DNA from: Paralichthys olivaceus
Taxonomy: Eukaryota > Chordata > Actinopteri > Pleuronectiformes > Paralichthyidae
Length of the DNA stretch: 64,000 bases
NCBI RefSeq assembly: GCF_024713975.1
Contig: NC_091097.1
Coordinates: forward strand, 4,624,361 to 4,688,360
Direction of reading: 5' to 3'
Part shown: piece after piece, positions 1 to 64,000 of the stretch
How the letters are laid out: each line of letters opens with the position of its first letter
Numbering within the stretch: the first letter of the stretch is position 1
Made by a program: the position numbers and the translations under genes
Notes under the pieces: generated by a model
What the model was told of the DNA's origin: nothing
The model's database searches: none
The model's input: the letters and a program-made list of their open reading frames with translations, nothing else

Positions 1-1
1 T

Positions 2-487
2 AAAGAAAACACTGCACTGAAAAAGCAGGTTGCAGAAAATGCTGCTCTGGTTGCAGAAAACACTGCACTGAAAGAGCAGGCTGCAGAAAATGCTGCTTTA
101 CCTGCAGAAAACACTGCTCTGGTTGCAGAAAACACTGCTCTGCAAAAGAAGTCCGCAAAGTTTGAGGAGAGAGCTGCAGTGTACAGTATTTTGAATGATT
201 CTAATGCAGCTCTGACTGAAGAAAACACAGCTCTGAGGAAGGAGGCAGCACAAAACACTGCTCTGGCTTCAGAAATCACTGCTCTGGCAGAAGAAAACAC
301 TGCACTGAAAAAGCAGGCTGCAGAAAATCTGACGAAGGAGGCAACACAAAAGGCTGCACAGTTACAGCAGGAAGAACTATGTAGAGAAAGCAGGCTGCAG
401 AAAATGTTGCTCTGGCTGCAGAAAAAACTGCATAGAGATAGCAGGCTGCAGAAAATTCTGCTTTGGCTGCAGAAAAAACTGCAGTAA
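2..487 (+). CDS. Heptad-repeat coiled-coil protein, copy 1 (3' part only)
   Basis: The frame is open from the window edge to a TAA at 485-487, so this is the end of a gene that starts upstream. It encodes about 161 residues. The repeat unit AAENTAL (21 bp, usually with a CTGCAG site) appears first, then a non-repeat block FEERAAVYSIL, more heptads (AALTEENTAL), a QLQQEE linker and a tail with two copies of RLQK(M/I)LLWLQKKL. It matches the end of the second copy at 5236-5721 at an offset of exactly 5234 bp with only about eight differences. One difference gives Cys instead of Arg in the linker before the tail (EELCRE versus EELRRE). The in-frame ATG at 179 is internal and is not the start. 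Function is unknown and I recognise no named family. That this is a real gene is inferred from the intact second copy and its conserved frame. Confidence 0.6.
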   Translation, partial: KENTALKKQVAENAALVAENTALKEQAAENAALPAENTALVAENTALQKKSAKFEERAAVYSILNDSNAALTEENTALRKEAAQNTALASEITALAEENTALKKQAAENLTKEATQKAAQLQQEELCRESRLQKMLLWLQKKLHRDSRLQKILLWLQKKLQ

Positions 488-1016
488 AAAAGCAGTTGTA
501 GTATTTTGATTTTAAAGGTCCAATGTGTAGTATTTAGTGATATCTAGTGGTAAATTATCATGTTGCAGCTGAATACTCACCTCTTTCTATTACCTCTTTC
601 TATACCTTCTCTGTTTCTACTCACAGCAAAATGTTCTTTTTCTCTTCATGCTAATTTATTTTTAATAGCTGAAGATACTTCTTTTAGTTTAAGTCATGGT
701 TTGTGACATATTGAATAAGATATTTTCTGTCTAAACTTCTTATGTTTAATTTAAGTGGAAAAAATGATCCAACACTTGATAAAAATAAAAACATTAGAGC
801 AGAAACATGACTAAGAGAAATGTTGTTTTATTACAAAGTTCATTCAGACAACTGAACACCCTGTCAACTAGTAAAAAATAATTTGAGAAATCATGTAAAT
901 GATGCGCAGACTATGGTGAAGAAGAGATTTCTGAGTCAGAGGACGTGACCAAACGGATTTAAATCTAAAGAGAAACAAATGACACAGTAAAATCAATTAA
1001 AACATTAAATGTGTAT
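488..1016 (+). other. 3' flank / presumed 3' UTR of copy 1
   Basis: AT-rich non-coding sequence shared with the right duplication unit. It begins with a short piece resembling the left end of the fish MITE found at 6241 (AAAGGTCCAATGTGTAG). It carries an AATAAA at 784-789 that could be the polyadenylation signal. Nothing else coding is seen. Confidence 0.5.
784..789 (+). promoter_or_regulatory. Candidate polyadenylation signal AATAAA (copy 1)
   Basis: AATAAA lies about 300 bp after the stop of the coiled-coil gene. The same hexamer is conserved at 6022-6027 after copy 2. AT-rich sequence makes chance matches likely. Confidence 0.35.
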
Positions 1017-1259
1017 TTAAAGGTTCAGTGTGTAGATTTTGTGATATCTTGTGGTGAAGTGTCATGTTGCAGCCGAACACCCCTCACCTCACCCTCCCCT
1101 TCCAAACATTAAAGATAACCTGTTGTAGCCTTCAGTTGTAATAAAAACTCACAAGCTGTTTAGATTGTCTAGTTTAGACGACTGTAAAAAACATGGTGGC
1201 CTCCGTAGAGAGGACACCCCCCGATGTAAATATAAAGTATTGAAATCTACTTTATTTAA
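1017..1259 (+). mobile_element. MITE with AGGTYCAGTGTGTA terminus, truncated copy
   Basis: It starts TTAAAGGTTCAGTGTGTAG and matches the first 240 bp of the complete copy at 6241-6621. The right end is missing: similarity ends at about 1259. It lies inside the duplicated segment, so the insertion predates the duplication. Confidence 0.7.
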
Positions 1260-1436
1260 GCGTCTCAGCGGTAAAATAAAATGTCAGAGCCATGATTTAC
1301 TACGGAGGCTGTGAGACGGACGTTGACCTTATGTGGTTTATAATATACATTTTATATGCTCAACTATTATTATTTCAGTTTCTATATTGGACAACTGTTT
1401 TCAAAGGTGCTTTATGAATAAAGTGATTATATTTAC

Positions 1437-4066
1437 ATGTCAAATTCATGTTGCAGTCAACCCTACATGTCTCTACCAAGCGGCAACATCCCGGGCTGAG
1501 CGCTGAGGCCAATACGGAAGTGCAAATAACTGCAGTTCACTGGGTGGCCACTTGAGGCTGGCTCCAAGAGGGAGTCAATTCCCATTGACTCCCATGTTAA
1601 AAAGCCCGACTTTAGAGCAGAATTAAACCTGTTTACAGCCTGGTTCAAAAAACGGTTTTAGTCTCAATCAGTAAGTTCTTCCTCCATGACAACTCTGGGG
1701 GGGGTGAATTTTTTTCTAACTCGCTCGTTTAGATAATTTAGAGGTTTGAAATTATGAATAATTATCACTTGATTGACACGTGACGTCACCGTTAGCTCGT
1801 CACTCTGGCTGTTAGCCTGTGGTCTGCTCGGCTTCACCTGAGCTAACAGGCTAATCCCCGTCACCGAGCACGAGTCTGTGGAGGAGTTTTCACTCACATG
1901 TGAATATCATCGTCTGTTGTTCGGCTGATGTCCTGACGGAGAAGTGAAGTGGAAGACGTCTGTGCTGCAGTGTCTGTGGTGAGTAAAGTACTGTCTTTGA
2001 TTTACGTGTCAGTAGTGATGAGCAGGTATCATTGTTACCTGGCTGGTTAGCTTAGCTCCGCTAACCTCCAGGCAAGATACCAGCAGTAACGGCGATGCTA
2101 ACGGGAGGGATGGGAGTTATTAACCCGACATGAAGCGTCCACACAGCGGAGAGAGGAGCGTTAGAGTTCATGGTGATAAATCTTTTAAACTGAAGGCGAC
2201 TGTGTGTTTAGTGAATATCATCAAGTTAGATATCTAACGTTATGTAAAGTTGTTCAGCTCGCCAACCCATTTAGCTTGACTACGTTACTGTGAGTAACTT
2301 CAGTAATAATGTTTTATTAGATTATTGTTTCAGAAATAACGTTAGTGCAGCTGCTGCAGTGTGAAACTTATTGAGCTGAACTTTATTTATGAATGAACAG
2401 TTTACCTACCAGGTATAGATAGACCTGTTTTCATAACTTACTAACAATTAAAGCAAATTATTGCACATGATGCATTACATTATATATGCAATACTTTTAA
2501 TGTGAAAGAACTCCATACTGCACATTCATTGTAGTACACTGTTTAATCCCAAACCATATTCAGATACATACTTGAATATCCACAGAATATAAGGACACAG
2601 ACTTTGTTTGAAAGTAACACGTATCTCTGCAATAATGCCATACTTTTATGTTTCCTGTCATTTTATTAGGGACGGAGGAACCTGAGGGACACAGCTGTGC
2701 TGACCGTGTTCTGTCTCTTATGTCAAAAAAGAAAAGACAACACTTTTTATCTAAGGTTTATTAAATCAGAAAGTAAAAGATGAACATTGTTGTGATAGTG
2801 TTAATTTTACCAACCATAATGGATATAGAAATTGACTCAATATTATTATCATGTTGACCAGCCTGAAGCTGCCGATCTCCACCATGTTGCTGCTGCCACA
2901 GTGGATTCTGAGGACATCAGGTGTTGCAGTGCTTCATGAAATGAAAAAAGTCATGTTAAAGGATGTTTTATGCTGAAATCATTGTCACATCTGTAGATAT
3001 TAAGGAACAGAGGAGAAACATGATTATTTACAGATACTGTACAATACAATAATTACAATAATTTTGACACATGTAATATCAGCTGTGTTAAGCAGCCAAG
3101 ACTGGTACTTACAGTTTATTCTGTGTTCAGCAGGTGGAAGCACCACAGATTTCAGCCAAACTGATGTACTAAAAGAAATAAACATTGTATAAATATATAA
3201 AATGTCTTTCTACCACATCTGTAATATTCAAGGGTGATAATCTCTCACAGTGCTGTTGATAACAGTCCACTTCAAGTCCCTCAACTTCTCGCAGTGTTAA
3301 AACAGATATATAATATATATACATATATAATAAATATGAGCACTGTTTACAACAGTGGTGTGTGGAGATTATAATCACATCTAAACTGTTATATAATTAC
3401 ACATCTGCACTGAGTCTAATTCACTGTGAATCCATAACAGGCTAAAAAAAGAGGTTGTAATAGTAATGGCGGTTATACAAGTCTGTATCACATGCAGCTT
3501 ATTAATATTAACTTATTAAAATTACAATCAAATGAAAAAACACAACTCTTTACTAAAGCTAGTTAACTTGCTTCAAACTTCATTAGACGTGTTAAATAAA
3601 CAGTAAATTACCTCAATAACATCAAAAACCACTTGAGGAATGTAAGTATATGTGGTATGATTATAATAATAAATAAATCAATAGGTTTTGATGTTGTAAA
3701 GTTTCAGTGTAACTTACCTCTGTTCGGTTCGATGTTACGACCGCGACCATCCCGGAGCAACAACACCGCAGCGCTAGCCGGTTAGCAGTCGCGGGTAGCA
3801 TTTAGCCTAGCTCCTTAGCCTGAGCTAACCAGGAAACGATAAGCTCTGTGGGCGTGGCTCGGTTGTCAGTCTTCACTCGGCCCGCCTAGCGTCCACTCGG
3901 GCGCCGCCTTTTTGCCCATTTATGGGTTAGCCCGGAACTAGGAGGAGTCAGGCCCCGGCAAGATGGCGCCGGGTGAAACGCCCACTACGAGCCTCATTTT
4001 CACTCTACAGAAACCAACGGGTGACGTCACGGACACTACGTCCATCTTTATATACAGTCTATGGTC
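1437..4066 (+). mobile_element. Large composite fish interspersed element
   Basis: The left part (1437-1800) contains GGTGGCCACTTGAGGCTGG and CAATTCCCATTGACTCCCAT. The right part (about 3760-4066) ends GGTGACGTCACGGACACTAC...TATATACAGTCTATGG. From memory of fish sequence, both are ends of one widespread non-autonomous repeat that is normally well under 1 kb. Here they enclose about 2 kb of other sequence, including GC-rich TTAGC-rich stretches near 1780-2100 and 3720-3900. The latter resemble small promoter-like units with a GTGAGT-type donor near 1978. No ORF longer than about 80 codons lies inside, so no transposase is visible. The element boundaries are approximate. Confidence 0.5.
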
Positions 4067-4189
4067 TCTACACTTTGCAAAGAAACGCAATATCTTTCAA
4101 CTGCTTTTTACAAAAGCACTTCATAGAGTGTGAACTTGTTTCAGTCCAGTTCAGATCAAAGCCAGAACAGATCATAGCCAGTTAACTTC

Positions 4190-4197
4190 TATATAAA
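4190..4197 (+). promoter_or_regulatory. TATA box of coiled-coil gene copy 2
   Basis: TATATAAA followed by GG lies 176 bp upstream of the proposed ATG at 4366. A purine/pyrimidine start context (TCAGCAGAATCAGA) lies about 25-30 bp downstream. Together they make a plausible core promoter that starts a short 5' UTR in front of exon 1. Confidence 0.5.
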
Positions 4198-4365
4198 GGA
4201 GAAACATTTCTCAGCAGAATCAGACTCTACGACCATTAGTAGAAGACAGCTGCATGCGAATCTTCTCTTTGACAACGTCCCTAAACCGCCAAAGACAACT
4301 GTCAGTAGACCAGCGCTTCACGGCAAAAATACTTTGTTACATTGGATCACCTGCGTTTATCCAAC

Positions 4366-5721
4366 ATGAATAAGAATTGCTCTAGAAACAAAGTAAGTTT
4401 TGTTTTCGGCTGTAGAGACTTCAGGTTAAACTGTACTTTTATACCTCATGAAGAAACAATTATCTTTTATTTCTTCATCTTACTTTACAGTAGTTTTGCA
4501 GACTTTAAAAGCAGACATGTGTAAATGACTCAAATGTATTAATAATCTGTCTGAATATATCTGAACTGAGGATGGGACTGTGTTTTTACCTGTTACATGT
4601 ATATTTGTGTCTTTCAGTCAAAGACTCAGCTGACTGCAGAAAACACTGCTCTGTTTGCAGAAAACACTGCACTGAAAGAGCAGGCTGCAGAAAATGCTGC
4701 TCTGGCTGCAGAAAACACTGCTCTGCAAAAGAAGGCTGCAAAGTTTGAAGAGAGAGCTGCAGTGTACAGTATTCTGAGAAGGAAGCTGGATGATAATAAT
4801 GCAGCTCTGACTGAAGAAAACACAGCTCTGAAGAAGGAGATAGCACAAAACACTGCTCTGGCTGCAGAAAGCAATGCTCTGGCTGCAGAAATCACTGATC
4901 TGGCTGCAGAAAACACTGCTCTGGCTGCAGAAAACGCTGCACTGAAAGAGCAGGCTGCAGAAAATGCTGCTGTACCTGCAGAAATCACTGCTCTGGTTGC
5001 AGAAAACACTGCACTGAAAGAGCAGGCTGCAGAAAACGCTGCACTGAAAGAGCAGGCTGCAGAAAATGCTGCTCTACCTGCAGAAATCACTGCTCTGGTT
5101 GCAGAAAATACTGCACTGAAAGAGCAGGCTGCAGAAAGTGCTGCTTTAGCTGCAGAAAACACTGCTCTGGTTGCAGAAAACTCTGCTCTGGCTGCAGACA
5201 ACACTGCTCTGGCTAAAGAAAACACTGCTCTGGCTGCAGAAAACACTGCACTGAAAGAGCAGGCTGCAGAAAATGCTGCTCTGGTTGCAGAAAACACTGC
5301 ACTGAAAGAGCAGGCTGCAGAAAATGCTGCTTTACCTGCAGAAAACACTGCTCTGGTTGCAGAAAACACTGCTCTGCAAAAGAAGTCCGCAAAGTTTGAG
5401 GAGAGAGCTGCAGTGTACAGTATTTTGAATGATTCTAATGCAGCTCTGACTGAGGAAAACACAGCTCTGAGGAAGGAGGCAGCACAAAACACTGCTCTGG
5501 CTTCAGAAATCACTGCTCTGGCAGAAGAAAACACTGCACTGAAAAAGCAGGCTGCAGAAAATCTGACGAAGGAGGCAACACAAAAGGCTGCACAGTTACA
5601 GCAGGAAGAACTACGTAGAGAAAGCAGGCTGCAGAAAATGTTGCTTTGGCTGCAGAAAAAACTGCATAGAGATAGCAGGCTGCAGAAAATTCTGCTATGG
5701 CTGCAGAAAAAACTGCAGTAA
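4366..5721 (+). CDS. Heptad-repeat coiled-coil protein, copy 2 (complete, two exons)
   Basis: The proposed exons are 4366-4392 (MNKNCSRNK, with A at -3 of the ATG and donor AAA|GTAAGT) and 4618-5721 (acceptor TTTGTGTCTTTCAG). Both junctions are phase 0, giving 376 residues. Nearly all of exon 2 is built from a 21-bp unit encoding LAAENTA, interspersed with a 10-residue variant LKEQAAENAA. Two FEERAAVYSIL blocks interrupt the array, and RLQKMLLWLQKKL-type repeats form the C-terminus. The heptad pattern puts Leu at d and Asn at a, which predicts a long alpha-helical, probably dimeric coiled coil. I see no convincing signal peptide or transmembrane segment. No known family is recognised. A TATA box lies just upstream and a near-identical neighbour (copy 1) lies in tandem. 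Exon 1 is inferred from splice signals only. The long open antisense frame is a by-product of the repeat. Confidence is moderate that it is a gene and nil for a specific function. Confidence 0.6.
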
Positions 5722-6483
5722 AAAAGCAGTTGTAGTATTTAGATTTTAAAGGTCCAATGTGTAGTATTTAGTGATATCTAGTGGTAAATTATCATGTTGC
5801 AGCTGAATACTCACCTCTTTCTATTACTCACCTCTTTCTATACCTTCTCTGTTTCTACTCACAGCAAAATGTTATTTTTCTCTTCATGCTAATTTATTTT
5901 TAATAGCTGAAGATACTTCTTTTAGTTTAAGTCATGGTTTGTGACATATTGAATAAGATATTTTCTGTCTAAACTTCTTATGTTTAATTTAAGTGGAAAA
6001 AATGATCCAACACTTGATAAAAATAAAAACATTAGAGCAGAAACATGACTAAGAGAAATTTTGTTTTATTACAAAGTTCATTCAGGAAACTGAACACCCT
6101 GTCAACTAGTAAAAAATCATTTGAGAAATCATGTAAATGATGCGCAGACTACGGTGAAGAAGAGATTTCTGAGTCAGAGGACGTGACCAAACGGATTTAA
6201 ATCTAAAGACAATCAGTCAATTAAAACATTAAATGTGTATTTAAAGGTTCAGTGTGTAGATTTTGTGATATCTCGTGGTGAAGTGTCATGTTGCAGCTGA
6301 ACACCCCTCACCTCACCCTCCCCTTCCGAACATTAAAAATAACCTGTGGTAGCCTTCAGTTGTAATAAAAACTCACAAGCTGTTTAGATTGTCTAGTTTG
6401 GACGACTGTAAAAAACATGGTGGCCTCCGTAGAGAGGACACCCCCCGATGTAAATATAAAGTATTGAAATCTACTTTATTTAA
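5235..6483 (+). repeat. Tandem segmental duplication, right unit
   Basis: This is the partner of 1-1259 at an offset of about 5234 bp. It covers the end of the coiled-coil ORF, its 3' flank and the first part of the MITE. By eye it is roughly 97-98% identical, which suggests a young duplication or recent gene conversion. Confidence 0.85.
6022..6027 (+). promoter_or_regulatory. Candidate polyadenylation signal AATAAA (copy 2)
   Basis: AATAAA lies 300 bp after the stop of copy 2, at the position equivalent to 784-789 after copy 1. Confidence 0.35.
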
Positions 6484-6621
6484 ATATAAAGGGCATTTTT
6501 TGGGGTAAAGAAAACTACAATTCAAACAATTTAGATCAAATGAACTAGTCCAAACATCAAGAGGATTATTCTAGATGCCAATAGATCCCTTTCACCTAAA
6601 TCTTACACACTGGACCTTTAA
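6241..6621 (+). mobile_element. Complete MITE with AGGTYCAGTGTGTA inverted termini
   Basis: The left end TTAAAGGTTCAGTGTGTAG and right end ACACACTGGACCTTTAA are inverted copies. The body of about 380 bp has no ORF. Both ends sit on TTAA, which could be a target-site duplication or part of the terminus. A related copy lies at 21489-21859 and a truncated one at 1017-1259. The family is widespread in fish genomes, as judged from memory. Confidence 0.75.
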
Positions 6622-6714
6622 CAGTAATTACAATAATAAATATAATTTTATAAAAACATTGAATCAAATTTTTAAATTATAATATACATTATCTCAACAA
6701 TTCCCACAATGAAC

Positions 6715-7291
6715 TACGGAGCCCCTAAAGGGACATGGGTTAAAAAAAAAAAAATGAAACGTATCTCGTGCGCACGAGAAAGTATCTCGCGAGCACGTGA
6801 AGGTGTCCCGCGAGCACGAGAAAGTATCCCGTGCGCACGTGAAAGTATCTCGTGCGCACAAGATAGTTTTCTGGTGCGCACGAAAAAGTATCTCGTGAGC
6901 ACGTGAAAGTATTGCATGCCAGGTATATTTCGCGTTTTCAGAAAAGAGAATAAGTCCACTTCTGCAGCCATTCTTTGATGCTAATGATCTTAATGAGCAC
7001 AGGCGTACGGTCAACTACATGTGCTTAACGAGATACTTTTTCGTGCGCACCAGAAAACTATCTCGTGCACACGAGATACTTTCGCGTGCGTACGGGATAC
7101 TTTCATGTGCGCACGGGATACCTTCCCGTGCTCGCAAGATACTTTCTCGTGCACACGCGATACTTTCATATGCGCACGGGATACCTTCCCGTGCTCGCGA
7201 GATACTTTCTCGTGCTCGCGACATACTTTCTTGTGCGCACGAGATACGTTTCTTTTTTTTTTTTTCTCCCATGTCCCTTTAGGGGCTCCGT
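6715..7291. mobile_element. Fold-back element with inverted arrays of 21-bp repeats
   Basis: The ends TACGGAGCCCCTAAAGGGAC and its reverse complement flank A-tract and T-tract runs. Inside each are arrays of a 21-bp unit (consensus GAAAGTATCTCGTGCGCAC plus GW), about seven in the left arm and eight or more in the right arm in opposite orientation. A unique centre of about 110 bp (roughly 6910-7020) separates the arms. The direct repeat AATGAAC at 6708-6714 and 7292-7298 flanks the element exactly and is a probable 7-bp target-site duplication (8 bp with one mismatch). All ORFs in the arms run across the repeat and encode no transposase, so this is non-autonomous. Confidence 0.8.
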
Positions 7292-7498
7292 AATGAACAG
7301 CTCTGACGACTGAAATGAAATAAAAAACACTACTCATGAACTGGAAGAAAGAACCAATACTGACTGAGGTAGTAGTGTGGTAGGTTCGCTGAGTGATATT
7401 TGACAAACGGTTTTCAACTCAACGTCAACTTACTAGCTTGTGTGCACAACTCAACAGATGGAGATTACTCACTTCAGGATTTCTGCAGGTTTCAAACA

Positions 7499-7790
7499 CA
7501 GACTATAAATAAAGACGGATAACATGATGGCTCCGTATAATGAAGTCAGAGAGTAATGATCACCACCTGGTGGCTGGCTGCAATATAGGTTTGTGCTTCC
7601 TCCATGTTAAAAGATGGGAGATGAAATCAGCTTCATATAAATTTGTCTCAAAAATGTTTTTTCTCATTTTAGGTAGTTCTTATCACACTTCTGTTTATGA
7701 TAACTTTGGTTTTAATTAGTTATTTGCTGAGATAGATTTGCGATGAAACATCATGATTGACAGCTGTGAGTCCTCGATATTGTTGCTCCA
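7499..7790 (+). mobile_element. Fish MITE related to GACTATAAATAAAGACGG-ended family
   Basis: It begins CAGACTATAAATAAAGACGG, a variant of the CAGTCTATG/GACTGTATATAAAG termini seen elsewhere in the window. It contains AGGTAGTTCTTATCACAC, which recurs in inverted orientation at about 26630. A related inverted piece lies near 19520-19600. The right boundary is approximate. Confidence 0.5.
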
Positions 7791-10184
7791 TCCCCCGATT
7801 GTTATTGCGCAGACTCCAAACGCACAAGATTCACACAAGTTGAATTTAAGATTTATTAAGGATGGATGGTTTATGGCTGCATAGTACGTTACATACAGTA
7901 GGTTGTGTCATTAATTCTGAGCAGAGAAAAAGGTCTCTACTCTGACAGAGAAATGAGAAAAACCGATTTGTCTAAATCTTGTTGCCCGAGAAGCGAAGGA
8001 GAAGAAAATTAAGCAGTGAGAGAAGAGCAGAGGGACCAAACATCTAATATAAATTTGGGTTTAGTCCTGTGAGCTCGAACATTTAATCATGGATGTTTTT
8101 TATCCACCAGTGTAAAAAATAAGTTTAGTCGAACCACTTGCCAGACGGAAGTTTGCCATCAATCAATATTAACTTCATTGGTGAGTCACAGATCCTTGTC
8201 GTCTAACCCTGAAATGTCTGACATAAGGTATGAGAGCTGGAACAATTCATACCTTTAATAAATGGAAATATCTTTTTATTACTTTATTTATTTTATTTAT
8301 CATACTCAAATAAACAAAGCTTCACAGAGCCACAGTCCATATCCACTTCAACCAATCTGTGCCAACATATTTCTTTGTTTCCAGTCTATTCCCAGTCTAG
8401 TAACTAGAAGCCTGGACTTTACTCTAGTGTTGAAACGTCCTACAGTTTGTTCATGACAAATATTTCCTGTCACTTAGCGGCACCCACACTCTCCCGGGCG
8501 CAGCCCCTGCTCATCAGCCATGTCTCTGTTACCATTTCTTCATTTGTTGTGTCTCCACATTGGCCGAGCCGGCCATCCCCTTGAGAGACCGCTTCACTCA
8601 TGACTTCCATTGTTGTGTCTCGGCAGTCCTCTGGCCTTTGCACAAACATATCGATCACTTCCACCTCCCCTCCTTTGTCACCTTTTGTGTCCTGGGCTAA
8701 AAATACATTTTTGCAACCAATCCGTGTCGCCGGCGACCACCTCCAATCCTCTCTCCTTCATCCTTTGACCCCTCTCCTCCAGCTTTAATCCTTTTCATAT
8801 TTCTGTCTCAAATGTTTGTTTCATCGAAATCCTTCTCTCGACCTCCTCAAGCCTCTGCGACCTTAAGATGCCATTGCTGTTATTCTGAGGTCAGCGCTCT
8901 CCTGTGCATTCGGGGACGTGTTTCGCATTGGATTCCTCTGTAAAACCCCACACATGCACCGTCTTCAAATAAATGCTGATTGCTGTGTTATAAGGTTCCT
9001 TTAGCTCATAAAAACATGACAGCCTCTGGATGTTTACAGATCCAGGCGCTTTACAGGGGTCAATAAAAGGAAATTGCTGGTCAAAGAAGTTGTTGGAGTA
9101 TGACTTAAGATATACAACTCAAACTATGACCTAATCTAAACAAAAAATAAATAACACAGGCCCTCACAGCCCTTGTCTCATACACAGACAATCTATTGTC
9201 TTTATCTAATTGTACAGCAAGGCTCAGTTGTCTGTCCAAAACAGTGTCTTAACTCTGCCCTCATTTACCCTCATTGATGAAATCTCACCTGTGATCCTCA
9301 TATCCTCTTATCTCTCTGACAAGACTGACAATAACAAGTGCGAAGGTCACTGCAAAGACGCCGCGTTTCTCTTGAAAATACAAGTTTGGGTTTCATAAGG
9401 CTGAAGTAGTAGCAATATTGTCCAGATCAGTGGACCACATGCATACCCTTGGTAGTACAAGAAAGGTCTATTTGAGGGAGGCTTTCGGAAGGTCAAAGCG
9501 GCGAAGACCTCGAGTAAAGTGTCTCAGTCAAGGCGCTGCTGAGGCAGGGTCACCTGGTGGGCAGTGCCGTCTGCTCCAGAGGGTACTTAACCCTGGATGA
9601 GTAGCTAATGGAGGGAGTCATTCGGGGCAGTCATCCAAAGCAGACTAACTATACTGATTTGAATAGGCATCCACTCACAAATACAAGGACAAGCGTAGAA
9701 CTGTTGTGCTACAAAGCCAAAAGTGCCATAAATAACACTCAACAATATCTATCGAGTAGTTTTGATATTCCCTGAGGAGAGAGTGTAGGGAGCATGTACT
9801 AGGCCCTGTTCAGGCCTAGTATTAACATTCAACCTGAGAGGTCTGATGACAAGTTCATCTGACGTTAAGATGCGTCCTGAATGTGTCTCCTATGACCTCT
9901 TGTGACTGGATCCCACTTCCTGAACTATATGTTAATAAACACGTACATCATTTGTGTTCACAAAGTCTAAATTATGAGGTTTCTACCCGGTTTGAGTTCA
10001 CAGATGTGTCTGATGACAAGGTTTGTGTGTCAGTGTGTGTGTGATGATGTGAGCGGGAGAAAGCATGCAGAGTAAGGAGGGGCTGAATGAATTGCTGTAC
10101 ATGGGTCTATGATGAAGAAGGATTTCATATTTTATCAAGAGTCATGAAATATTCTCTGGGTTAAATATAGTGATTAAAAATTCC
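7791..10184. other. Intergenic, no gene recognised
   Basis: No ORF with recognisable domains or coherent splice structure was found. The stretch 8460-8790 is comparatively GC-rich and pyrimidine-rich, and 9400-9660 is also GC-richer than its surroundings, but neither could be identified. Confidence 0.5.
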
Positions 10185-10730
10185 TGCATCCGCCCCCTGA
10201 TCTGGATCCACACCAAAAATAAACTCTTTCCTGACCCATAATGCATCATTCCACCAAGTTTCATGTTAATTCGTCCAGTAGTCTTGCTTACAAACAAACA
10301 CAGAAAACCACCAACAGACTAAAAGATCACAATATAGTGCCCACCTCCGCCAAGGCCCAACAGAGTCCTTGTTAAAGCACATTGAAATTCACTCGATCTG
10401 GATTTTACTCTGAGCTGCATCAAATTGTACACCGTCCTAGATAACCACCTCCTCAATATGACAGATTTCTTTTATCACAAACCCTGAATTATTATCCTGA
10501 GAAAATAACAAAAATGCCAAAACCTTCCTACTTCACAATGTTAATAATTGTAATAAATAATTCTGGACCTGCCCCTTTATATGGATCCTTGCTACAATTG
10601 AATTAATTCTTCCTTGACCCATGTCCAATCCTTCCAAGTCGAATGCAGACAGTAACCAGTGCATAATCTTGCTGACAAATAAACCAACCAACCAACACGC
10701 AAAGAGACAGGGGTGACCTCCTCAGCGTAG
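10185..10730 (-). repeat. Interspersed repeat family (GTTTGTTGGTTGG type), inverted, two pieces
   Basis: Contains CCACCTCCGCCAAGG, a run ACCAACCAACCAAC, GGATCC-containing 'CCTGACCC' segments and 'TTCCACCAAGTTTC'. The same elements recur at 53100-53510 (same orientation) and 47365-47930 (opposite orientation). This is a common fish interspersed repeat. No coding capacity is seen. Confidence 0.55.
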
Positions 10731-13700
10731 CTAATGATTGGGCTATGTAGTGATCAGTTTTGATTGTGGCCACGTACAAATCAATGTCTGGACAGAGAGA
10801 AGAGTAAAAATACCTTTGATGCACTGTGAAACTGTAGCGGCTCAGACGATGTCAGCTGAGAGGGCAGTGCTTAATATTTTTCACGTTCACGCAGCAAAAG
10901 AAATGTGACCACATGCGTTCCTGAGCACCTGTGAACGGAGCCTGAGTGATCGCATCTCGAGCGGACAGATCGGGATGACCGGGGTCATGAGGACAAAGAT
11001 ACTTTTTCATATTTTCACATCTGAGGTCAGGAGAAGAAACAGACAATATGTATTTTGAATCTTAGTCAATTTTGCAGAGTGCCTATTCAAAGAGTGTCCT
11101 GACACTGATTTAAGCACACTGACATAGACATGAGTAATCGGTGTAAAAACGGGGGGGAAAAACATGCAGTAAGAAACTCGACAACATATTAAATCTGATC
11201 GCACTGTAACGAAAAGCGAGCTGTGATAATAATAAGCTCTGATGGGGCCCTCTTATGGCCCATCGATTTCCAATAGCTGAGATCATAGAAAGCTGGGGGG
11301 GTAATTACACTGTGCAAGCAGAGGTCGTCCTGAGCAAATATCATTATCATCAGATTAGAATGAAAGGCTGGCGCGGGTCGAGCACACGGGGGTGAAGGAG
11401 ACCCAGAGGAGAAGCTTCTCAGCATACATTTCTGACCCTTCATCTGTCTCAATGTCCCCACCTTGCTCCCTCTGCCACGGGTCATCCCTGCATCACACGG
11501 ACACAAACAAGAGGGGAGGGGAGGGGGGGGGCAGTGCAAGTCACCAAAGCACAACCATTCATCAGCGAGAGACAACGGATGATGGGGGATGATACCTCGG
11601 GGTAGCAAATAGATAAACAGGGGAACAGCAGGAGAAGGAGCATATGCTCCGTACAGAGCTGAAACTGGGCAGTTCCATCACAAGGTTCAGTGTTTTCTTT
11701 GGCAGTGGTTAAAAGTTTGAATGTGGATTTAAATGAAAAACTGTGTTGAAAACAGATTGAAGGCTGGAATGAATAAATGTTTGGGTTAAAAAAGTTGTCG
11801 AGAGGAAAGAAAGAACTGCTGGAACATTCAGTTCCTTTTCTAGCCACAGCTATTGCTTGATCTGTTGGTCATTTCTAATATTAATCATTTAGTTTTTACA
11901 TATTCCCTGAAGTGCCATCTTCAAATTGCTCATGTTGTCAAGGATATTACTCTTCAAATAATTTTGAATACAAAAGTGGCCACTTATGTTGCACATGCGT
12001 TCCATATTATTTTATTCAACTAAAATGTCTTTCTCACTGCTATCCCATTTAATACAAAAAGTGGAAAAAAAAGCATGAATACGTCAAGAAGGATATGTTT
12101 TCACAACTGTTCATTTGCAGGCTGGTTTGTTTGTTAATAATTGAACAGATTTCCACAAAACTCAGTGGTATAGGTCAGTGAAGGACACAAAATATTGGTG
12201 CTTTTTTTTGACATTTTCACAAATTCCCCAGAGAATAATTTGTGAATCTTGATATGATACGAACGTAACACGTTTTAAAACATTTAGAAATTAAAAATGA
12301 GCCCCTTATTCTCAGATGTTTGCCCTGTGTGGATCTTTTCAGTTCATCTCTTAGAGAATCGTGATTCTATTCCACAAATCACTCACGTACAGAATCAGTT
12401 TCCTGTATTATGTTTGGTACCTCAGTTATGTCAGTAGCATGTGCATTGTAAAAAAAAAAAAAAGACAAAGAGATGTAAAAATACACATTTTCAAAGACAC
12501 ATACATTAAAAGCGCAACTCTCGTCCTCTCTCTACGAGATATCATTCGTGTTAGAAATGAAGTGTGAAGAAGTAGATGAACCATCCACAGATGATTAGGT
12601 GGGAGGGAGTCCCAGCAGGCCCCACGTCACCTCACCCATCTTCCCTCACCCTGGGTACTCCCTCACTGCCAACCCCCCACAAGCGAACGCAGAGATCCAT
12701 GGTGGCCCGGCGAGAGGTTGCGAGTGCCACTCTGACGAGCCTCTGACGTCTCTATCTGCGCAGCTCAGTGTGGGAGCTGGTCCAGGCCACCTACATTAAC
12801 ATAAACAAGGCGTGCTGCTGGGGTCCGCCTGTCAGGGGCTGTCACCGCTGAGGACAGAGGAGAGACGCCTCCGCATTAACCTCCAGGCTTATCTCACACT
12901 CTGTGCATCTCACAAAAAAAGTGGGGATTAGTGCTCAGTCAGGAATTGCTTTTGGGTCCTTGTCACTCCTGCACGATTATTGAACTCGCTCTTCTATACT
13001 CAGACTATTATTCCCATCTTCCTCTGCCACTTACCCAAAGGGAGGGAATCCCTGGGGATTTAAAATGACAACCCAACCAATCTGTGTTTTTTTTATTCTG
13101 GTGACACCTTTGGTGATAAGTTGTCACTGCAGTGATTTCTGTGTTTACATTAGCCAATTAAAATAAAAAATAGATACAAAACTATTCCTATGAATCGTTA
13201 TGAAATGAAATGGTCATTAAAGGTTTCTGTGTGTTAGGTTCTCTACAATTTTTTGACACCACCGGCAGAGATTGAAATAGAGGTGCATTAAATATACCCC
13301 AAAAATAATAAGACCTGATCAACCAGCAGCATGAGCGATTATGACCACTATGTGATCATAGCTGATAAAAAGTTGAATATAGCAGAACATCTCTGACTTA
13401 CTCAACAATTTATTTTTTAACCCTCACACTTACGCAATTGTTAAATACTCAACAGTTCACACAGAGACAATGGTCTTCTTTGGTATTCACTAGGTTTATC
13501 ACTAGAGCATCAACAACAAAGGAAACAACGATGCATCTTGATGTATTTCAGTGTGTCACATTCACAGTTTTGATCAGTGATGGTGTTTATTGTTAAAGTG
13601 TAAAGTGAGCGCAGGTCAGAGGGGGAGTGAGGAGGAAGAAGCAGACTCTGACAGAGACTCTGACACAGGAAGACTGGAACTTGAATGTGCGTCTGTCCTG

Positions 13701-16700
13701 AAGCAGCAGTGGTTAAAGTTATTCAGCGATGGGACATCACTAAAAACAACAGGAATCGATTATGTTCTGTCTCTGCATGGATGCAGAGTCGTCTGTGTCG
13801 CGATGCATCTCAGAATCAAGAAATGTCCACAGCTCTAGTGCTCACCACTGTGCAGGAGACATGGAGGGAAGGTAGAGACAAAGTCTAATCTTCCGACCTT
13901 ATATTTGAATGTATTATTTAATCACTATATTTGTTGACAGGGAAGCTGTGCACAAACAGGAGTATAATATAAATGTATTAATAAATAAATAAAAACTAGA
14001 TAAAGGGCACTTTCTCTCGAGGAAGAAAAAGGGCAGGGGCCTGGTGTGCATGTGTATGAACACGCCAACCCAGGACCCGGACCGCTCGCCTAGTCTTGGA
14101 TACGATGAAGTGAAATTAGATAAATCAGAGAGGTTTTGATTAACATATTCCCTTCCTGATAATGATACCTGGACTTTGCATATCTGAATACTGATCTGAT
14201 ACCTGTGCATTTAAAAAAAAGAAAACAACTTGTGTGATGTATTTCAACAGCTGCATGCTACTAACCCTGGAAGTGATGATTGATGTCATTGTTGAAGGGT
14301 CTATCTCAGGTTAAACCCTTTGAAAACAAAGACAGAGGCTAAACCAAGAACTCCTTATATTATTTAGTTTGACAGTGATAACTGAAAAAAACACAATTAA
14401 GTAAATCTAGGAATACACAGTCCCTTACTTTAAATAGATATTAAAGTACAGGAACAGTATACGTCACTGTTTTACTTTACTTTCCAGTGTGGAATAGTGT
14501 CAAAATGCTGACATTTTAGTTCAGTCTGGGTAACGCTACACTGCAGAAAATTACATTTTCTTTGCCTCTCAAATAACATTACTTACCAGTGGTGTGCAAA
14601 TGAAATGGTGTTTTTGGTTTGGTTGTATCTGTGTGAAAAAATTAAAGTGCATAGACACATTTTCATTTCGGAACGTAGATTTGCCCACCCTGTCATTTTG
14701 GGCAGTATTGGGGGCATTTCTAATGCCAGGCTCGCAACATCTCTATCTGAAACCTTGTCTTTTTAATATTATTTATACAATCTATTTAACCTATGCTGGA
14801 GAGTTTTATTTCTCCCGAAGCTGAGTGCATGCCACTTCAATTTTTAGAAATGTACAAACGTCATGAGTAGTCAAATTAAAGGCTCTATGGAAACTGTGGA
14901 GTGTGCTGTTGAAGAAGTTTAGAGAAAAAACTCAAAGTCCACTCTCAGAGTTTGAAACTGAAAAAAGCTTGTAGCAAGAAAATATCTTTCATTAAATCAC
15001 TATATTGAAGAACTGTTTATTTTCTTCTCTGTTCAGTCATGCAGGCTACCAAACTTTTTTTTCCAGACACCTAAGGGCATGAAAAACCACAACACTGAAG
15101 ATTCCTTTCTCTGGCGGGGCTCTCCTGAACTCTTCCAATACAGCCTGCAAAATGACTTTCCTTCTCCTCCATCACTGCTGAGCCAAATCTACGCCACCAC
15201 TGCCGAAAGCATTCGCTCAGCAGGTACCTGACAGCCCAGCGTTTGAGATTTACGTGGAGATTCCTGCGGAGGAGCGCACCCCAGAGTCACCGACTATGAG
15301 GCAGCATGAAGGGTAAAGGTTTTCTAACTCCTCCATGGTGAGCACGGGCTGACGGTTGTCTGCTTCACTGACAGAAATAGTAAGAAGCACCTAAGTTCTC
15401 CTTCCTTCTCTGCGTATGTAAGGCCACGTGGCTCCCAGCCAACAAAAGACTGCAGTGTGCGGCTGCAACATTGTGAGCGTCTAATCCATATCTCAAGACC
15501 TCAGGCCTAATCAAATATACCGAATGTAGGGAAGGAGTCAATAGCTGCTTAATTACTAACGAGAGTAATGACAATAACAATCACGTTCCTTTCCAGCTGA
15601 CGTAATTAAGGGAGGCATAAAAGGCATACCGAGGGAGAGCTGCCTCCAAGCAAGGCAGCAATTAGGGCAGAAGCTGAGGAGGCAGCTTGTGGCAAAGACA
15701 TGAGATGAGCTGCAAACACTGTCTCAGCCTTGTCTTTCGTCTAACACCTTGTCCTCCTTTCAGGCATCAGTATCATCAGTTGGTGCCACACACTGACAGC
15801 ACTGGGCTTCATTATATCTGTCCTGCCCATCGGTGGTACGAACACCATGTTGTTCAACCGGCTTTCTCCCGCACGTCGCTGGCGGCTGCCATGTTTAATG
15901 ACCCTCCTCCTCCTGTATCCAGCGCTCAGTAGGCACAGCGTGAGACATGGGGAAACACTCAATTTCTGTAATGGCTTGAAATGGAGTAAATATCACTCGC
16001 CCCCCTGCATTTGTTACTCATTCAAGCCCCGTTATCACTTGCTGCCTAATTTCCTGGTGCACTGACAAAGGCAGAGGGCGTTTCCATGGAGAGGGAACCC
16101 TTGCGGTTTTTGTGCTTCTCTCAACTTGGCACTCTGTTCATTTCACAGCAATTATCCTGAGTCATTCCACACATTCTGCCACAGAAACTCAAGGGAAGGA
16201 CCTTTCAGCTAATTGCTTTCAAATGGAAATAAAAAATAATCACACGGCTACTTTGTCAAAATGACTCCTGTTATGCAGCATTTGGTATGTGAAATTGATG
16301 TGGGATTCCTTTTAATGTCCCATTTACAATGCCTCCCGCTCTATTTCCAGATGAAAACCTTTTCTATAAATGCATATGGGATGAAGCCCTGATATAGTAT
16401 GCAGCATGATTCTTCAGATTCTCCAAAACCAAAATGTTGGTGGGGATAACTTTTTTTAATGCAACTTCTCCAAAGTCTGAAGCAGGAGAGGGATTGCTGC
16501 ATTTACTTTTGTGTGAATATACAGTACACGATTCAGGAAATGCACATACAACATTGTGATTAGGTGGCATGCTGTGCAGAGTAATTAAAATAAAAGTGAC
16601 TGTCAAGCATGATTAATGTACCGACATGTGTTTGATGTGGTTATAAAACGCAACATGCTTGTAAAACATCGATAAACAAGGTGGAAATTAGGCTGCAGGA

Positions 16701-16990
16701 GAAAAACAGCTTGAAAATGCTCAGGGAGTGTCTGTGATGCAGACACATGAAAGTCAGACTGGAGAAATTCAAGCAAGAGCAATCAACTCTTTACCTGTGC
16801 GATGACATTAAGTTTCCTATTTCTCCTTAATGCTCATTTCAAACAAGATCGTGGTCCTTAATTTTCGAAAAGGACAATCAACTTCTATTTCCGAAAACAT
16901 GTTTTTCAGTGCTTTGAGCTAAATGCAAGTATTAACATACAAAAAATGTGTAAATTGGTACTAATCACAAAGTAGAGCTGAGGTTGATCT
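10731..16990. other. Intergenic, no gene recognised
   Basis: Contains a partial member of the GTTTGTTGGTTGG repeat near 12118-12290 and GC-richer blocks near 12600-12900, 15100-15300 and 15600-16100. The last has little repeat character and could be conserved non-coding DNA, which cannot be tested from one sequence. Small ORFs here have no recognisable domain. Confidence 0.45.
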
Positions 16991-17004
16991 GGACGTCATT
17001 TGTT

Positions 17005-17180
17005 TTGTAGGCCAGGAAAATGATTACTGACCTTTCTAATGTCCCGCAAACAGAATACAAACTGCTTCCATCAGGTAGATGCTACCTGGTTCCAAATAAA
17101 TACAGGAAGAGATACATGAACAGGTACAAAACTATTTCATTCCTCTGTCAGTGAAAGTCCTAAACTCTGGACTGAAGGGG
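17005..17180 (+). pseudogene. LINE retrotransposon 3' coding fragment
   Basis: Conceptual translation gives a piece like EYKLLPSGRCYLVPNKYR followed by a basic stretch and then stops. This matches the C-terminal 'LPSGRRYR..K..R..RF..SFIP' region typical of non-LTR retrotransposon ORF2 in vertebrates. No reverse transcriptase domain remains and stops follow, so it is a 5'-truncated dead copy. Confidence 0.5.
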
Positions 17181-19373
17181 GATGTGAGGTAAGAGACTAT
17201 TACATGCGCCTGAATACATTTATGTCTGCACTTGTCTTGTATTGTGCACCTTATGTCTATAGTATGCATGTATTTCTATGTGGTTGCCCTTATTCCAAGA
17301 CAATTTCCGTTAGGACAAATAATTTCAAGTCTTTAATAGTGAACCAACAAAGAGGACAACATTAACTTTTAAATGCCAGCTCATCCTGTGGTTCTGATGT
17401 ATTTCACTCGAAAAAACAAATGCGATGGTGTTGCTAAAAGTCAAGTCAGAGGATATCCAGTTAGTTATTACGGTTTATCATCTGGGAACCAGGAATAGAA
17501 AATTACCAATCCAGACTGTAGATGTCACTAACTGTATAAAAAAAACAATCTGGTGTTGCTAGATGAAAAGTCAGGTGGTCATTTGGATTCTTTGGGTACA
17601 ATTAATTCACTCTAATAGATATAGAATATCCATTCAATAGTCAGTGCATGGACAAGATATTTTTCCCCATTTGAGGCCTGAGAAAACCTCAGTCAGAGGT
17701 CAGTTGGCTTCATCTCTGAGGAATATATAGACCTCATGGCAAATGATCCAATAGTGGTTCAGATATTTAAGTCTGGAATAATGCTGACTCCCCAACATTA
17801 ACCTTTGCAAAAAAGAAAAAGTGAAGTCTTCACTATTTTCTGCCCCCTTCTCCAAAATAATTATTAAGATTTTCCACTCCTTTCCTGCAAACTCAGTCTA
17901 GCGCTAACTGAGTTATTCGCCTGAAAAAAACTATTCCCTGTCAATACATATCAACTGTTGTAATATGAGCTGCAGCAGGCCATTCTTTCGGGTTTAGCGA
18001 GCCTCATATTTTTTGGCGTTTGAAGGCTGGCAGGCAGGCAGAGTGGTGCTGATGTGTTGACGTATGGTGGGAGGAAGGAAGAGGCAGCTGCTGTTCATCT
18101 CCATGAGAGGAAGGCCACTCTGAGAGGATGAGTGGAGAGGGGCCTTTCAGAAGATCTCTGAGTCAGAGCGAGTGGGGAGGCATCAGGATATTATTAGGGA
18201 GGTGTGCCTGCTGCCCTGCTATTATTGCAGAGATAAATGGTTCTGCTGCTTTCGACCAAAGATACACTTGCCCTGCGTTGTTTCATCAGGTGTTACATGT
18301 GAGATGTAGAAGAGATTCGATGCTATCAAACCTATAATTCCCATCAGATTATAGGCCTATGGCACCTTTGATTGTTGCGGAGGGGACAAAGGCCATGTGG
18401 CTCAAGCGTGTTCACCGCAGTCACAGAATAATGTAGCTGCAAGCCACCAGAATGAGGACGATTTTAAAAGAGAGGGAGAAATATGGACGTGAATCTTTGT
18501 TTAACATTCACAGCAGTTAGTTCTGTTATCTCCTTGTCTTCAGGTGCATTTTAGTAACCTGAAACAGTAACAATATAAAAAAGAGCGTCCAATAAAAGAC
18601 ACCCAACTGGAGGTCGACTTTTTTTTTACTCTTTTGAATTCCTCAACTGACTGAGGCTCTACAGACTCTCTATTATCTCAAGTGAAACAGCCACATTGCA
18701 CTTAATCTCTAGTTTAAATGTACTTAAGTAAATGATTGGATGTATAGCGCAGGAACTGAAATGTCACTGATGAGCTCCTTTTTGAAGCTTTGTGTAAAAC
18801 ATAAAAGGCACGAACGAAAATGTTAATGAATTGTCTGAGGAGTAGAGGATCAGAGGAACCAAACGAATTTCATATCACACCTAAAGACCTGGCATTTAAT
18901 TAAAGTGGCCTGAAAAATGGCTGCCTGGTTGGCTGACAACAGTTTCTCTTGAAGCAAATTAAAGAAATCAATTACTGCCGTGTGAAAGTGTAATGCCAGC
19001 ACACTGGAGCCCCACAGCGCCACAATGAGACACCAGGCCAAGGGGAGAGGAGTGAGGAGGAGGGCGCCTCCTCTGTGCCACATCTGACTGGCTGGGCTAC
19101 AGAGTTTATCACGTCAACCTGTTACAGGCAACAGAGCCTGAAAGGGCCCACGCGCTGGAATGAAGCCGCAAATCAGACGAGCTGCCTCCACAAGCCCGAG
19201 CCTCCTCCACTCTGCTCCCAGTTACTCATTCTCTCACCTTCATTCCCCCTCTCTGCGTCTCACATACACACAGTGCACACATGGAACAGATGCTCGGGTT
19301 AAAGATATTCCAACATTATCATGGGCATTTATTATACAACGCATATGGCATCTTGACTCGTCATTGTTGTACC
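17181..19373. other. Intergenic, no gene recognised
   Basis: Non-coding as far as can be seen. The block 18870-19090 has low repeat content and homeodomain-type AATTAAA motifs (near 18897, 18957), so it is a candidate conserved element only. Confidence 0.4.
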
Positions 19374-19640
19374 AGAGACTGTATATTAAGATGGTCATCA
19401 ACAACTGCATTGTTACGCTTTTTTCACCTTAATTTGACAGAACAGTGCAAGCGTGAAATTGGGAGAGAGAGGGGGGAAGACACACAGCAAAGGGCCAGAA
19501 ACATGAACACTTGAGCATTCATCAGTGTGATAACAATACCTCAAATGAAAGAAACCATCTTTGAGAAACATAAATCCATTAACATGGAGGAGGCTGGGTT
19601 ATTGGCCTGTAATGCAGCAAGCCACCAGAGGACGATAGAG
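19374..19640 (-). repeat. Degraded MITE fragment(s)
   Basis: AGAGACTGTATATTAAGATGG at about 19374-19395 resembles the GACTGTATATAAAGATGG fish MITE terminus. 19533-19600 (AAATGAAAGAAACCATCTTTG and ACATGGAGGAGG) matches in inverted orientation the interior of the element at 7499 and in the same orientation the copy near 26620. Confidence 0.4.
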
Positions 19641-21488
19641 AGGACTCGGAGAGCATTCATGAGTTCACCTTTATATTGGTTATACCACTACAGATTTATG
19701 TTGGAGCCACAACTGCAGTGCAGTTTAACACAAATATGTTTTCTTTTCTTTGAGGGTATGTTGTTGTGTTGTTGCCCTGCACGTCAGGGGAGGCTGATTT
19801 TAAAGCATCACCATCAAATATTTCTAAAAACAATCGAAATATAATACAAGGTTTGCCATAGTAGAGCATTCATGCTCCCCAGGATAAACCTTTTGCACTT
19901 CAGGCAGGAGTTCCAGCCTCATCACAACCTGTACATCTCAAGCTACTGTGATACTTAGCTTTACAGTTGGCATGTTGTTTATTTGGTTTAATTTGGCAGT
20001 GCTTTAGACTAATTATAGGGCAAGATGATATATTTCTATATACAACCGTACGTAGTAAAGATGTAGATCTAAAAAAAACAGCTCACAATAGATTCAGATT
20101 TTACAAAAAACCTTGCATGTATGTAACTCAAGCAGGACATAGTATTGTATTTCTTTGGGAGGACTACTCTCCGCTGAGGATAAAAACATGTTTAATACAA
20201 AGGGCCTCTAGTGGAGGCTTTATTTCTCGTATTTCAAGGTCTCAGCAGCCTTTGACATCTAGTGAGTCTGTGCTTTGAATTTCAGAAGCATAAATTAAAC
20301 GTCAATACAAATACACAATAAGCACTGATTTTTAATGCATGAAAACAGTCAATCAAAATATTCATGAACAAAAAGTTAAATGTATCCACAAAATGTTGAG
20401 TTTCCATTTAAAATATCCATAATTATGTATCCCAGGTTGGTTTAGACAATCTTATCATACCTGGTAATTTTGCCATTGACATGGTAATAATACGCTGTCT
20501 GGAATCTTTGATGGTGAAGCCTTTAGCTGATTATTATCTAAATCTCAAATTTTTCCACTTTCTGATTTGCCATTAAATAACTGCTGGAGACTGATCCTCG
20601 CTGAAGAACAAAGAGAGAAAAGTCATGTTTACTTGACAGATTGTGTTTGGAGAGTGAATGAGGAATTAGTGAAGAGGAAAGCTGATACACTGCAGGTTAA
20701 CAACTGTTAGATTTAGGATGCAGGTGGACTGAAAAGAAGATGATTACCTGCTAGTGGCTTGCTGGAGGAAGAGTTGCTGTATTAAAGGGAATATCTGCTG
20801 TCACAATTCTGCTGTTCGATTTGAATACAGTATGTTACATACACTGTGCCATTCAGCTGGAACTGACAGCCACCCTTTCTAAATGTTAATCTCCTTGTTA
20901 TCAAATCAAAGTAGACGCACATAACAGGAGCCGCACTCACATATAGGCTTTGTCCAAGGGTAGAGACGCACAAGCCAAGGTCAGTGTGAGTATAAATCCA
21001 GTTTGATGAAGTGCTGACATGGACATTTGACTGTTACAAGACGATGACAAGCAACAATAACATTACATGTGAATGAAATAGATTCAATTTATGTTAAAAC
21101 ATAGTTTCACCTGTGTAGGTTCGCCGTGCAATGAGGCTCCGACCCTGAGTGCTGCCCTGAGCATCATGCTGTTATCACATGTTGACCATATGTGGGTGTG
21201 TACCGCACAGGGCCAGTCACATCACACATACACACACACTGACACACACAATCTTTCCAACCCACCTCAACTTCTTTCAGTATCAGCATGGTTTGACAGG
21301 TGAGAACGAATCCTCACTGCAGCCGTCACACCGCAGGATCCACACCCTCTGTCATACCATCTATACAGATTCCCTGTTTCCCTCAAGGTTCAGTTAAGCT
21401 CAACGCTAGATATGTATTTGGAAATGTACATATTCTTCTTCCCTGAGTTCATTTCATCCGTATTTGTGCAATTCTGAAAGCTTAAGGA
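19641..21488. other. Intergenic, no gene recognised
   Basis: AT-rich, with short ORFs lacking domains. A short CA-rich stretch lies near 21228-21250. Confidence 0.45.
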
Positions 21489-21859
21489 TTAAAGTGATAG
21501 TGTGTAGAATTTAGTGATATCTAGTGTTGAAGTTGCATGTTGCAGCTGAACACCCCTCACCTCACACCTCATCTTCCAAACATGAAAAAGAAGCTGTGGT
21601 AGCTTCAGTTGTCATGAAAAACTCAAAAGGTGTTTAGTTTGTTCAGTCTGGACTAATGTACAAAACATGGCGGCCTCTGTAGAGAGGACCCCCTTGATGT
21701 AAAAAGTATTTAAATATAAAGGGTCTTTCTGGGGTAAAGAAAACTGCAATTCAGACAATTTAGATGAAACAAACTAGTGAAAACATCATGAGGATTATTC
21801 TACATTAAATTTCTGCCAATAGTTCCCTTTCACCTAAATCTTACACACTGGACCTTGAA
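21489..21859 (+). mobile_element. MITE, AGGTYCAGTGTGTA family, diverged full-length copy
   Basis: It starts TTAAAGTGATAGTGTGTAG and ends ACACACTGGACCTTGAA. The interior is collinear with the copy at 6241-6621 (for example CCGTTTAGT-type and TTTCACCTAAATCTTACAC segments). More substitutions than the copies at 1-6.6 kb indicate an older insertion. Confidence 0.75.
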
Positions 21860-23238
21860 TACAAAACAGACAGAACAGAGAAGTTCCAAAGGGAAAACAT
21901 GGGGGGGGGCAGTATAGCCAATATAGTTCAAGTGAGATGACCATAGGACACAAGAAAAATATTTTAACAGCAGCGGAACTTTTTGAAGAAAGACTTTGCG
22001 AGTTGGTAAGAAACTACAGGCGTTTACATGATGTGACTTCCCCCGGCACAGGGACAAAGAGTTACTCCAGAACAGCAGGGAGGAGATTGGACAGGAATTA
22101 AAAGTGAGTGAGATGGAAGCGTAAGAGAAGTGCAGGACCATGAGCTACCTCTCTCGTCTCCGTGCTGACCTCTAGTGAATGTTGCTTAACAACCATGCCA
22201 ACATAAAGAACATATATGCATGTGGGCAGTGACGGTTTCATTATTTGAAATGACTGTTCCATGAGTGAGCCTGTTGGAGGCTGTAGGCCTGATCCACTGT
22301 GAATCGATAGAACTGTCAACATGCTAAATATTGAGGAGTGGAGATGTGGCGTATGTATGATGTTCTGTGCTACCATTAGGGATTTTCCATTTATATTCAA
22401 TGGAAACACTCAGTGCTGATGCAGGAAGTCGGCAGTGAAGAGGTGCTTAGGTTTATAAAGGAGCTTTTCACTAAGTGTTGGAACAGTACATCTAATGGAG
22501 CCTGTAGAGGAGGTCACTGGTGAAGGACATACTTTCCTCTTTGCATATACATGCAGTATCTAACACTTTGACCACCTGGGGAGCAGCGGGAAGCCAGCTG
22601 TGTTCACAGCATTGACACAACGTTAGCTTTTAGGATGATTTATTGAAGCTGTTAGCAGGTGCTTGTATGTATGTTGATTTTTTGTATTGTCATGTTGTTA
22701 AAAAACGTGTCAATCTTAACAAACAATCAAACAAACACATGCAGTTAGAGTAGCATCATTCAAGTGACCAATGACCGAAATGCATCGGCTATCATCTTTT
22801 TAATTCATCAGCATTCATATGCAGATTACTGTTAATGGAGATCCGCAAAAATGTTTGTGTTTTGTGGAGAAGTGTCTTTGTGGACTCATCGGACTGTAAA
22901 CAGTGTGTGGCTAATGAAAAACTGAATAAAGAGTTTTGGCCTGGACATCCACTGTCTACGCACCGCAGACCAGAGGTTATTTCATCGTCAAACGATAGCC
23001 AATGGGCTTTGAGATTGCTGGTCACTTGATAATAATATTCACTCTCTGATGAAGTCCAATGAAAGCTGCTCAGTGCTTTGCTTTGTCCTCACGTCTCCGA
23101 CTGCTGTATGGTGCTGAGCAGGTAAAATACCCCAAACCAGGGGCTCTGCATTCAAATGTTATCCTTAAATGGTTTTGTAAAAATGTAGACATCTAAAATT
23201 GGTAAAACAATATCACCAAAATGTAGTATTTATTTGTG

Positions 23239-23272
<34 letters not shown>

Positions 23273-24845
23273 GTATATCGCAGAACAATCAGCTAGAGGA
23301 TTTGTTTATCATGAATATCACGTCCAATTTTGTTATGGACGTTTCATCCTGAACATGTAATTTGCTAATAGGAAAATAATAACACCTCCAGTGGAGTTTT
23401 CCTGTGGTTTGAAGTTTTACGCTTGGATTTACTTGCATGTAACCCGATAATGAGCCACTCATGCATCAAAAGTTTGTTTGCTCACAATTCAAAACACATC
23501 GATTTCAGCACGCTGGCATGAACTTGATGGTCTACTTCCAGTCACAGCAGGGAGAGAAAACAGTTTGCCATTCAAACGCGGAGTGAGCAGAATACAGATG
23601 CAGTTAAAAATGTATTTCCTCCTATAAAGGAGATGGTGGTGGTTTGTTTTTTTACATTTGGTTCTGACTCCTCTTTTCATCAGAAATTCTGATTTAAGAG
23701 TAAGCGTTTTATATGTGTTGTGGAAATTCAAATGTTGAACAGTTTGTTTGTTTGTGAGATGAGATCGTTAATGTTTTTTAACCTGACACATCTGAAGTAT
23801 CTCCACCCTTGGAAATGTTGCGATATATAAAACTTTTTCTGACTTCAAGTATTTAAAAGGAATTCTGCACATTCAAGGCAGTATTTTATCTAAAGAAAAA
23901 CATAATTTGATACAACTCTGGGAACATTTAGGCCTAATGCACAAATATTATAATAAATCCTTACTTACATACAGCACTGAGGCACTTATTTACATTTTCT
24001 GTGGTTAAAAAGTCTTAAAAAACCTTTGGTGTTTGTGTTTTTATGTTGATCTCAAAGGACTAAAGACTCATTAAACTACACCCAAATGTGGCACTGATGC
24101 ATCTGAGGACAGCGCAACTGGAACAAACTCTTGATTGTCTCCATCGCTGCTGATTTATTTCTGATTAACAACCTTAATGGAACGAGAATTACATCCAATC
24201 TGAGGCCCACACATTTAGATCAACTGTTTTATAAAACACTGGTGGTTTTAGACCTGTTGCATTAATCCAATATACACTTTAATCATGTCATTTTGCACCG
24301 ATGTGGAAAAAAAAAACTCCTGCTACATATTAGAAATGCTCACTGACACATCAACAACTGTTATTAAGCTACTGTTGTTCTGATTTATTTTTGAGCTGAG
24401 AGGTTTATCGTTATCATTATTCATTATCATTATAACTATTGCCATATTATTAATATTATGGTTATTATAAATCCATGTATTATTTGGACAGCATAAGGTT
24501 ATACCAAACATATATATTCAATAAAGAGTGAACACAGCCCCTCTCTCATTCCTAATGTTTCCAATTACTAATTGATTTTGGAACAATATGCATGTGTTCT
24601 ATTGATGTTTCAATGCTCTCTGATGCATGATGAAATAGCTTCAGTATGTTTGGATCTAAAGTCAAGTAAGGAGAACAATGGAGGGCCTACATATAACTCC
24701 AGAAGCCTGAGCTAGAGTTTTCAGCTTCTGGCCAGGCTGTGGTCGCATTCGTTTATGCTACACATACACACATTCAGACGCACTTACACAAATAAGCGCA
24801 ACAACTTGTGCAATATTTGCATAACATGCGTCGTCGTTCTGCCAA
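21860..24845. other. Intergenic, no gene recognised
   Basis: Contains a dinucleotide repeat (23239-23271) and otherwise unremarkable AT-rich sequence. No convincing exons were found. Confidence 0.45.
23239..23271. repeat. (TA)13 followed by (CA)n microsatellite
   Basis: Uninterrupted alternating TA from 23239 to 23264, then CACACACA. Confidence 0.95.
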
Positions 24846-25091
24846 ATGAGCCAAAGAAAAAGGAGCAGCATTTGGATGCACTTTTCGCTTGAGGCAGACA
24901 GTAAGGCTAAGTGCAATATTTGCCAGAAGATAATTTCATTTAAGTCTGGCTCCACAGACAATTTGCAAAGGCATTTTAAAACTCAACACCCCACTGTTAA
25001 AACTTGTGTAAAACGTTTTTCTCAAAAATTTTCTAAAACAAGACATGGTGTTACTGACCAACAACTTAGTTTTTTTTTACAGCACCTTTAA
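24846..25091 (+). pseudogene. hAT transposase remnant: isolated BED zinc finger
   Basis: An 81-codon ORF. Residues 9-42 read IWMHFSLEADSKAKCNICQ then SGSTDNLQRHFKTQHP, which fits a BED finger (W.HF, C-x2-C, NL.RH, H). BED fingers are the N-terminal DNA-binding domains of hAT transposases and of host ZBED genes. The protein stops after about 40 more residues, with no RNase-H-like catalytic core or dimerisation region. A hAT-like terminal segment lies about 450 bp downstream (25543-25608). I read it as an internally deleted transposon. A small domesticated DNA-binding protein is less likely but possible, because the finger itself is intact. Confidence 0.65.
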
Positions 25092-25542
25092 TCTTGATTA
25101 TATGCCTTTATTATATAATTTTAAAATATTGTTTTGAGTTTTTCTGTCTTGTTAAAAATGTTCTTGTGTGGACATTTTGCCCTAAAAGCTTTTGCATGGA
25201 ACTTCATTGTAGCCTGCTTTGTTTTTCATTGTGTATTTATAAGTGTTTAGGTGTTGCATGAATAACATAAGTCAAAGTAGTTTTACACACATACACACAC
25301 TTTATACAAAGGGTAAATAGTGATCTCACTGTCAACTCAGAGGGATATGGCAGTGGAATATTTACAATGAATCCATATCAGGCTTTAAAATCTTGTCCAC
25401 ACATGTCAAATGAAGCTATAATCAATATTTCAGAATAATTCAAACTCAAATATTGGTGGGAAATTTGAGTTTGAAATTATTCTTCTTACTTCTTAAAAGT
25501 GAATAAATATAAAAATGAGCAAAATGAGCCAGTCTTTTGAAT

Positions 25543-25608
25543 GGCTCTTTGAAATGAACGGATCCCAAAGATCCGGCTCCCTCCAAAGAGCCATAAATCC
25601 CATCTCTA
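25543..25608 (+). mobile_element. Terminal segment of hAT-like element
   Basis: GGCTCTTTG (25543-25551) and CAAAGAGCC (25584-25592) form an inverted pair around GGATCCCAAAGATCC, followed by ATAAATCCCATCTCTAG. In reverse this gives CTAGAGATGGGAT, like the CAGAGATGGGA termini of fish hAT elements. No matching left terminus was found before 24846. Confidence 0.5.
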
Positions 25609-25639
25609 GTCTGTTGTTCTCGACCTCCCCTTTGTTAAA

Positions 25640-26000
25640 CCATCTTTATATACAGTCTATGGTTAAACCACGCGGTCTAACCGCCATATTGAATTCGGCA
25701 ACACGACGTCACCAACGTGGTCTCGTGTGCCATCTTCATAACTCTTTATCTCTTCCCCCTACACACACTCCCTCAGACACGGATAAATACTAAATCACAT
25801 TTGTATACATTCAGGGGATATACAGTAAGATTGAGCCACGTCACTCATAGATTGCCAGTCTGTGATTAGAATCACAAGATCATCTGATCCTTTGTTCTTC
25901 TACCCCTACTTCTTTTGAATCACGCGGCACTGCCGCCATTTTGAATTTGGCGATACGACGTCACCAACGTGATCTGGCACGCCATCTTTACTTCACCCCC
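25640..26000 (+). repeat. MITE piece and internal direct repeat pair
   Basis: CTTTATATACAGTCTATGG near 25645 is the same terminus as at 4049-4064. It is followed by two diverged direct repeats of about 65 bp at 25679-25743 and 25932-25998. Both contain ACGACGTCACCAACGTG and GCCAT(A/T)TTGAATT. Confidence 0.55.
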
Positions 26001-26009
26001 CCTTTCTTT

Positions 26010-26012
<3 letters not shown>

Positions 26013-26064
<52 letters not shown>
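26013..26064. repeat. (CA)26 microsatellite
   Basis: Uninterrupted CA dinucleotide run of 52 bp. Confidence 0.97.
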
Positions 26065-26066
<2 letters not shown>

Positions 26067-26372
26067 GCCACATGTGTGTTTCTTTTAGAATGAGTATAGT
26101 CATTTATGTGTGGTATTGGTCCATGATACCAGGGTGGTGCCCCGCCTTATTATTAATAATTAATAACTTTATTATTCCAATAATCATATTATTATTATTG
26201 ATATTTTTGCCAATTATCAAAGCTGCTCCTTCTTGTGCACAACAAGTATTATCTTTTCATTTTTTTCAAAGCTTGTGTGGCCATGAGTGTGTGTGTTTGC
26301 TCAAACTGCTTCAATCATTAACTGAACTAATTGTTGTTTTTCTCTGATTGGATGATTTACCGTGCATCCATG

Positions 26373-26660
26373 TACTGTGCATAGGCTGTGGATAAAGATG
26401 GATGTCTCCACTTCCTCTCAAGAACAAAGATGAAGCAGAAATTTCTCAGATATGAAGGCTGCCATCTTACACTGGTGGCATAATTTGGGGTCAGAGTGGA
26501 GTCGTGGATACACGTGTTCAACCTGCCGCAAGTCTGAGCTGTCAATCGAGATGGCTCACCCCACTTCTATATCATCAAATAACAGAACTTATCAGAAACA
26601 CAAACATCAGGTGTGATAAGAACTACCTGAAATGACAGAAATCATCTTTGAGAAAAAAAA
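26373..26660 (-). mobile_element. Fish MITE related to the 7499 element, inverted
   Basis: The right half (about 26530-26660) is the reverse complement relative of 7650-7775: GTGTGATAAGAACTACCTGA and CATCTTTGAGAAA. The left edge GGCTGTGGATAAAGATGGA resembles the family's terminus. Confidence 0.45.
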
Positions 26661-28352
26661 AATGACTTCCAGTTTGGTCCATGTCCCATCTGCTAACGTG
26701 GAGATGTTCCATCTTAAGTACAGACTTTCGTACTGTATTTGGAACTGCTGTAATTTTTATTATTTCATGTAAAAGATGAAGCTTCTGGTGAGAGGAACGT
26801 CCATTACATGAGTAAACCAGCAGTAAGTGAGAGAGTGTGTGGAGTAAAGAGTCCCAAATACAAAATAACAGAAGAAGCACACGGAAAAGTAAACAGAAAT
26901 CCTTTCAAGCAAGACCTCGGTTGACTCCTTTTCATTTTTCTCTGGCGAATGTTAAGGTTCAAATGACAGAATCAGAGGTCTTTTTTAATATATCAGAGGA
27001 TTTACTGATATTTACAGGATGTCAAATTTTACAGATGGTTTCAAGGCGTTATTAAAGTTTATAATAGCAGAAGCTATACAATGATACTTTATGCCCAGCC
27101 TGGGGAGAACAAACTTCTAATTTGTGTATCATCACTGCACATTGTCACACTGATGAAGCTGTTTTCCAGCTGTGGAAGGTGTAGTGCACTGGTTGTGTAT
27201 GGACAGCAGGGAGTGCTAAAGTCAAACACCTTACTTTTCTTCCCCAAGAACATGTGAAAATCCCTGCGGAGATTGTGTGCTGGGTGGAGATTGCCAGAAA
27301 AAGTTTGCGTGTGAGTGAGTGAGAGAGAGTGTGTGTGTTTGATAAAGTTCTCATAGCAGAGATATGAGACGTGCACTGGTCTCAGCAGTCCAAAACACTC
27401 CCGCAAATCTTGCTGACAGTGGACGACGGGCATATAGAGTTAATATGAGAAAGCTAATGAATATGAATGAGGTAAATGAAAGCTGATGAATGTTATCCCT
27501 TATCTCCATAAAGATTAGACAATTCCCTTGAACCTCTGCCAAGGACATACACAATAAAGAACAAATTTGAAGAGCTTGTCTAGCAATTTGATGGACGTTG
27601 ATAAGGTTACATCACAACGCAGTGATATATAATAATATCTGGATAAGAACAGTGAGTGTGATCTGAGCTGGAACACAGAGGAGGCTGCGGTTAATTTATA
27701 ATAGAATGTCCATCGTCATGGCCACTGCTAAAAGAAAAAAATCTATGTAGATTTTAAAGGATCTTTTAACAATATCCTGGGGCTAATATAAACATTAAAG
27801 TTATTAAAATGAATATGACTATTAGGGTCTTTTCTCCCCAAGAGACTACTGGTGGCTGACGAAAAGATATATATTCTCATTTTCCTCTTCATTTTCCTGG
27901 TGTCAGATCAATCATGCACCATCCCAACTCAAGGTGAAACCCATCAAAGTGTCATTTCCCCCATTGTCAGTTATTCACAAAAAACACACAGACAGGCAGG
28001 CAGACTAACAGAAAGAAAGCATCAACAAGCGAGTTGGGGGGAAACAAACAGCCGTGATGCCCAGGGAGATTAATCTGTTTTACTGGCAATCCTCAAGAGC
28101 AAAACGGGGAAAATTCACTGTGAACACAACTCCCAGCCGTAAAATCGGCTCATAAACACCACTGGGCTGCACGCACTAAAGTGCTGAGATAAAGCCCGTC
28201 CAATCTAAGAGATAAGATAAATTGTTGAAACTTTGCTCAGAACATGTTGCCTAGAGAAACCCCAGGTGAGAAGCCAAGAGGAGGATCTTCATGAAAACTC
28301 AAGCTGGAGGACAGAAGAGTCAGTCAAGATCTGTGAAGTGACAGTGTTCGCC
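26661..28352. other. Upstream flank of enpp7
   Basis: No gene was seen. The sequence just before enpp7 holds paired GATA motifs and the presumed 5' UTR. The transcription start cannot be placed and no clear TATA box is at an appropriate distance. Confidence 0.4.
28210..28220 (+). promoter_or_regulatory. Paired GATA motifs upstream of enpp7
   Basis: AGATAAGATAA, two overlapping GATAA sites, lies about 135 bp upstream of the enpp7 ATG. Mammalian ENPP7 is expressed in intestine and liver-biliary tissue, where GATA4/6 act, so the site is plausible. This is motif-level evidence only. Confidence 0.3.
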
Positions 28353-31300
28353 ATGATGTGGACGGCAAGTTTCTGCCTCCTGTGGGCTCTGTCCGCCCTC
28401 GGTGCTCCGGCAAACAAACAGAGACAGAGAATGCTGCTGATCTCTTTCGACGGTTTCCGGTGGGATTACGACCGCGATGTAGACACGCCGAACCTTGACC
28501 AAATGGCCATGGATGGAGTCAAGGCCCTGTATGTCACACCTCCGTACATCACCATCACCAGTCCTACACACTTCACCCTTTTGACAGGTAAAGAGTTTCA
28601 TTTTCTACAACAGTGCTCCCAATAGGCAGGGGATCTGCATATCATGACAGAATAGGAAACCGCTCTGAGTTTACTTTGCGAGGACAGAAAAAAGCCATGG
28701 GTAAAGGGAATTAGTTGTAATTGAATGTCCCAGAGTCCAACAGCTTTTATAGCTGAGTAAGATGATTATGCTTGGATGACTGAGGGAAGAATTCTCTGCT
28801 CCCTTTCTTATTTTGACTCTCAAATCATCAGTGCCAGCTAAAAGAAATTTAACTTCCTTGAAATTAAATTCCTATAATCTCCGAAGTTGGTCGTAAGACC
28901 TTGTCCAAAAGCGTCATGCCACTCAGCCTGTTAAGTTGATAGAATTCTTAATGTGAATGTGCCACGCTATGAATAATGAGTGCAAGCCGACTGACAGTGA
29001 TTCTCCACTCTAGGCCGCTACGTTGAGAATCACGGGGTAATCCACAACATGTGGTTCAACACAAGCACCTCGGAGAAGAAGCCCTACTATCAGACTCAGT
29101 TTGTGAATGAGTGGTGGGACAATGGCTCTCTGCCGATCTGGATCACAGCGCAGAAACAGGTGTGTGCAGCACAATTTCCATCTTATCTCTAAGAAACCAT
29201 TTCGTCTGACAAAATGACTGGAAAATCCTGCTGAATGATTTCTGATAGATCACCACAGTTAAGCTGCTTTCAGACATGCAACGAGGTCCGGACGTTTTCC
29301 TGAAAGTTTACAGAGGGGCTGTGTGTCAAAATGTCAGCCAGTTGCTCCAGACATTTTTCCGGAGCTTTTCCTGCCAGCCCCCTGGTAAAAAGTCAGAGTG
29401 AGCGAGTGAGCATGTTGATGGGGTTTCTGACAGAATAAATATATCTCAGAGCCATACGACGCAGATAAAGTCAACAACTTGGAAAGAAAATGTCCAGCAT
29501 GCTCTACCATGCCACCCCTCACCTCACATTTTCCTGTTGTTGTGAACACATTTGACCCAAACAATCTCTTACTCGTTTTCTAGACAGAGTTCATGTTTGA
29601 AAATTACTGAAGACTGCAAAGTATTTCACAGACAAATGGTAAACCTTATGCAAATGGGTACAGCTGTAAAGTTCAGTTATAGGTTTCAGAAAATCCATGA
29701 AAATATACTACTTAGATTTCCTTGCAGATTGAAGCACGAGTGATGTTAATGTGTTTTCTCTCCTCACTCTCAAGGGCCTAAAAGCTGGCTCTCTTCACTT
29801 TCCTGGCACAGCTTCTAGTTACCAGGGACAAGTTGCTATGGTGCGGGAAGTGGAGCCACTGCTTTACAACTACAAGAACGAGACAGCGTGGAAAGAGAAT
29901 ACAAACAAGGTGATGGGCTGGTTCAGAGACCAGGACCTGGACTTTGTGTCCATGTACTTTGGTGAGCCAGACGGCACAGGCCACAGATACGGCCCAGACT
30001 CCCCAGAGCGCAGGAAGATGGTCAAGCAAGTTGACAGAACTGTGGGCTACATTCGCCAATCAGCTGAACAACACGGCTTGACCAGCAGTCTCAACATCAT
30101 CATCACGTCGGACCACGGCATGAGCAACGTGTACCGCAATGGTCTGGTGAAAGAGATCACCCTGTCCACCATTCCGGACTTCTCCTTCAGAGACCTGTCG
30201 TTTCACTTGGTGGATTTCGGGCCCTCTGGGATGCTGCTGCCAAAGCCGGGCAAGTTGGAGAAGGTTTACAGAGCTTTAAAGGACGCCCATCCACACCTTC
30301 ATGTTTACAAGAAGGAGGATATGCCAGAGCACCTCCACTTCGCCAAAAGTGATCGAATCCTTCCCATCATTTTATGGGCCGATCCTGGATACGTGATCAA
30401 TGGGGTGAGAGGACAGATAAAATCATCTTTTCTTTTCACCTCGTGCTTGTTAAAGAATGTGGATGTTACAGAGATGAGTTAAGAATAATTGATGCTGCCT
30501 TTATGTACAAAACAAATATGTGTGTTTCAAACTTATTTCCATGCGGCCTTTACGTTGGCATTGTGAAGCAAAACAACCACTAGAGGCCAGCGCAGACAGT
30601 TTCTGAGAACAGACATGTTGACGCTGGGGCAGCTTGTGATAATATAGCTCTTTAGAAACAGTTATAACAGCAGCATTGTAAACAAATGATGACGTGGGCA
30701 ATTCATTCTTTGTTGAAATGTCTTTCTAATGCCCTATGATTGTCTTGCTTAAACTTTTGGCTACGGTGCCCCCACATGATTTCCTGTGGTACTGTTCCGT
30801 TTCATCTGTTTTATCCAAACCAACAATCTTTCAGAAGACAATCACAAATATAGAGAAAATGAACGCAGAGTATGGACAGAAGGGTCTGTCTGTTTGATGT
30901 TGAGAATAACTAAGCCTTTACATTGAATTAAGAAACTGTTATATAACTGTTTGGGGCTGCAACAGTGATCAGACTTAAACTGCTTTTAGACATGCTCTTC
31001 ACTCTGCAGGTCCTCCCGATTTTTTTCAACAGGGACTGTATGTGGGAACGCACATGTCCGAGTGAGTGTCTTAGTTTCTGCAGACTTTCAGCGACTGGCC
31101 CCCTCGTATAGAGTCCGCAGAAAGTCTGCAGAAGTCGATGTGAGAAAAAAGCAGCTGCTGTACACTTTAAAAGTTAATGTTAAGTTCGGTTGTGATTTGT
31201 GCCCAACAACATTCTAAGTTACAAAGTGCAACAAAATGTTACATTACAGTGAATCGACAGACAGAAAGCTGCTACAACATTTTCACATGATGCTGTATCT

Positions 31301-34300
31301 GTATTCGTCATTTATTAACAAGCAAATTAACAGTCATGTCAATTATGACCTACTTAACTGGTTATAGGGGCATTAAATGGCCGGCACTGATAAACTAAAT
31401 CAGATAAACTGCCAAGGAAATGATATGAACATCCCGTCTGGTTAATCTAGAAATACCCTTAAGTTTTCACAATAGAAATACTAAAATTAACAGCTGTGTT
31501 TTCCTTGTAGAAATTGGTTAAACTGGACTCTTTCTAACTGGAAACAAGGCGTTAAATTCTAATCTTAGTACATTGTAATTTTAATCAAGTGAATTTGCAC
31601 GTCCTTGGGATAATCCAGGCCAGGCTGATGACATGCAGCGCTCTCAAATGCTTCATGAAGCTATTCACGCCTCGAAATTCAAAATTAGCATTTTCATTTT
31701 GGCTCCACTCTCACTCACTCAACTTTGCAGCTGCATGTGTCCGTCAGTACTGAGAAACATCAAATCATAACTTCATTTACAGGGTGAATTACTGAAATCA
31801 TAAAACGTCTTCATATGCTGACGACGAGGAAAATAATCAGTCCTCTGAATCTTCTGATGAAGTGGGTCATCAGTCTTTTGACCGACCACAGACACCACTG
31901 CATTATCGGACTCTTTGTCCTCCCTCTTTATGGTTCCTTAAACTCCTTTTAGTTTGATCCCAGGGAAGGATACGCGTGGTTAGAGCCTTACATAACAGCA
32001 CAGATAACAGGGTCTTCTACATAGTGCTATTTATATCCCATTTATTTCCATTAAGCTTAACTTATAGAACAAAACGATCAAAGAAATGTATGTATGTTAT
32101 GTAAATGGGAATTTTAGAGAAGGGTTCAGATTCTCAGTCAGCCACTTTCATCCGTAACAAAGAAAAGTCAGGGCGCCATTCTACAGTATGGAAACGGCTC
32201 TTTCACTTAAGAGTGAGCCAATAGCTCCCTCTGCTGTCTACATTGGAGCACAGGCCAAGATGTGTGAACTCCAATGCATGATCTCCTTCTACTAAAATCG
32301 CTGGCTGAAGAGTAGCCGTCTAATTTAATCTTTATGGGTTGAATGAGTTGTTTCACTGTCCCCATGTGTCCCTGCAGTATTTCCCGGTTCAGTTCCACAA
32401 GGGTGAGCACGGCTTTGACAACCAAGTGATGGACATGAAGCCTTTCTTCAGGGCAGTGGGTCCGGCGTTTCACAAGAACCTGGTGGTGGGACCTTTCGAG
32501 ACGGTGAACATCTACCCTCTGATGTGTCACATCCTGGGCATCGAGCCGGAGGTCAACGACGGCCACCTGAATGCCACCAAACACATGCTGGTTACGAGCG
32601 CCGCTTCTCAGGGTGAGTTTGTATCAGACTAATGAGCCTCCCCCCGTGGCCTCAAAAGTGTGTCACTCCAACACCTGCTCCTTCATTACTGGGCCATTCA
32701 TCCATCATTTCCAACATTACGTACAGTAAGTCCATATCAGAGGTAGAGCTACTGCAGGTTTAGACTAAAAGAATAGATCCAGACCAGAAAGATTCAGAAA
32801 GGAGGACGAAAACTAAGATCTGTCTGCTGCTGAGCAAAGGTTTCACCAAGTTGAATTGAGACTTTTCAGGATCATGATGAATACAGATCTATGTCAAGGA
32901 CAACAGATATGACAGAATAATAACTGAAGATAAGGTGAGGTAGTCGAGTAGAGATTAACCATGGAAACACCAAGTTATCTCTCAAAAGAAAGACAGAGAC
33001 AGTGGGTGTCCACAGCCGATTGTACTGAGATTAGTTTTGACCGGGTGTTTGTAGACAATCATTAATCAGCTCCACATGAGTCATGTCTGTAGTTTTATTA
33101 CAGCGTGCTGTGTGGCTGAGAGAGAACTCTGACACAGAGCCATTACAAGGCAATCAACTGTCTATATTCTTTATTATCAGTATATTTATTTGTTGTTCTT
33201 GTATGGGGGTTTTATTTTTTGTTAAGTATGAAGAGCTGTTGGTTTTGTCGCAGTAAAACTTTGCTTTGCGGCTGTTTTTTCCTGCCATGTCACATTTTAA
33301 TGATTGAAACCTTTAACATTAACTATGCATGCACTCGACACATTTCTCTTGGAAAAAATATATATTTTAAATTGTGAAGAAAGTAGTGAATATTAGCATG
33401 ACAGTATGTAACATCTTAACGTACTGACGACACTGAAAAGGGTAAAATTAAGATCATTAACTTGTAGAACATGCTATCTGAAAAACGTGAATGTCTTGCA
33501 TTGGTGCTAGCATATTGTTATATTTTCTTTTTTATTGTTATTTTTAAGATTTTATACCCGTTGATCAGGCATTGGCACAAAACAACTACTTGGTAAAGTT
33601 CAGTATAATTACACACAAAGTACAAACATGGAAGATGTGGTGGCTGATATTTTCACCCAGGACAGCTGGGAAAAAATGAAGCCACAAAGTCAAAAGGGAA
33701 AATATGAAGTAACAAGAGTCAGACCAGTGACATATTTGCCCTTTTGTCTTCATTATTATTTTCTCAATGTTTTGTTCAGTTGCAGAAAGCCCATGGGATC
33801 AGTCCAATTTAGGAGATAGAAATGTGTCTCTACCATCTGAACAACAAATCACATTATGATATTTTACATACGAATCAACTTAACATGTACTCGTCCTTGA
33901 ACATGGCCACCACCACAGCTCCATCTAATGACAAGTGTCTGTTTTAAAATAGTTGAAGGAAAACGATTTTGTATATTTATCAATAAAACCCACGATAAGA
34001 CAAAAACCAATAATGTGTTAGTTCATCTCTCAGTATTTTCTTTTCTACCCAATACATGAGACGCAGTCGAAACCCTACTGAAAACAAACATCTTTAAAAC
34101 TCTTTATAACTCATCAATGGCTACAGCAAACTTTACGCAGTCAGGAGGAAATATTGAATATATATTGGGGACTTTTTTCAGCAGAGCATTAATACACTTT
34201 TGGTGCTATAGTGAGTATTTGGGACAGTCAAAACAACCAACAGCATCTTTAAATGATGTAGATCTATGGCACAGAGGCATTTAATACACATACAACATGT

Positions 34301-35160
34301 CTAAGTAAAATCAATGGATAAATGATTTGTTTTACTCTTTTCATTGGATGCAAATCGCCACATTTAGTGTTTCTGTTAAAACCTCTTATATATGCCTCCT
34401 TGTGTTGTCACAAATAAACAGATTGTTTTCAATGTCTTGATTTTGTCATTTATTGAAGTCAGAAATCAGTATGGATTAATTCATAATTATTATTATTAAT
34501 ATTAATGATATTGGTGCTGGTAATTAGTAGTAGTAAAACGCAGTAGTTATCAGACCTTGTGAGATATTATAGTATGAATTCCTTACTTGAAGTATTTTTG
34601 TGTCTTTTTATTTGCAAAACTCGTAATTTTGCAAAATCAGCTGTTTAACACATATTAAAGGTATAACTAACCAAATACATTTACATAAGCATAGCGGAAC
34701 AACTTGTAGGTACTTATTCTTAATTTGAGTGTTTACATTTAACACTACCGTACTTTATATCTAGGCTCCAGATTGTCTTTCCCCACACAAAGGTTTTCAT
34801 GTTTCCTGCAGCAAACACTGATCACAAATAATGATTACAGCTCTTCAAGTGGTGAACAGAGCTCAGAGCATGCAGAGGGCTTTTATTGTTATTATTACTT
34901 ATTGTGCAAAAGTAAAGCAGTTGTTATAGCGCTATCATATGGTGAGTTCATGTTGTTTAGTGCTTAAGGAGGCAGTGCTTTGGAAAAAAATAATAAATTG
35001 GGGTAAAGTTTCACAAAAATCAAGTCAACAAAATGAACATCAAACCTCCAGGAAATAAATATCAAATGTGAACGTGTTCTTCTGTTTTTCAGGTGAAAAT
35101 AGGAATTTCCTGCCAACCATCTTGATTGGAATCGCTGCAGTGACTGGATTTCTTCTGTAG
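28353..35160 (+). CDS. enpp7: Ectonucleotide pyrophosphatase/phosphodiesterase 7 (alkaline sphingomyelinase), five exons
   Basis: The exons are 28353-28587, 29014-29159, 29775-30404, 32378-32612 and 35093-35160, all with GT-AG junctions. Phases agree (1, 0, 0, 1) and they sum to 437 residues; human ENPP7 has 458. Residues 1-18 look like a signal peptide (ASFCLLWALSALG). Metal and catalytic residues of the NPP fold are in place: D33 (SFDGFRW), the nucleophile Thr69 (TITSPTHF), D193 and H197 (EPDGTGHRYGP), D240 and H241 (TSDHGM) and H348 (GEHGFDN). Sequons include NTS, NGS, NET and NAT. The last exon gives a hydrophobic tail (TILIGIAAVTGFLL), consistent with the type I membrane anchor of the family. 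In mammals this brush-border ectoenzyme hydrolyses dietary sphingomyelin to ceramide and phosphocholine. Overall similarity (WWDNGS, GHRYGP, KDAHP.LHVYKKE) favours ENPP7 over ENPP6 or ENPP2. Two successive Met codons begin the ORF; the first was chosen. Confidence 0.93.
29255..29430 (+). repeat. MITE-like repeat in enpp7 intron 2
   Basis: GCTGCTTTCAGACATGCAACG with GGTCCGGACGTTTTCCTGA is the start of a widespread fish element, as judged from memory. A diverged relative lies in intron 3 (30975-31140). Confidence 0.45.
30975..31140 (+). repeat. MITE-like repeat in enpp7 intron 3
   Basis: AAACTGCTTTTAGACATGC start and the internal 'CTGGCCCCCTCGTATAGAGTC' block resemble the element in intron 2 ('CAGCCCCCTGGTAAAAAGTC'). 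Confidence 0.4.
33778..34560 (+). repeat. Direct duplication A, copy 1 (enpp7 intron 4)
   Basis: A 783-bp segment starting AGTTGCAGAAAGCCCATGGG and ending TTATCAGACCTTGT. It is almost identical (roughly 97% by eye) to 36045-36824. No coding potential or terminal repeats were recognised. Confidence 0.9.
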
Positions 35161-35798
35161 TTTTTGTTGCGGTGACATCCCAACAAAATACTCAAGAGAA
35201 AACGCTACCATAAAGACTAATGACAAAGTATTTCAAAAGTAGCCTATTTTTTCATTTCAAATTTCAAGGATATTTGATACAAATGGACCATAAAAATAAA
35301 AGTAACAAATGTATGTACTGAAATGAGAACTGTGTTTTTAGATCTGATTTTGTAACAAAGCATTACTTTATCACGACTTTATCTGTACTTCATGTTTCGC
35401 TCAGACGACGGTATCTGCCGAGGGACACAATTCTTCAAACTCGTTCTCAGTTGCCCGCCTCTATTCGCACGGTCGTGTCAAGTGACGCACACACGCACGG
35501 AACTTCCGGTTACGACTTTCAAAAGACTATCATACTGTTCTGTCTCTGCCATTTTCATTGCCAGTAAATTAAGGATACACATTAACCCAAACACTGGAAT
35601 TATGTTGTTTCTACATTAAAATGTCGATGTTGTTTTTGTAGAAGGCTCGTAGAATAATTTACAGCACTGTGCATTTCATTTTTGACAATGATTCTGAAGA
35701 TGTCCCTGTCAAACCCTCATAACAAAGAAGTGCAATTGAGGTTTTGTTGAAAAAGTTGAAGTTGAAAAAGAAAGTGTATTATCATTATATCACTTGAC
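35161..35798. other. enpp7 3' UTR and following interval
   Basis: AATAAA at 35295-35300 is the likely enpp7 polyadenylation signal, 135 bp after the stop. A CpG- and ETS-motif-bearing stretch at about 35390-35540 (GGAACTTCCGGTTACG) looks promoter-like but leads into no recognisable coding exon. Confidence 0.45.
35295..35300 (+). promoter_or_regulatory. enpp7 polyadenylation signal
   Basis: AATAAA inside CATAAAAATAAAAG, 135 bp downstream of the enpp7 stop. It is the first such hexamer after the gene. Confidence 0.5.
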
Positions 35799-36025
35799 TA
35801 GATTGTTTGGTAATAAATAAATCAAAACGGCATTAACTTTATTGTTTAATTATTTTTTTAGTGTACATTTTAAAAAGCTTGCCAAGAACAACAGACCTGG
35901 GTTATCAGTTCTTATTCCCTGCATTTAAATGAGCACCATGCATCCTTAACAAATGAATCCTAAAAAATACTCACATTTTAATGATTAACACTTATTGTCT
36001 ACAGATTTCAGTCTTATGAGTTCTT
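35799..36025 (+). repeat. Direct duplication B, copy 1
   Basis: A segment from TAGATTGTTTGGTAATAAAT to CAGTCTTATGAGTTCTT. It is near-identical to 36825-37050, on the other side of duplication A copy 2. Confidence 0.9.
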
Positions 36026-36044
36026 TCAGTTTAGGCTTCGGTCA

Positions 36045-36824
36045 AGTTGCAGAAAGCCCATGGGATCAGTCCAATTAAGGAGATAGAAATGTGTCTCTAC
36101 CATCTGTACAACAAATCACATTATGATCTTTTACATACGAATCAACTTAACATGTACTCGTCCTTGAACATGGCCACCACCACAGCTCCATCTAATGACA
36201 AGTGTCTGTTTTAAAATAGTTGAAGGAAAACGATTTTGTATATTTATCAATAAAACCCACGATAAGACAAAAACCAATAATGTGTTAGTTCATCTCTCAG
36301 TATTTTCTTTTCTACCCAATACATGAAACGCAGTCGAAACCCTACTGAAAACAAACATCTTTAAAACTGATAACTCATCAATGGCTACAGCAAACTTTAC
36401 GCAGTCAGGAGGAAATATTGAATATATATGGGGGACTATTTTCAGCAGAGCATTAATACACTTTCGGTGCTATAGTGAGTATTTGGGACAGTCAAAACAA
36501 CCAACAGCATCTTTAAATGATGTAGATCTATGGCAGAGAGGCATATAATACACATGCAACATGTCTGAGTAAAATCAATGGATAAATGATTTGTTTTACT
36601 CTTTTCATGGGATGCAAATCGCCACATTTAGTGTTTCTGTTAAAACCTCTTATATATGCCTCCTTGTGTTGTCACAAATAAACAGATTGTTTTCAATGTC
36701 TTGATTTTGTCATTTATTGAAGTCAGAAATCAATATGGATTAATAAATAATAATTATTATTAATATTAATGATATTGGTTCTGGTAATTAGTAGTAGTAA
36801 AACGCAGTAGTTATCAGACCTTGT
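36045..36824 (+). repeat. Direct duplication A, copy 2
   Basis: A 780-bp copy of the enpp7 intron 4 segment, placed downstream of enpp7 and flanked on both sides by the B repeats. It carries one small deletion near 36370 and scattered substitutions. Confidence 0.9.
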
Positions 36825-37050
36825 TAGATTGTTTGGTAATAAATAAATAAAAGCGGCATTAACTTTATTGTTTAATTATTTTTTTAGTGTACATTTTAAA
36901 AGCTTGCCAAGAACAACAGACCTGGGTTATCAGTTCTTATCACCTGCCTTTAAATGAGCACCATGCATCCTTAACAAATGAATCCTAAAAAATACCGACA
37001 TTTTAATGATTAACACTTATTGACTACAGATTTCAGTCTTATGAGTTCTT
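36825..37050 (+). repeat. Direct duplication B, copy 2
   Basis: Directly abuts the end of A copy 2 and is near-identical to 35799-36025. Confidence 0.9.
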
Positions 37051-37399
37051 CACTTTTCGTTCTATAAATGACACAACACATTTCATGATTACGCATTATT
37101 GAATGTATAAATTAGACAGTTGGCTAGATTGATCATATAAAACTCTTTGTTCAGTCGATTCATACTCATGTTATAGATCTGGATGTAATGTGATGTTTAT
37201 TATGCGTTTTGTTTTGATTTGATTTTGTCGATGTCGATGTAGGTCATCCCCAGATCAAGGACGTCAATAAACCACAACACTGAAATAAAAATAAGTTATT
37301 CCGCTCCGGATGTTTCCTCTTCGGACCAGCATGGCATCTTTTCACCATTTCGACTTATCACCGGCGCTTTAACCGTGACCACGTTTATTGTGAAGGGGA

Positions 37400-37490
37400 G
37401 CCGCCACACTTCCGGTAGTGCCCGCGCCGGCCTGTGATTGGCTGCGGGCGGCCCTCGTCTTTTGGGGAAGGGTTCTTATTGCAGGCAGAC
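37400..37490 (+). promoter_or_regulatory. cbx2 proximal promoter, CpG-rich
   Basis: CpG-rich sequence just upstream of the cbx2 ATG. An ETS-type ACTTCCGG lies at about 37408-37415 and an inverted CCAAT box (GATTGG) at 37436-37441. No TATA box is present, as expected for a CpG-island Polycomb gene promoter. Confidence 0.45.
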
Positions 37491-40400
37491 ATGGAGGAGC
37501 TGAGCGCCGTCGGGGAGCAGGTCTTTGACGCGGAGTGCATTTTAAACAAACGCCTGAGAAAGGTCAGAGCCGAGAACCGCCGTAACTCCGCCGAGCGACT
37601 CGTTGTGTCTCGCGACTTGTTCACGAAGCTTCTTCCTGTCCCGCTTCTCTTTCAGGGAAAGTTGGAGTTCCTCGTCAAGTGGAGGGGATGGTCATCCAAG
37701 TAAGTACAAGTGGAGCAGCTCAGCCCGAAACAATGAAAACAACAACAGCAGCAGCAGCAGCAGCAGCGTGTCGCTTGTTGCTTCTCCTGCAGCTCTTCCA
37801 GCCTCTCCGCTCGCTTCTCTTCTGCCCCGAACCATCGAGTTTGCACCGGAGCGACCGCTCCGTGATGTTTTTGGGTCCCGAGGCCAGTTTATTTTGAAAT
37901 ACAGCTCCAGCAGTCCGCCTCTGCTTCTCCTTTCTTTTGTTCATTACACCTCAAATTTAAGAAATTGGCTAAAAGCGAAAACAAATGTTTTTTTAAAAAG
38001 CTGCACCGAATGGATTTTTCTAGATTTTCATATATGTTATTTTTTATATTATTTTATTCGTGATGTTTAATATTTTGGCAGACTTGAAGTAAGTTTTTTA
38101 TTTGTGTGACTCGCATCGGGGAAGATAAAAATCGCTTTGATTGTTGGCTTTGATATTAGCTTTTTAGCAACTTAATGTCATGCTGGAGTCGTTACATAAC
38201 TCTGTGTTCTAAAGTTGTTTTTTTCAACTCGATATTTTTGAACTGATCATCTGTGTCGCTGTCCGTAACACTCCGCTCTGACTTCATTTCTTGTCACTTG
38301 TCCTTTTTCTCTTTACTCCACATTGTTGCTGTAATCCACCATCAATGCTCAGCGTTGCCTGCCAGCTCCATGGCTTCTGTTAGAACCACATCCTTTGTGT
38401 GTGTGTGTTCGTTCGTGTGTGTGTGTAGAGAGGGTGGGGGTCGATCAGACTAGGCTATTCAGCTACAAGTGATGAGGAGAAAGGTCATTACACATGCATG
38501 TAGTTCAGATCACTTCAAGAAGACCAGCTGCAGTAAATCTGACACTTTTAAAAACAGCATTGTGACCTGGTCATAATGTAGAGGTGCAACAGAACTGCAG
38601 AATAATGTTTGTTTTGTTTGTGATCGAAACTGTGCTCTGCACTGTGTCGCAACAAGCATAAGAAACTTGCTATTTACATTAATCGCCATAAATGTTGCAG
38701 AACTTCACAGTTCTTTCTTCCAGGTGTAATCATGTTTTTTTTCCACAACACACATGGACAGTTGTTTTTTTTTTCACCAAAACTAAGTTCATTGTGAAAC
38801 AGAAAAGCAACAAAACTTGGCAGCAAGTTGTAGACAAGCTTATTTCTTTAACAGTCCCATGGAATGTATAAAATCCTTCAGTTTTTACTTTGTAATCGCA
38901 GTGATGTAATATGTACGATATATAAAAGCACACAAAAGTCATATTTAGCTTTTCTGAAGTATAATACTCACAGGAACAGTTGTAAAAAAACATAATTGAG
39001 ATTAGGAGCTGGCTAAAAACTGATCATGGAGTTTTTTATATTTTATTTTGGAGCAAACATTTTCAACACCTTAACACAAACCGATGTTTTCATGATTGAT
39101 TGTCGCTATTATTCATGTAGGGCTGTCACAATATCAGATTTTCATGGCACAAACAAAGTGTCCAAAAGTATTGATGATAACATTTTAGTGGTATCTATGG
39201 AGAATGTGAAAAAACAAACATACCATGCTAATCAGTTAAAGTCAACCTCAACTGAATTTATTGTGTGTTTTGTTTCTGTAAAATTAATTTAACTAAAAAT
39301 AGAACAAATAACCTAGTTTGACTGTTAAATTAGATAGGACACATCATGCAATTGAGAATACTTTTTTCTCCTCGATGTAAAAAGCCGGATTTGAGTTTCA
39401 ACCCACTAACTCATCAACATATAGAATTATTCATAACTGATATAGTTATCACAGAGTTATTACTGTGTCTTAACTGCTCTTTTAATGTCTAACCATCTGT
39501 ACTGATCTTTTTTCCTGGAGCACAAATTGTGCGAATGTTACCCAGCAAGCAAGGTGTTGCCTTTTCGATTTTGAGTCTGTTAACATTTGTTTTTTAAGGA
39601 GCCTGTCTGAATTGACAGTATTTAATCGCTGAGAGAAATATCACGACATCAGGTAACTGTGATGGCACCAAATGATCTGACTCTGTCAAGTTTTGTAGAG
39701 GTTGTGTGAATGTACTGCTCCTGATGCGACTCTGCCTTGTTTATAGAGTGCTGCGCTGAACTCATCTATTTGTCTATGTAACTTGAAGCAGCCCTAAACT
39801 TAAGTATCCTCGCTGCTGAGGCTGAAGGATACATTTAATCTTGCAGGGCCACTTTTGCTTCTTTGTTTTGACTAACACTCACCACATCGATTTATTTCAG
39901 ACATAACAGCTGGGAACCCCAAGAAAACATCCTTGACCCGAGACTGCTGGCTGCATTCAAAAAGAAGTAAGTGTCCTAATTGAGATATTCCCACACCAAC
40001 GTCTGGTCTTATTCATTGAGTAAGTGAATGCTGCCTCACACATTATTATAACATTTTGCAAACATTTCCCAAGCAGTCATTACCTTGCTTCATTTTGAAC
40101 CCAGCTCATGATCTATTTATATCAGGAAGCAGAATCTGAAAGACATGGTTGTTAGATGAAGTTGTGATCCTAGCGCAAACCAAAATACTCTATTGATTAG
40201 GATGCTGCAGTTTTATTTGAGCATTGTTGAAATTGAGCAAACTGAAAAAAATGAAATGAGTCAAAAGCAGTCGTATGACCAATTTTACTCATTCCCACAT
40301 TGAGCATTTGTTCAAATTGATTTTTTATAGAGAGCAAGAAAAGGAGCTCCTGTTACGCAAAAAAGGGAAAAGACCCAGAGGAAGACCACGGAAAATCCTT

Positions 40401-41821
40401 GTGAGTACAATTTAAAGCTTTAACAATTTAAAATTGTTCCTCTTTGAGTGATCAGTACACGGTAACTAAAGTCATTTTTTTTGATTTAGGACAATGTGCC
40501 TGAAGCTGCAAAATCAAGCAGCTCTTCATCTGGCTCATCGTCGTCATCCTCCGATTCCTCATCCTCCTGCTCGTCCTCTTCGTCCTCCTCAGACGACGAC
40601 GATGAAGACGGCAGCGTCAAGCCAGCAACCCAGAGTGTGAGAACACGAGACCATCATCCCGTCCCGCAGAAGAAGGCACAGATCGTTGTGGCAAAACAGG
40701 AGCCGCCGAAGAAACGAAGCAGGAAACCTCTGCCCCCTGACCCGAAGGAGTTTCAGCAGAGCAAAGGTGCTCGCAAAATCCTGAAGTTATCAAAAGATAC
40801 AGATCTACCAGGAGCAATCAAAAAGCCTGTTCACCCAGCAAGCTTCACCTTCATGGGTTTCCATCGGAACTCTGGTAGGGATACACTGGGTGGTCCGAAC
40901 AGGGGCTCTCTGACCCAGGGAGGGGCTGTTAAAAACTCCATGAGCTCTGTGGGATCCGGAAAATCAGTTCAACCTGCCTCCCTCTCTCTGAACAAATCCA
41001 GCCAGAGCAGGAACCTCACTGAGGGCAAACTGTCAATCTCCAGCATGAGCAGCGGGGCGAGTCTGGATTTGAACACAGCTGCTGGTAAATCTAAAGGGGT
41101 GGCAGCGTTGAATTTGAATACATCCAAACACCCCATTCAAGGCACCACTCAGCACACACTGAGCTCCCCCAATGGACAAAAGAAAGCCCAGGGCCCCGCG
41201 TCAGCACTGCAGCGGTTACCCAACACCAGAGCAGTCGCTTCTGTACCAGCTAAGAACGCCTCCTCCAATCAAGGTTCTGGCCTTCAGCCGCTCAACCTTC
41301 AGAACAAACCAGTGCAAAGCAATAATAGTCCTGGGAATGGTGCCACACCAGCGTCAGGCCTGAGAAATGCAACCAACCCAGCAAGGAAAGCTACTGTCAC
41401 ACAAAACCAGGACTACAATCCTCCCAAGAGTCCAGCAACCCCGGGGAGACTGCAGACCAGAAAGAACCAGCCAGGAGCAGAGAAAGTCAAGGAGGCGACT
41501 GAAATCCAGTCCTCTAGAGTCCAAGGCAGGCTGGAGAAGAGCAGCGTGCACAAATCCTCCGCAGAGGTCCAGAGCCAACAAGAGAGATCGGCCTACAAAG
41601 ACGGCAAGAAAGACATGAGCACGGGCGAAGAGGAGAGCAGCTCAGACTCTGACCAAGATTCTTCCTTCATCGGACAGGATCGCTCCATGAACCAGGACTG
41701 GAAGCCCACACGCAGTCTGATAGAGCATGTGTTTGTCACAGATGTCACCGCTAATCTAGTTACTGTCACAGTGAAGGAGTCACCGACCAGCGTGGGCTTC
41801 TTCAGCATCCGCAACTACTGA
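37491..41821 (+). CDS. cbx2: Chromobox protein 2 (Polycomb repressive complex 1), five exons
   Basis: The exons are 37491-37562, 37656-37699, 39901-39966, 40331-40400 and 40490-41821. All are GT-AG, giving 527 residues (human CBX2 has 532). An N-terminal chromodomain (about residues 9-62) contains QVFDAECIL and VKWRGWS, with aromatic-cage residues F12, W33 and W36 that bind H3K27me3. An AT-hook KRPRGRPRK lies at 74-82. A serine-rich tract with acidic run (about 93-127) is followed by the CBX2-typical HPVPQKKAQ segment. The C-terminus ends with the Cbox (SLIEHVFVTDVTAN...TSVGFF) that binds RING1. The AT-hook and long low-complexity middle identify CBX2 rather than CBX4, 6, 7 or 8. The product compacts and represses chromatin as a PRC1 subunit in the nucleus. 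Intron 1 is only 93 bp and stop-free in frame. enpp7 lies immediately upstream in the same orientation, as in human. Confidence 0.96.
37746..37766 (+). repeat. (CAG)7 in cbx2 intron 2
   Basis: Seven uninterrupted CAG triplets preceded by AACAACAA, 46 bp after the exon 2 donor. Intronic and not translated in the inferred mRNA. Confidence 0.9.
39119..39660 (+). repeat. Degraded interspersed repeat in cbx2 intron 2
   Basis: Begins AGGGCTGTCACAATATCAG, a phrase familiar from fish interspersed elements. The extent is uncertain and no coding remains. Confidence 0.3.
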
Positions 41822-44800
41822 TGGGATTTCAGACGCCGCAAACCAGATGGACTGTGAAACAAACAGAGGGGATTTGGGTTCTGAAGGAACTAAATAAAAC
41901 CCTTTTTTGCTCGAGAACTCCTGAGGAATGCATCAGGGAGTCGAGGTCAATTAACATTTCAATTTCTTAATAGACTCATTTTTTAGATTAAAAAAGAAAC
42001 AGAACCTGACATCAGTTATTGATTGTAATTATTTATTTGCTCGTGGCTACAAATTGTGCAAGAAATGGGAGTGGAGGAGAGACGAGGCCAGATTTTGGTC
42101 TCGTATTATTATCTCAAGTAAACAAATCTTCTCAATCAGTCCAAAATTGTGTTGATTCGAGGCTCGTACAACAATTGAATCAGTTTAAGAATCTTAAATG
42201 TAGGTTTCCCAACCTGTGCAAAAATTCACATTCATTCATATTGATTTCTTCTGTGTCGAGATGATCTGCTTCTTTTATAACATACAACTTTAGCATATAA
42301 GAGGAATGTCTTACTGAATAAACTGAAGATGAATTTATGAACTGTAGGGACGAGCAGGAGGGCTAGCTTCTTTTATGGATGGCAGACATTTAGTTCCTAT
42401 TATGTCATAATATGTTGTGGATTCATATCAATCAATAGAAAATGTAAACCAGTTTTTAATTCTTAGTATAGAATTGTTATTTTACTGTTTCGTGAATTAG
42501 CTACCTCTGTTTTTTTGTTTTTTTTTAACATTTGCTGCAAATGTATATTTTTTTCATCTGGGAGAGGAAAACCCTTTCCCTCCAGGGTAAACCATATAAT
42601 TGTTTTTATATAGCTCTAATGTATTGACTTCTCGTGCTCTATAAACTTGTGTTAGCACCAGAGACCAGCCTGAGAAGCTTTGTTTCTGTGTAATGAAACA
42701 CTCCCCATCAGGACGGGACCTGAGTTGTGCTCGGTGTTGAACTGCGCGCAGCTTTTATCGCCTTGAAGAGAAGGTTCATTCCACAGTGCAGCCAGTTTAT
42801 CTGTGCGGTTTTCCAAATGGGCTGAAGCATGTCAGGAGTCAGATACAGTATCTCTGTTCCTCCCTGGTGCTCTGATAAGACTCGAGTTGTGGCTGCGGTT
42901 TGCGCTTCTGTCTCTGCACCAGCTCTGTCCCTCTGCGAGGTATTCACCAGCAAATTTAATCTTCTCAGACTTGTAATTAATACGGACAAAACCCAGAGAA
43001 AAAGTGCTTGCGTTGACGTGGCTGGATGATCACAGACAGTATATCTGTCAAAGCTTCTCTCTCAGTGTGTCAAAGCCTCCTGTGAGCCTTTGAGATCGCC
43101 AAAGGCAACACTTTAAAGTGCGAAATGGGTGAAAAAGTTGGGTGTGGACAATAAACCTTTCAGCATTGTTTGTCCCAGACCACAAAACACCAACTTTCAT
43201 TGTGTCTCTTGCTGCTGGTGTTTCCAAATGTCAAGTGCTGAAATACCAGATTTGATTTGGTTTTGTTATTTTATTTTTTTGACTTGCAGCTGCAGACGTC
43301 TCATTTCACCCGCCTGCACGGCCTCAGGAGCTGCAGGCCCAGCCTCTGAGAGAGAAAAAAGAGGTCTTTATCTGATGTAACGGAAAAGAAACCTCAACAA
43401 TGTGCGCTACTTTCTGCTCCCTTGAGAGGAGTTCAGCAACAAAGCACTTCGACTGAACTCTTCGTCTAATCCTGCTCTGCAGAATGTGCCTTTCTTTCCC
43501 TCAAAGACTAAACACAAAGACATTACCCCAAAGATAGCTAGAATTTCAGGTTGTTCAATAAAGGAGTACCCTTAGGGCACAGCATGGAGACTGTACCATT
43601 GTTTTTCTCGTCCATGTTGTTGTGAAACAGCTAAAAAATGGAAGGCCTCCTGAAAGACTATCACAAATGTATGGAGCAGACACATATTTGATGCCTTGTT
43701 CTCATATTACACGTGTTACACATGGAAAAAAAGGACGCAGCATTTGGTTTCATCAGTGTAGCTGTTGTCCACAAGAGTCCTTCTATGTCAAAGAAATGCA
43801 TCAGGCCAGAGGTAAAGATCAGTCTAGCCGCAATCAAAACATCACAACCATGTAATAGACTATGGGGTAACACAAAGGGTGTTTATATGAATCTGCTTTT
43901 CCTAAATAATGAAGAGAAACATTTTTCATATTTCTTCATTTATTTCTTTTTTTAGATACTAACCATGTCAATGGAACTTTGTTCTCTTTACACTATTTAT
44001 TTCAAATTAAGAGCCTTTCAGGGTAGGTAGACAGTGTCATCAATCCTTGTATTGTGCCGCATGTCAAACTGACTAATAAATGGTACAAACCTTATGTCTC
44101 AATTTGGTTTCTTAGAATTATTATTTTTATAAAGCAAAAATGTCAAAGTCTGTTGGTGCAAACACAATTAACCTAAATTATATTATTGGACTGATTTATT
44201 GATTGGCTGATAAATATCGGCCAATATGAGCCCTTCTTTAACTATGTGTTGTTTATGTTTGTTGATATGAAAACTAGAATGCAGAGATTATGTGCATTTA
44301 GGTTTAAATTTTACATTAAAAATATGCTTAACTCAAGTTGTAGTAATTTGATTGCATTTGTGATGTCTTTTAATTATGATTAATAAAGGTGAAGCGTATC
44401 TTAAAACTTAAATATAAAACCTCAATTACATTTCCTTGTCAAAATTGAACATTAAAATCTTAGGAATATTTGGCAATTATTTTTTTTTTAATATAGTACA
44501 TTCCAGCCAATGGATGGGAAATATTTAATTCCTCTATCGCCTTTTACCTCCAAATATCCCATCAGTCAGACTATTCTGGATTATTACTTGGATGACATGA
44601 GCAGTTTGAAGACAGAATGTTTAGTTCCTGTGATGCCTTTTGGTTTTCACTATTTTCTGATATTTTAAAGATAAATCACTAGTAGACAAGTAGATAAACA
44701 GATTGATAATAGTGCCACAGACCTTGTGTATAACAGGAGATGTATATACATAAGATGTCATGAGTGAATTCTCAGACGCAGTTCTATCCTTCATTAGCAC

Positions 44801-45672
44801 AGTGAAAAAAATTCACAAATATCCATTAAGGAAGAAACCTGGCGACTGAAAGTCAGTCACCCCCTCAGTCAGCCTCATGGAGACATGCACTGTAAAAGCC
44901 ACTAGATGGTGCTGTTGTACTTAAAGGTAAATTCACTTAATGAGGTCTTCAGCTTCTTAATTAACCATAATCATATAATCTGATATTTAACCAACTTGAC
45001 CTTGAAATCCTCTATTTTAATGTTGCCTATTAAAAAAGAACACAAAGGGTCCATTTTAAGATTGTCCTACTTTAAAAGATCCTCATACATACAACAATTT
45101 AATTTACAATTACTATTACTGGAAGTGCAATGAAACCTATGAAACACATATTTTTGGCCGTTTCAGTTTATATTCTCAAGACGGTGCCGAGAGAAATGTA
45201 CATGTCCTCTGAGATCTTGCAAACATTGCAAACCTGGGCAAAATGTCAGCCTCTCGTTCCGCTCTGCCTCAGGACTGCATAGGTGTTGGGTATGTGTGTG
45301 GCTCGGTTGTGCGATACCTTACATAGCTAACCCACAAACCTGCGGTATCCACCAACAACAGAGGAGTTCTGCACTGGAGGCAATGGCAGATAAACTCGCC
45401 CTGTTGATTTGGCACTTAGTCGTGCAAATCAAATCATCTCTCAATAACAGGGAAAGACTCTGTGACAGCCCAGAGAGCAGAGCCGCCAGTCTGTCTGACG
45501 GTTTCAACAGTTTCCCATCAGTCCTCAGGGCAGTGTCACTTGCCATTTGGCATCTCATGTCACTTTGACCCACCTGTTTTATGCATGATAAGAAAAATGC
45601 TCTTCCTTTCAGTCGTACAACTGAACCCACAAGTTTCCATGAGTTAATAAGATTCAAATAAAAAAACAGTTA
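41822..45672. other. cbx2 3' UTR and intergenic sequence
   Basis: Candidate polyadenylation hexamers AATAAA occur at 41893-41898 and 42317-42322. Beyond these is AT-rich DNA with no supported exons. No chromodomain sequence of a cbx8 or cbx4 neighbour is visible. Confidence 0.5.
41893..41898 (+). promoter_or_regulatory. Candidate cbx2 polyadenylation signal
   Basis: AATAAA 72 bp after the stop codon. A second at 42317-42322 would give a longer 3' UTR; which one is used cannot be told. Confidence 0.35.
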
Positions 45673-45920
45673 TGGTAAATGGTGGGCATTTATATAGTGC
45701 TTCCCTTGACGTGATGTCCACTCAAAGCTCTTCACAGTACAGTTTTGCCATCCACACAAACACATTCATACGGTGCATATGTGCCGCTCTCACTCTACCA
45801 CACATCACTCACACACTGCCGAGGTAGCTGTGAGGGGTAATTTGGGCTGAGTATCTTTCCCATGAACACTTCTGCACACGGAACGGGGGAGACAGGGATT
45901 GAACTGCCAACTTTCTAGAC
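45673..45920 (+). repeat. Fish interspersed repeat (GTAAATGG...TTTATATAGTGCTT type)
   Basis: Contains GTAAATGGTGGGCATTTATA, then TCACAGTACA, ACACATTCATAC and CTGCACACGGAACGGGGGAGA-like blocks in the order seen in an abundant fish short repeat. No coding capacity. Confidence 0.6.
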
Positions 45921-47364
45921 AGCGGACCAACCCCCCCAACAGTTGATCCTAAAATTGAATATGCGACCTCATCCCAGATCATACTGTCTTCTGTGGATGT
46001 AATGTGATGTTAAATGTATGTTTGTAGTTTTTCTTGTCTTTAGTTGTATTTTATGTCGTAAACGGAGACGCAGCTGTGATGCAACACATTTCAGATGGGT
46101 CTGACAAAGATCAGTCAATTCATAGACTAAGCAAATAATGAAAAGAACATGAGAAGGAAATAGAAACACACAGTTCTTCAATGCAAGCCCACATTCACAG
46201 AAGCTACATACATCCAGTTAATAAAAGCTCAAATATATAGACAAGATATATACTATATATAGTTTTGGTAGAAGCATTGAGATATTTTAGCAAAAGCAGA
46301 GTGTAAAAATGCTTATTTACTGGCAAAACCCTTGCATTTTAAATCTTTCTTATGGAAACGATGAGAAGACTTAAAAACTATACCTCGAGACAGAGGTATT
46401 TGTTGTGTAGTTCAGTCCATGACAAATTAAAAGCTCATTTTTGTGTCTGTAAAAACTGAATCTGAAAACTAACTTTAACTCGAACTGTTTAGCGAACGTA
46501 GAGTCCCCCCCCCGAAGTGTAACGCAGCAGAAAAGGAAAAGGAGGAGAGATGTGTCATTCGAACACATTGTTATTGTTCTGCTGAGGAGACTAAATGAAC
46601 ACGAGCGTCTGTGGCACTTTTCAACACACAGACGCCCCTCTCCCTCTCTCACCACCCCTGTATTTACACACTCTTAAAAACACTGTCACACGGCCTGACT
46701 AACTGACAGAAGTTATCATTACACAAAGCGCTCGATTCCATAATTTATAGAGATCCCCGTCCCAGTCATGTGGAATTCTCCCAAAATAAATTCAAGTAAA
46801 CACTTATGCGACAAAGAGGCACTCACAGTGGCGTGGTATGCATAAACAGTATGAACAGTGTGACAGTGTAATCCCCAACCCCACAGCCCCCCTACCCAAC
46901 ACACACCCCCCCACAGCCCAGCACTGACTTCAGACCAGCGTTGGAAAGGAGCCTAAACCCCCACTTCACCCCCACAGTGCCGATGCACCAACCCCAGCCC
47001 ACTCCACACCTGACTCCTGGCAAAATAAGCCAGACTACAATCCATCTTCCATCGCAATAACACACCCCCCAAACCATGTTGTTATGAAGAGCGTTCAGCA
47101 AGTTCATCTCCGGGGATGTTTTCTTTTTTTTTTTTTCTCTTCTTCTCCGAGACATCTTATTGTTTTAGCTTCACAAGACGCAGTAAATCAATCAGCTCTT
47201 CTTAACGCTGGACTCGGTTTAAAAGCCAGATAAGAGATTTTTCCATGATGCTTTGTTGAAAGTGAGGAATTGATACAAAGGATGAATCCAAAATACAGGA
47301 TTAGAGACGTAAACCATAAATGAATAACTCAAAAATGTGTTCTTCTCTGTAAATACACTTGAGA
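45921..47364. other. Intergenic, no gene recognised
   Basis: Contains a C-rich stretch with CCCCAC motifs (about 46870-47060) and a T-tract at 47122-47137. Small ORFs on the minus strand are low-complexity artefacts. Confidence 0.45.
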
Positions 47365-48030
47365 TGGTTACCTCAGCCAAATAGATTACTGTCTTACCCC
47401 TGTCTGTTAGTTTGTTGGTTGGATTGTAAACAGGGTTACACAAAAACTTCTAGACAGATATCCAGGAAACTTGGTGGAAGGAGTAATTTGATTTTGGTGT
47501 GGATCTGGATCAGGGGCCGCCATCCATTGTTTGTTCTTTTTGTTACCTGACACATTAACAGATTTGAGACTTGTTTTGCAGACATTTTCACCGATTCGAG
47601 AATAATTCATGGATCTTAATGAAAAAAAACAGGCATATTTACTGGACTGATATTTATGAGTGTTAAATTTAATTGATGATTGAATTTAAGGAGACTGTTG
47701 GGCCTTGATGTAAGTATGAGCCGCTTCAATTACTTTATTTGTTTGTTTGTACAAAGGATTACGCAAAATCTACTCTACAGACTTACATTAAACTTGGTGG
47801 AAGAGGGACTTGGCCCAAGAAATATCTTATTAAATTTTGCAGCAGACCAGAACAAAACAGCAGATCCAGGAATCTTTGAATCAATTGCTTTAACACATTT
47901 TCACCAACTTCCCAGGGAATAATTCATGTTTCATTCATGTCATCATGTTGAATAAAATCAAGTCATATTTAGAGGACTGATATCTGTGAGTGTTTGCAAT
48001 GCTGTGCAGCTTGACTGAGTTAAAGGGGAC
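47365..48030 (+). repeat. Two tandem members of the GTTTGTTGGTTGG interspersed repeat
   Basis: 47395-47640 and 47735-48000 both run: Gly-Trp-like GTTTGT tract, 'AGGRTTACRCAAAA', 'AACTTGGTGGAAG', a pyrimidine/purine body, and 'GGACTGATATTTATGAGTGTT' or 'GGACTGATATCTGTGAGTGTT'. They are related to the inverted members at 10185-10730 and 53100-53510. Confidence 0.6.
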
Positions 48031-51000
48031 TGTTGGGCCTTGTCGGAGGAATGAACTCTACTGAGTGTCTTTCTAGTTTAGTTTTTATTGCTTTATTTTG
48101 GCTCCTTAACAAACTAGAGTCAACAATTCACTCACAGCTTTATTCGTTGTTTTCTCATTGGCCAGATTCCAGGCTGGATGTCGACTAATACGGGGCAATA
48201 AAGGCCAGTGCTGTTATCGATATTTAATTCCCTGTGTTTGTGTTGGTGTTTGGACTCCTCTCTACCTCGAGGATTGTAACCAAACGGGGCTGGTTGCGTT
48301 TAAAACGCCTGAGATGGCTGCTATTCGATTTCAAAGGGAATGTTTAGAAACCTGATCCGACCCTCCAGCAAGCATACCTTCTACACCCACGTCTCCCTCA
48401 CCCCTCATTCTAAATCACTCCACTGGAGCAGTGTAAACAAACTTCAGTTTGCTCTCTGATATTGAGAGGTTAAGACAAGCGGCAATCCTCCGCTATGACA
48501 ACATGGCCTCAGACAGACGATGTCATCTGTCTTACCTCACTCTCCATCCATCACTGCGCCGGAGTCGACATGTCTGACAGTCCCACTCTCGCTTTTCTCG
48601 CTGGCACAGGCCTCCACATCTGTCACATTTTCCTCCGAGCTTACTTTTATTACACCAGATGAACTCCGCCTCCTTCCCCCTGAATTCACGGACACCTGAA
48701 GGGAAAGCAGGCAGAGAGAAACCTATTGATTAGTCATGGTATCTGATGTCACCCTGGCTCCATAAACACTTTTCAATTGCCACTCCGCTACCTGTAAAAC
48801 CTGCCAGAGCCATAACATACAAAAATGATTCCTTACAAGCTTTGACTTGCACATTTAAAGTATGCATTTAAAAAGTAGAAGCAAAATAACTGAATGAAAG
48901 AATGAAAATCAGAAGTTAGATTTTTATTTATTGGATTAGTAGATATGTGAACTCTGGGATTAAGGTTTTCATTAGAATTAACTTGATTCAATGAGGTGGT
49001 TTATAGAAATTCCAAGGATGAGCTTCTTAAAAGTTAAAAAGTTCTACCTTTGTTGGGATCATGATCAGAGACTCTCTTAATGACTTACAAGTAAACCCAG
49101 CAGACCCATGCACAAACAAATCAAATTAATTCTAATATAAGTTGAATTTTACAGGCAACAATTACAGTTATTCGAACAATAAATTAATAAAACTACTGAT
49201 TTATTACTATTTCTATAAATAAAAGCATAACACTAAAATACAGGCTCAAATAAGCATAGAAACGTGATATTGATAATGTAGCTGTTACTGGAGGCTTGAG
49301 AAAGGAATGAAAGTTGTTGTGCTCTTTGTGTTGCAGCCAACATGCTGTACAATGATTTCTCCACATCAGTTGTATGTTTTAGGAATGAGCCTGTTGTTTG
49401 GTCCTGAATGGGATTCTGACAGATATTGGATGGATTTGTACGACGATAGAAAACTAGACCTGTAAGTTCGGCCTCTTTTCTTCTTTGTGTTTAGAGCTAT
49501 TGAGTGAATGACAGCATGCTAACATGCTAAACTAAGATAGTAAACCAGCAAAGTCAGCATGCAAGAATATGCATTTTGCTGAAATCCCCACGGTGCAGCA
49601 TCACGCTGCCGCTAGTTTGACTGCAGACTCACTGATAAGACAGACGCCAAAGCTGTAAATTTAGGTTTTTAAAGTGTCTGTGCCAACTAACGCCACTAAT
49701 GATCCAGTAATAAAAATATAACACATTGGTACAGAAAGAGCAAAGATACAAGATAGTTCAACAAAAGCTATTGCATGACGGCAGTTTTTGATACAAAAAG
49801 CCGATTCCCTCCCAGCTGGCAGTTTCTTTTAATAAGCACAGGACGGGAACAGGGAGGAATCTGCTTCTGCTGTGAAACTGAGGTAACAAAGTCAAACTGT
49901 GTCCAACAGACACAAGGTGCCAGCAGGAAGTTTGCTCTTCTTTGTATAATCTGCTGTGGGGAAGATGCAGCTTCTCTCCTTAACACCTTCAAAGAATCCT
50001 CTCCTTAATTTTCAGACTCGCATCCTAATCTGATTGAGGAGGGGAGAAAACACTGAGTATTTTGCAGGACAAAGCAAAGTAAATATTTGAAACCATCGCT
50101 TTAATTCACGAGTGGAAATGGGGCTCAAATACTGACTAAGTTAAACCAAATTATTTAGAGATAAAAAGCTGTGGTGCAGCTATTTGTTTTGAATATATTT
50201 CAGCAGTTGGGGGTTAATTCAATGTTAGTTTGAAGAGTTTAAACAAGCTAGAAAATCATATTATACAGATTTTCTCTCCAGCCTTGACATACACTGAATT
50301 AATTGTCTGCAAACTGGGGTCCTCTGGTCGACCCACATAAAGCCGGCGGCACCAGGAGAGGCGCACTGATAAATCAGCAACAAGCCTGTTGCTGGACCTG
50401 TGTGCAACAGGACAACTCTATCGGTGAATTTCACAGGTCATTACTCTGGCTCCAGCCATCGCAGCCTCCAGTGGCTCTGGAGACGGCCAGCTTTTTCTCA
50501 GAGACAACAGCTTACTGGGCTTTGTGCTCGCTAAACAAGCGTGTCTGTCTCACAGCAGTAGATTAATGTCCAGATAGAAGGTTTGCTCCTCGGGGAGACC
50601 TGTAGAGGAGCCATCCATCAACCTTCGCAGGCCATTACACAATAACAAAATAACAAAAATCTGAGAGAGGGGCTCATTGACTGAAACCTGTCTTCTGGGG
50701 CTACACAGAGAGATTTCTGGATTAAGTCTTACCAAAAAGATGTTGGACGAATTTTCTGATAAAACAGAGCGAGTGCATAAAACAGCTTTTCAGGCTCTGC
50801 AGGAAGAAAGGGAGGCGTATGACTGTTATATATATATATAAAAATGTGAATGAATAATATAAAATAAATTTGGTACAACTTAAATAATTTAGGGCTGTTG
50901 GGTTTTTGCAGAGATATGGGCTCTACTGATCTAGTTGATTTACTGCTTTGTCTATGAACCAAAAACTTTTTTTTTGGTTTTATCAAACAAAATATATTCA

Positions 51001-53095
51001 GCTGAATATATATGACACAAACATCTCAAATCATTATCTAAATAGTTGTTGATCAGCGAATCCATTTATCAGTTGATAATTACACTGTGCTTTCTCACTG
51101 CTGTGTGGGCCATAATGCAGCTTAAAGAGCATTTTCATTGAGTGTCATCTGCGAGCTGTGTGCACTGAACACACAAACCGTCGGCTAACCCTCCACATGA
51201 ATGACAGTAAACAACACAGGATCTCTGGCTGTGCCCCCCCCCCCTCACCCCACCCCACCCCTGAGGAGAAAGGGGTCACACACAAACACAGCATCTGACT
51301 GGCTCTTAATTTGTTTAAAGCAGCCAATTCAAACAGGATCCCCAACAGAGAGAAAATCTCGTTTCCAAGGCTGTCGCCATGGCTCGGGCCGTGTTGCTCA
51401 GGAAGGAGATCAGGACGCCGCTGACGACTCAGCTGACTTCCAGCACACACAGCTTCACAGAGGCGCCAGGTTGTAATTAACGCTTTGCAGATTACGTTTA
51501 CAGGACCAACATGGTCTGCCTGAGTTTTATTACCGCCTGGATTGTAATTCTGCCCTCCGGGATACAAAACACTCTGTTTGACGCTGTCCTGTCCTGTGTG
51601 AGAATGTTTGACAGGTTTTGATCGCGGCGAGACTCTTCTGGCTGTTTGCAGATAATGAGAATCTCCCTTCACTTCTGCCAGTTTTCCAGCTATGATGGCA
51701 TGAAGAGACGCAGCACAGTCTGACAATAGTAATCTATTTCTGTCACCCTATCTGCAGCATTAATTCATTTATTCGGGCTCACGCTGTTGGTCTAACAGTC
51801 TTATTAGAGGAGCGGTGAAACTAATCCATTTCTTGGCAGCAGGCATCAGACAGCTGGGCAGTGTGGAGCCGCAACAAAGTGGCTGATATAATTGCGGTGT
51901 AATCATTTTCATGCAGCTCCTCGGTTACTTCTTAGACAGTAAGCAGCGCTTCAGGTTAACATGCTATGGTAATAAAACAGCCATTAATGTGTCAATGACC
52001 TCAGAATGTGAGGGCCAGGTCTTTCAATTTTCATCAAACAGGCCATTCAGCTCTGGTTCCTCTTAGCCAACACAAAGGATTTGTCAAAACACATGCAGAT
52101 ATGAAGAGTAACCTCAAAACTGAAAATATAAGATGATTAAAAAAACTTGGCGAGGTCCAAAAAAGCTCTTTTAATATCTTGAGCTCTTGATTCACCGAGT
52201 CAAAACTGTTCAAACAGATTCCTCAGTGTTACTCTTAGATCTAAAAATATCAGATAAAAGCTGAGCTCATCCAGTGCTAATATTAGTCCTAGTTAACATG
52301 CTGAACACTTGCGCCGTTTAATCATGGCCGACAGCGGCGTGGCAGTTTGCATTCTGTCTCCACTGTCACCCGGACATGCACAAGAGGACACACATTACGG
52401 TGCAGCTGTGGAAAACATCTGCACACATCTGCACCACTAGATGGCAGATATCGCCCTGACATAGTCCTTAACGCAGCTTCGTGCAGCAGCTGTCATTAAT
52501 ATTCCTTCAATGAAAATTCACAACTGATGGCTCCCAGCGGTGTCAGGAAACACAAGTCACTTTCACTGGCCTCTTAAAAAATATGGACATATCTGAGGTT
52601 CAATCCCAATATACTGAATCAACGTGCAGCAAATTACCACTAAAACCTGTCAACAAGAAACTGTGGCCAATGCTACAGAGAGAATGAATTATAGATCAGA
52701 AAACCCAGAGGTGTCAGTTTTGACGGAAAACCCTTAACTGGGTTTTCCATTTGTCTCCCCAAACCACACTCGTGTGTTTTAAACACTTCACACCAAATTA
52801 AACTGAAGTGGAAACGCGCTACTTTCCACTCCATGGCCTGATGATAAATCTCCAATGTTCCCTCCTCCACCGCCCGCTTCACTCGTTGCTTTTTTATAAG
52901 CGTTCATCGTCTTTGCTCTGTGTTCACACAGCAACCGATCGCTTTGCTCATGAGACAGAAAACAGAGAAAGTCAGAGAGGGTCTGTGAGGACAACCAGCG
53001 CCAGAAAAATGTTCTTAAGCAAGAACCAGTTTATGTGGAGACACATGAGGGCAACAACCACACAGGGGCCTCACACATATAACTAGTGTCACTCA
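48031..53095. other. Intergenic, no gene recognised
   Basis: A C11 tract lies at 51234-51244 and a short TATA run near 50830. Blocks 48440-48700 and 51780-52070 are GC-balanced and repeat-poor, the kind of sequence often found to be conserved near developmental genes; conservation cannot be tested here. No exons were supported. Confidence 0.4.
52434..52446 (+). promoter_or_regulatory. CTCF-like motif
   Basis: CCACTAGATGGCA fits the CTCF core consensus CCASYAGRKGGCR at every position. It lies between cbx2 and noggin. Motif evidence only. Confidence 0.35.
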
Positions 53096-53510
53096 GTCAA
53101 GCTCGTGCCTCCGCCAAGGCCTAATGGTCCTCCAAAATTAAATCAAGCTGCATTAAATTACACACACTTTTAAATATCCATTTCTAATCAGATTTTTTTC
53201 ATCAAGATCTATGGATTATTCTATATTATTGAAAATGTCAAAAACATCCCGTCCATAAGGTTAAAGTGAAAAAAACAAACCATCCTGGATTTTTCCCTTA
53301 GTCTGGATCCAACCCAAAATGGGTTCTTTCTTGGCCCTTGCCCAATCCTTCCACCAAGTTTCCTGAAAAAGTGTTCAGTAACTGTTGCATAATCCTGCGA
53401 ACCAACCAACCAACGGACGATCATAAATATGAGCTATGAGTTATGTGGAAATCCGTAGTGTTTTTGCATAATCCTTCTGACAAACAAACAAACCAACCAA
53501 CAGATGGAGG
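53096..53510 (-). repeat. GTTTGTTGGTTGG interspersed repeat, inverted
   Basis: CCTCCGCCAAGGCC at the left, 'TTCCACCAAGTTTCC' and 'AACCAACCAACCAAC' to the right, and a second 'AAACAAACCAACCAAC' near 53485. Same family and orientation as 10185-10730. Confidence 0.55.
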
Positions 53511-56500
53511 TAAACATGCATGAATGCAAAGCAATGTGCAGCATTGTGCAAATAACATGTTATTATTCCTAAAGAATGTTATTACATTCCTCAGGGTTGT
53601 ATCCAGGAAATCATCCAAGTTAAAGGAACAGGTTGATATTTCGGGAAAGACATTTACTTGCTTTCCTTCCATGATTTCAATGAGAAAGTCAACACCAATC
53701 TTTTGGCTTAGCTTAAAAACTGGAAGACAGGCTTCTATTCAAATAAGAAAAAACAAGAATGCTAAAACTCACTAATTACCATGTTGCATCTTGTATATTT
53801 GATTTTCAGACGAGCAAAACGTAAAAACAGCAATTTGCGGTTTTAGGAGGGGTCCTGTTCTGGTTGAAATGCCTTTAAAACCAAATCTAAGTGGAGCAGG
53901 TATTAGATAAGATCAAGAACTGTATCTTTGACACCTTTACTTGAATCTCACTAGTGAGCTCTAGAATTATGCCTGAAGTGCGGGCTCGTCCTGCCCATAA
54001 AACATAAAGTATTTATGTGACATGTTTGTGCAGCACCTTGACTGAAAGCAATTACTGTATATCAGCAACCCACAGGCGTGTTAATGATGGTGCTCCTCCA
54101 TCAGAATGGAGACGTGGAGTTGATTTCGTCTCAGTTTGTGGCGCTGAAGGGCATTTGCCCCTTATAACCTTTTTATGCTGAATTTCTGGCACTACTGCAA
54201 ATGCAACAGAAGACCTAAGCAACATATCTGAATAAAAGTAACCAAACTGTGGAAGCTTAAAGTTAACATAAAGCACTTTTTACTTTCACTAGTTGTTGCA
54301 AAATTCCCTTCTGCTCCTGGAGCCAAATAACATTTGATCTTCTCAAGTCAGGACTATGTATATTCATAAAAATCCTTGGTTTATGTCAAGAAAGCCACGC
54401 TGGGGCATCACTTAGCTCCCAGGGATGATATGCGAGCTAGCAAAAGGCTCATACTGCCAAGAAAACACAGCTGCTACTCCCGTCACAAAGCTTTGAGGAA
54501 ACCCCTGAGCCCTTCATAAAGCATCCATCCTACTGTAGCCACGCTCCAAGAGAAGATGCAAAGATGCAGGATGTGGCTGCAGAGACGATGCTGTGAGATG
54601 TCACAGATGTTACTTTATGGTTTATATGCTCTTCAGAAAACACATTACTTTTCTTATACTGTCCATTGATGCGGCTTCTTTTTTCAGCCTCTGTCTAAAA
54701 CACTTGGTTTCAGTTCCTGTCTCTAAGCCCCCCCGCCTCCTGATAAAACCCAGTCTGCTCTGATTGGTCAGCTGGACCGACTTTGTAGTGATTGGTCAAT
54801 CGCTTTCTAAAGAAACACTGAAAAACATGTGTCCTTTGAGCAGTTTAAATGTTTCTGTAAACTAAACCTGCTTTACCAACACCTGTCTGTCCATGTTGTT
54901 CAACACACACGGAAAAAAGAGACAAAGACAGCCCATCCAGCAACGCTGCCAAACATATTCCCAATTTCCCCTAACGCTTACTATCATGCTACGATTGCCA
55001 AGAGGCCAATGAATTGTGAATCATCCTGAGCCATGAAGAAAAAATTCTGGATACAAAACAAATCCAGCTTCCATCTGGATACTGAATCTTTGGTCGTTTT
55101 ACAATATGTCCATAAAGTGTGACATATCAGTTACCTATCGTATATCGCATTCCTGCAGAGTTTCTCATGTTTCTTTCTGGCTTTTTGCATTTAATCCCAA
55201 CAGTAGAGAATCAAAGACACTTGTGTTGAGCAGCTATGATCAACAATCCAACAACAATTTTAAAAAATGCATTGTTATTGTTATATTATACATGATTGAA
55301 GATCTGTAAGCACAGAATGATTGAATGAATCCAACCATTAATTTACACATTACACCAACTTAAGTTCGTAAATGTAATTTCTTACAGCCTGAGAGGAATA
55401 AAAGGAACAAGACCATCTGTTCCTCTATCTGTCCATTAAGTCTGTCTGGACAAATCATTGAGCAATGTGACACGAAATCATGAATCATAGAATCGAAATG
55501 TCCTCAGACTTCTGAAACATCTCTGAAACAGTCTTGAGGGCCTCTGCTCTACACACTGAGTTGCTTCCAGTATCATGTTATTGCTGGTATAAAGTGAATA
55601 CTAAGTGGTATTTTAAGAGTTAGAAATAATATCAGCAGAGTAACACTTACTTTCTGAAGTTATTGTAGGTTAGAGGTTGAATCAGAAGGGGGTGGGCCCG
55701 GAAACAATTTTCAGAAATCTCATAGTTCAGCTGAGAATCTCACAACCCTCTTGAAATAATCTCCTAACATCTGATCAAAGCGCAGCAAAGTGTGAGGAGT
55801 GTGAATTAATAAATATCCTAAGGCGGCTTGTTTAGTATTTTCAGATGACAGGATGATAGGAAAGCCTTGGCATGCACTCTGGAGCGGGTAAACCTGAATA
55901 CACTCCAGGCAGAGAGGTGCCAGTGGAGGGGGTGCATTGGAAGAAGCAGGGAGACACTGGAGAGGAATGATGGACGGCTCACACGCCAGCCATTGTGAGA
56001 AAATTATAGCTAAGTGCCGCCAACTGAGGCAGCGTGGCGGCCAGCCAAAGCCCCGGGACAACAAAGAGCCAGGATCCCTGTGTGTGAGTGAGCGCCGTCC
56101 TGCCCGCGGAGCCCCAAACCTTCATATTTACATGCAACGCTCACGAGTTAATTGCATTGAATTCCTGCGCTGGGTGCAAAGTGGGGGCTGTTGTTGCTTT
56201 ATTTTACATAACAAACACACAGTTTCCACTCATTCCTATGTGTTTCCATGCACCCTAAAGCAAAGATGCAAAATCAAAAGAGCTTGAGACTTGAACAAAT
56301 TATAAATCATTGGTATTTGTTGTCTTGTCGTTCAGGAATGACAGCAATAGGAGAAATTTCATCATCGTTAAAACACAAAATCGAGGAGGACACAGCATGT
56401 CAATGCTTGATGATATTGTGTTTGTATATTCTATGTTATCAAGGAGCTTTTGTCTTATAATCTGCATTGTTGGCTCCCAGAGGAAAACATGAAAGTTCCA

Positions 56501-57337
56501 CACATTCCTCCAATTACCCTGCGTGTTTGAGAAATTATTTGTATTCGATTCCGCTTCTCAGGAAATGTTCATGTGTGCGTTTTCAGCAGCAGGAGCTAAG
56601 GGGCCCCTTTAACACACCAGACCTCATCCTCACAGTAGTCGATGGACAAAAGCCAAAATGTGTCAGGGTTGCTACAGTTCCTGATCTTTCGTAAACGAAC
56701 AGTGCCCTCTCGACTCTCCAGACTTGGCAGAGTCGGCCCGTGCACATCAAAGTAGGGCCTGACCTTGCATACCATATGAGGTTTGGATTAACGAGCTCTG
56801 GACATCAAACAGCAGGATCACCACCCACGAGTCATCAAACCCAGCTCGGTGAAATTTACAGTGGACAAAAATGCTGGAAAAATCAACATCAACCTCGCCA
56901 CGTATCTCAGCTTGAACATCGTGACCAGGACGGGGAGCGGCAGCAGCAGAGGATATTTCAAAAGCCTCCAATTATCTGATGTGTGGGAGAGCACAACGAA
57001 CTGGGCTGCATGCCAAACAGCATCCTTTACCAAACAAATAAAACTTTTGACAGGACGTGTCTGCCTTTCAGAGGACTGCACACCACAATCCACTCCGTGC
57101 AGGGCAGTGACAAACGCTCCTGGAACTTAATATTAGTAATAACATGAAAAAAAGAAGTAATCCCAGAGAGAAAATACAAGACATAAGCATAATACTACTT
57201 GACTTTCCCACAAAGCAAACTCTAAATGTGTCGACAGGCACTGTAATCACAATCAAACATTTCCAGAGGGTTGGGGTGAGGTCTGATGTCAAGCCTAGCA
57301 ACAAGTGATAGACTTCTAAAGATGTTTGAAACAATAG
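53511..57337. other. Intergenic, no gene recognised
   Basis: No convincing exons. 55850-56160 is relatively GC-rich without repeat signatures. 56730-57120 holds overlapping small ORFs on both strands with no recognisable domain. Confidence 0.4.
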
Positions 57338-57625
57338 GGGGGCACAGTGGTGTACTGTTGTCCCACAGCATGAAGGTTCCAGGTTTGAATCCCAGTTTGA
57401 CCAGTGATCGTTCTGTATAGAGTTTGTGTCTGTTTTCTCCAGGTTCTCGTTCTTCCTCTCACAGTCTTAATACATTAGATTGAGGATTACGTGAATTGCT
57501 GTTTCTATATATGCTGGCAACCTGTCCAGGCTGAACGCTCTCACCCAACGTCAACTGGGATTGGCTCAGGCTCCCCCACAGGATCCGCAAAGGATAAGTA
57601 GAATAGATAGCCCAATGGATGAAAG
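57338..57625 (+). mobile_element. tRNA-derived SINE-like element
   Basis: It starts GGGGGGCACAGTGGTGTACT and carries a B-box-like GGTTTGAATCCC about 45 bp in. It continues with 'GTTTTCTCCAGGTTCTC', 'GCAACCTGTCCAGGCTGAACG' and ends 'GGATAAGTAGAATAGATAG...ATGGATGAAAG'. This order matches an abundant fish SINE-type repeat. An A-box is degenerate. Aged copy. Confidence 0.65.
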
Positions 57626-59570
57626 AATGTAAACAAGTATGTTGTGACACCCGACAAATTGAAACACTGTTTCAAGCAGTTTCAAATAGCTCCAACAAAT
57701 GTTGGGGCAAAACGCCTGCTGTCACAAAGAGAGGGTGATGTGTCACCATGGCGCACAATTGTCAGAATGTCAGTATCAGAAAATTGTTCAAATACACAGC
57801 CCCCAAAACTGAGACGTCAACAAAGACTGAAGAAGCATTCGCTGAATCATGAGCCTTGGATTAAGGCTATTACTTAATTCCCTTGAATGACAGGAATTAG
57901 GCAAAGGTATCTTATTATCACTGTAAAACCGATCTATCATCATCAGGCCTTCTCCTGAATGTGCAGTAAAAAAACTGGGTTGTGCAGGATGACAACTCTT
58001 CTGATATGAAGACAAAATTGCCAATCTTGTTTCATCATTTGATCTCACCCAGGGATGTATGAGAGAAAGACAAGACTGAGCAAAGACTCACTGTGTAGCA
58101 GTGACATGACTAAGGCGTGTCTAAGGCTCCTTCAAATGCAACAGACAAATGGGTCCTTCCATTCCTGAGCAACAAAAAAATTCCAACAGTGGGATCCTTC
58201 TCAGAGCCAACCTATCCCATCATTCATTGCATGTTAGGGTCAAACTGGAAGGAAAAAAAAAACATCCAGAGCAACTGACTTGAATATTTGTGTTCTTGAA
58301 TGTTTAATACTCATCGTGTTCAGCTGTATAATGGTGTCAGTACAAAAAATAAGACAGTACAAGTCATTTCAGTTAGTCATTTGATGGAAAATCCTACTGT
58401 TCCCTGCAGAAAACAATCAATCTGAATTAACCATTATTCAGAGATACGCAAGTGTAATGGAACCCTCGCTGTCATACTGGTCATATTCAAAAGGGGTAAA
58501 GATAAAACCTTTAGAGAATCACCAGGGAAAAGTCTGGATAAATCAAAACCTGAGGTTTTAACCTGGCGACAGGTTGATATCTGAGTCGTGTGAACAGCAG
58601 ATCCCTGTTCCACTGGGAGCGAACACCTGCCTTCATTCAGAGATGTTTCCCTGAGGCCTCTGCTGCCGCCACAGCAGGACATCTGGACAGCGATATGAAT
58701 GAAACATCTTTTTATTTGATCATATTGACAGATGCATGCACACAAATCCCTCAGGTCATTAAAGCAGCTGCTTGTCCACACAGACAAGCTGTGAAATACC
58801 AGTGAACTGTGATATTGAAACAGGTCGGATGAAATTAAAATTTACAGATTTAAAACTACATAAAAATTGTAAAGTCACTCACAGCATAAAAAGAATGTGT
58901 TCATCTTTAGTCTACCATCTTTTTTTCAACAATGCCAAAATGACCATTTCAAACTTTTACTTCACTTGAAGCCAAATCTGACTTAAAATAAACTAAACTA
59001 CCTTTAAGTTTAATATAGTTTATTTCCATTGCTCTTACTCTAAGTCTGTTCAAATTTAAACATTTATTGTAGTTTACAATACGATGCATATGTACTTGTG
59101 CATACCTATAGACATTTCTTCATGGACACACTCTACAACATGAAATACATCAATTACCCCTAACATTTTAGCTCTCAACCATATCTTCGTCTTCCTCCAT
59201 TGTGAGAGAGTCACTTCAATTCTTCGGTCACGTGATGACAACTGAGGTGTTGCCATGACAACTGAGCACACGCTATGTGTTGAGGAAGACTGTGGGATGC
59301 AGATGAAAGTACTGGAAAAAGTTTGAAAAGGTGACTTATAGTATTTTGGATTTTAGATAAAGCGGAATAAAGTTGTTTTGTGTGTCTACATCATTTCATC
59401 AAGGAAACTTTTTTCCCTCCCCAAATTAATCTTTCAAAAATGTAAGAAAGTTTATAAACAAAGCACAATACAGGTCCTTTGCAGAGATCATTTAAAATAA
59501 GCCATTAAGAAAAGTATTTGGTTTAGGGTCTTCAGAATAATTCATTGGATTTGAACAAAGCTTTAAAATA
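57626..59570. other. Intergenic, no gene recognised
   Basis: AT-rich with no supported gene. Part of 57640-57870 has an open frame but no recognisable domain. Confidence 0.4.
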
Positions 59571-59574
59571 GATT

Positions 59575-59664
59575 AAAGTTGGATAATGGCCATAAAACAA
59601 TTTTCTTGTTTCATGGCCATTATCCAACTTTCATAAAACAATTTTCTTGTTTCATGGCCTGAGG
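59575..59664. repeat. Near-perfect hairpin followed by a duplicated half
   Basis: The left arm AAAGTTGGATAATGGCCAT (59575-59593) is the exact reverse complement of 59613-59631. The 19-base interval itself pairs (AAACAA with TTGTTT), giving a stem of about 25 bp with one mismatch and a 5-base loop. The interval and arm end (CATAAAACAATTTTCTTG...CATGGCC) are then repeated directly at about 59632-59659. Confidence 0.9.
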
Positions 59665-61324
59665 TCATAAAAGACAAAAAAATAATTGTACATACACATT
59701 AAATTGAAACTCACAATTACTGAATAATAGCAACAGTTCAGTGTCGTACTTTCCAAGTTATATGTTTTCTCTTTAAAATAAAAATGAACATATTTGAATA
59801 AGTTGAATTTTGACTTCTTTAAGTTGAAATGATTTCATAGGGAAAGTATCTATGAGGAGACAAAGGTTTATCTGGTCTTCCACAGTTGTGAAGATCAAAA
59901 GGGATTTTTTGGCTTTCATCACAGTACAAAAGCACAAAACGTATGTTTGGTTTTATTATAGGTGTTGGGGTTCAAGTACAGTGGTGAACACTCATTTCAA
60001 AACCTCGTCATTACGGCACATCCTTTCATGTGCTGCACTGTTTAACAGCATTATTTGAAATATGTCATTTTCACTGAATAAACATCGCTGTGCCGTCTGA
60101 CTTGTACTAAGTGAGCTGGCTTGTTGTTGTATTCGTAATGAAGGTGCCACGGAGGCTACCTTTGGGCTATTAATGAACCGGTGAAGGTTATTAAAACTAA
60201 TTTTATCATCTGTAATGAAAAATGAGCGACTGGTGTTTGATTTTGTTGGCAAAACTAACAAGGAGAAGTTTGCTTTGATCAGGAAAATATCTGAGGCCTG
60301 TAGGAGAATTTAATCAGCGGCAATGTTTTGGCTTCAGAATATCTGCATAGAGGAAAGAAAAAAAGGAAAGTTGATGAGGTTAAAAGGGGCAGGGAGTAAA
60401 AACAGCAATAAAGCCAGCCCATACCCAAAGAGATCATTAAGTTAATGGATTGCTGGTGGCTAAAAGCATTACAGTGTTGGGTAAAGATCTGCGGACAGCC
60501 AAGGCCGAGGAGCACCACGCTGAGCGACGATGCTGAGAGCTGAGGGTCGGCTCACAAGTGACGAAGGGCATTAGCAGCCCTGCATCCTCCAGTCTGCAGC
60601 TGGTATTAGCAGGCACCGAGCGCCCTGTCAACACATAGTGTATTACTCCACACGCAAATCATCTGACTGGCGTCAACACCAGCGTGAGCCTGTGCTGAGG
60701 CAGGATGAACTGAGGGGAGAGAAACTTTGAGAGGAATAATTCATGTTTCGCAGATGTGATAAGAAACATTTGGGATTGAAAAAATAATCATAGAAAGGAT
60801 ATTAAAGGGTTTACTGTGAGCTGAAAGCATCAGAAATACACTTACTTAAAATCAAGTTGAAATATAGCAGAATCAACGTTATAAGAAACTATTATCTGAT
60901 ATATTTTCCAGAGCAGCTGTTAACAGACTCTAATCCTTCTGGGAGCTTTAACGCCCCAGGATGACACACAAAACCTGAAATAGGCGGATAACCACAGAGC
61001 TTGTCGACTGTGCAGCCCGGACCGTTGTGAGCTTTATGCAACAGGACAAACGGTATCATGTAAAAGACAAGAGGATCACTGCTGAAGGATCCAACACGCA
61101 CATACATCAAAAGGCTTCTCATTGTGTTTGTTTAAGCCGTATTGTTGCAGATCTTCGCCCGTGTGCGTTTTGCTCTCCGGTGACAAGCACAGGGATTTGT
61201 CTGCTGCATGTGTACGTGCAGGGCTGGCTCTGGGGCTAAGGAGCATCATTATGGACTAAACACAAGTAAAACAAAACACAGGCTTTCTGGTGCCCCACAG
61301 TCTACCCAGCTGAGGCTGAGCGGA

Positions 61325-61341
61325 GGGGGGGGGGGGGGGGG
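61325..61341 (+). repeat. Poly-G tract (17 G)
   Basis: Uninterrupted run of 17 G on the plus strand. Confidence 0.9.
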
Positions 61342-62852
61342 TCTCAGTCAGTGTGAGAGAAGTGGCTATACCTACATGATTAGAGAAAGTGATTCATTGA
61401 AAAGCGTGGTTGTAAATTCCCAGACCGACTGTTGGCTCCGTCATTACAGACTCGTGTTGTTTAGCACACTGTGTTCAAACTCACGGAACTTAATAGTCAG
61501 GAGAAGATCCCAAGGTTTTTCAAAAATATCAAAATGCTGATGATGTCATGCATTTATAAAAAGACATTTATAACATTTGTGTTTTTTAAATGATGCTGCA
61601 GCATTCTAAAAATACAGCTTCATGCAGCTTTTATCACAAGCTGGAACGGAATATGACGCACTGATCTCGAGGGGGGGGGTGTTGAAGAGTTTAAAACGTT
61701 GATCAATATTTGCACAATGAAAGTTAGACACAGTAGAAACGGTTGTATGGTCATAGTGAAGCGAGAAGAAAAAGCCGGTAGGATCCCGATATGTGAAGTA
61801 TTCACTGATGTTTGATGGACACTCAAAGTTAAACTAGCAGTGCTTCAAACATTGACTTACATAACAGTATGAAAGTATGAATATAATGCACAAATTTATA
61901 TGCAAAACAGATGTGTAGTATTTTGCATTATAGTTTTATGTCGTGATCATGCATTAGCTTTATTAGAAGCATTGTAACGTTGCAGCTGGAGGACGTGGAG
62001 CTTCTGTGCAGAATGTCGGTTACTTTAATCAGTGGTGGAAACCAACTAAGTATACTACTCATGTATATTACACGAGGTACTTGTATTTAACATTTTATGC
62101 TTCAACTACATTTATTTGACAGCTGCATTTAGTGGCTGAACCAAAAACACAGAAGTTATAGAGCTGGTTGTACATGTTAATGCGTCAGTATGATAATTCA
62201 ATAACAATATATCACTTAGGGGGGGGGTCTTAATGAGTACTTTTATTTTGATACTGGTGACGCTTTGGTACTTTTATTAAAATTGAAATGCAGGACTATT
62301 TCTATTAATTTCATTATTGTAATACATTTTCTTCCAACACTGATCAAAATCAATAATATTGTTTTTTAAGTTCAAGTTTTGGATCTAAAATATTAATCGA
62401 CAAAACAACTTGTTGTAATAAAGCTATTAAATAAATGTTGTGATGAAAAAGTTCTAATTACTTTACCGGAAATGAAGTGTTTATTCATCTGTCCTTCAAT
62501 CAATTACTTTCCTCTATAAGTGTAACTATAGCTGCATTTTTCATGAAACAACCTGGTCGACGTGGGATTCATTACAAAATATTGTTTTCTGCTGCTGCAG
62601 AGATTCAAAGTCACTGATGTGGTGGGTTTCAGAAACGTGGAGCATCAGCCGCTGCTTCCTCCACTGGAGTCATCCTTCTCCTCCGCTCAGCTCCTCCTGG
62701 GCTGCAGATGGAGAGGAGGGGTTGGTGAAGGAGGCAGCTGCTGATTCCCACAGTTGGTGAATCTGCACTGCTTCCTTTTATCAGCTTGTAATGGGTCTAA
62801 TGTATGACTGACAGCCTCACAGTGATAAGATGGGGCTGATTAACTTTGGATA

Positions 62853-62881
62853 GGGGGGGGGGGGGGGGGGGGGGGGGGGGG
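62853..62881 (+). repeat. Poly-G tract (29 G)
   Basis: Uninterrupted run of 29 G, followed by TCACC. The length is likely polymorphic and prone to sequencing error. Confidence 0.9.
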
Positions 62882-63034
62882 TCACCACATGTTGATGTTA
62901 GGTTGTAATAAAACCAGTATCCCAACCAGAAGTTCATCATCAAACTATCTTCTGTCACTATAGTTACAGTGTCGCTCAGACTGGTGATCAAATGAAGGAA
63001 AAAAGAAAAGCATTTAAAATCATTTCAGTGTCGT

Positions 63035-63040
63035 TTTATT
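63035..63040 (-). promoter_or_regulatory. Candidate noggin polyadenylation signal
   Basis: TTTATT on the plus strand, i.e. AATAAA on the minus strand, about 360 bp after the noggin stop. This is a reasonable 3' UTR length. Confidence 0.4.
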
Positions 63041-63399
63041 GTACGAATATAAAGAATAAATAGCAAATTTCATTAATTTACAGGATAAAACAAGTCACAG
63101 ATACACGACTATGTATCAATGATTCCACGTTTAACTCTGAGGTTGATCTGCTTCATCCAAACATGGAAAACAGCATAAGTCCTTACGTGGCTCTACGCGC
63201 CACATCTCCATAAATACAAAATATATAACCAATATTCTCCACAAATAAAGTAGACTCTGGTTACAAATAATACTGACTTTGTACAGGGAGTTATACATAA
63301 CTGCGTGGCAACCGCATATACAGAAAATACATTCCTACACTCGGTGGTGCGTGAGAGGGAAATCACAAAAAGAAATGTTGAGCTTATAATTTATGTCGT

Positions 63400-64000
63400 T
63401 TAGCTGGAACAGGAGCATTTGCAGTCTGTGATGATGGGGTACTGCACCGGTATCCACGCGCACTTCAGCCCCCCCTTCCTCTGCACGCATCTCCACCTCA
63501 GTATCGTCAGGTGGGTCGAGTTCGCGGGTTTGCACACCATCCCCTCCGGCACCGAGCACGACCTCTTGCTGAGGCAGCTGCCCACGCGCACGAACCGGGG
63601 CCAGAACCTGTTCCCCAGGTCGGTCCAGGTGTAGACCACCGGGCAGAACGAGTACGCCCACAGCCACTGCTGCAGCCGCCGCTTCAGTTTCTTACTCGGC
63701 TTCTGCTTCTTGCCGAACTGTACGTCGAAATCCATCGCTCGGATCTCCTTCGGCAGCACCCCGGTGGGCTTTTGGGCGTCCAAGTCGTCGAGCTCCTCGT
63801 TCCCGGTGTATTTGTCTCCCACGGGCGGCGAAACGGACAGAAAGTGGCTGTCAAAGTCCCCCAGGACGCTCTTCAGCTCGGTCTCGTTCAGGTCCCTCTC
63901 CTTGGGGTCGAAGACGGGGTCCGGGTCCTCTTTTAGTTCCACCAGCGGCAGACTGTCGCTCGGGATGGGGCGGAGGAGGTAGTAGTGCTGACAAACCCCG
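63400..64000 (-). CDS. nog2: Noggin (BMP antagonist), noggin-2-like, partial at 5' end
   Basis: An open minus-strand frame runs from the window edge (first full codon at 63999) to TAA at 63402-63400: 199 residues with no intron, as in all vertebrate noggins. It starts [20 protein letters not shown], the clip segment just after the signal peptide, so only the signal peptide and start lie outside. [17 protein letters not shown] (with an NET sequon) and the basic stretch [18 protein letters not shown] (the heparan-sulphate-binding region in noggins) follow. The C-terminal cystine-knot domain has nine Cys ([30 protein letters not shown]). It is secreted and blocks BMP ligands in embryonic patterning and skeletal development. 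The [11 protein letters not shown] and LKEDPDP wording and lack of the long Gly-rich linker point to the noggin-2 paralogue rather than mammalian-type NOG, from memory. Unlike most family members it ends CSCSS instead of CSC. An overlapping plus-strand 141-codon ORF is a shadow. Confidence 0.93.

Follow-up and report, generated by a model that had tools for sequence, protein, structure and literature searches.

A probable two-exon gene for a heptad-repeat coiled-coil protein and its paralogues in the genome of Paralichthys olivaceus

Two Local Copies of a Probable Two-Exon Gene

The window analyzed here is the whole 64,000-nucleotide stretch of contig NC_091097.1 of Paralichthys olivaceus from position 4,624,361 to 4,688,360. 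Two copies of a gene encoding a heptad-repeat protein lie at its left end. The right copy is a two-exon gene on the plus strand that encodes 376 amino acids and, with its flanks, spans 4077–6483. The features of the locus are listed below; clades A and B are the two branches of the family described in the next section, and the window genes belong to clade A.

2–487, plus strand: 3′-terminal part of exon 2 in the left copy, whose 3′ flank continues to 1259
1477–4063, no strand assigned: insertion of 2587 bp that separates the copies, located some 125 bp upstream of the TATA box of the right copy
4190–4199, plus strand: TATA box, TATATAAAGG, read from the sequence, with a TATAAA core at the matching position in all 11 aligned clade-A loci
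4221–4365, plus strand: probable 5′UTR, its start placed from the TATA box; conserved between clades A and B
4366–4392, plus strand: coding part of exon 1, MNKNCSRNK, with the ATG at 4366
4393–4617, plus strand: intron of 225 nt, GTAAGT...TTTCAG, with the donor at 4393 and the CAG ending at 4617
4618–5721, plus strand: exon 2, 367 codons plus stop, with the coiled-coil repeat core and the C-terminal tail
4735–4872, plus strand: block U, AAKFEERAAVYSILRRKLDDNNAALTEENTALKKEIAQNTALAAES, where the heptads are interrupted; this interruption is conserved, with a counterpart in each clade-A member compared
5614–5718, plus strand: C-terminal tail, RRESRLQKMLLWLQKKLHRDSRLQKILLWLQKKLQ, a 51-nt repeat one base out of frame, duplicated
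6022–6027, plus strand: AATAAA, a probable polyadenylation signal
6241–6622, no strand assigned: short element bounded by inverted ends, in the 3′ flank of the right copy; a truncated counterpart lies at 1017–1259

The sequence confirmed the splice model proposed in an earlier sequence-only reading of this DNA (TATA box, GTAAGT donor, TTTCAG acceptor, and 367-codon second exon), and the ATG, donor, and acceptor were all retained in 16 of the 24 loci aligned. The start was lost or changed in four of the 24 (C5_8.63c, C9_21.15, C9_22.3, and C5_25.55). Acceptor-like sites were collected from the two strands of the window, 463 in all, and screened for an upstream TATA box, for a frame open from an ATG to a GTRAGT donor, and for a joined frame of at least 300 nt. 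Only the acceptor at 4617 passed; without the TATA requirement, 10 of the 463 did. The three upstream signals were present at 20 of the sites, including the one at 4617. The opposite strand of the exon-2 region also contains an open frame, of 370 codons, because the 21-nt repeat unit has no stop codon in either direction, and the bare open frame is therefore weak evidence for the gene. An antisense gene in this reverse frame was nevertheless rejected, since the paralogues, like the signals for start, splicing, and polyadenylation, favor the plus strand.

The coding regions of the two copies are offset by 5234 bp and their matching blocks are 98–99% identical, in agreement with the recent tandem duplication first proposed. 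The left copy, which had seemed to run off the window, proved to be complete when its own genome was searched beyond the edge (C5:4623059–4624847), and its open frame has 431 codons vs 383 in the right copy. The longer array suspected on this side was not found: among the candidates scored in the own-genome searches, there were just two copies at this locus, and the larger arrays of the family lie at other places. The comparison of C5a with C5b gave a dN/dS of 0.30, which rests on 3 and 3 changes. The insertion between the copies is flanked by an 8-bp target duplication, GTCTCTAC, at 1469–1476 and 4064–4071. The uninterrupted site is seen in the left copy, in C19a–d, and in C5_8.63a,b, and homology to the paralogues begins at 4064. 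A relative of the short element in the 3′ flank occurs at 21489–21856.

Distribution of the Family in the Genome

The family was searched for in the window's own genome (588 Mb in 25 contigs), where it reaches beyond the window locus. Eleven clade-A loci were found on four chromosomes, matching a 95-residue query at 71–100% identity. A clade-B C-terminus query gave 89 matches, 84 of them at 79–100% identity, and 72 of the 89 fell within one 2.3-Mb stretch of the window's chromosome. The two clades share the 5′UTR, exon 1, intron, and splice sites and differ in the C-terminus. They are about 16% divergent in the 5′UTR and about 21% in the intron; for example, the 5′UTR of the right window copy differs at 23 of 145 bases from that of the clade-B copy at C5:25.09 Mb, and the intron differs at 47 of 224 bases from a clade-B copy and at 7 of 225 from C19a. 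A tree of 21 loci, built without the aligned C5_25.55, C9_22.3, C12a, C12b, C11_24.4, and C11_1.4 and with three others added, separated the two clades, each split having a support of 1.000. The full open frame is intact in 10 of the 11 clade-A loci despite identities to the query that go down to 71%, which counts in favor of a genuine gene. In the two C12 copies that have no intron, a deletion removed the intron together with both exon edges and left the ATG in frame with exon 2. A retroposed origin was rejected for them, because the exon edges were deleted too and there is no exact splice junction.

As expected for a fish gene, pattern searches yielded no relatives among 9 pattern matches in viral contigs and none among 84 in genome contigs. 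Peptide-string searches of open-licence PMC papers gave no hits, and none of the papers listed in topic searches describes the family; in that sense alone it is apparently undescribed.

The Predicted Coiled-Coil Rod and the Out-of-Frame Tail

The rod is built from AENTALA heptads and 10-residue AENTALKEQA units. The heptad coil proposed earlier is borne out by a Leu period of 3.44 residues and by a single-chain structure model made from the single sequence (mean pLDDT 77.8, pTM 0.25; silent on oligomers), in which helix runs through nearly all of exon 2 (residues 2–132, 144–236, 242–351, and 353–366). The protein thus combines the heptad-type hydrophobic periodicity and the helix that mark a coiled-coil protein, but the coil may be weak, as the core is polar and Asn recurs alongside Leu. 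Among the gene's own repeat units, which are not independent, there were 24 synonymous and 21 nonsynonymous changes, where about 31% synonymous would be expected; these counts lean toward constraint.

The tail is basic, amphipathic, and Leu-rich, contains Trp, and has a hydrophobic moment of 0.583, the largest in the protein; its net charge is +9 vs −23 in the core. The string RLQKMLLWLQ, taken earlier for a non-repeat block, turned out to be the 51-nt repeat in another frame: the tail is identical to the in-frame repeat at 41 of 48 bases at an offset of one. To judge from this match, the clade-A tail evidently originated as repeat copies read one base out of frame. From its charge and moment, the tail probably attaches the rod to a membrane or to an acidic binding partner. 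Clade-B proteins have a charged, Lys-rich stretch and then FSFLFPCWRSS at their C-terminus, and this ending could play the same part.

The main competing view accepts the gene family and holds that the tail is merely tolerated, so that the protein would be a soluble heptad rod serving as a scaffold or structural filler and its last 35 residues would have no membrane or binding role. The tail indeed follows automatically once the repeat is read in another frame, and its sequence is considerably changed in C17 and C3. Between C5b and C17, there are 10.5 nonsynonymous and 3.5 synonymous changes, with dN 0.142 and dS 0.189 when read as in the gene and dN 0.106 and dS 0.204 when read in the original frame of the repeat, so that the frame used does not stand out by its substitutions. 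However, the tail is open in one identical frame in all 10 intact clade-A members, and among C5a, C5b, C19a, and C5_8.63 each of the six pairs shows 0 to 2.3 differences over some 80 nonsynonymous sites. We regard this view as possible but rather unlikely, and we prefer a tail that tethers the rod.

Selection in the Two Clades

The clade-B C-terminal domain was compared in 28 pairs of eight members, and dN was lower than dS in 21, higher in 6, and tied in 1; all six pairs with dN > dS include C1_10.2 or C9_6.09. In the four clearest intact, dissimilar members (C5_27.2, C12a, C16_18.8, and C1_12.8, picked after the counts were known), dN was lower in all six pairs, with Fisher p values of 0.0001, 0.0002, 0.005, 0.036, 0.09, and 0.13 that are uncorrected and non-independent. 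This set leaves out C5_26.97, whose C-terminal domain is identical to that of C5_27.2, and C1_17.1, C1_10.2, and C9_6.09, in which no exon-1 start motif was found, although this is not proof of breakage. The clade-B C-terminal domain thus looks constrained. In a 29-codon N-terminal block of clade B, dN was lower than dS in 22 of 28 pairs and higher in 6.

In clade A, dN exceeded dS in block U in 10 of 15 pairs (C5b–C17: dN 0.188, dS 0.048), and the excess was significant in none of the five pairs tested. Nonsynonymous change in block U was higher than change in the intron plus 5′UTR for C5b–C17 (p = 0.0015) and C17–C3 (p = 0.024), with no excess for C5b–C3 (p = 1.0) or C5b–C19a (p = 0.56). A firm claim of positive selection was rejected because none of the five tests of dN against dS reached significance, because the pairs are not independent, and because the block is differently placed in C5_8.63. 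Constraint on clade A was not demonstrated by the dN/dS comparisons of block U, the tail, and C5a–C5b.

This shortage of constraint in clade A, the open antisense strand, and the loss of the start or exon 1 in some copies would suit functionless duplicated remnants or repeat DNA, whose frames are open because the 21-nt unit is stop-free and the copies are young. Such a reading is improbable, since the splice sites, ATG, and unique domains have been retained across clades with the divergence given above, and the clade-B C-terminal domain appears constrained. Based on the kept start and splice sites and the clade-B constraint, these sequences most likely form a real gene family rather than repeat noise.

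Comparison With Known Protein Systems

The family was initially reported as unrecognised, and this agrees with our searches, in which only generic coil models matched its sequences; the paralogues are much stronger evidence than was then at hand. A phmmer search of the PDB gave no matches for the window protein and none for one clade-B protein. In Pfam, the window protein scored above the cut-offs of Shugoshin_N, TSC22, HALZ, and bZIP_1, and four close clade-A paralogues passed several of these cut-offs or that of ZapB; unrelated eukaryotic and bacterial models match one protein. In the scans of C17, C3, and four further proteins from clade B or related to it, none of the coil models reached its cut-off. 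Shugoshin_N scored 49.4 bits on the window protein (cut-off 30), 61.2, 32.6, 31.9, and 44.7 on the four close paralogues, and 17.3 on C17; it did not match C3 or clade B. Because unrelated coil models pass as well, this match probably reflects coil composition. Shugoshins carry a C-terminal basic SGO motif, and the Shugoshin C-terminal model was absent from the matches of the window protein to E 1. TSC22 (cut-off 30) was exceeded by the window protein (38.3) and three close paralogues, fell short in C5_8.63 (26.1), C3 (17.9), and C17 (29.5), and was absent in clade B; family membership was rejected because of this inconsistent TSC-box match. The HALZ match covers profile positions 16–41 of 43 and the bZIP_1 match 23–59 of 64. 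Homeobox-leucine zipper or bZIP membership was rejected because the DNA-binding domain beside the zipper was not found; a homeodomain gave no Pfam match to E 1 in the window protein.

Golgin-like long coiled-coil tethers have a C-terminal membrane anchor. Their long helical heptad rod with a C-terminal attachment region resembles the arrangement proposed here, but no sequence relation to the window protein was found and no golgin-type domain was among its Pfam matches. Type I fish antifreeze proteins are also Ala-rich helical repeats; they have more than 50% Ala and an 11-residue repeat with Thr at position i (PMC3855684). The window protein differs in its core Ala (29.6%), its heptad plus 10-residue spacing, and its length of 376 residues. 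Its commonest Thr spacings are 7, 4, 17, 10, 14, and 27, and a spacing of 11 is missing from the eight listed. Antifreeze identity was rejected on the Ala content and on the lack of an 11-residue Thr repeat among those spacings. Osmanli et al. (2025) compared reference and frameshifted tandem-repeat sequences across 50 proteomes (PMC12871928). In that study, as here, a tandem-repeat frameshift raises the hydrophobicity of a stretch, which may associate with membranes. The present case differs from that account in that the shifted and unshifted repeats adjoin in one open frame, in ten family members.

Interpretation and Significance

An origin in, or carriage by, a transposable element is very improbable: the family is dispersed on many chromosomes and its loci are rich in mobile elements (the insertion at 1477–4063 and the short elements in the 3′ flank), but the intron is retained, the clade-A tandem arrays differ in unit size, homology extends past the gene both ways, and no transposase or retroelement domain was found in the family's coding frames.

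We therefore favor, at a probability of roughly 0.5, a genuine protein-coding gene whose helical rod self-associates and whose basic tail anchors it on a membrane or on an acidic partner. The family would have grown by DNA-level duplication, the window gene being one of two local copies. A TATA promoter would drive a two-exon message, with the 9-residue exon 1 spliced in phase 0 to a long exon 2 that encodes a rod of helix almost throughout. The rod would form a slightly overwound coiled coil, through which the protein most likely self-associates, and attachment by the tail would make it a tether or scaffold. The clade-A tail arose from copies of the repeat whose reading frame shifted by one base. 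A bolder proposal, which we consider rather unlikely, is that the family was amplified to about 100 places, with a frame-born, membrane-binding C-terminus kept by selection in clade A and a rod evolving in protein sequence faster than the intron, as in a conflict or recognition gene.

Large, lineage-specific families built from repeats are easily masked or dismissed as noise in genome annotation. Here, paralogues of graded age in one genome may allow the amplification, retention, and breakage of a repeat-born gene to be studied. One repeat read in two frames would supply chemically opposite parts of one protein, an acidic rod and a basic amphipathic tail, and the proposal that repeat frameshifts create new functions becomes directly testable in this family.

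Structure of the Duplicated Gene

The two-exon coiled-coil gene at the left edge of the window is duplicated in tandem, and both its anatomy and its membership of a gene family could be shown. For the left copy (C5a), the window starts within exon 2 (2–487). The elements of the right copy (C5b), as read from the sequence, are as follows:

4190–4199, + strand, TATA box
4366, + strand, ATG
4366–4392, + strand, exon 1 (MNKNCSRNK)
4393, + strand, GTAAGT donor
end at 4617, + strand, TTTCAG acceptor
4618–5721, + strand, exon 2
6022–6027, + strand, AATAAA

The sequence-only reading had described two near-identical copies 5234 bp apart, and this was confirmed by a coding offset of 5234 bp and an identity of 98–99% in the matching blocks. 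An alignment of the two copies over 154 codons contains three synonymous (dS 0.028) and three nonsynonymous (dN 0.0085) changes. The frames, which had been taken as an argument against repeat noise, are indeed intact, but by themselves they carry little weight because the antisense strand is also open, for 370 codons. The joined gene anatomy is stronger evidence: when a TATA box, an ATG, a donor, and an open stretch of ≥ 300 bases were required together, one of the 463 acceptor-like sites in the window passed, i.e., the gene's own acceptor, and 10 of the 463 passed when the TATA box was not required.

Size and Distribution of the Family

The window corresponds to C5:4624361–4688360 in an assembly of 588 Mb and 25 contigs. 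When this genome was searched, a 95-residue query gave at least 69 matches, many of them several pieces of one gene (150 of 270 candidates scored), and a DNA query (4077–4650) gave at least 41 (40 of 617 candidates scored). The window gene's kind, clade A, was found at no fewer than 11 loci: two in the window region, four at C19:2.865–2.876 Mb, three at C5:8.63 Mb, and one each on C17 and C3. Ten of these 11 have a full open frame, and the eleventh, C5_8.63c, has lost the ATG (now ACG) and the donor. The left window copy is whole in the genome and is 48 codons longer than the right copy.

Clade B has its 5′UTR, exon 1, intron, and acceptor in common with clade A, and its exon 2 reads NGCSVTKML...QLCQVKDDLAN...RCRVLEQEASFQEK...FPCWRSS. 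A 118-residue query from its C-terminus gave 89 matches (all 110 candidates scored), 84 at 79–100% identity and five remote ones at 42–60%, two of which overlap each other on C8. A single 2.3-Mb stretch of C5 (25.04–27.38 Mb) holds 72 of these matches, with open frames of ≥ 250 codons in 40 (in two of these, a stop interrupts the matched region), 185–200 codons in 29, and other lengths in three. In at least five cases at C5:25.0–27.4 Mb, a short (about 187 codons) and a full-length clade-B frame lie ∼5.5 kb apart; therefore, amplification may have involved a unit that comprises a short gene together with a full one. Additionally, one fetched locus (L036:5377–5703, minus strand) encodes, antisense and directly downstream of the clade-B gene, a protein with a PH domain (35 bits with the Pfam PH model). 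The PH motif occurs on the opposite strand in seven of the eight fetched loci with an intact clade-B C-terminus (L034–L040, not L033), and the two genes therefore appear to have been amplified together as pairs.

The ATG, the GTAAG(T/C) donor, and the acceptor were all kept in 16 of 24 aligned loci. Among the others, besides C5_8.63c, two C12 copies lost the intron and exon edges by a deletion that preserved the frame, the start was changed in C9_21.15 (GTG) and C9_22.3 (ATA), exon 1 was lost in C5_25.55, and exon 1 of two C11 loci could not be aligned. Between C5b and one clade-B copy, 23 of 145 bases differ in the 5′UTR and 47 of 224 in the intron. A FastTree analysis of the 5′UTR and intron of 21 loci gave support of 1.000 for the clade-A group and also for its split from the clade-B group, placed C9_21.15 and C10_5.14 between the two, and recovered C5a and C5b as sisters.

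History and Neighborhood of the Locus

The promoter of the right copy is preceded by a 2587-bp insertion (1477–4063), which is flanked by a duplicated 8-bp target site, GTCTCTAC, and lies ∼125 bp away from the TATA box; the uninterrupted site was found in seven paralogues (the left copy, C19a–d, and C5_8.63a,b). A target duplication of 8 bp would fit a hAT element, and removal of the insertion would leave a local unit of about 2.6 kb. C5a and C5b show 0 differences over their first 600 bp (4077–4676: promoter, 5′UTR, exon 1, and intron), whereas further 3′ they differ at 16 positions in 1196 and at 14 in the next 600 (1–2%), a contrast that points to probable gene conversion in the 5′ portion.

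The ends of an inverted-repeat element at 6715–7292 (40 nt each) show 95% complementarity, and the element contains two oppositely oriented arrays of 21-bp GAAAGTATCTCGTGCGCACGA-type units. Related short elements, starting with TTTAAAGGTTCAGTGTGTAG or similar, occur at 6241–6622, 1017–1259, and 21489–21856, and the likeness of the two gene copies ends where the first two differ in truncation. The neighboring genes encode a type I phosphodiesterase (28221–32629), presumably ENPP-like, a protein with a CBX family C-terminal motif (40490–41818), and noggin (63403–63999, minus strand).

Selection and the Frameshifted Tail

Pairwise comparison of eight clade-B members over the C-terminal domain (about 84 codons) gave dN < dS in 21 of the 28 pairs, dN > dS in six, all including C1_10.2 or C9_6.09, and a tie in one. 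C5_27.2, C12a, C16_18.8, and C1_12.8 had dN < dS in all six pairs (uncorrected Fisher p values of 0.0001 to 0.13, computed on fractional counts after rounding). The clade-B N-terminal block of 29 codons had dN < dS in 22 of 28 pairs. Clade A behaves differently. In its block U, a conserved interruption of the heptads in exon 2 (46 codons), dN exceeded dS in 10 of 15 pairs. For C5b–C17, dN was 0.188 and dS 0.048, with differences of 0.066 in the intron and 0.062 in the 5′UTR. The excess over noncoding change was significant for C5b–C17 (p 0.0015) and C17–C3 (p 0.024) and not for C5b–C3 or C5b–C19a, and none of five dN–dS tests of block U was significant. We read these values as fast protein change, short of proof of positive selection.

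The last 35 residues of the window protein form a tail, in which RRESRLQKMLLWLQKKLHRDSRLQKILLWLQKKLQ comes from the repeat DNA that also encodes KEQAAENAALAAENTA, read one base off (identity at 41 of 48 bases); read in the original frame of the repeat, the C5b tail DNA still gives KQAAENVALAAEKTA. That frame has stops across the tail in nine of 10 clade-A members and none in C3, and in all 10 intact members, the shifted frame is the one used through to the stop codon. Pairs of close members differ in the tail by only 0 to 2.3 nonsynonymous changes, but in the comparison with C17, the substitutions give the used frame no advantage over the repeat's old one. The net charge is −23 over the 341 residues of the core and +9 over the 35 of the tail, which also has the highest hydrophobic moment of the protein. 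Clade B lacks this tail and ends in a charged, Lys-rich stretch followed by FSFLFPCWRSS or close variants.

Predicted Structure and Role

The leucines of the window protein have a periodicity of 3.44 residues and lie mainly 7 or 10 residues apart, consistent with a slightly overwound coil. A single-sequence AlphaFold2 model is almost all helix (mean pLDDT 77.8, pTM 0.25) and, as a single-chain model, is not informative on oligomers. Several mutually unrelated Pfam coil models matched the protein above the cut-off (Shugoshin_N, 49.4 bits; TSC22; HALZ; bZIP_1), and four close clade-A paralogues also had such matches, including bacterial ZapB; none exceeded the cut-off in C17, C3, or the four clade-B or related proteins scanned. 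We take these to be probable coil cross-matches. A PDB sequence search with the window protein and one clade-B protein gave no match, and, judged from Pfam, PDB, and literature searches (peptide strings and topics in open-licence PMC papers), the family is apparently undescribed. As to the expression and role of the window gene, we infer that its product would most likely be a helical rod that self-associates, presumably as an oligomer, and that the basic tail would most likely hold this rod to a membrane or an acidic partner.
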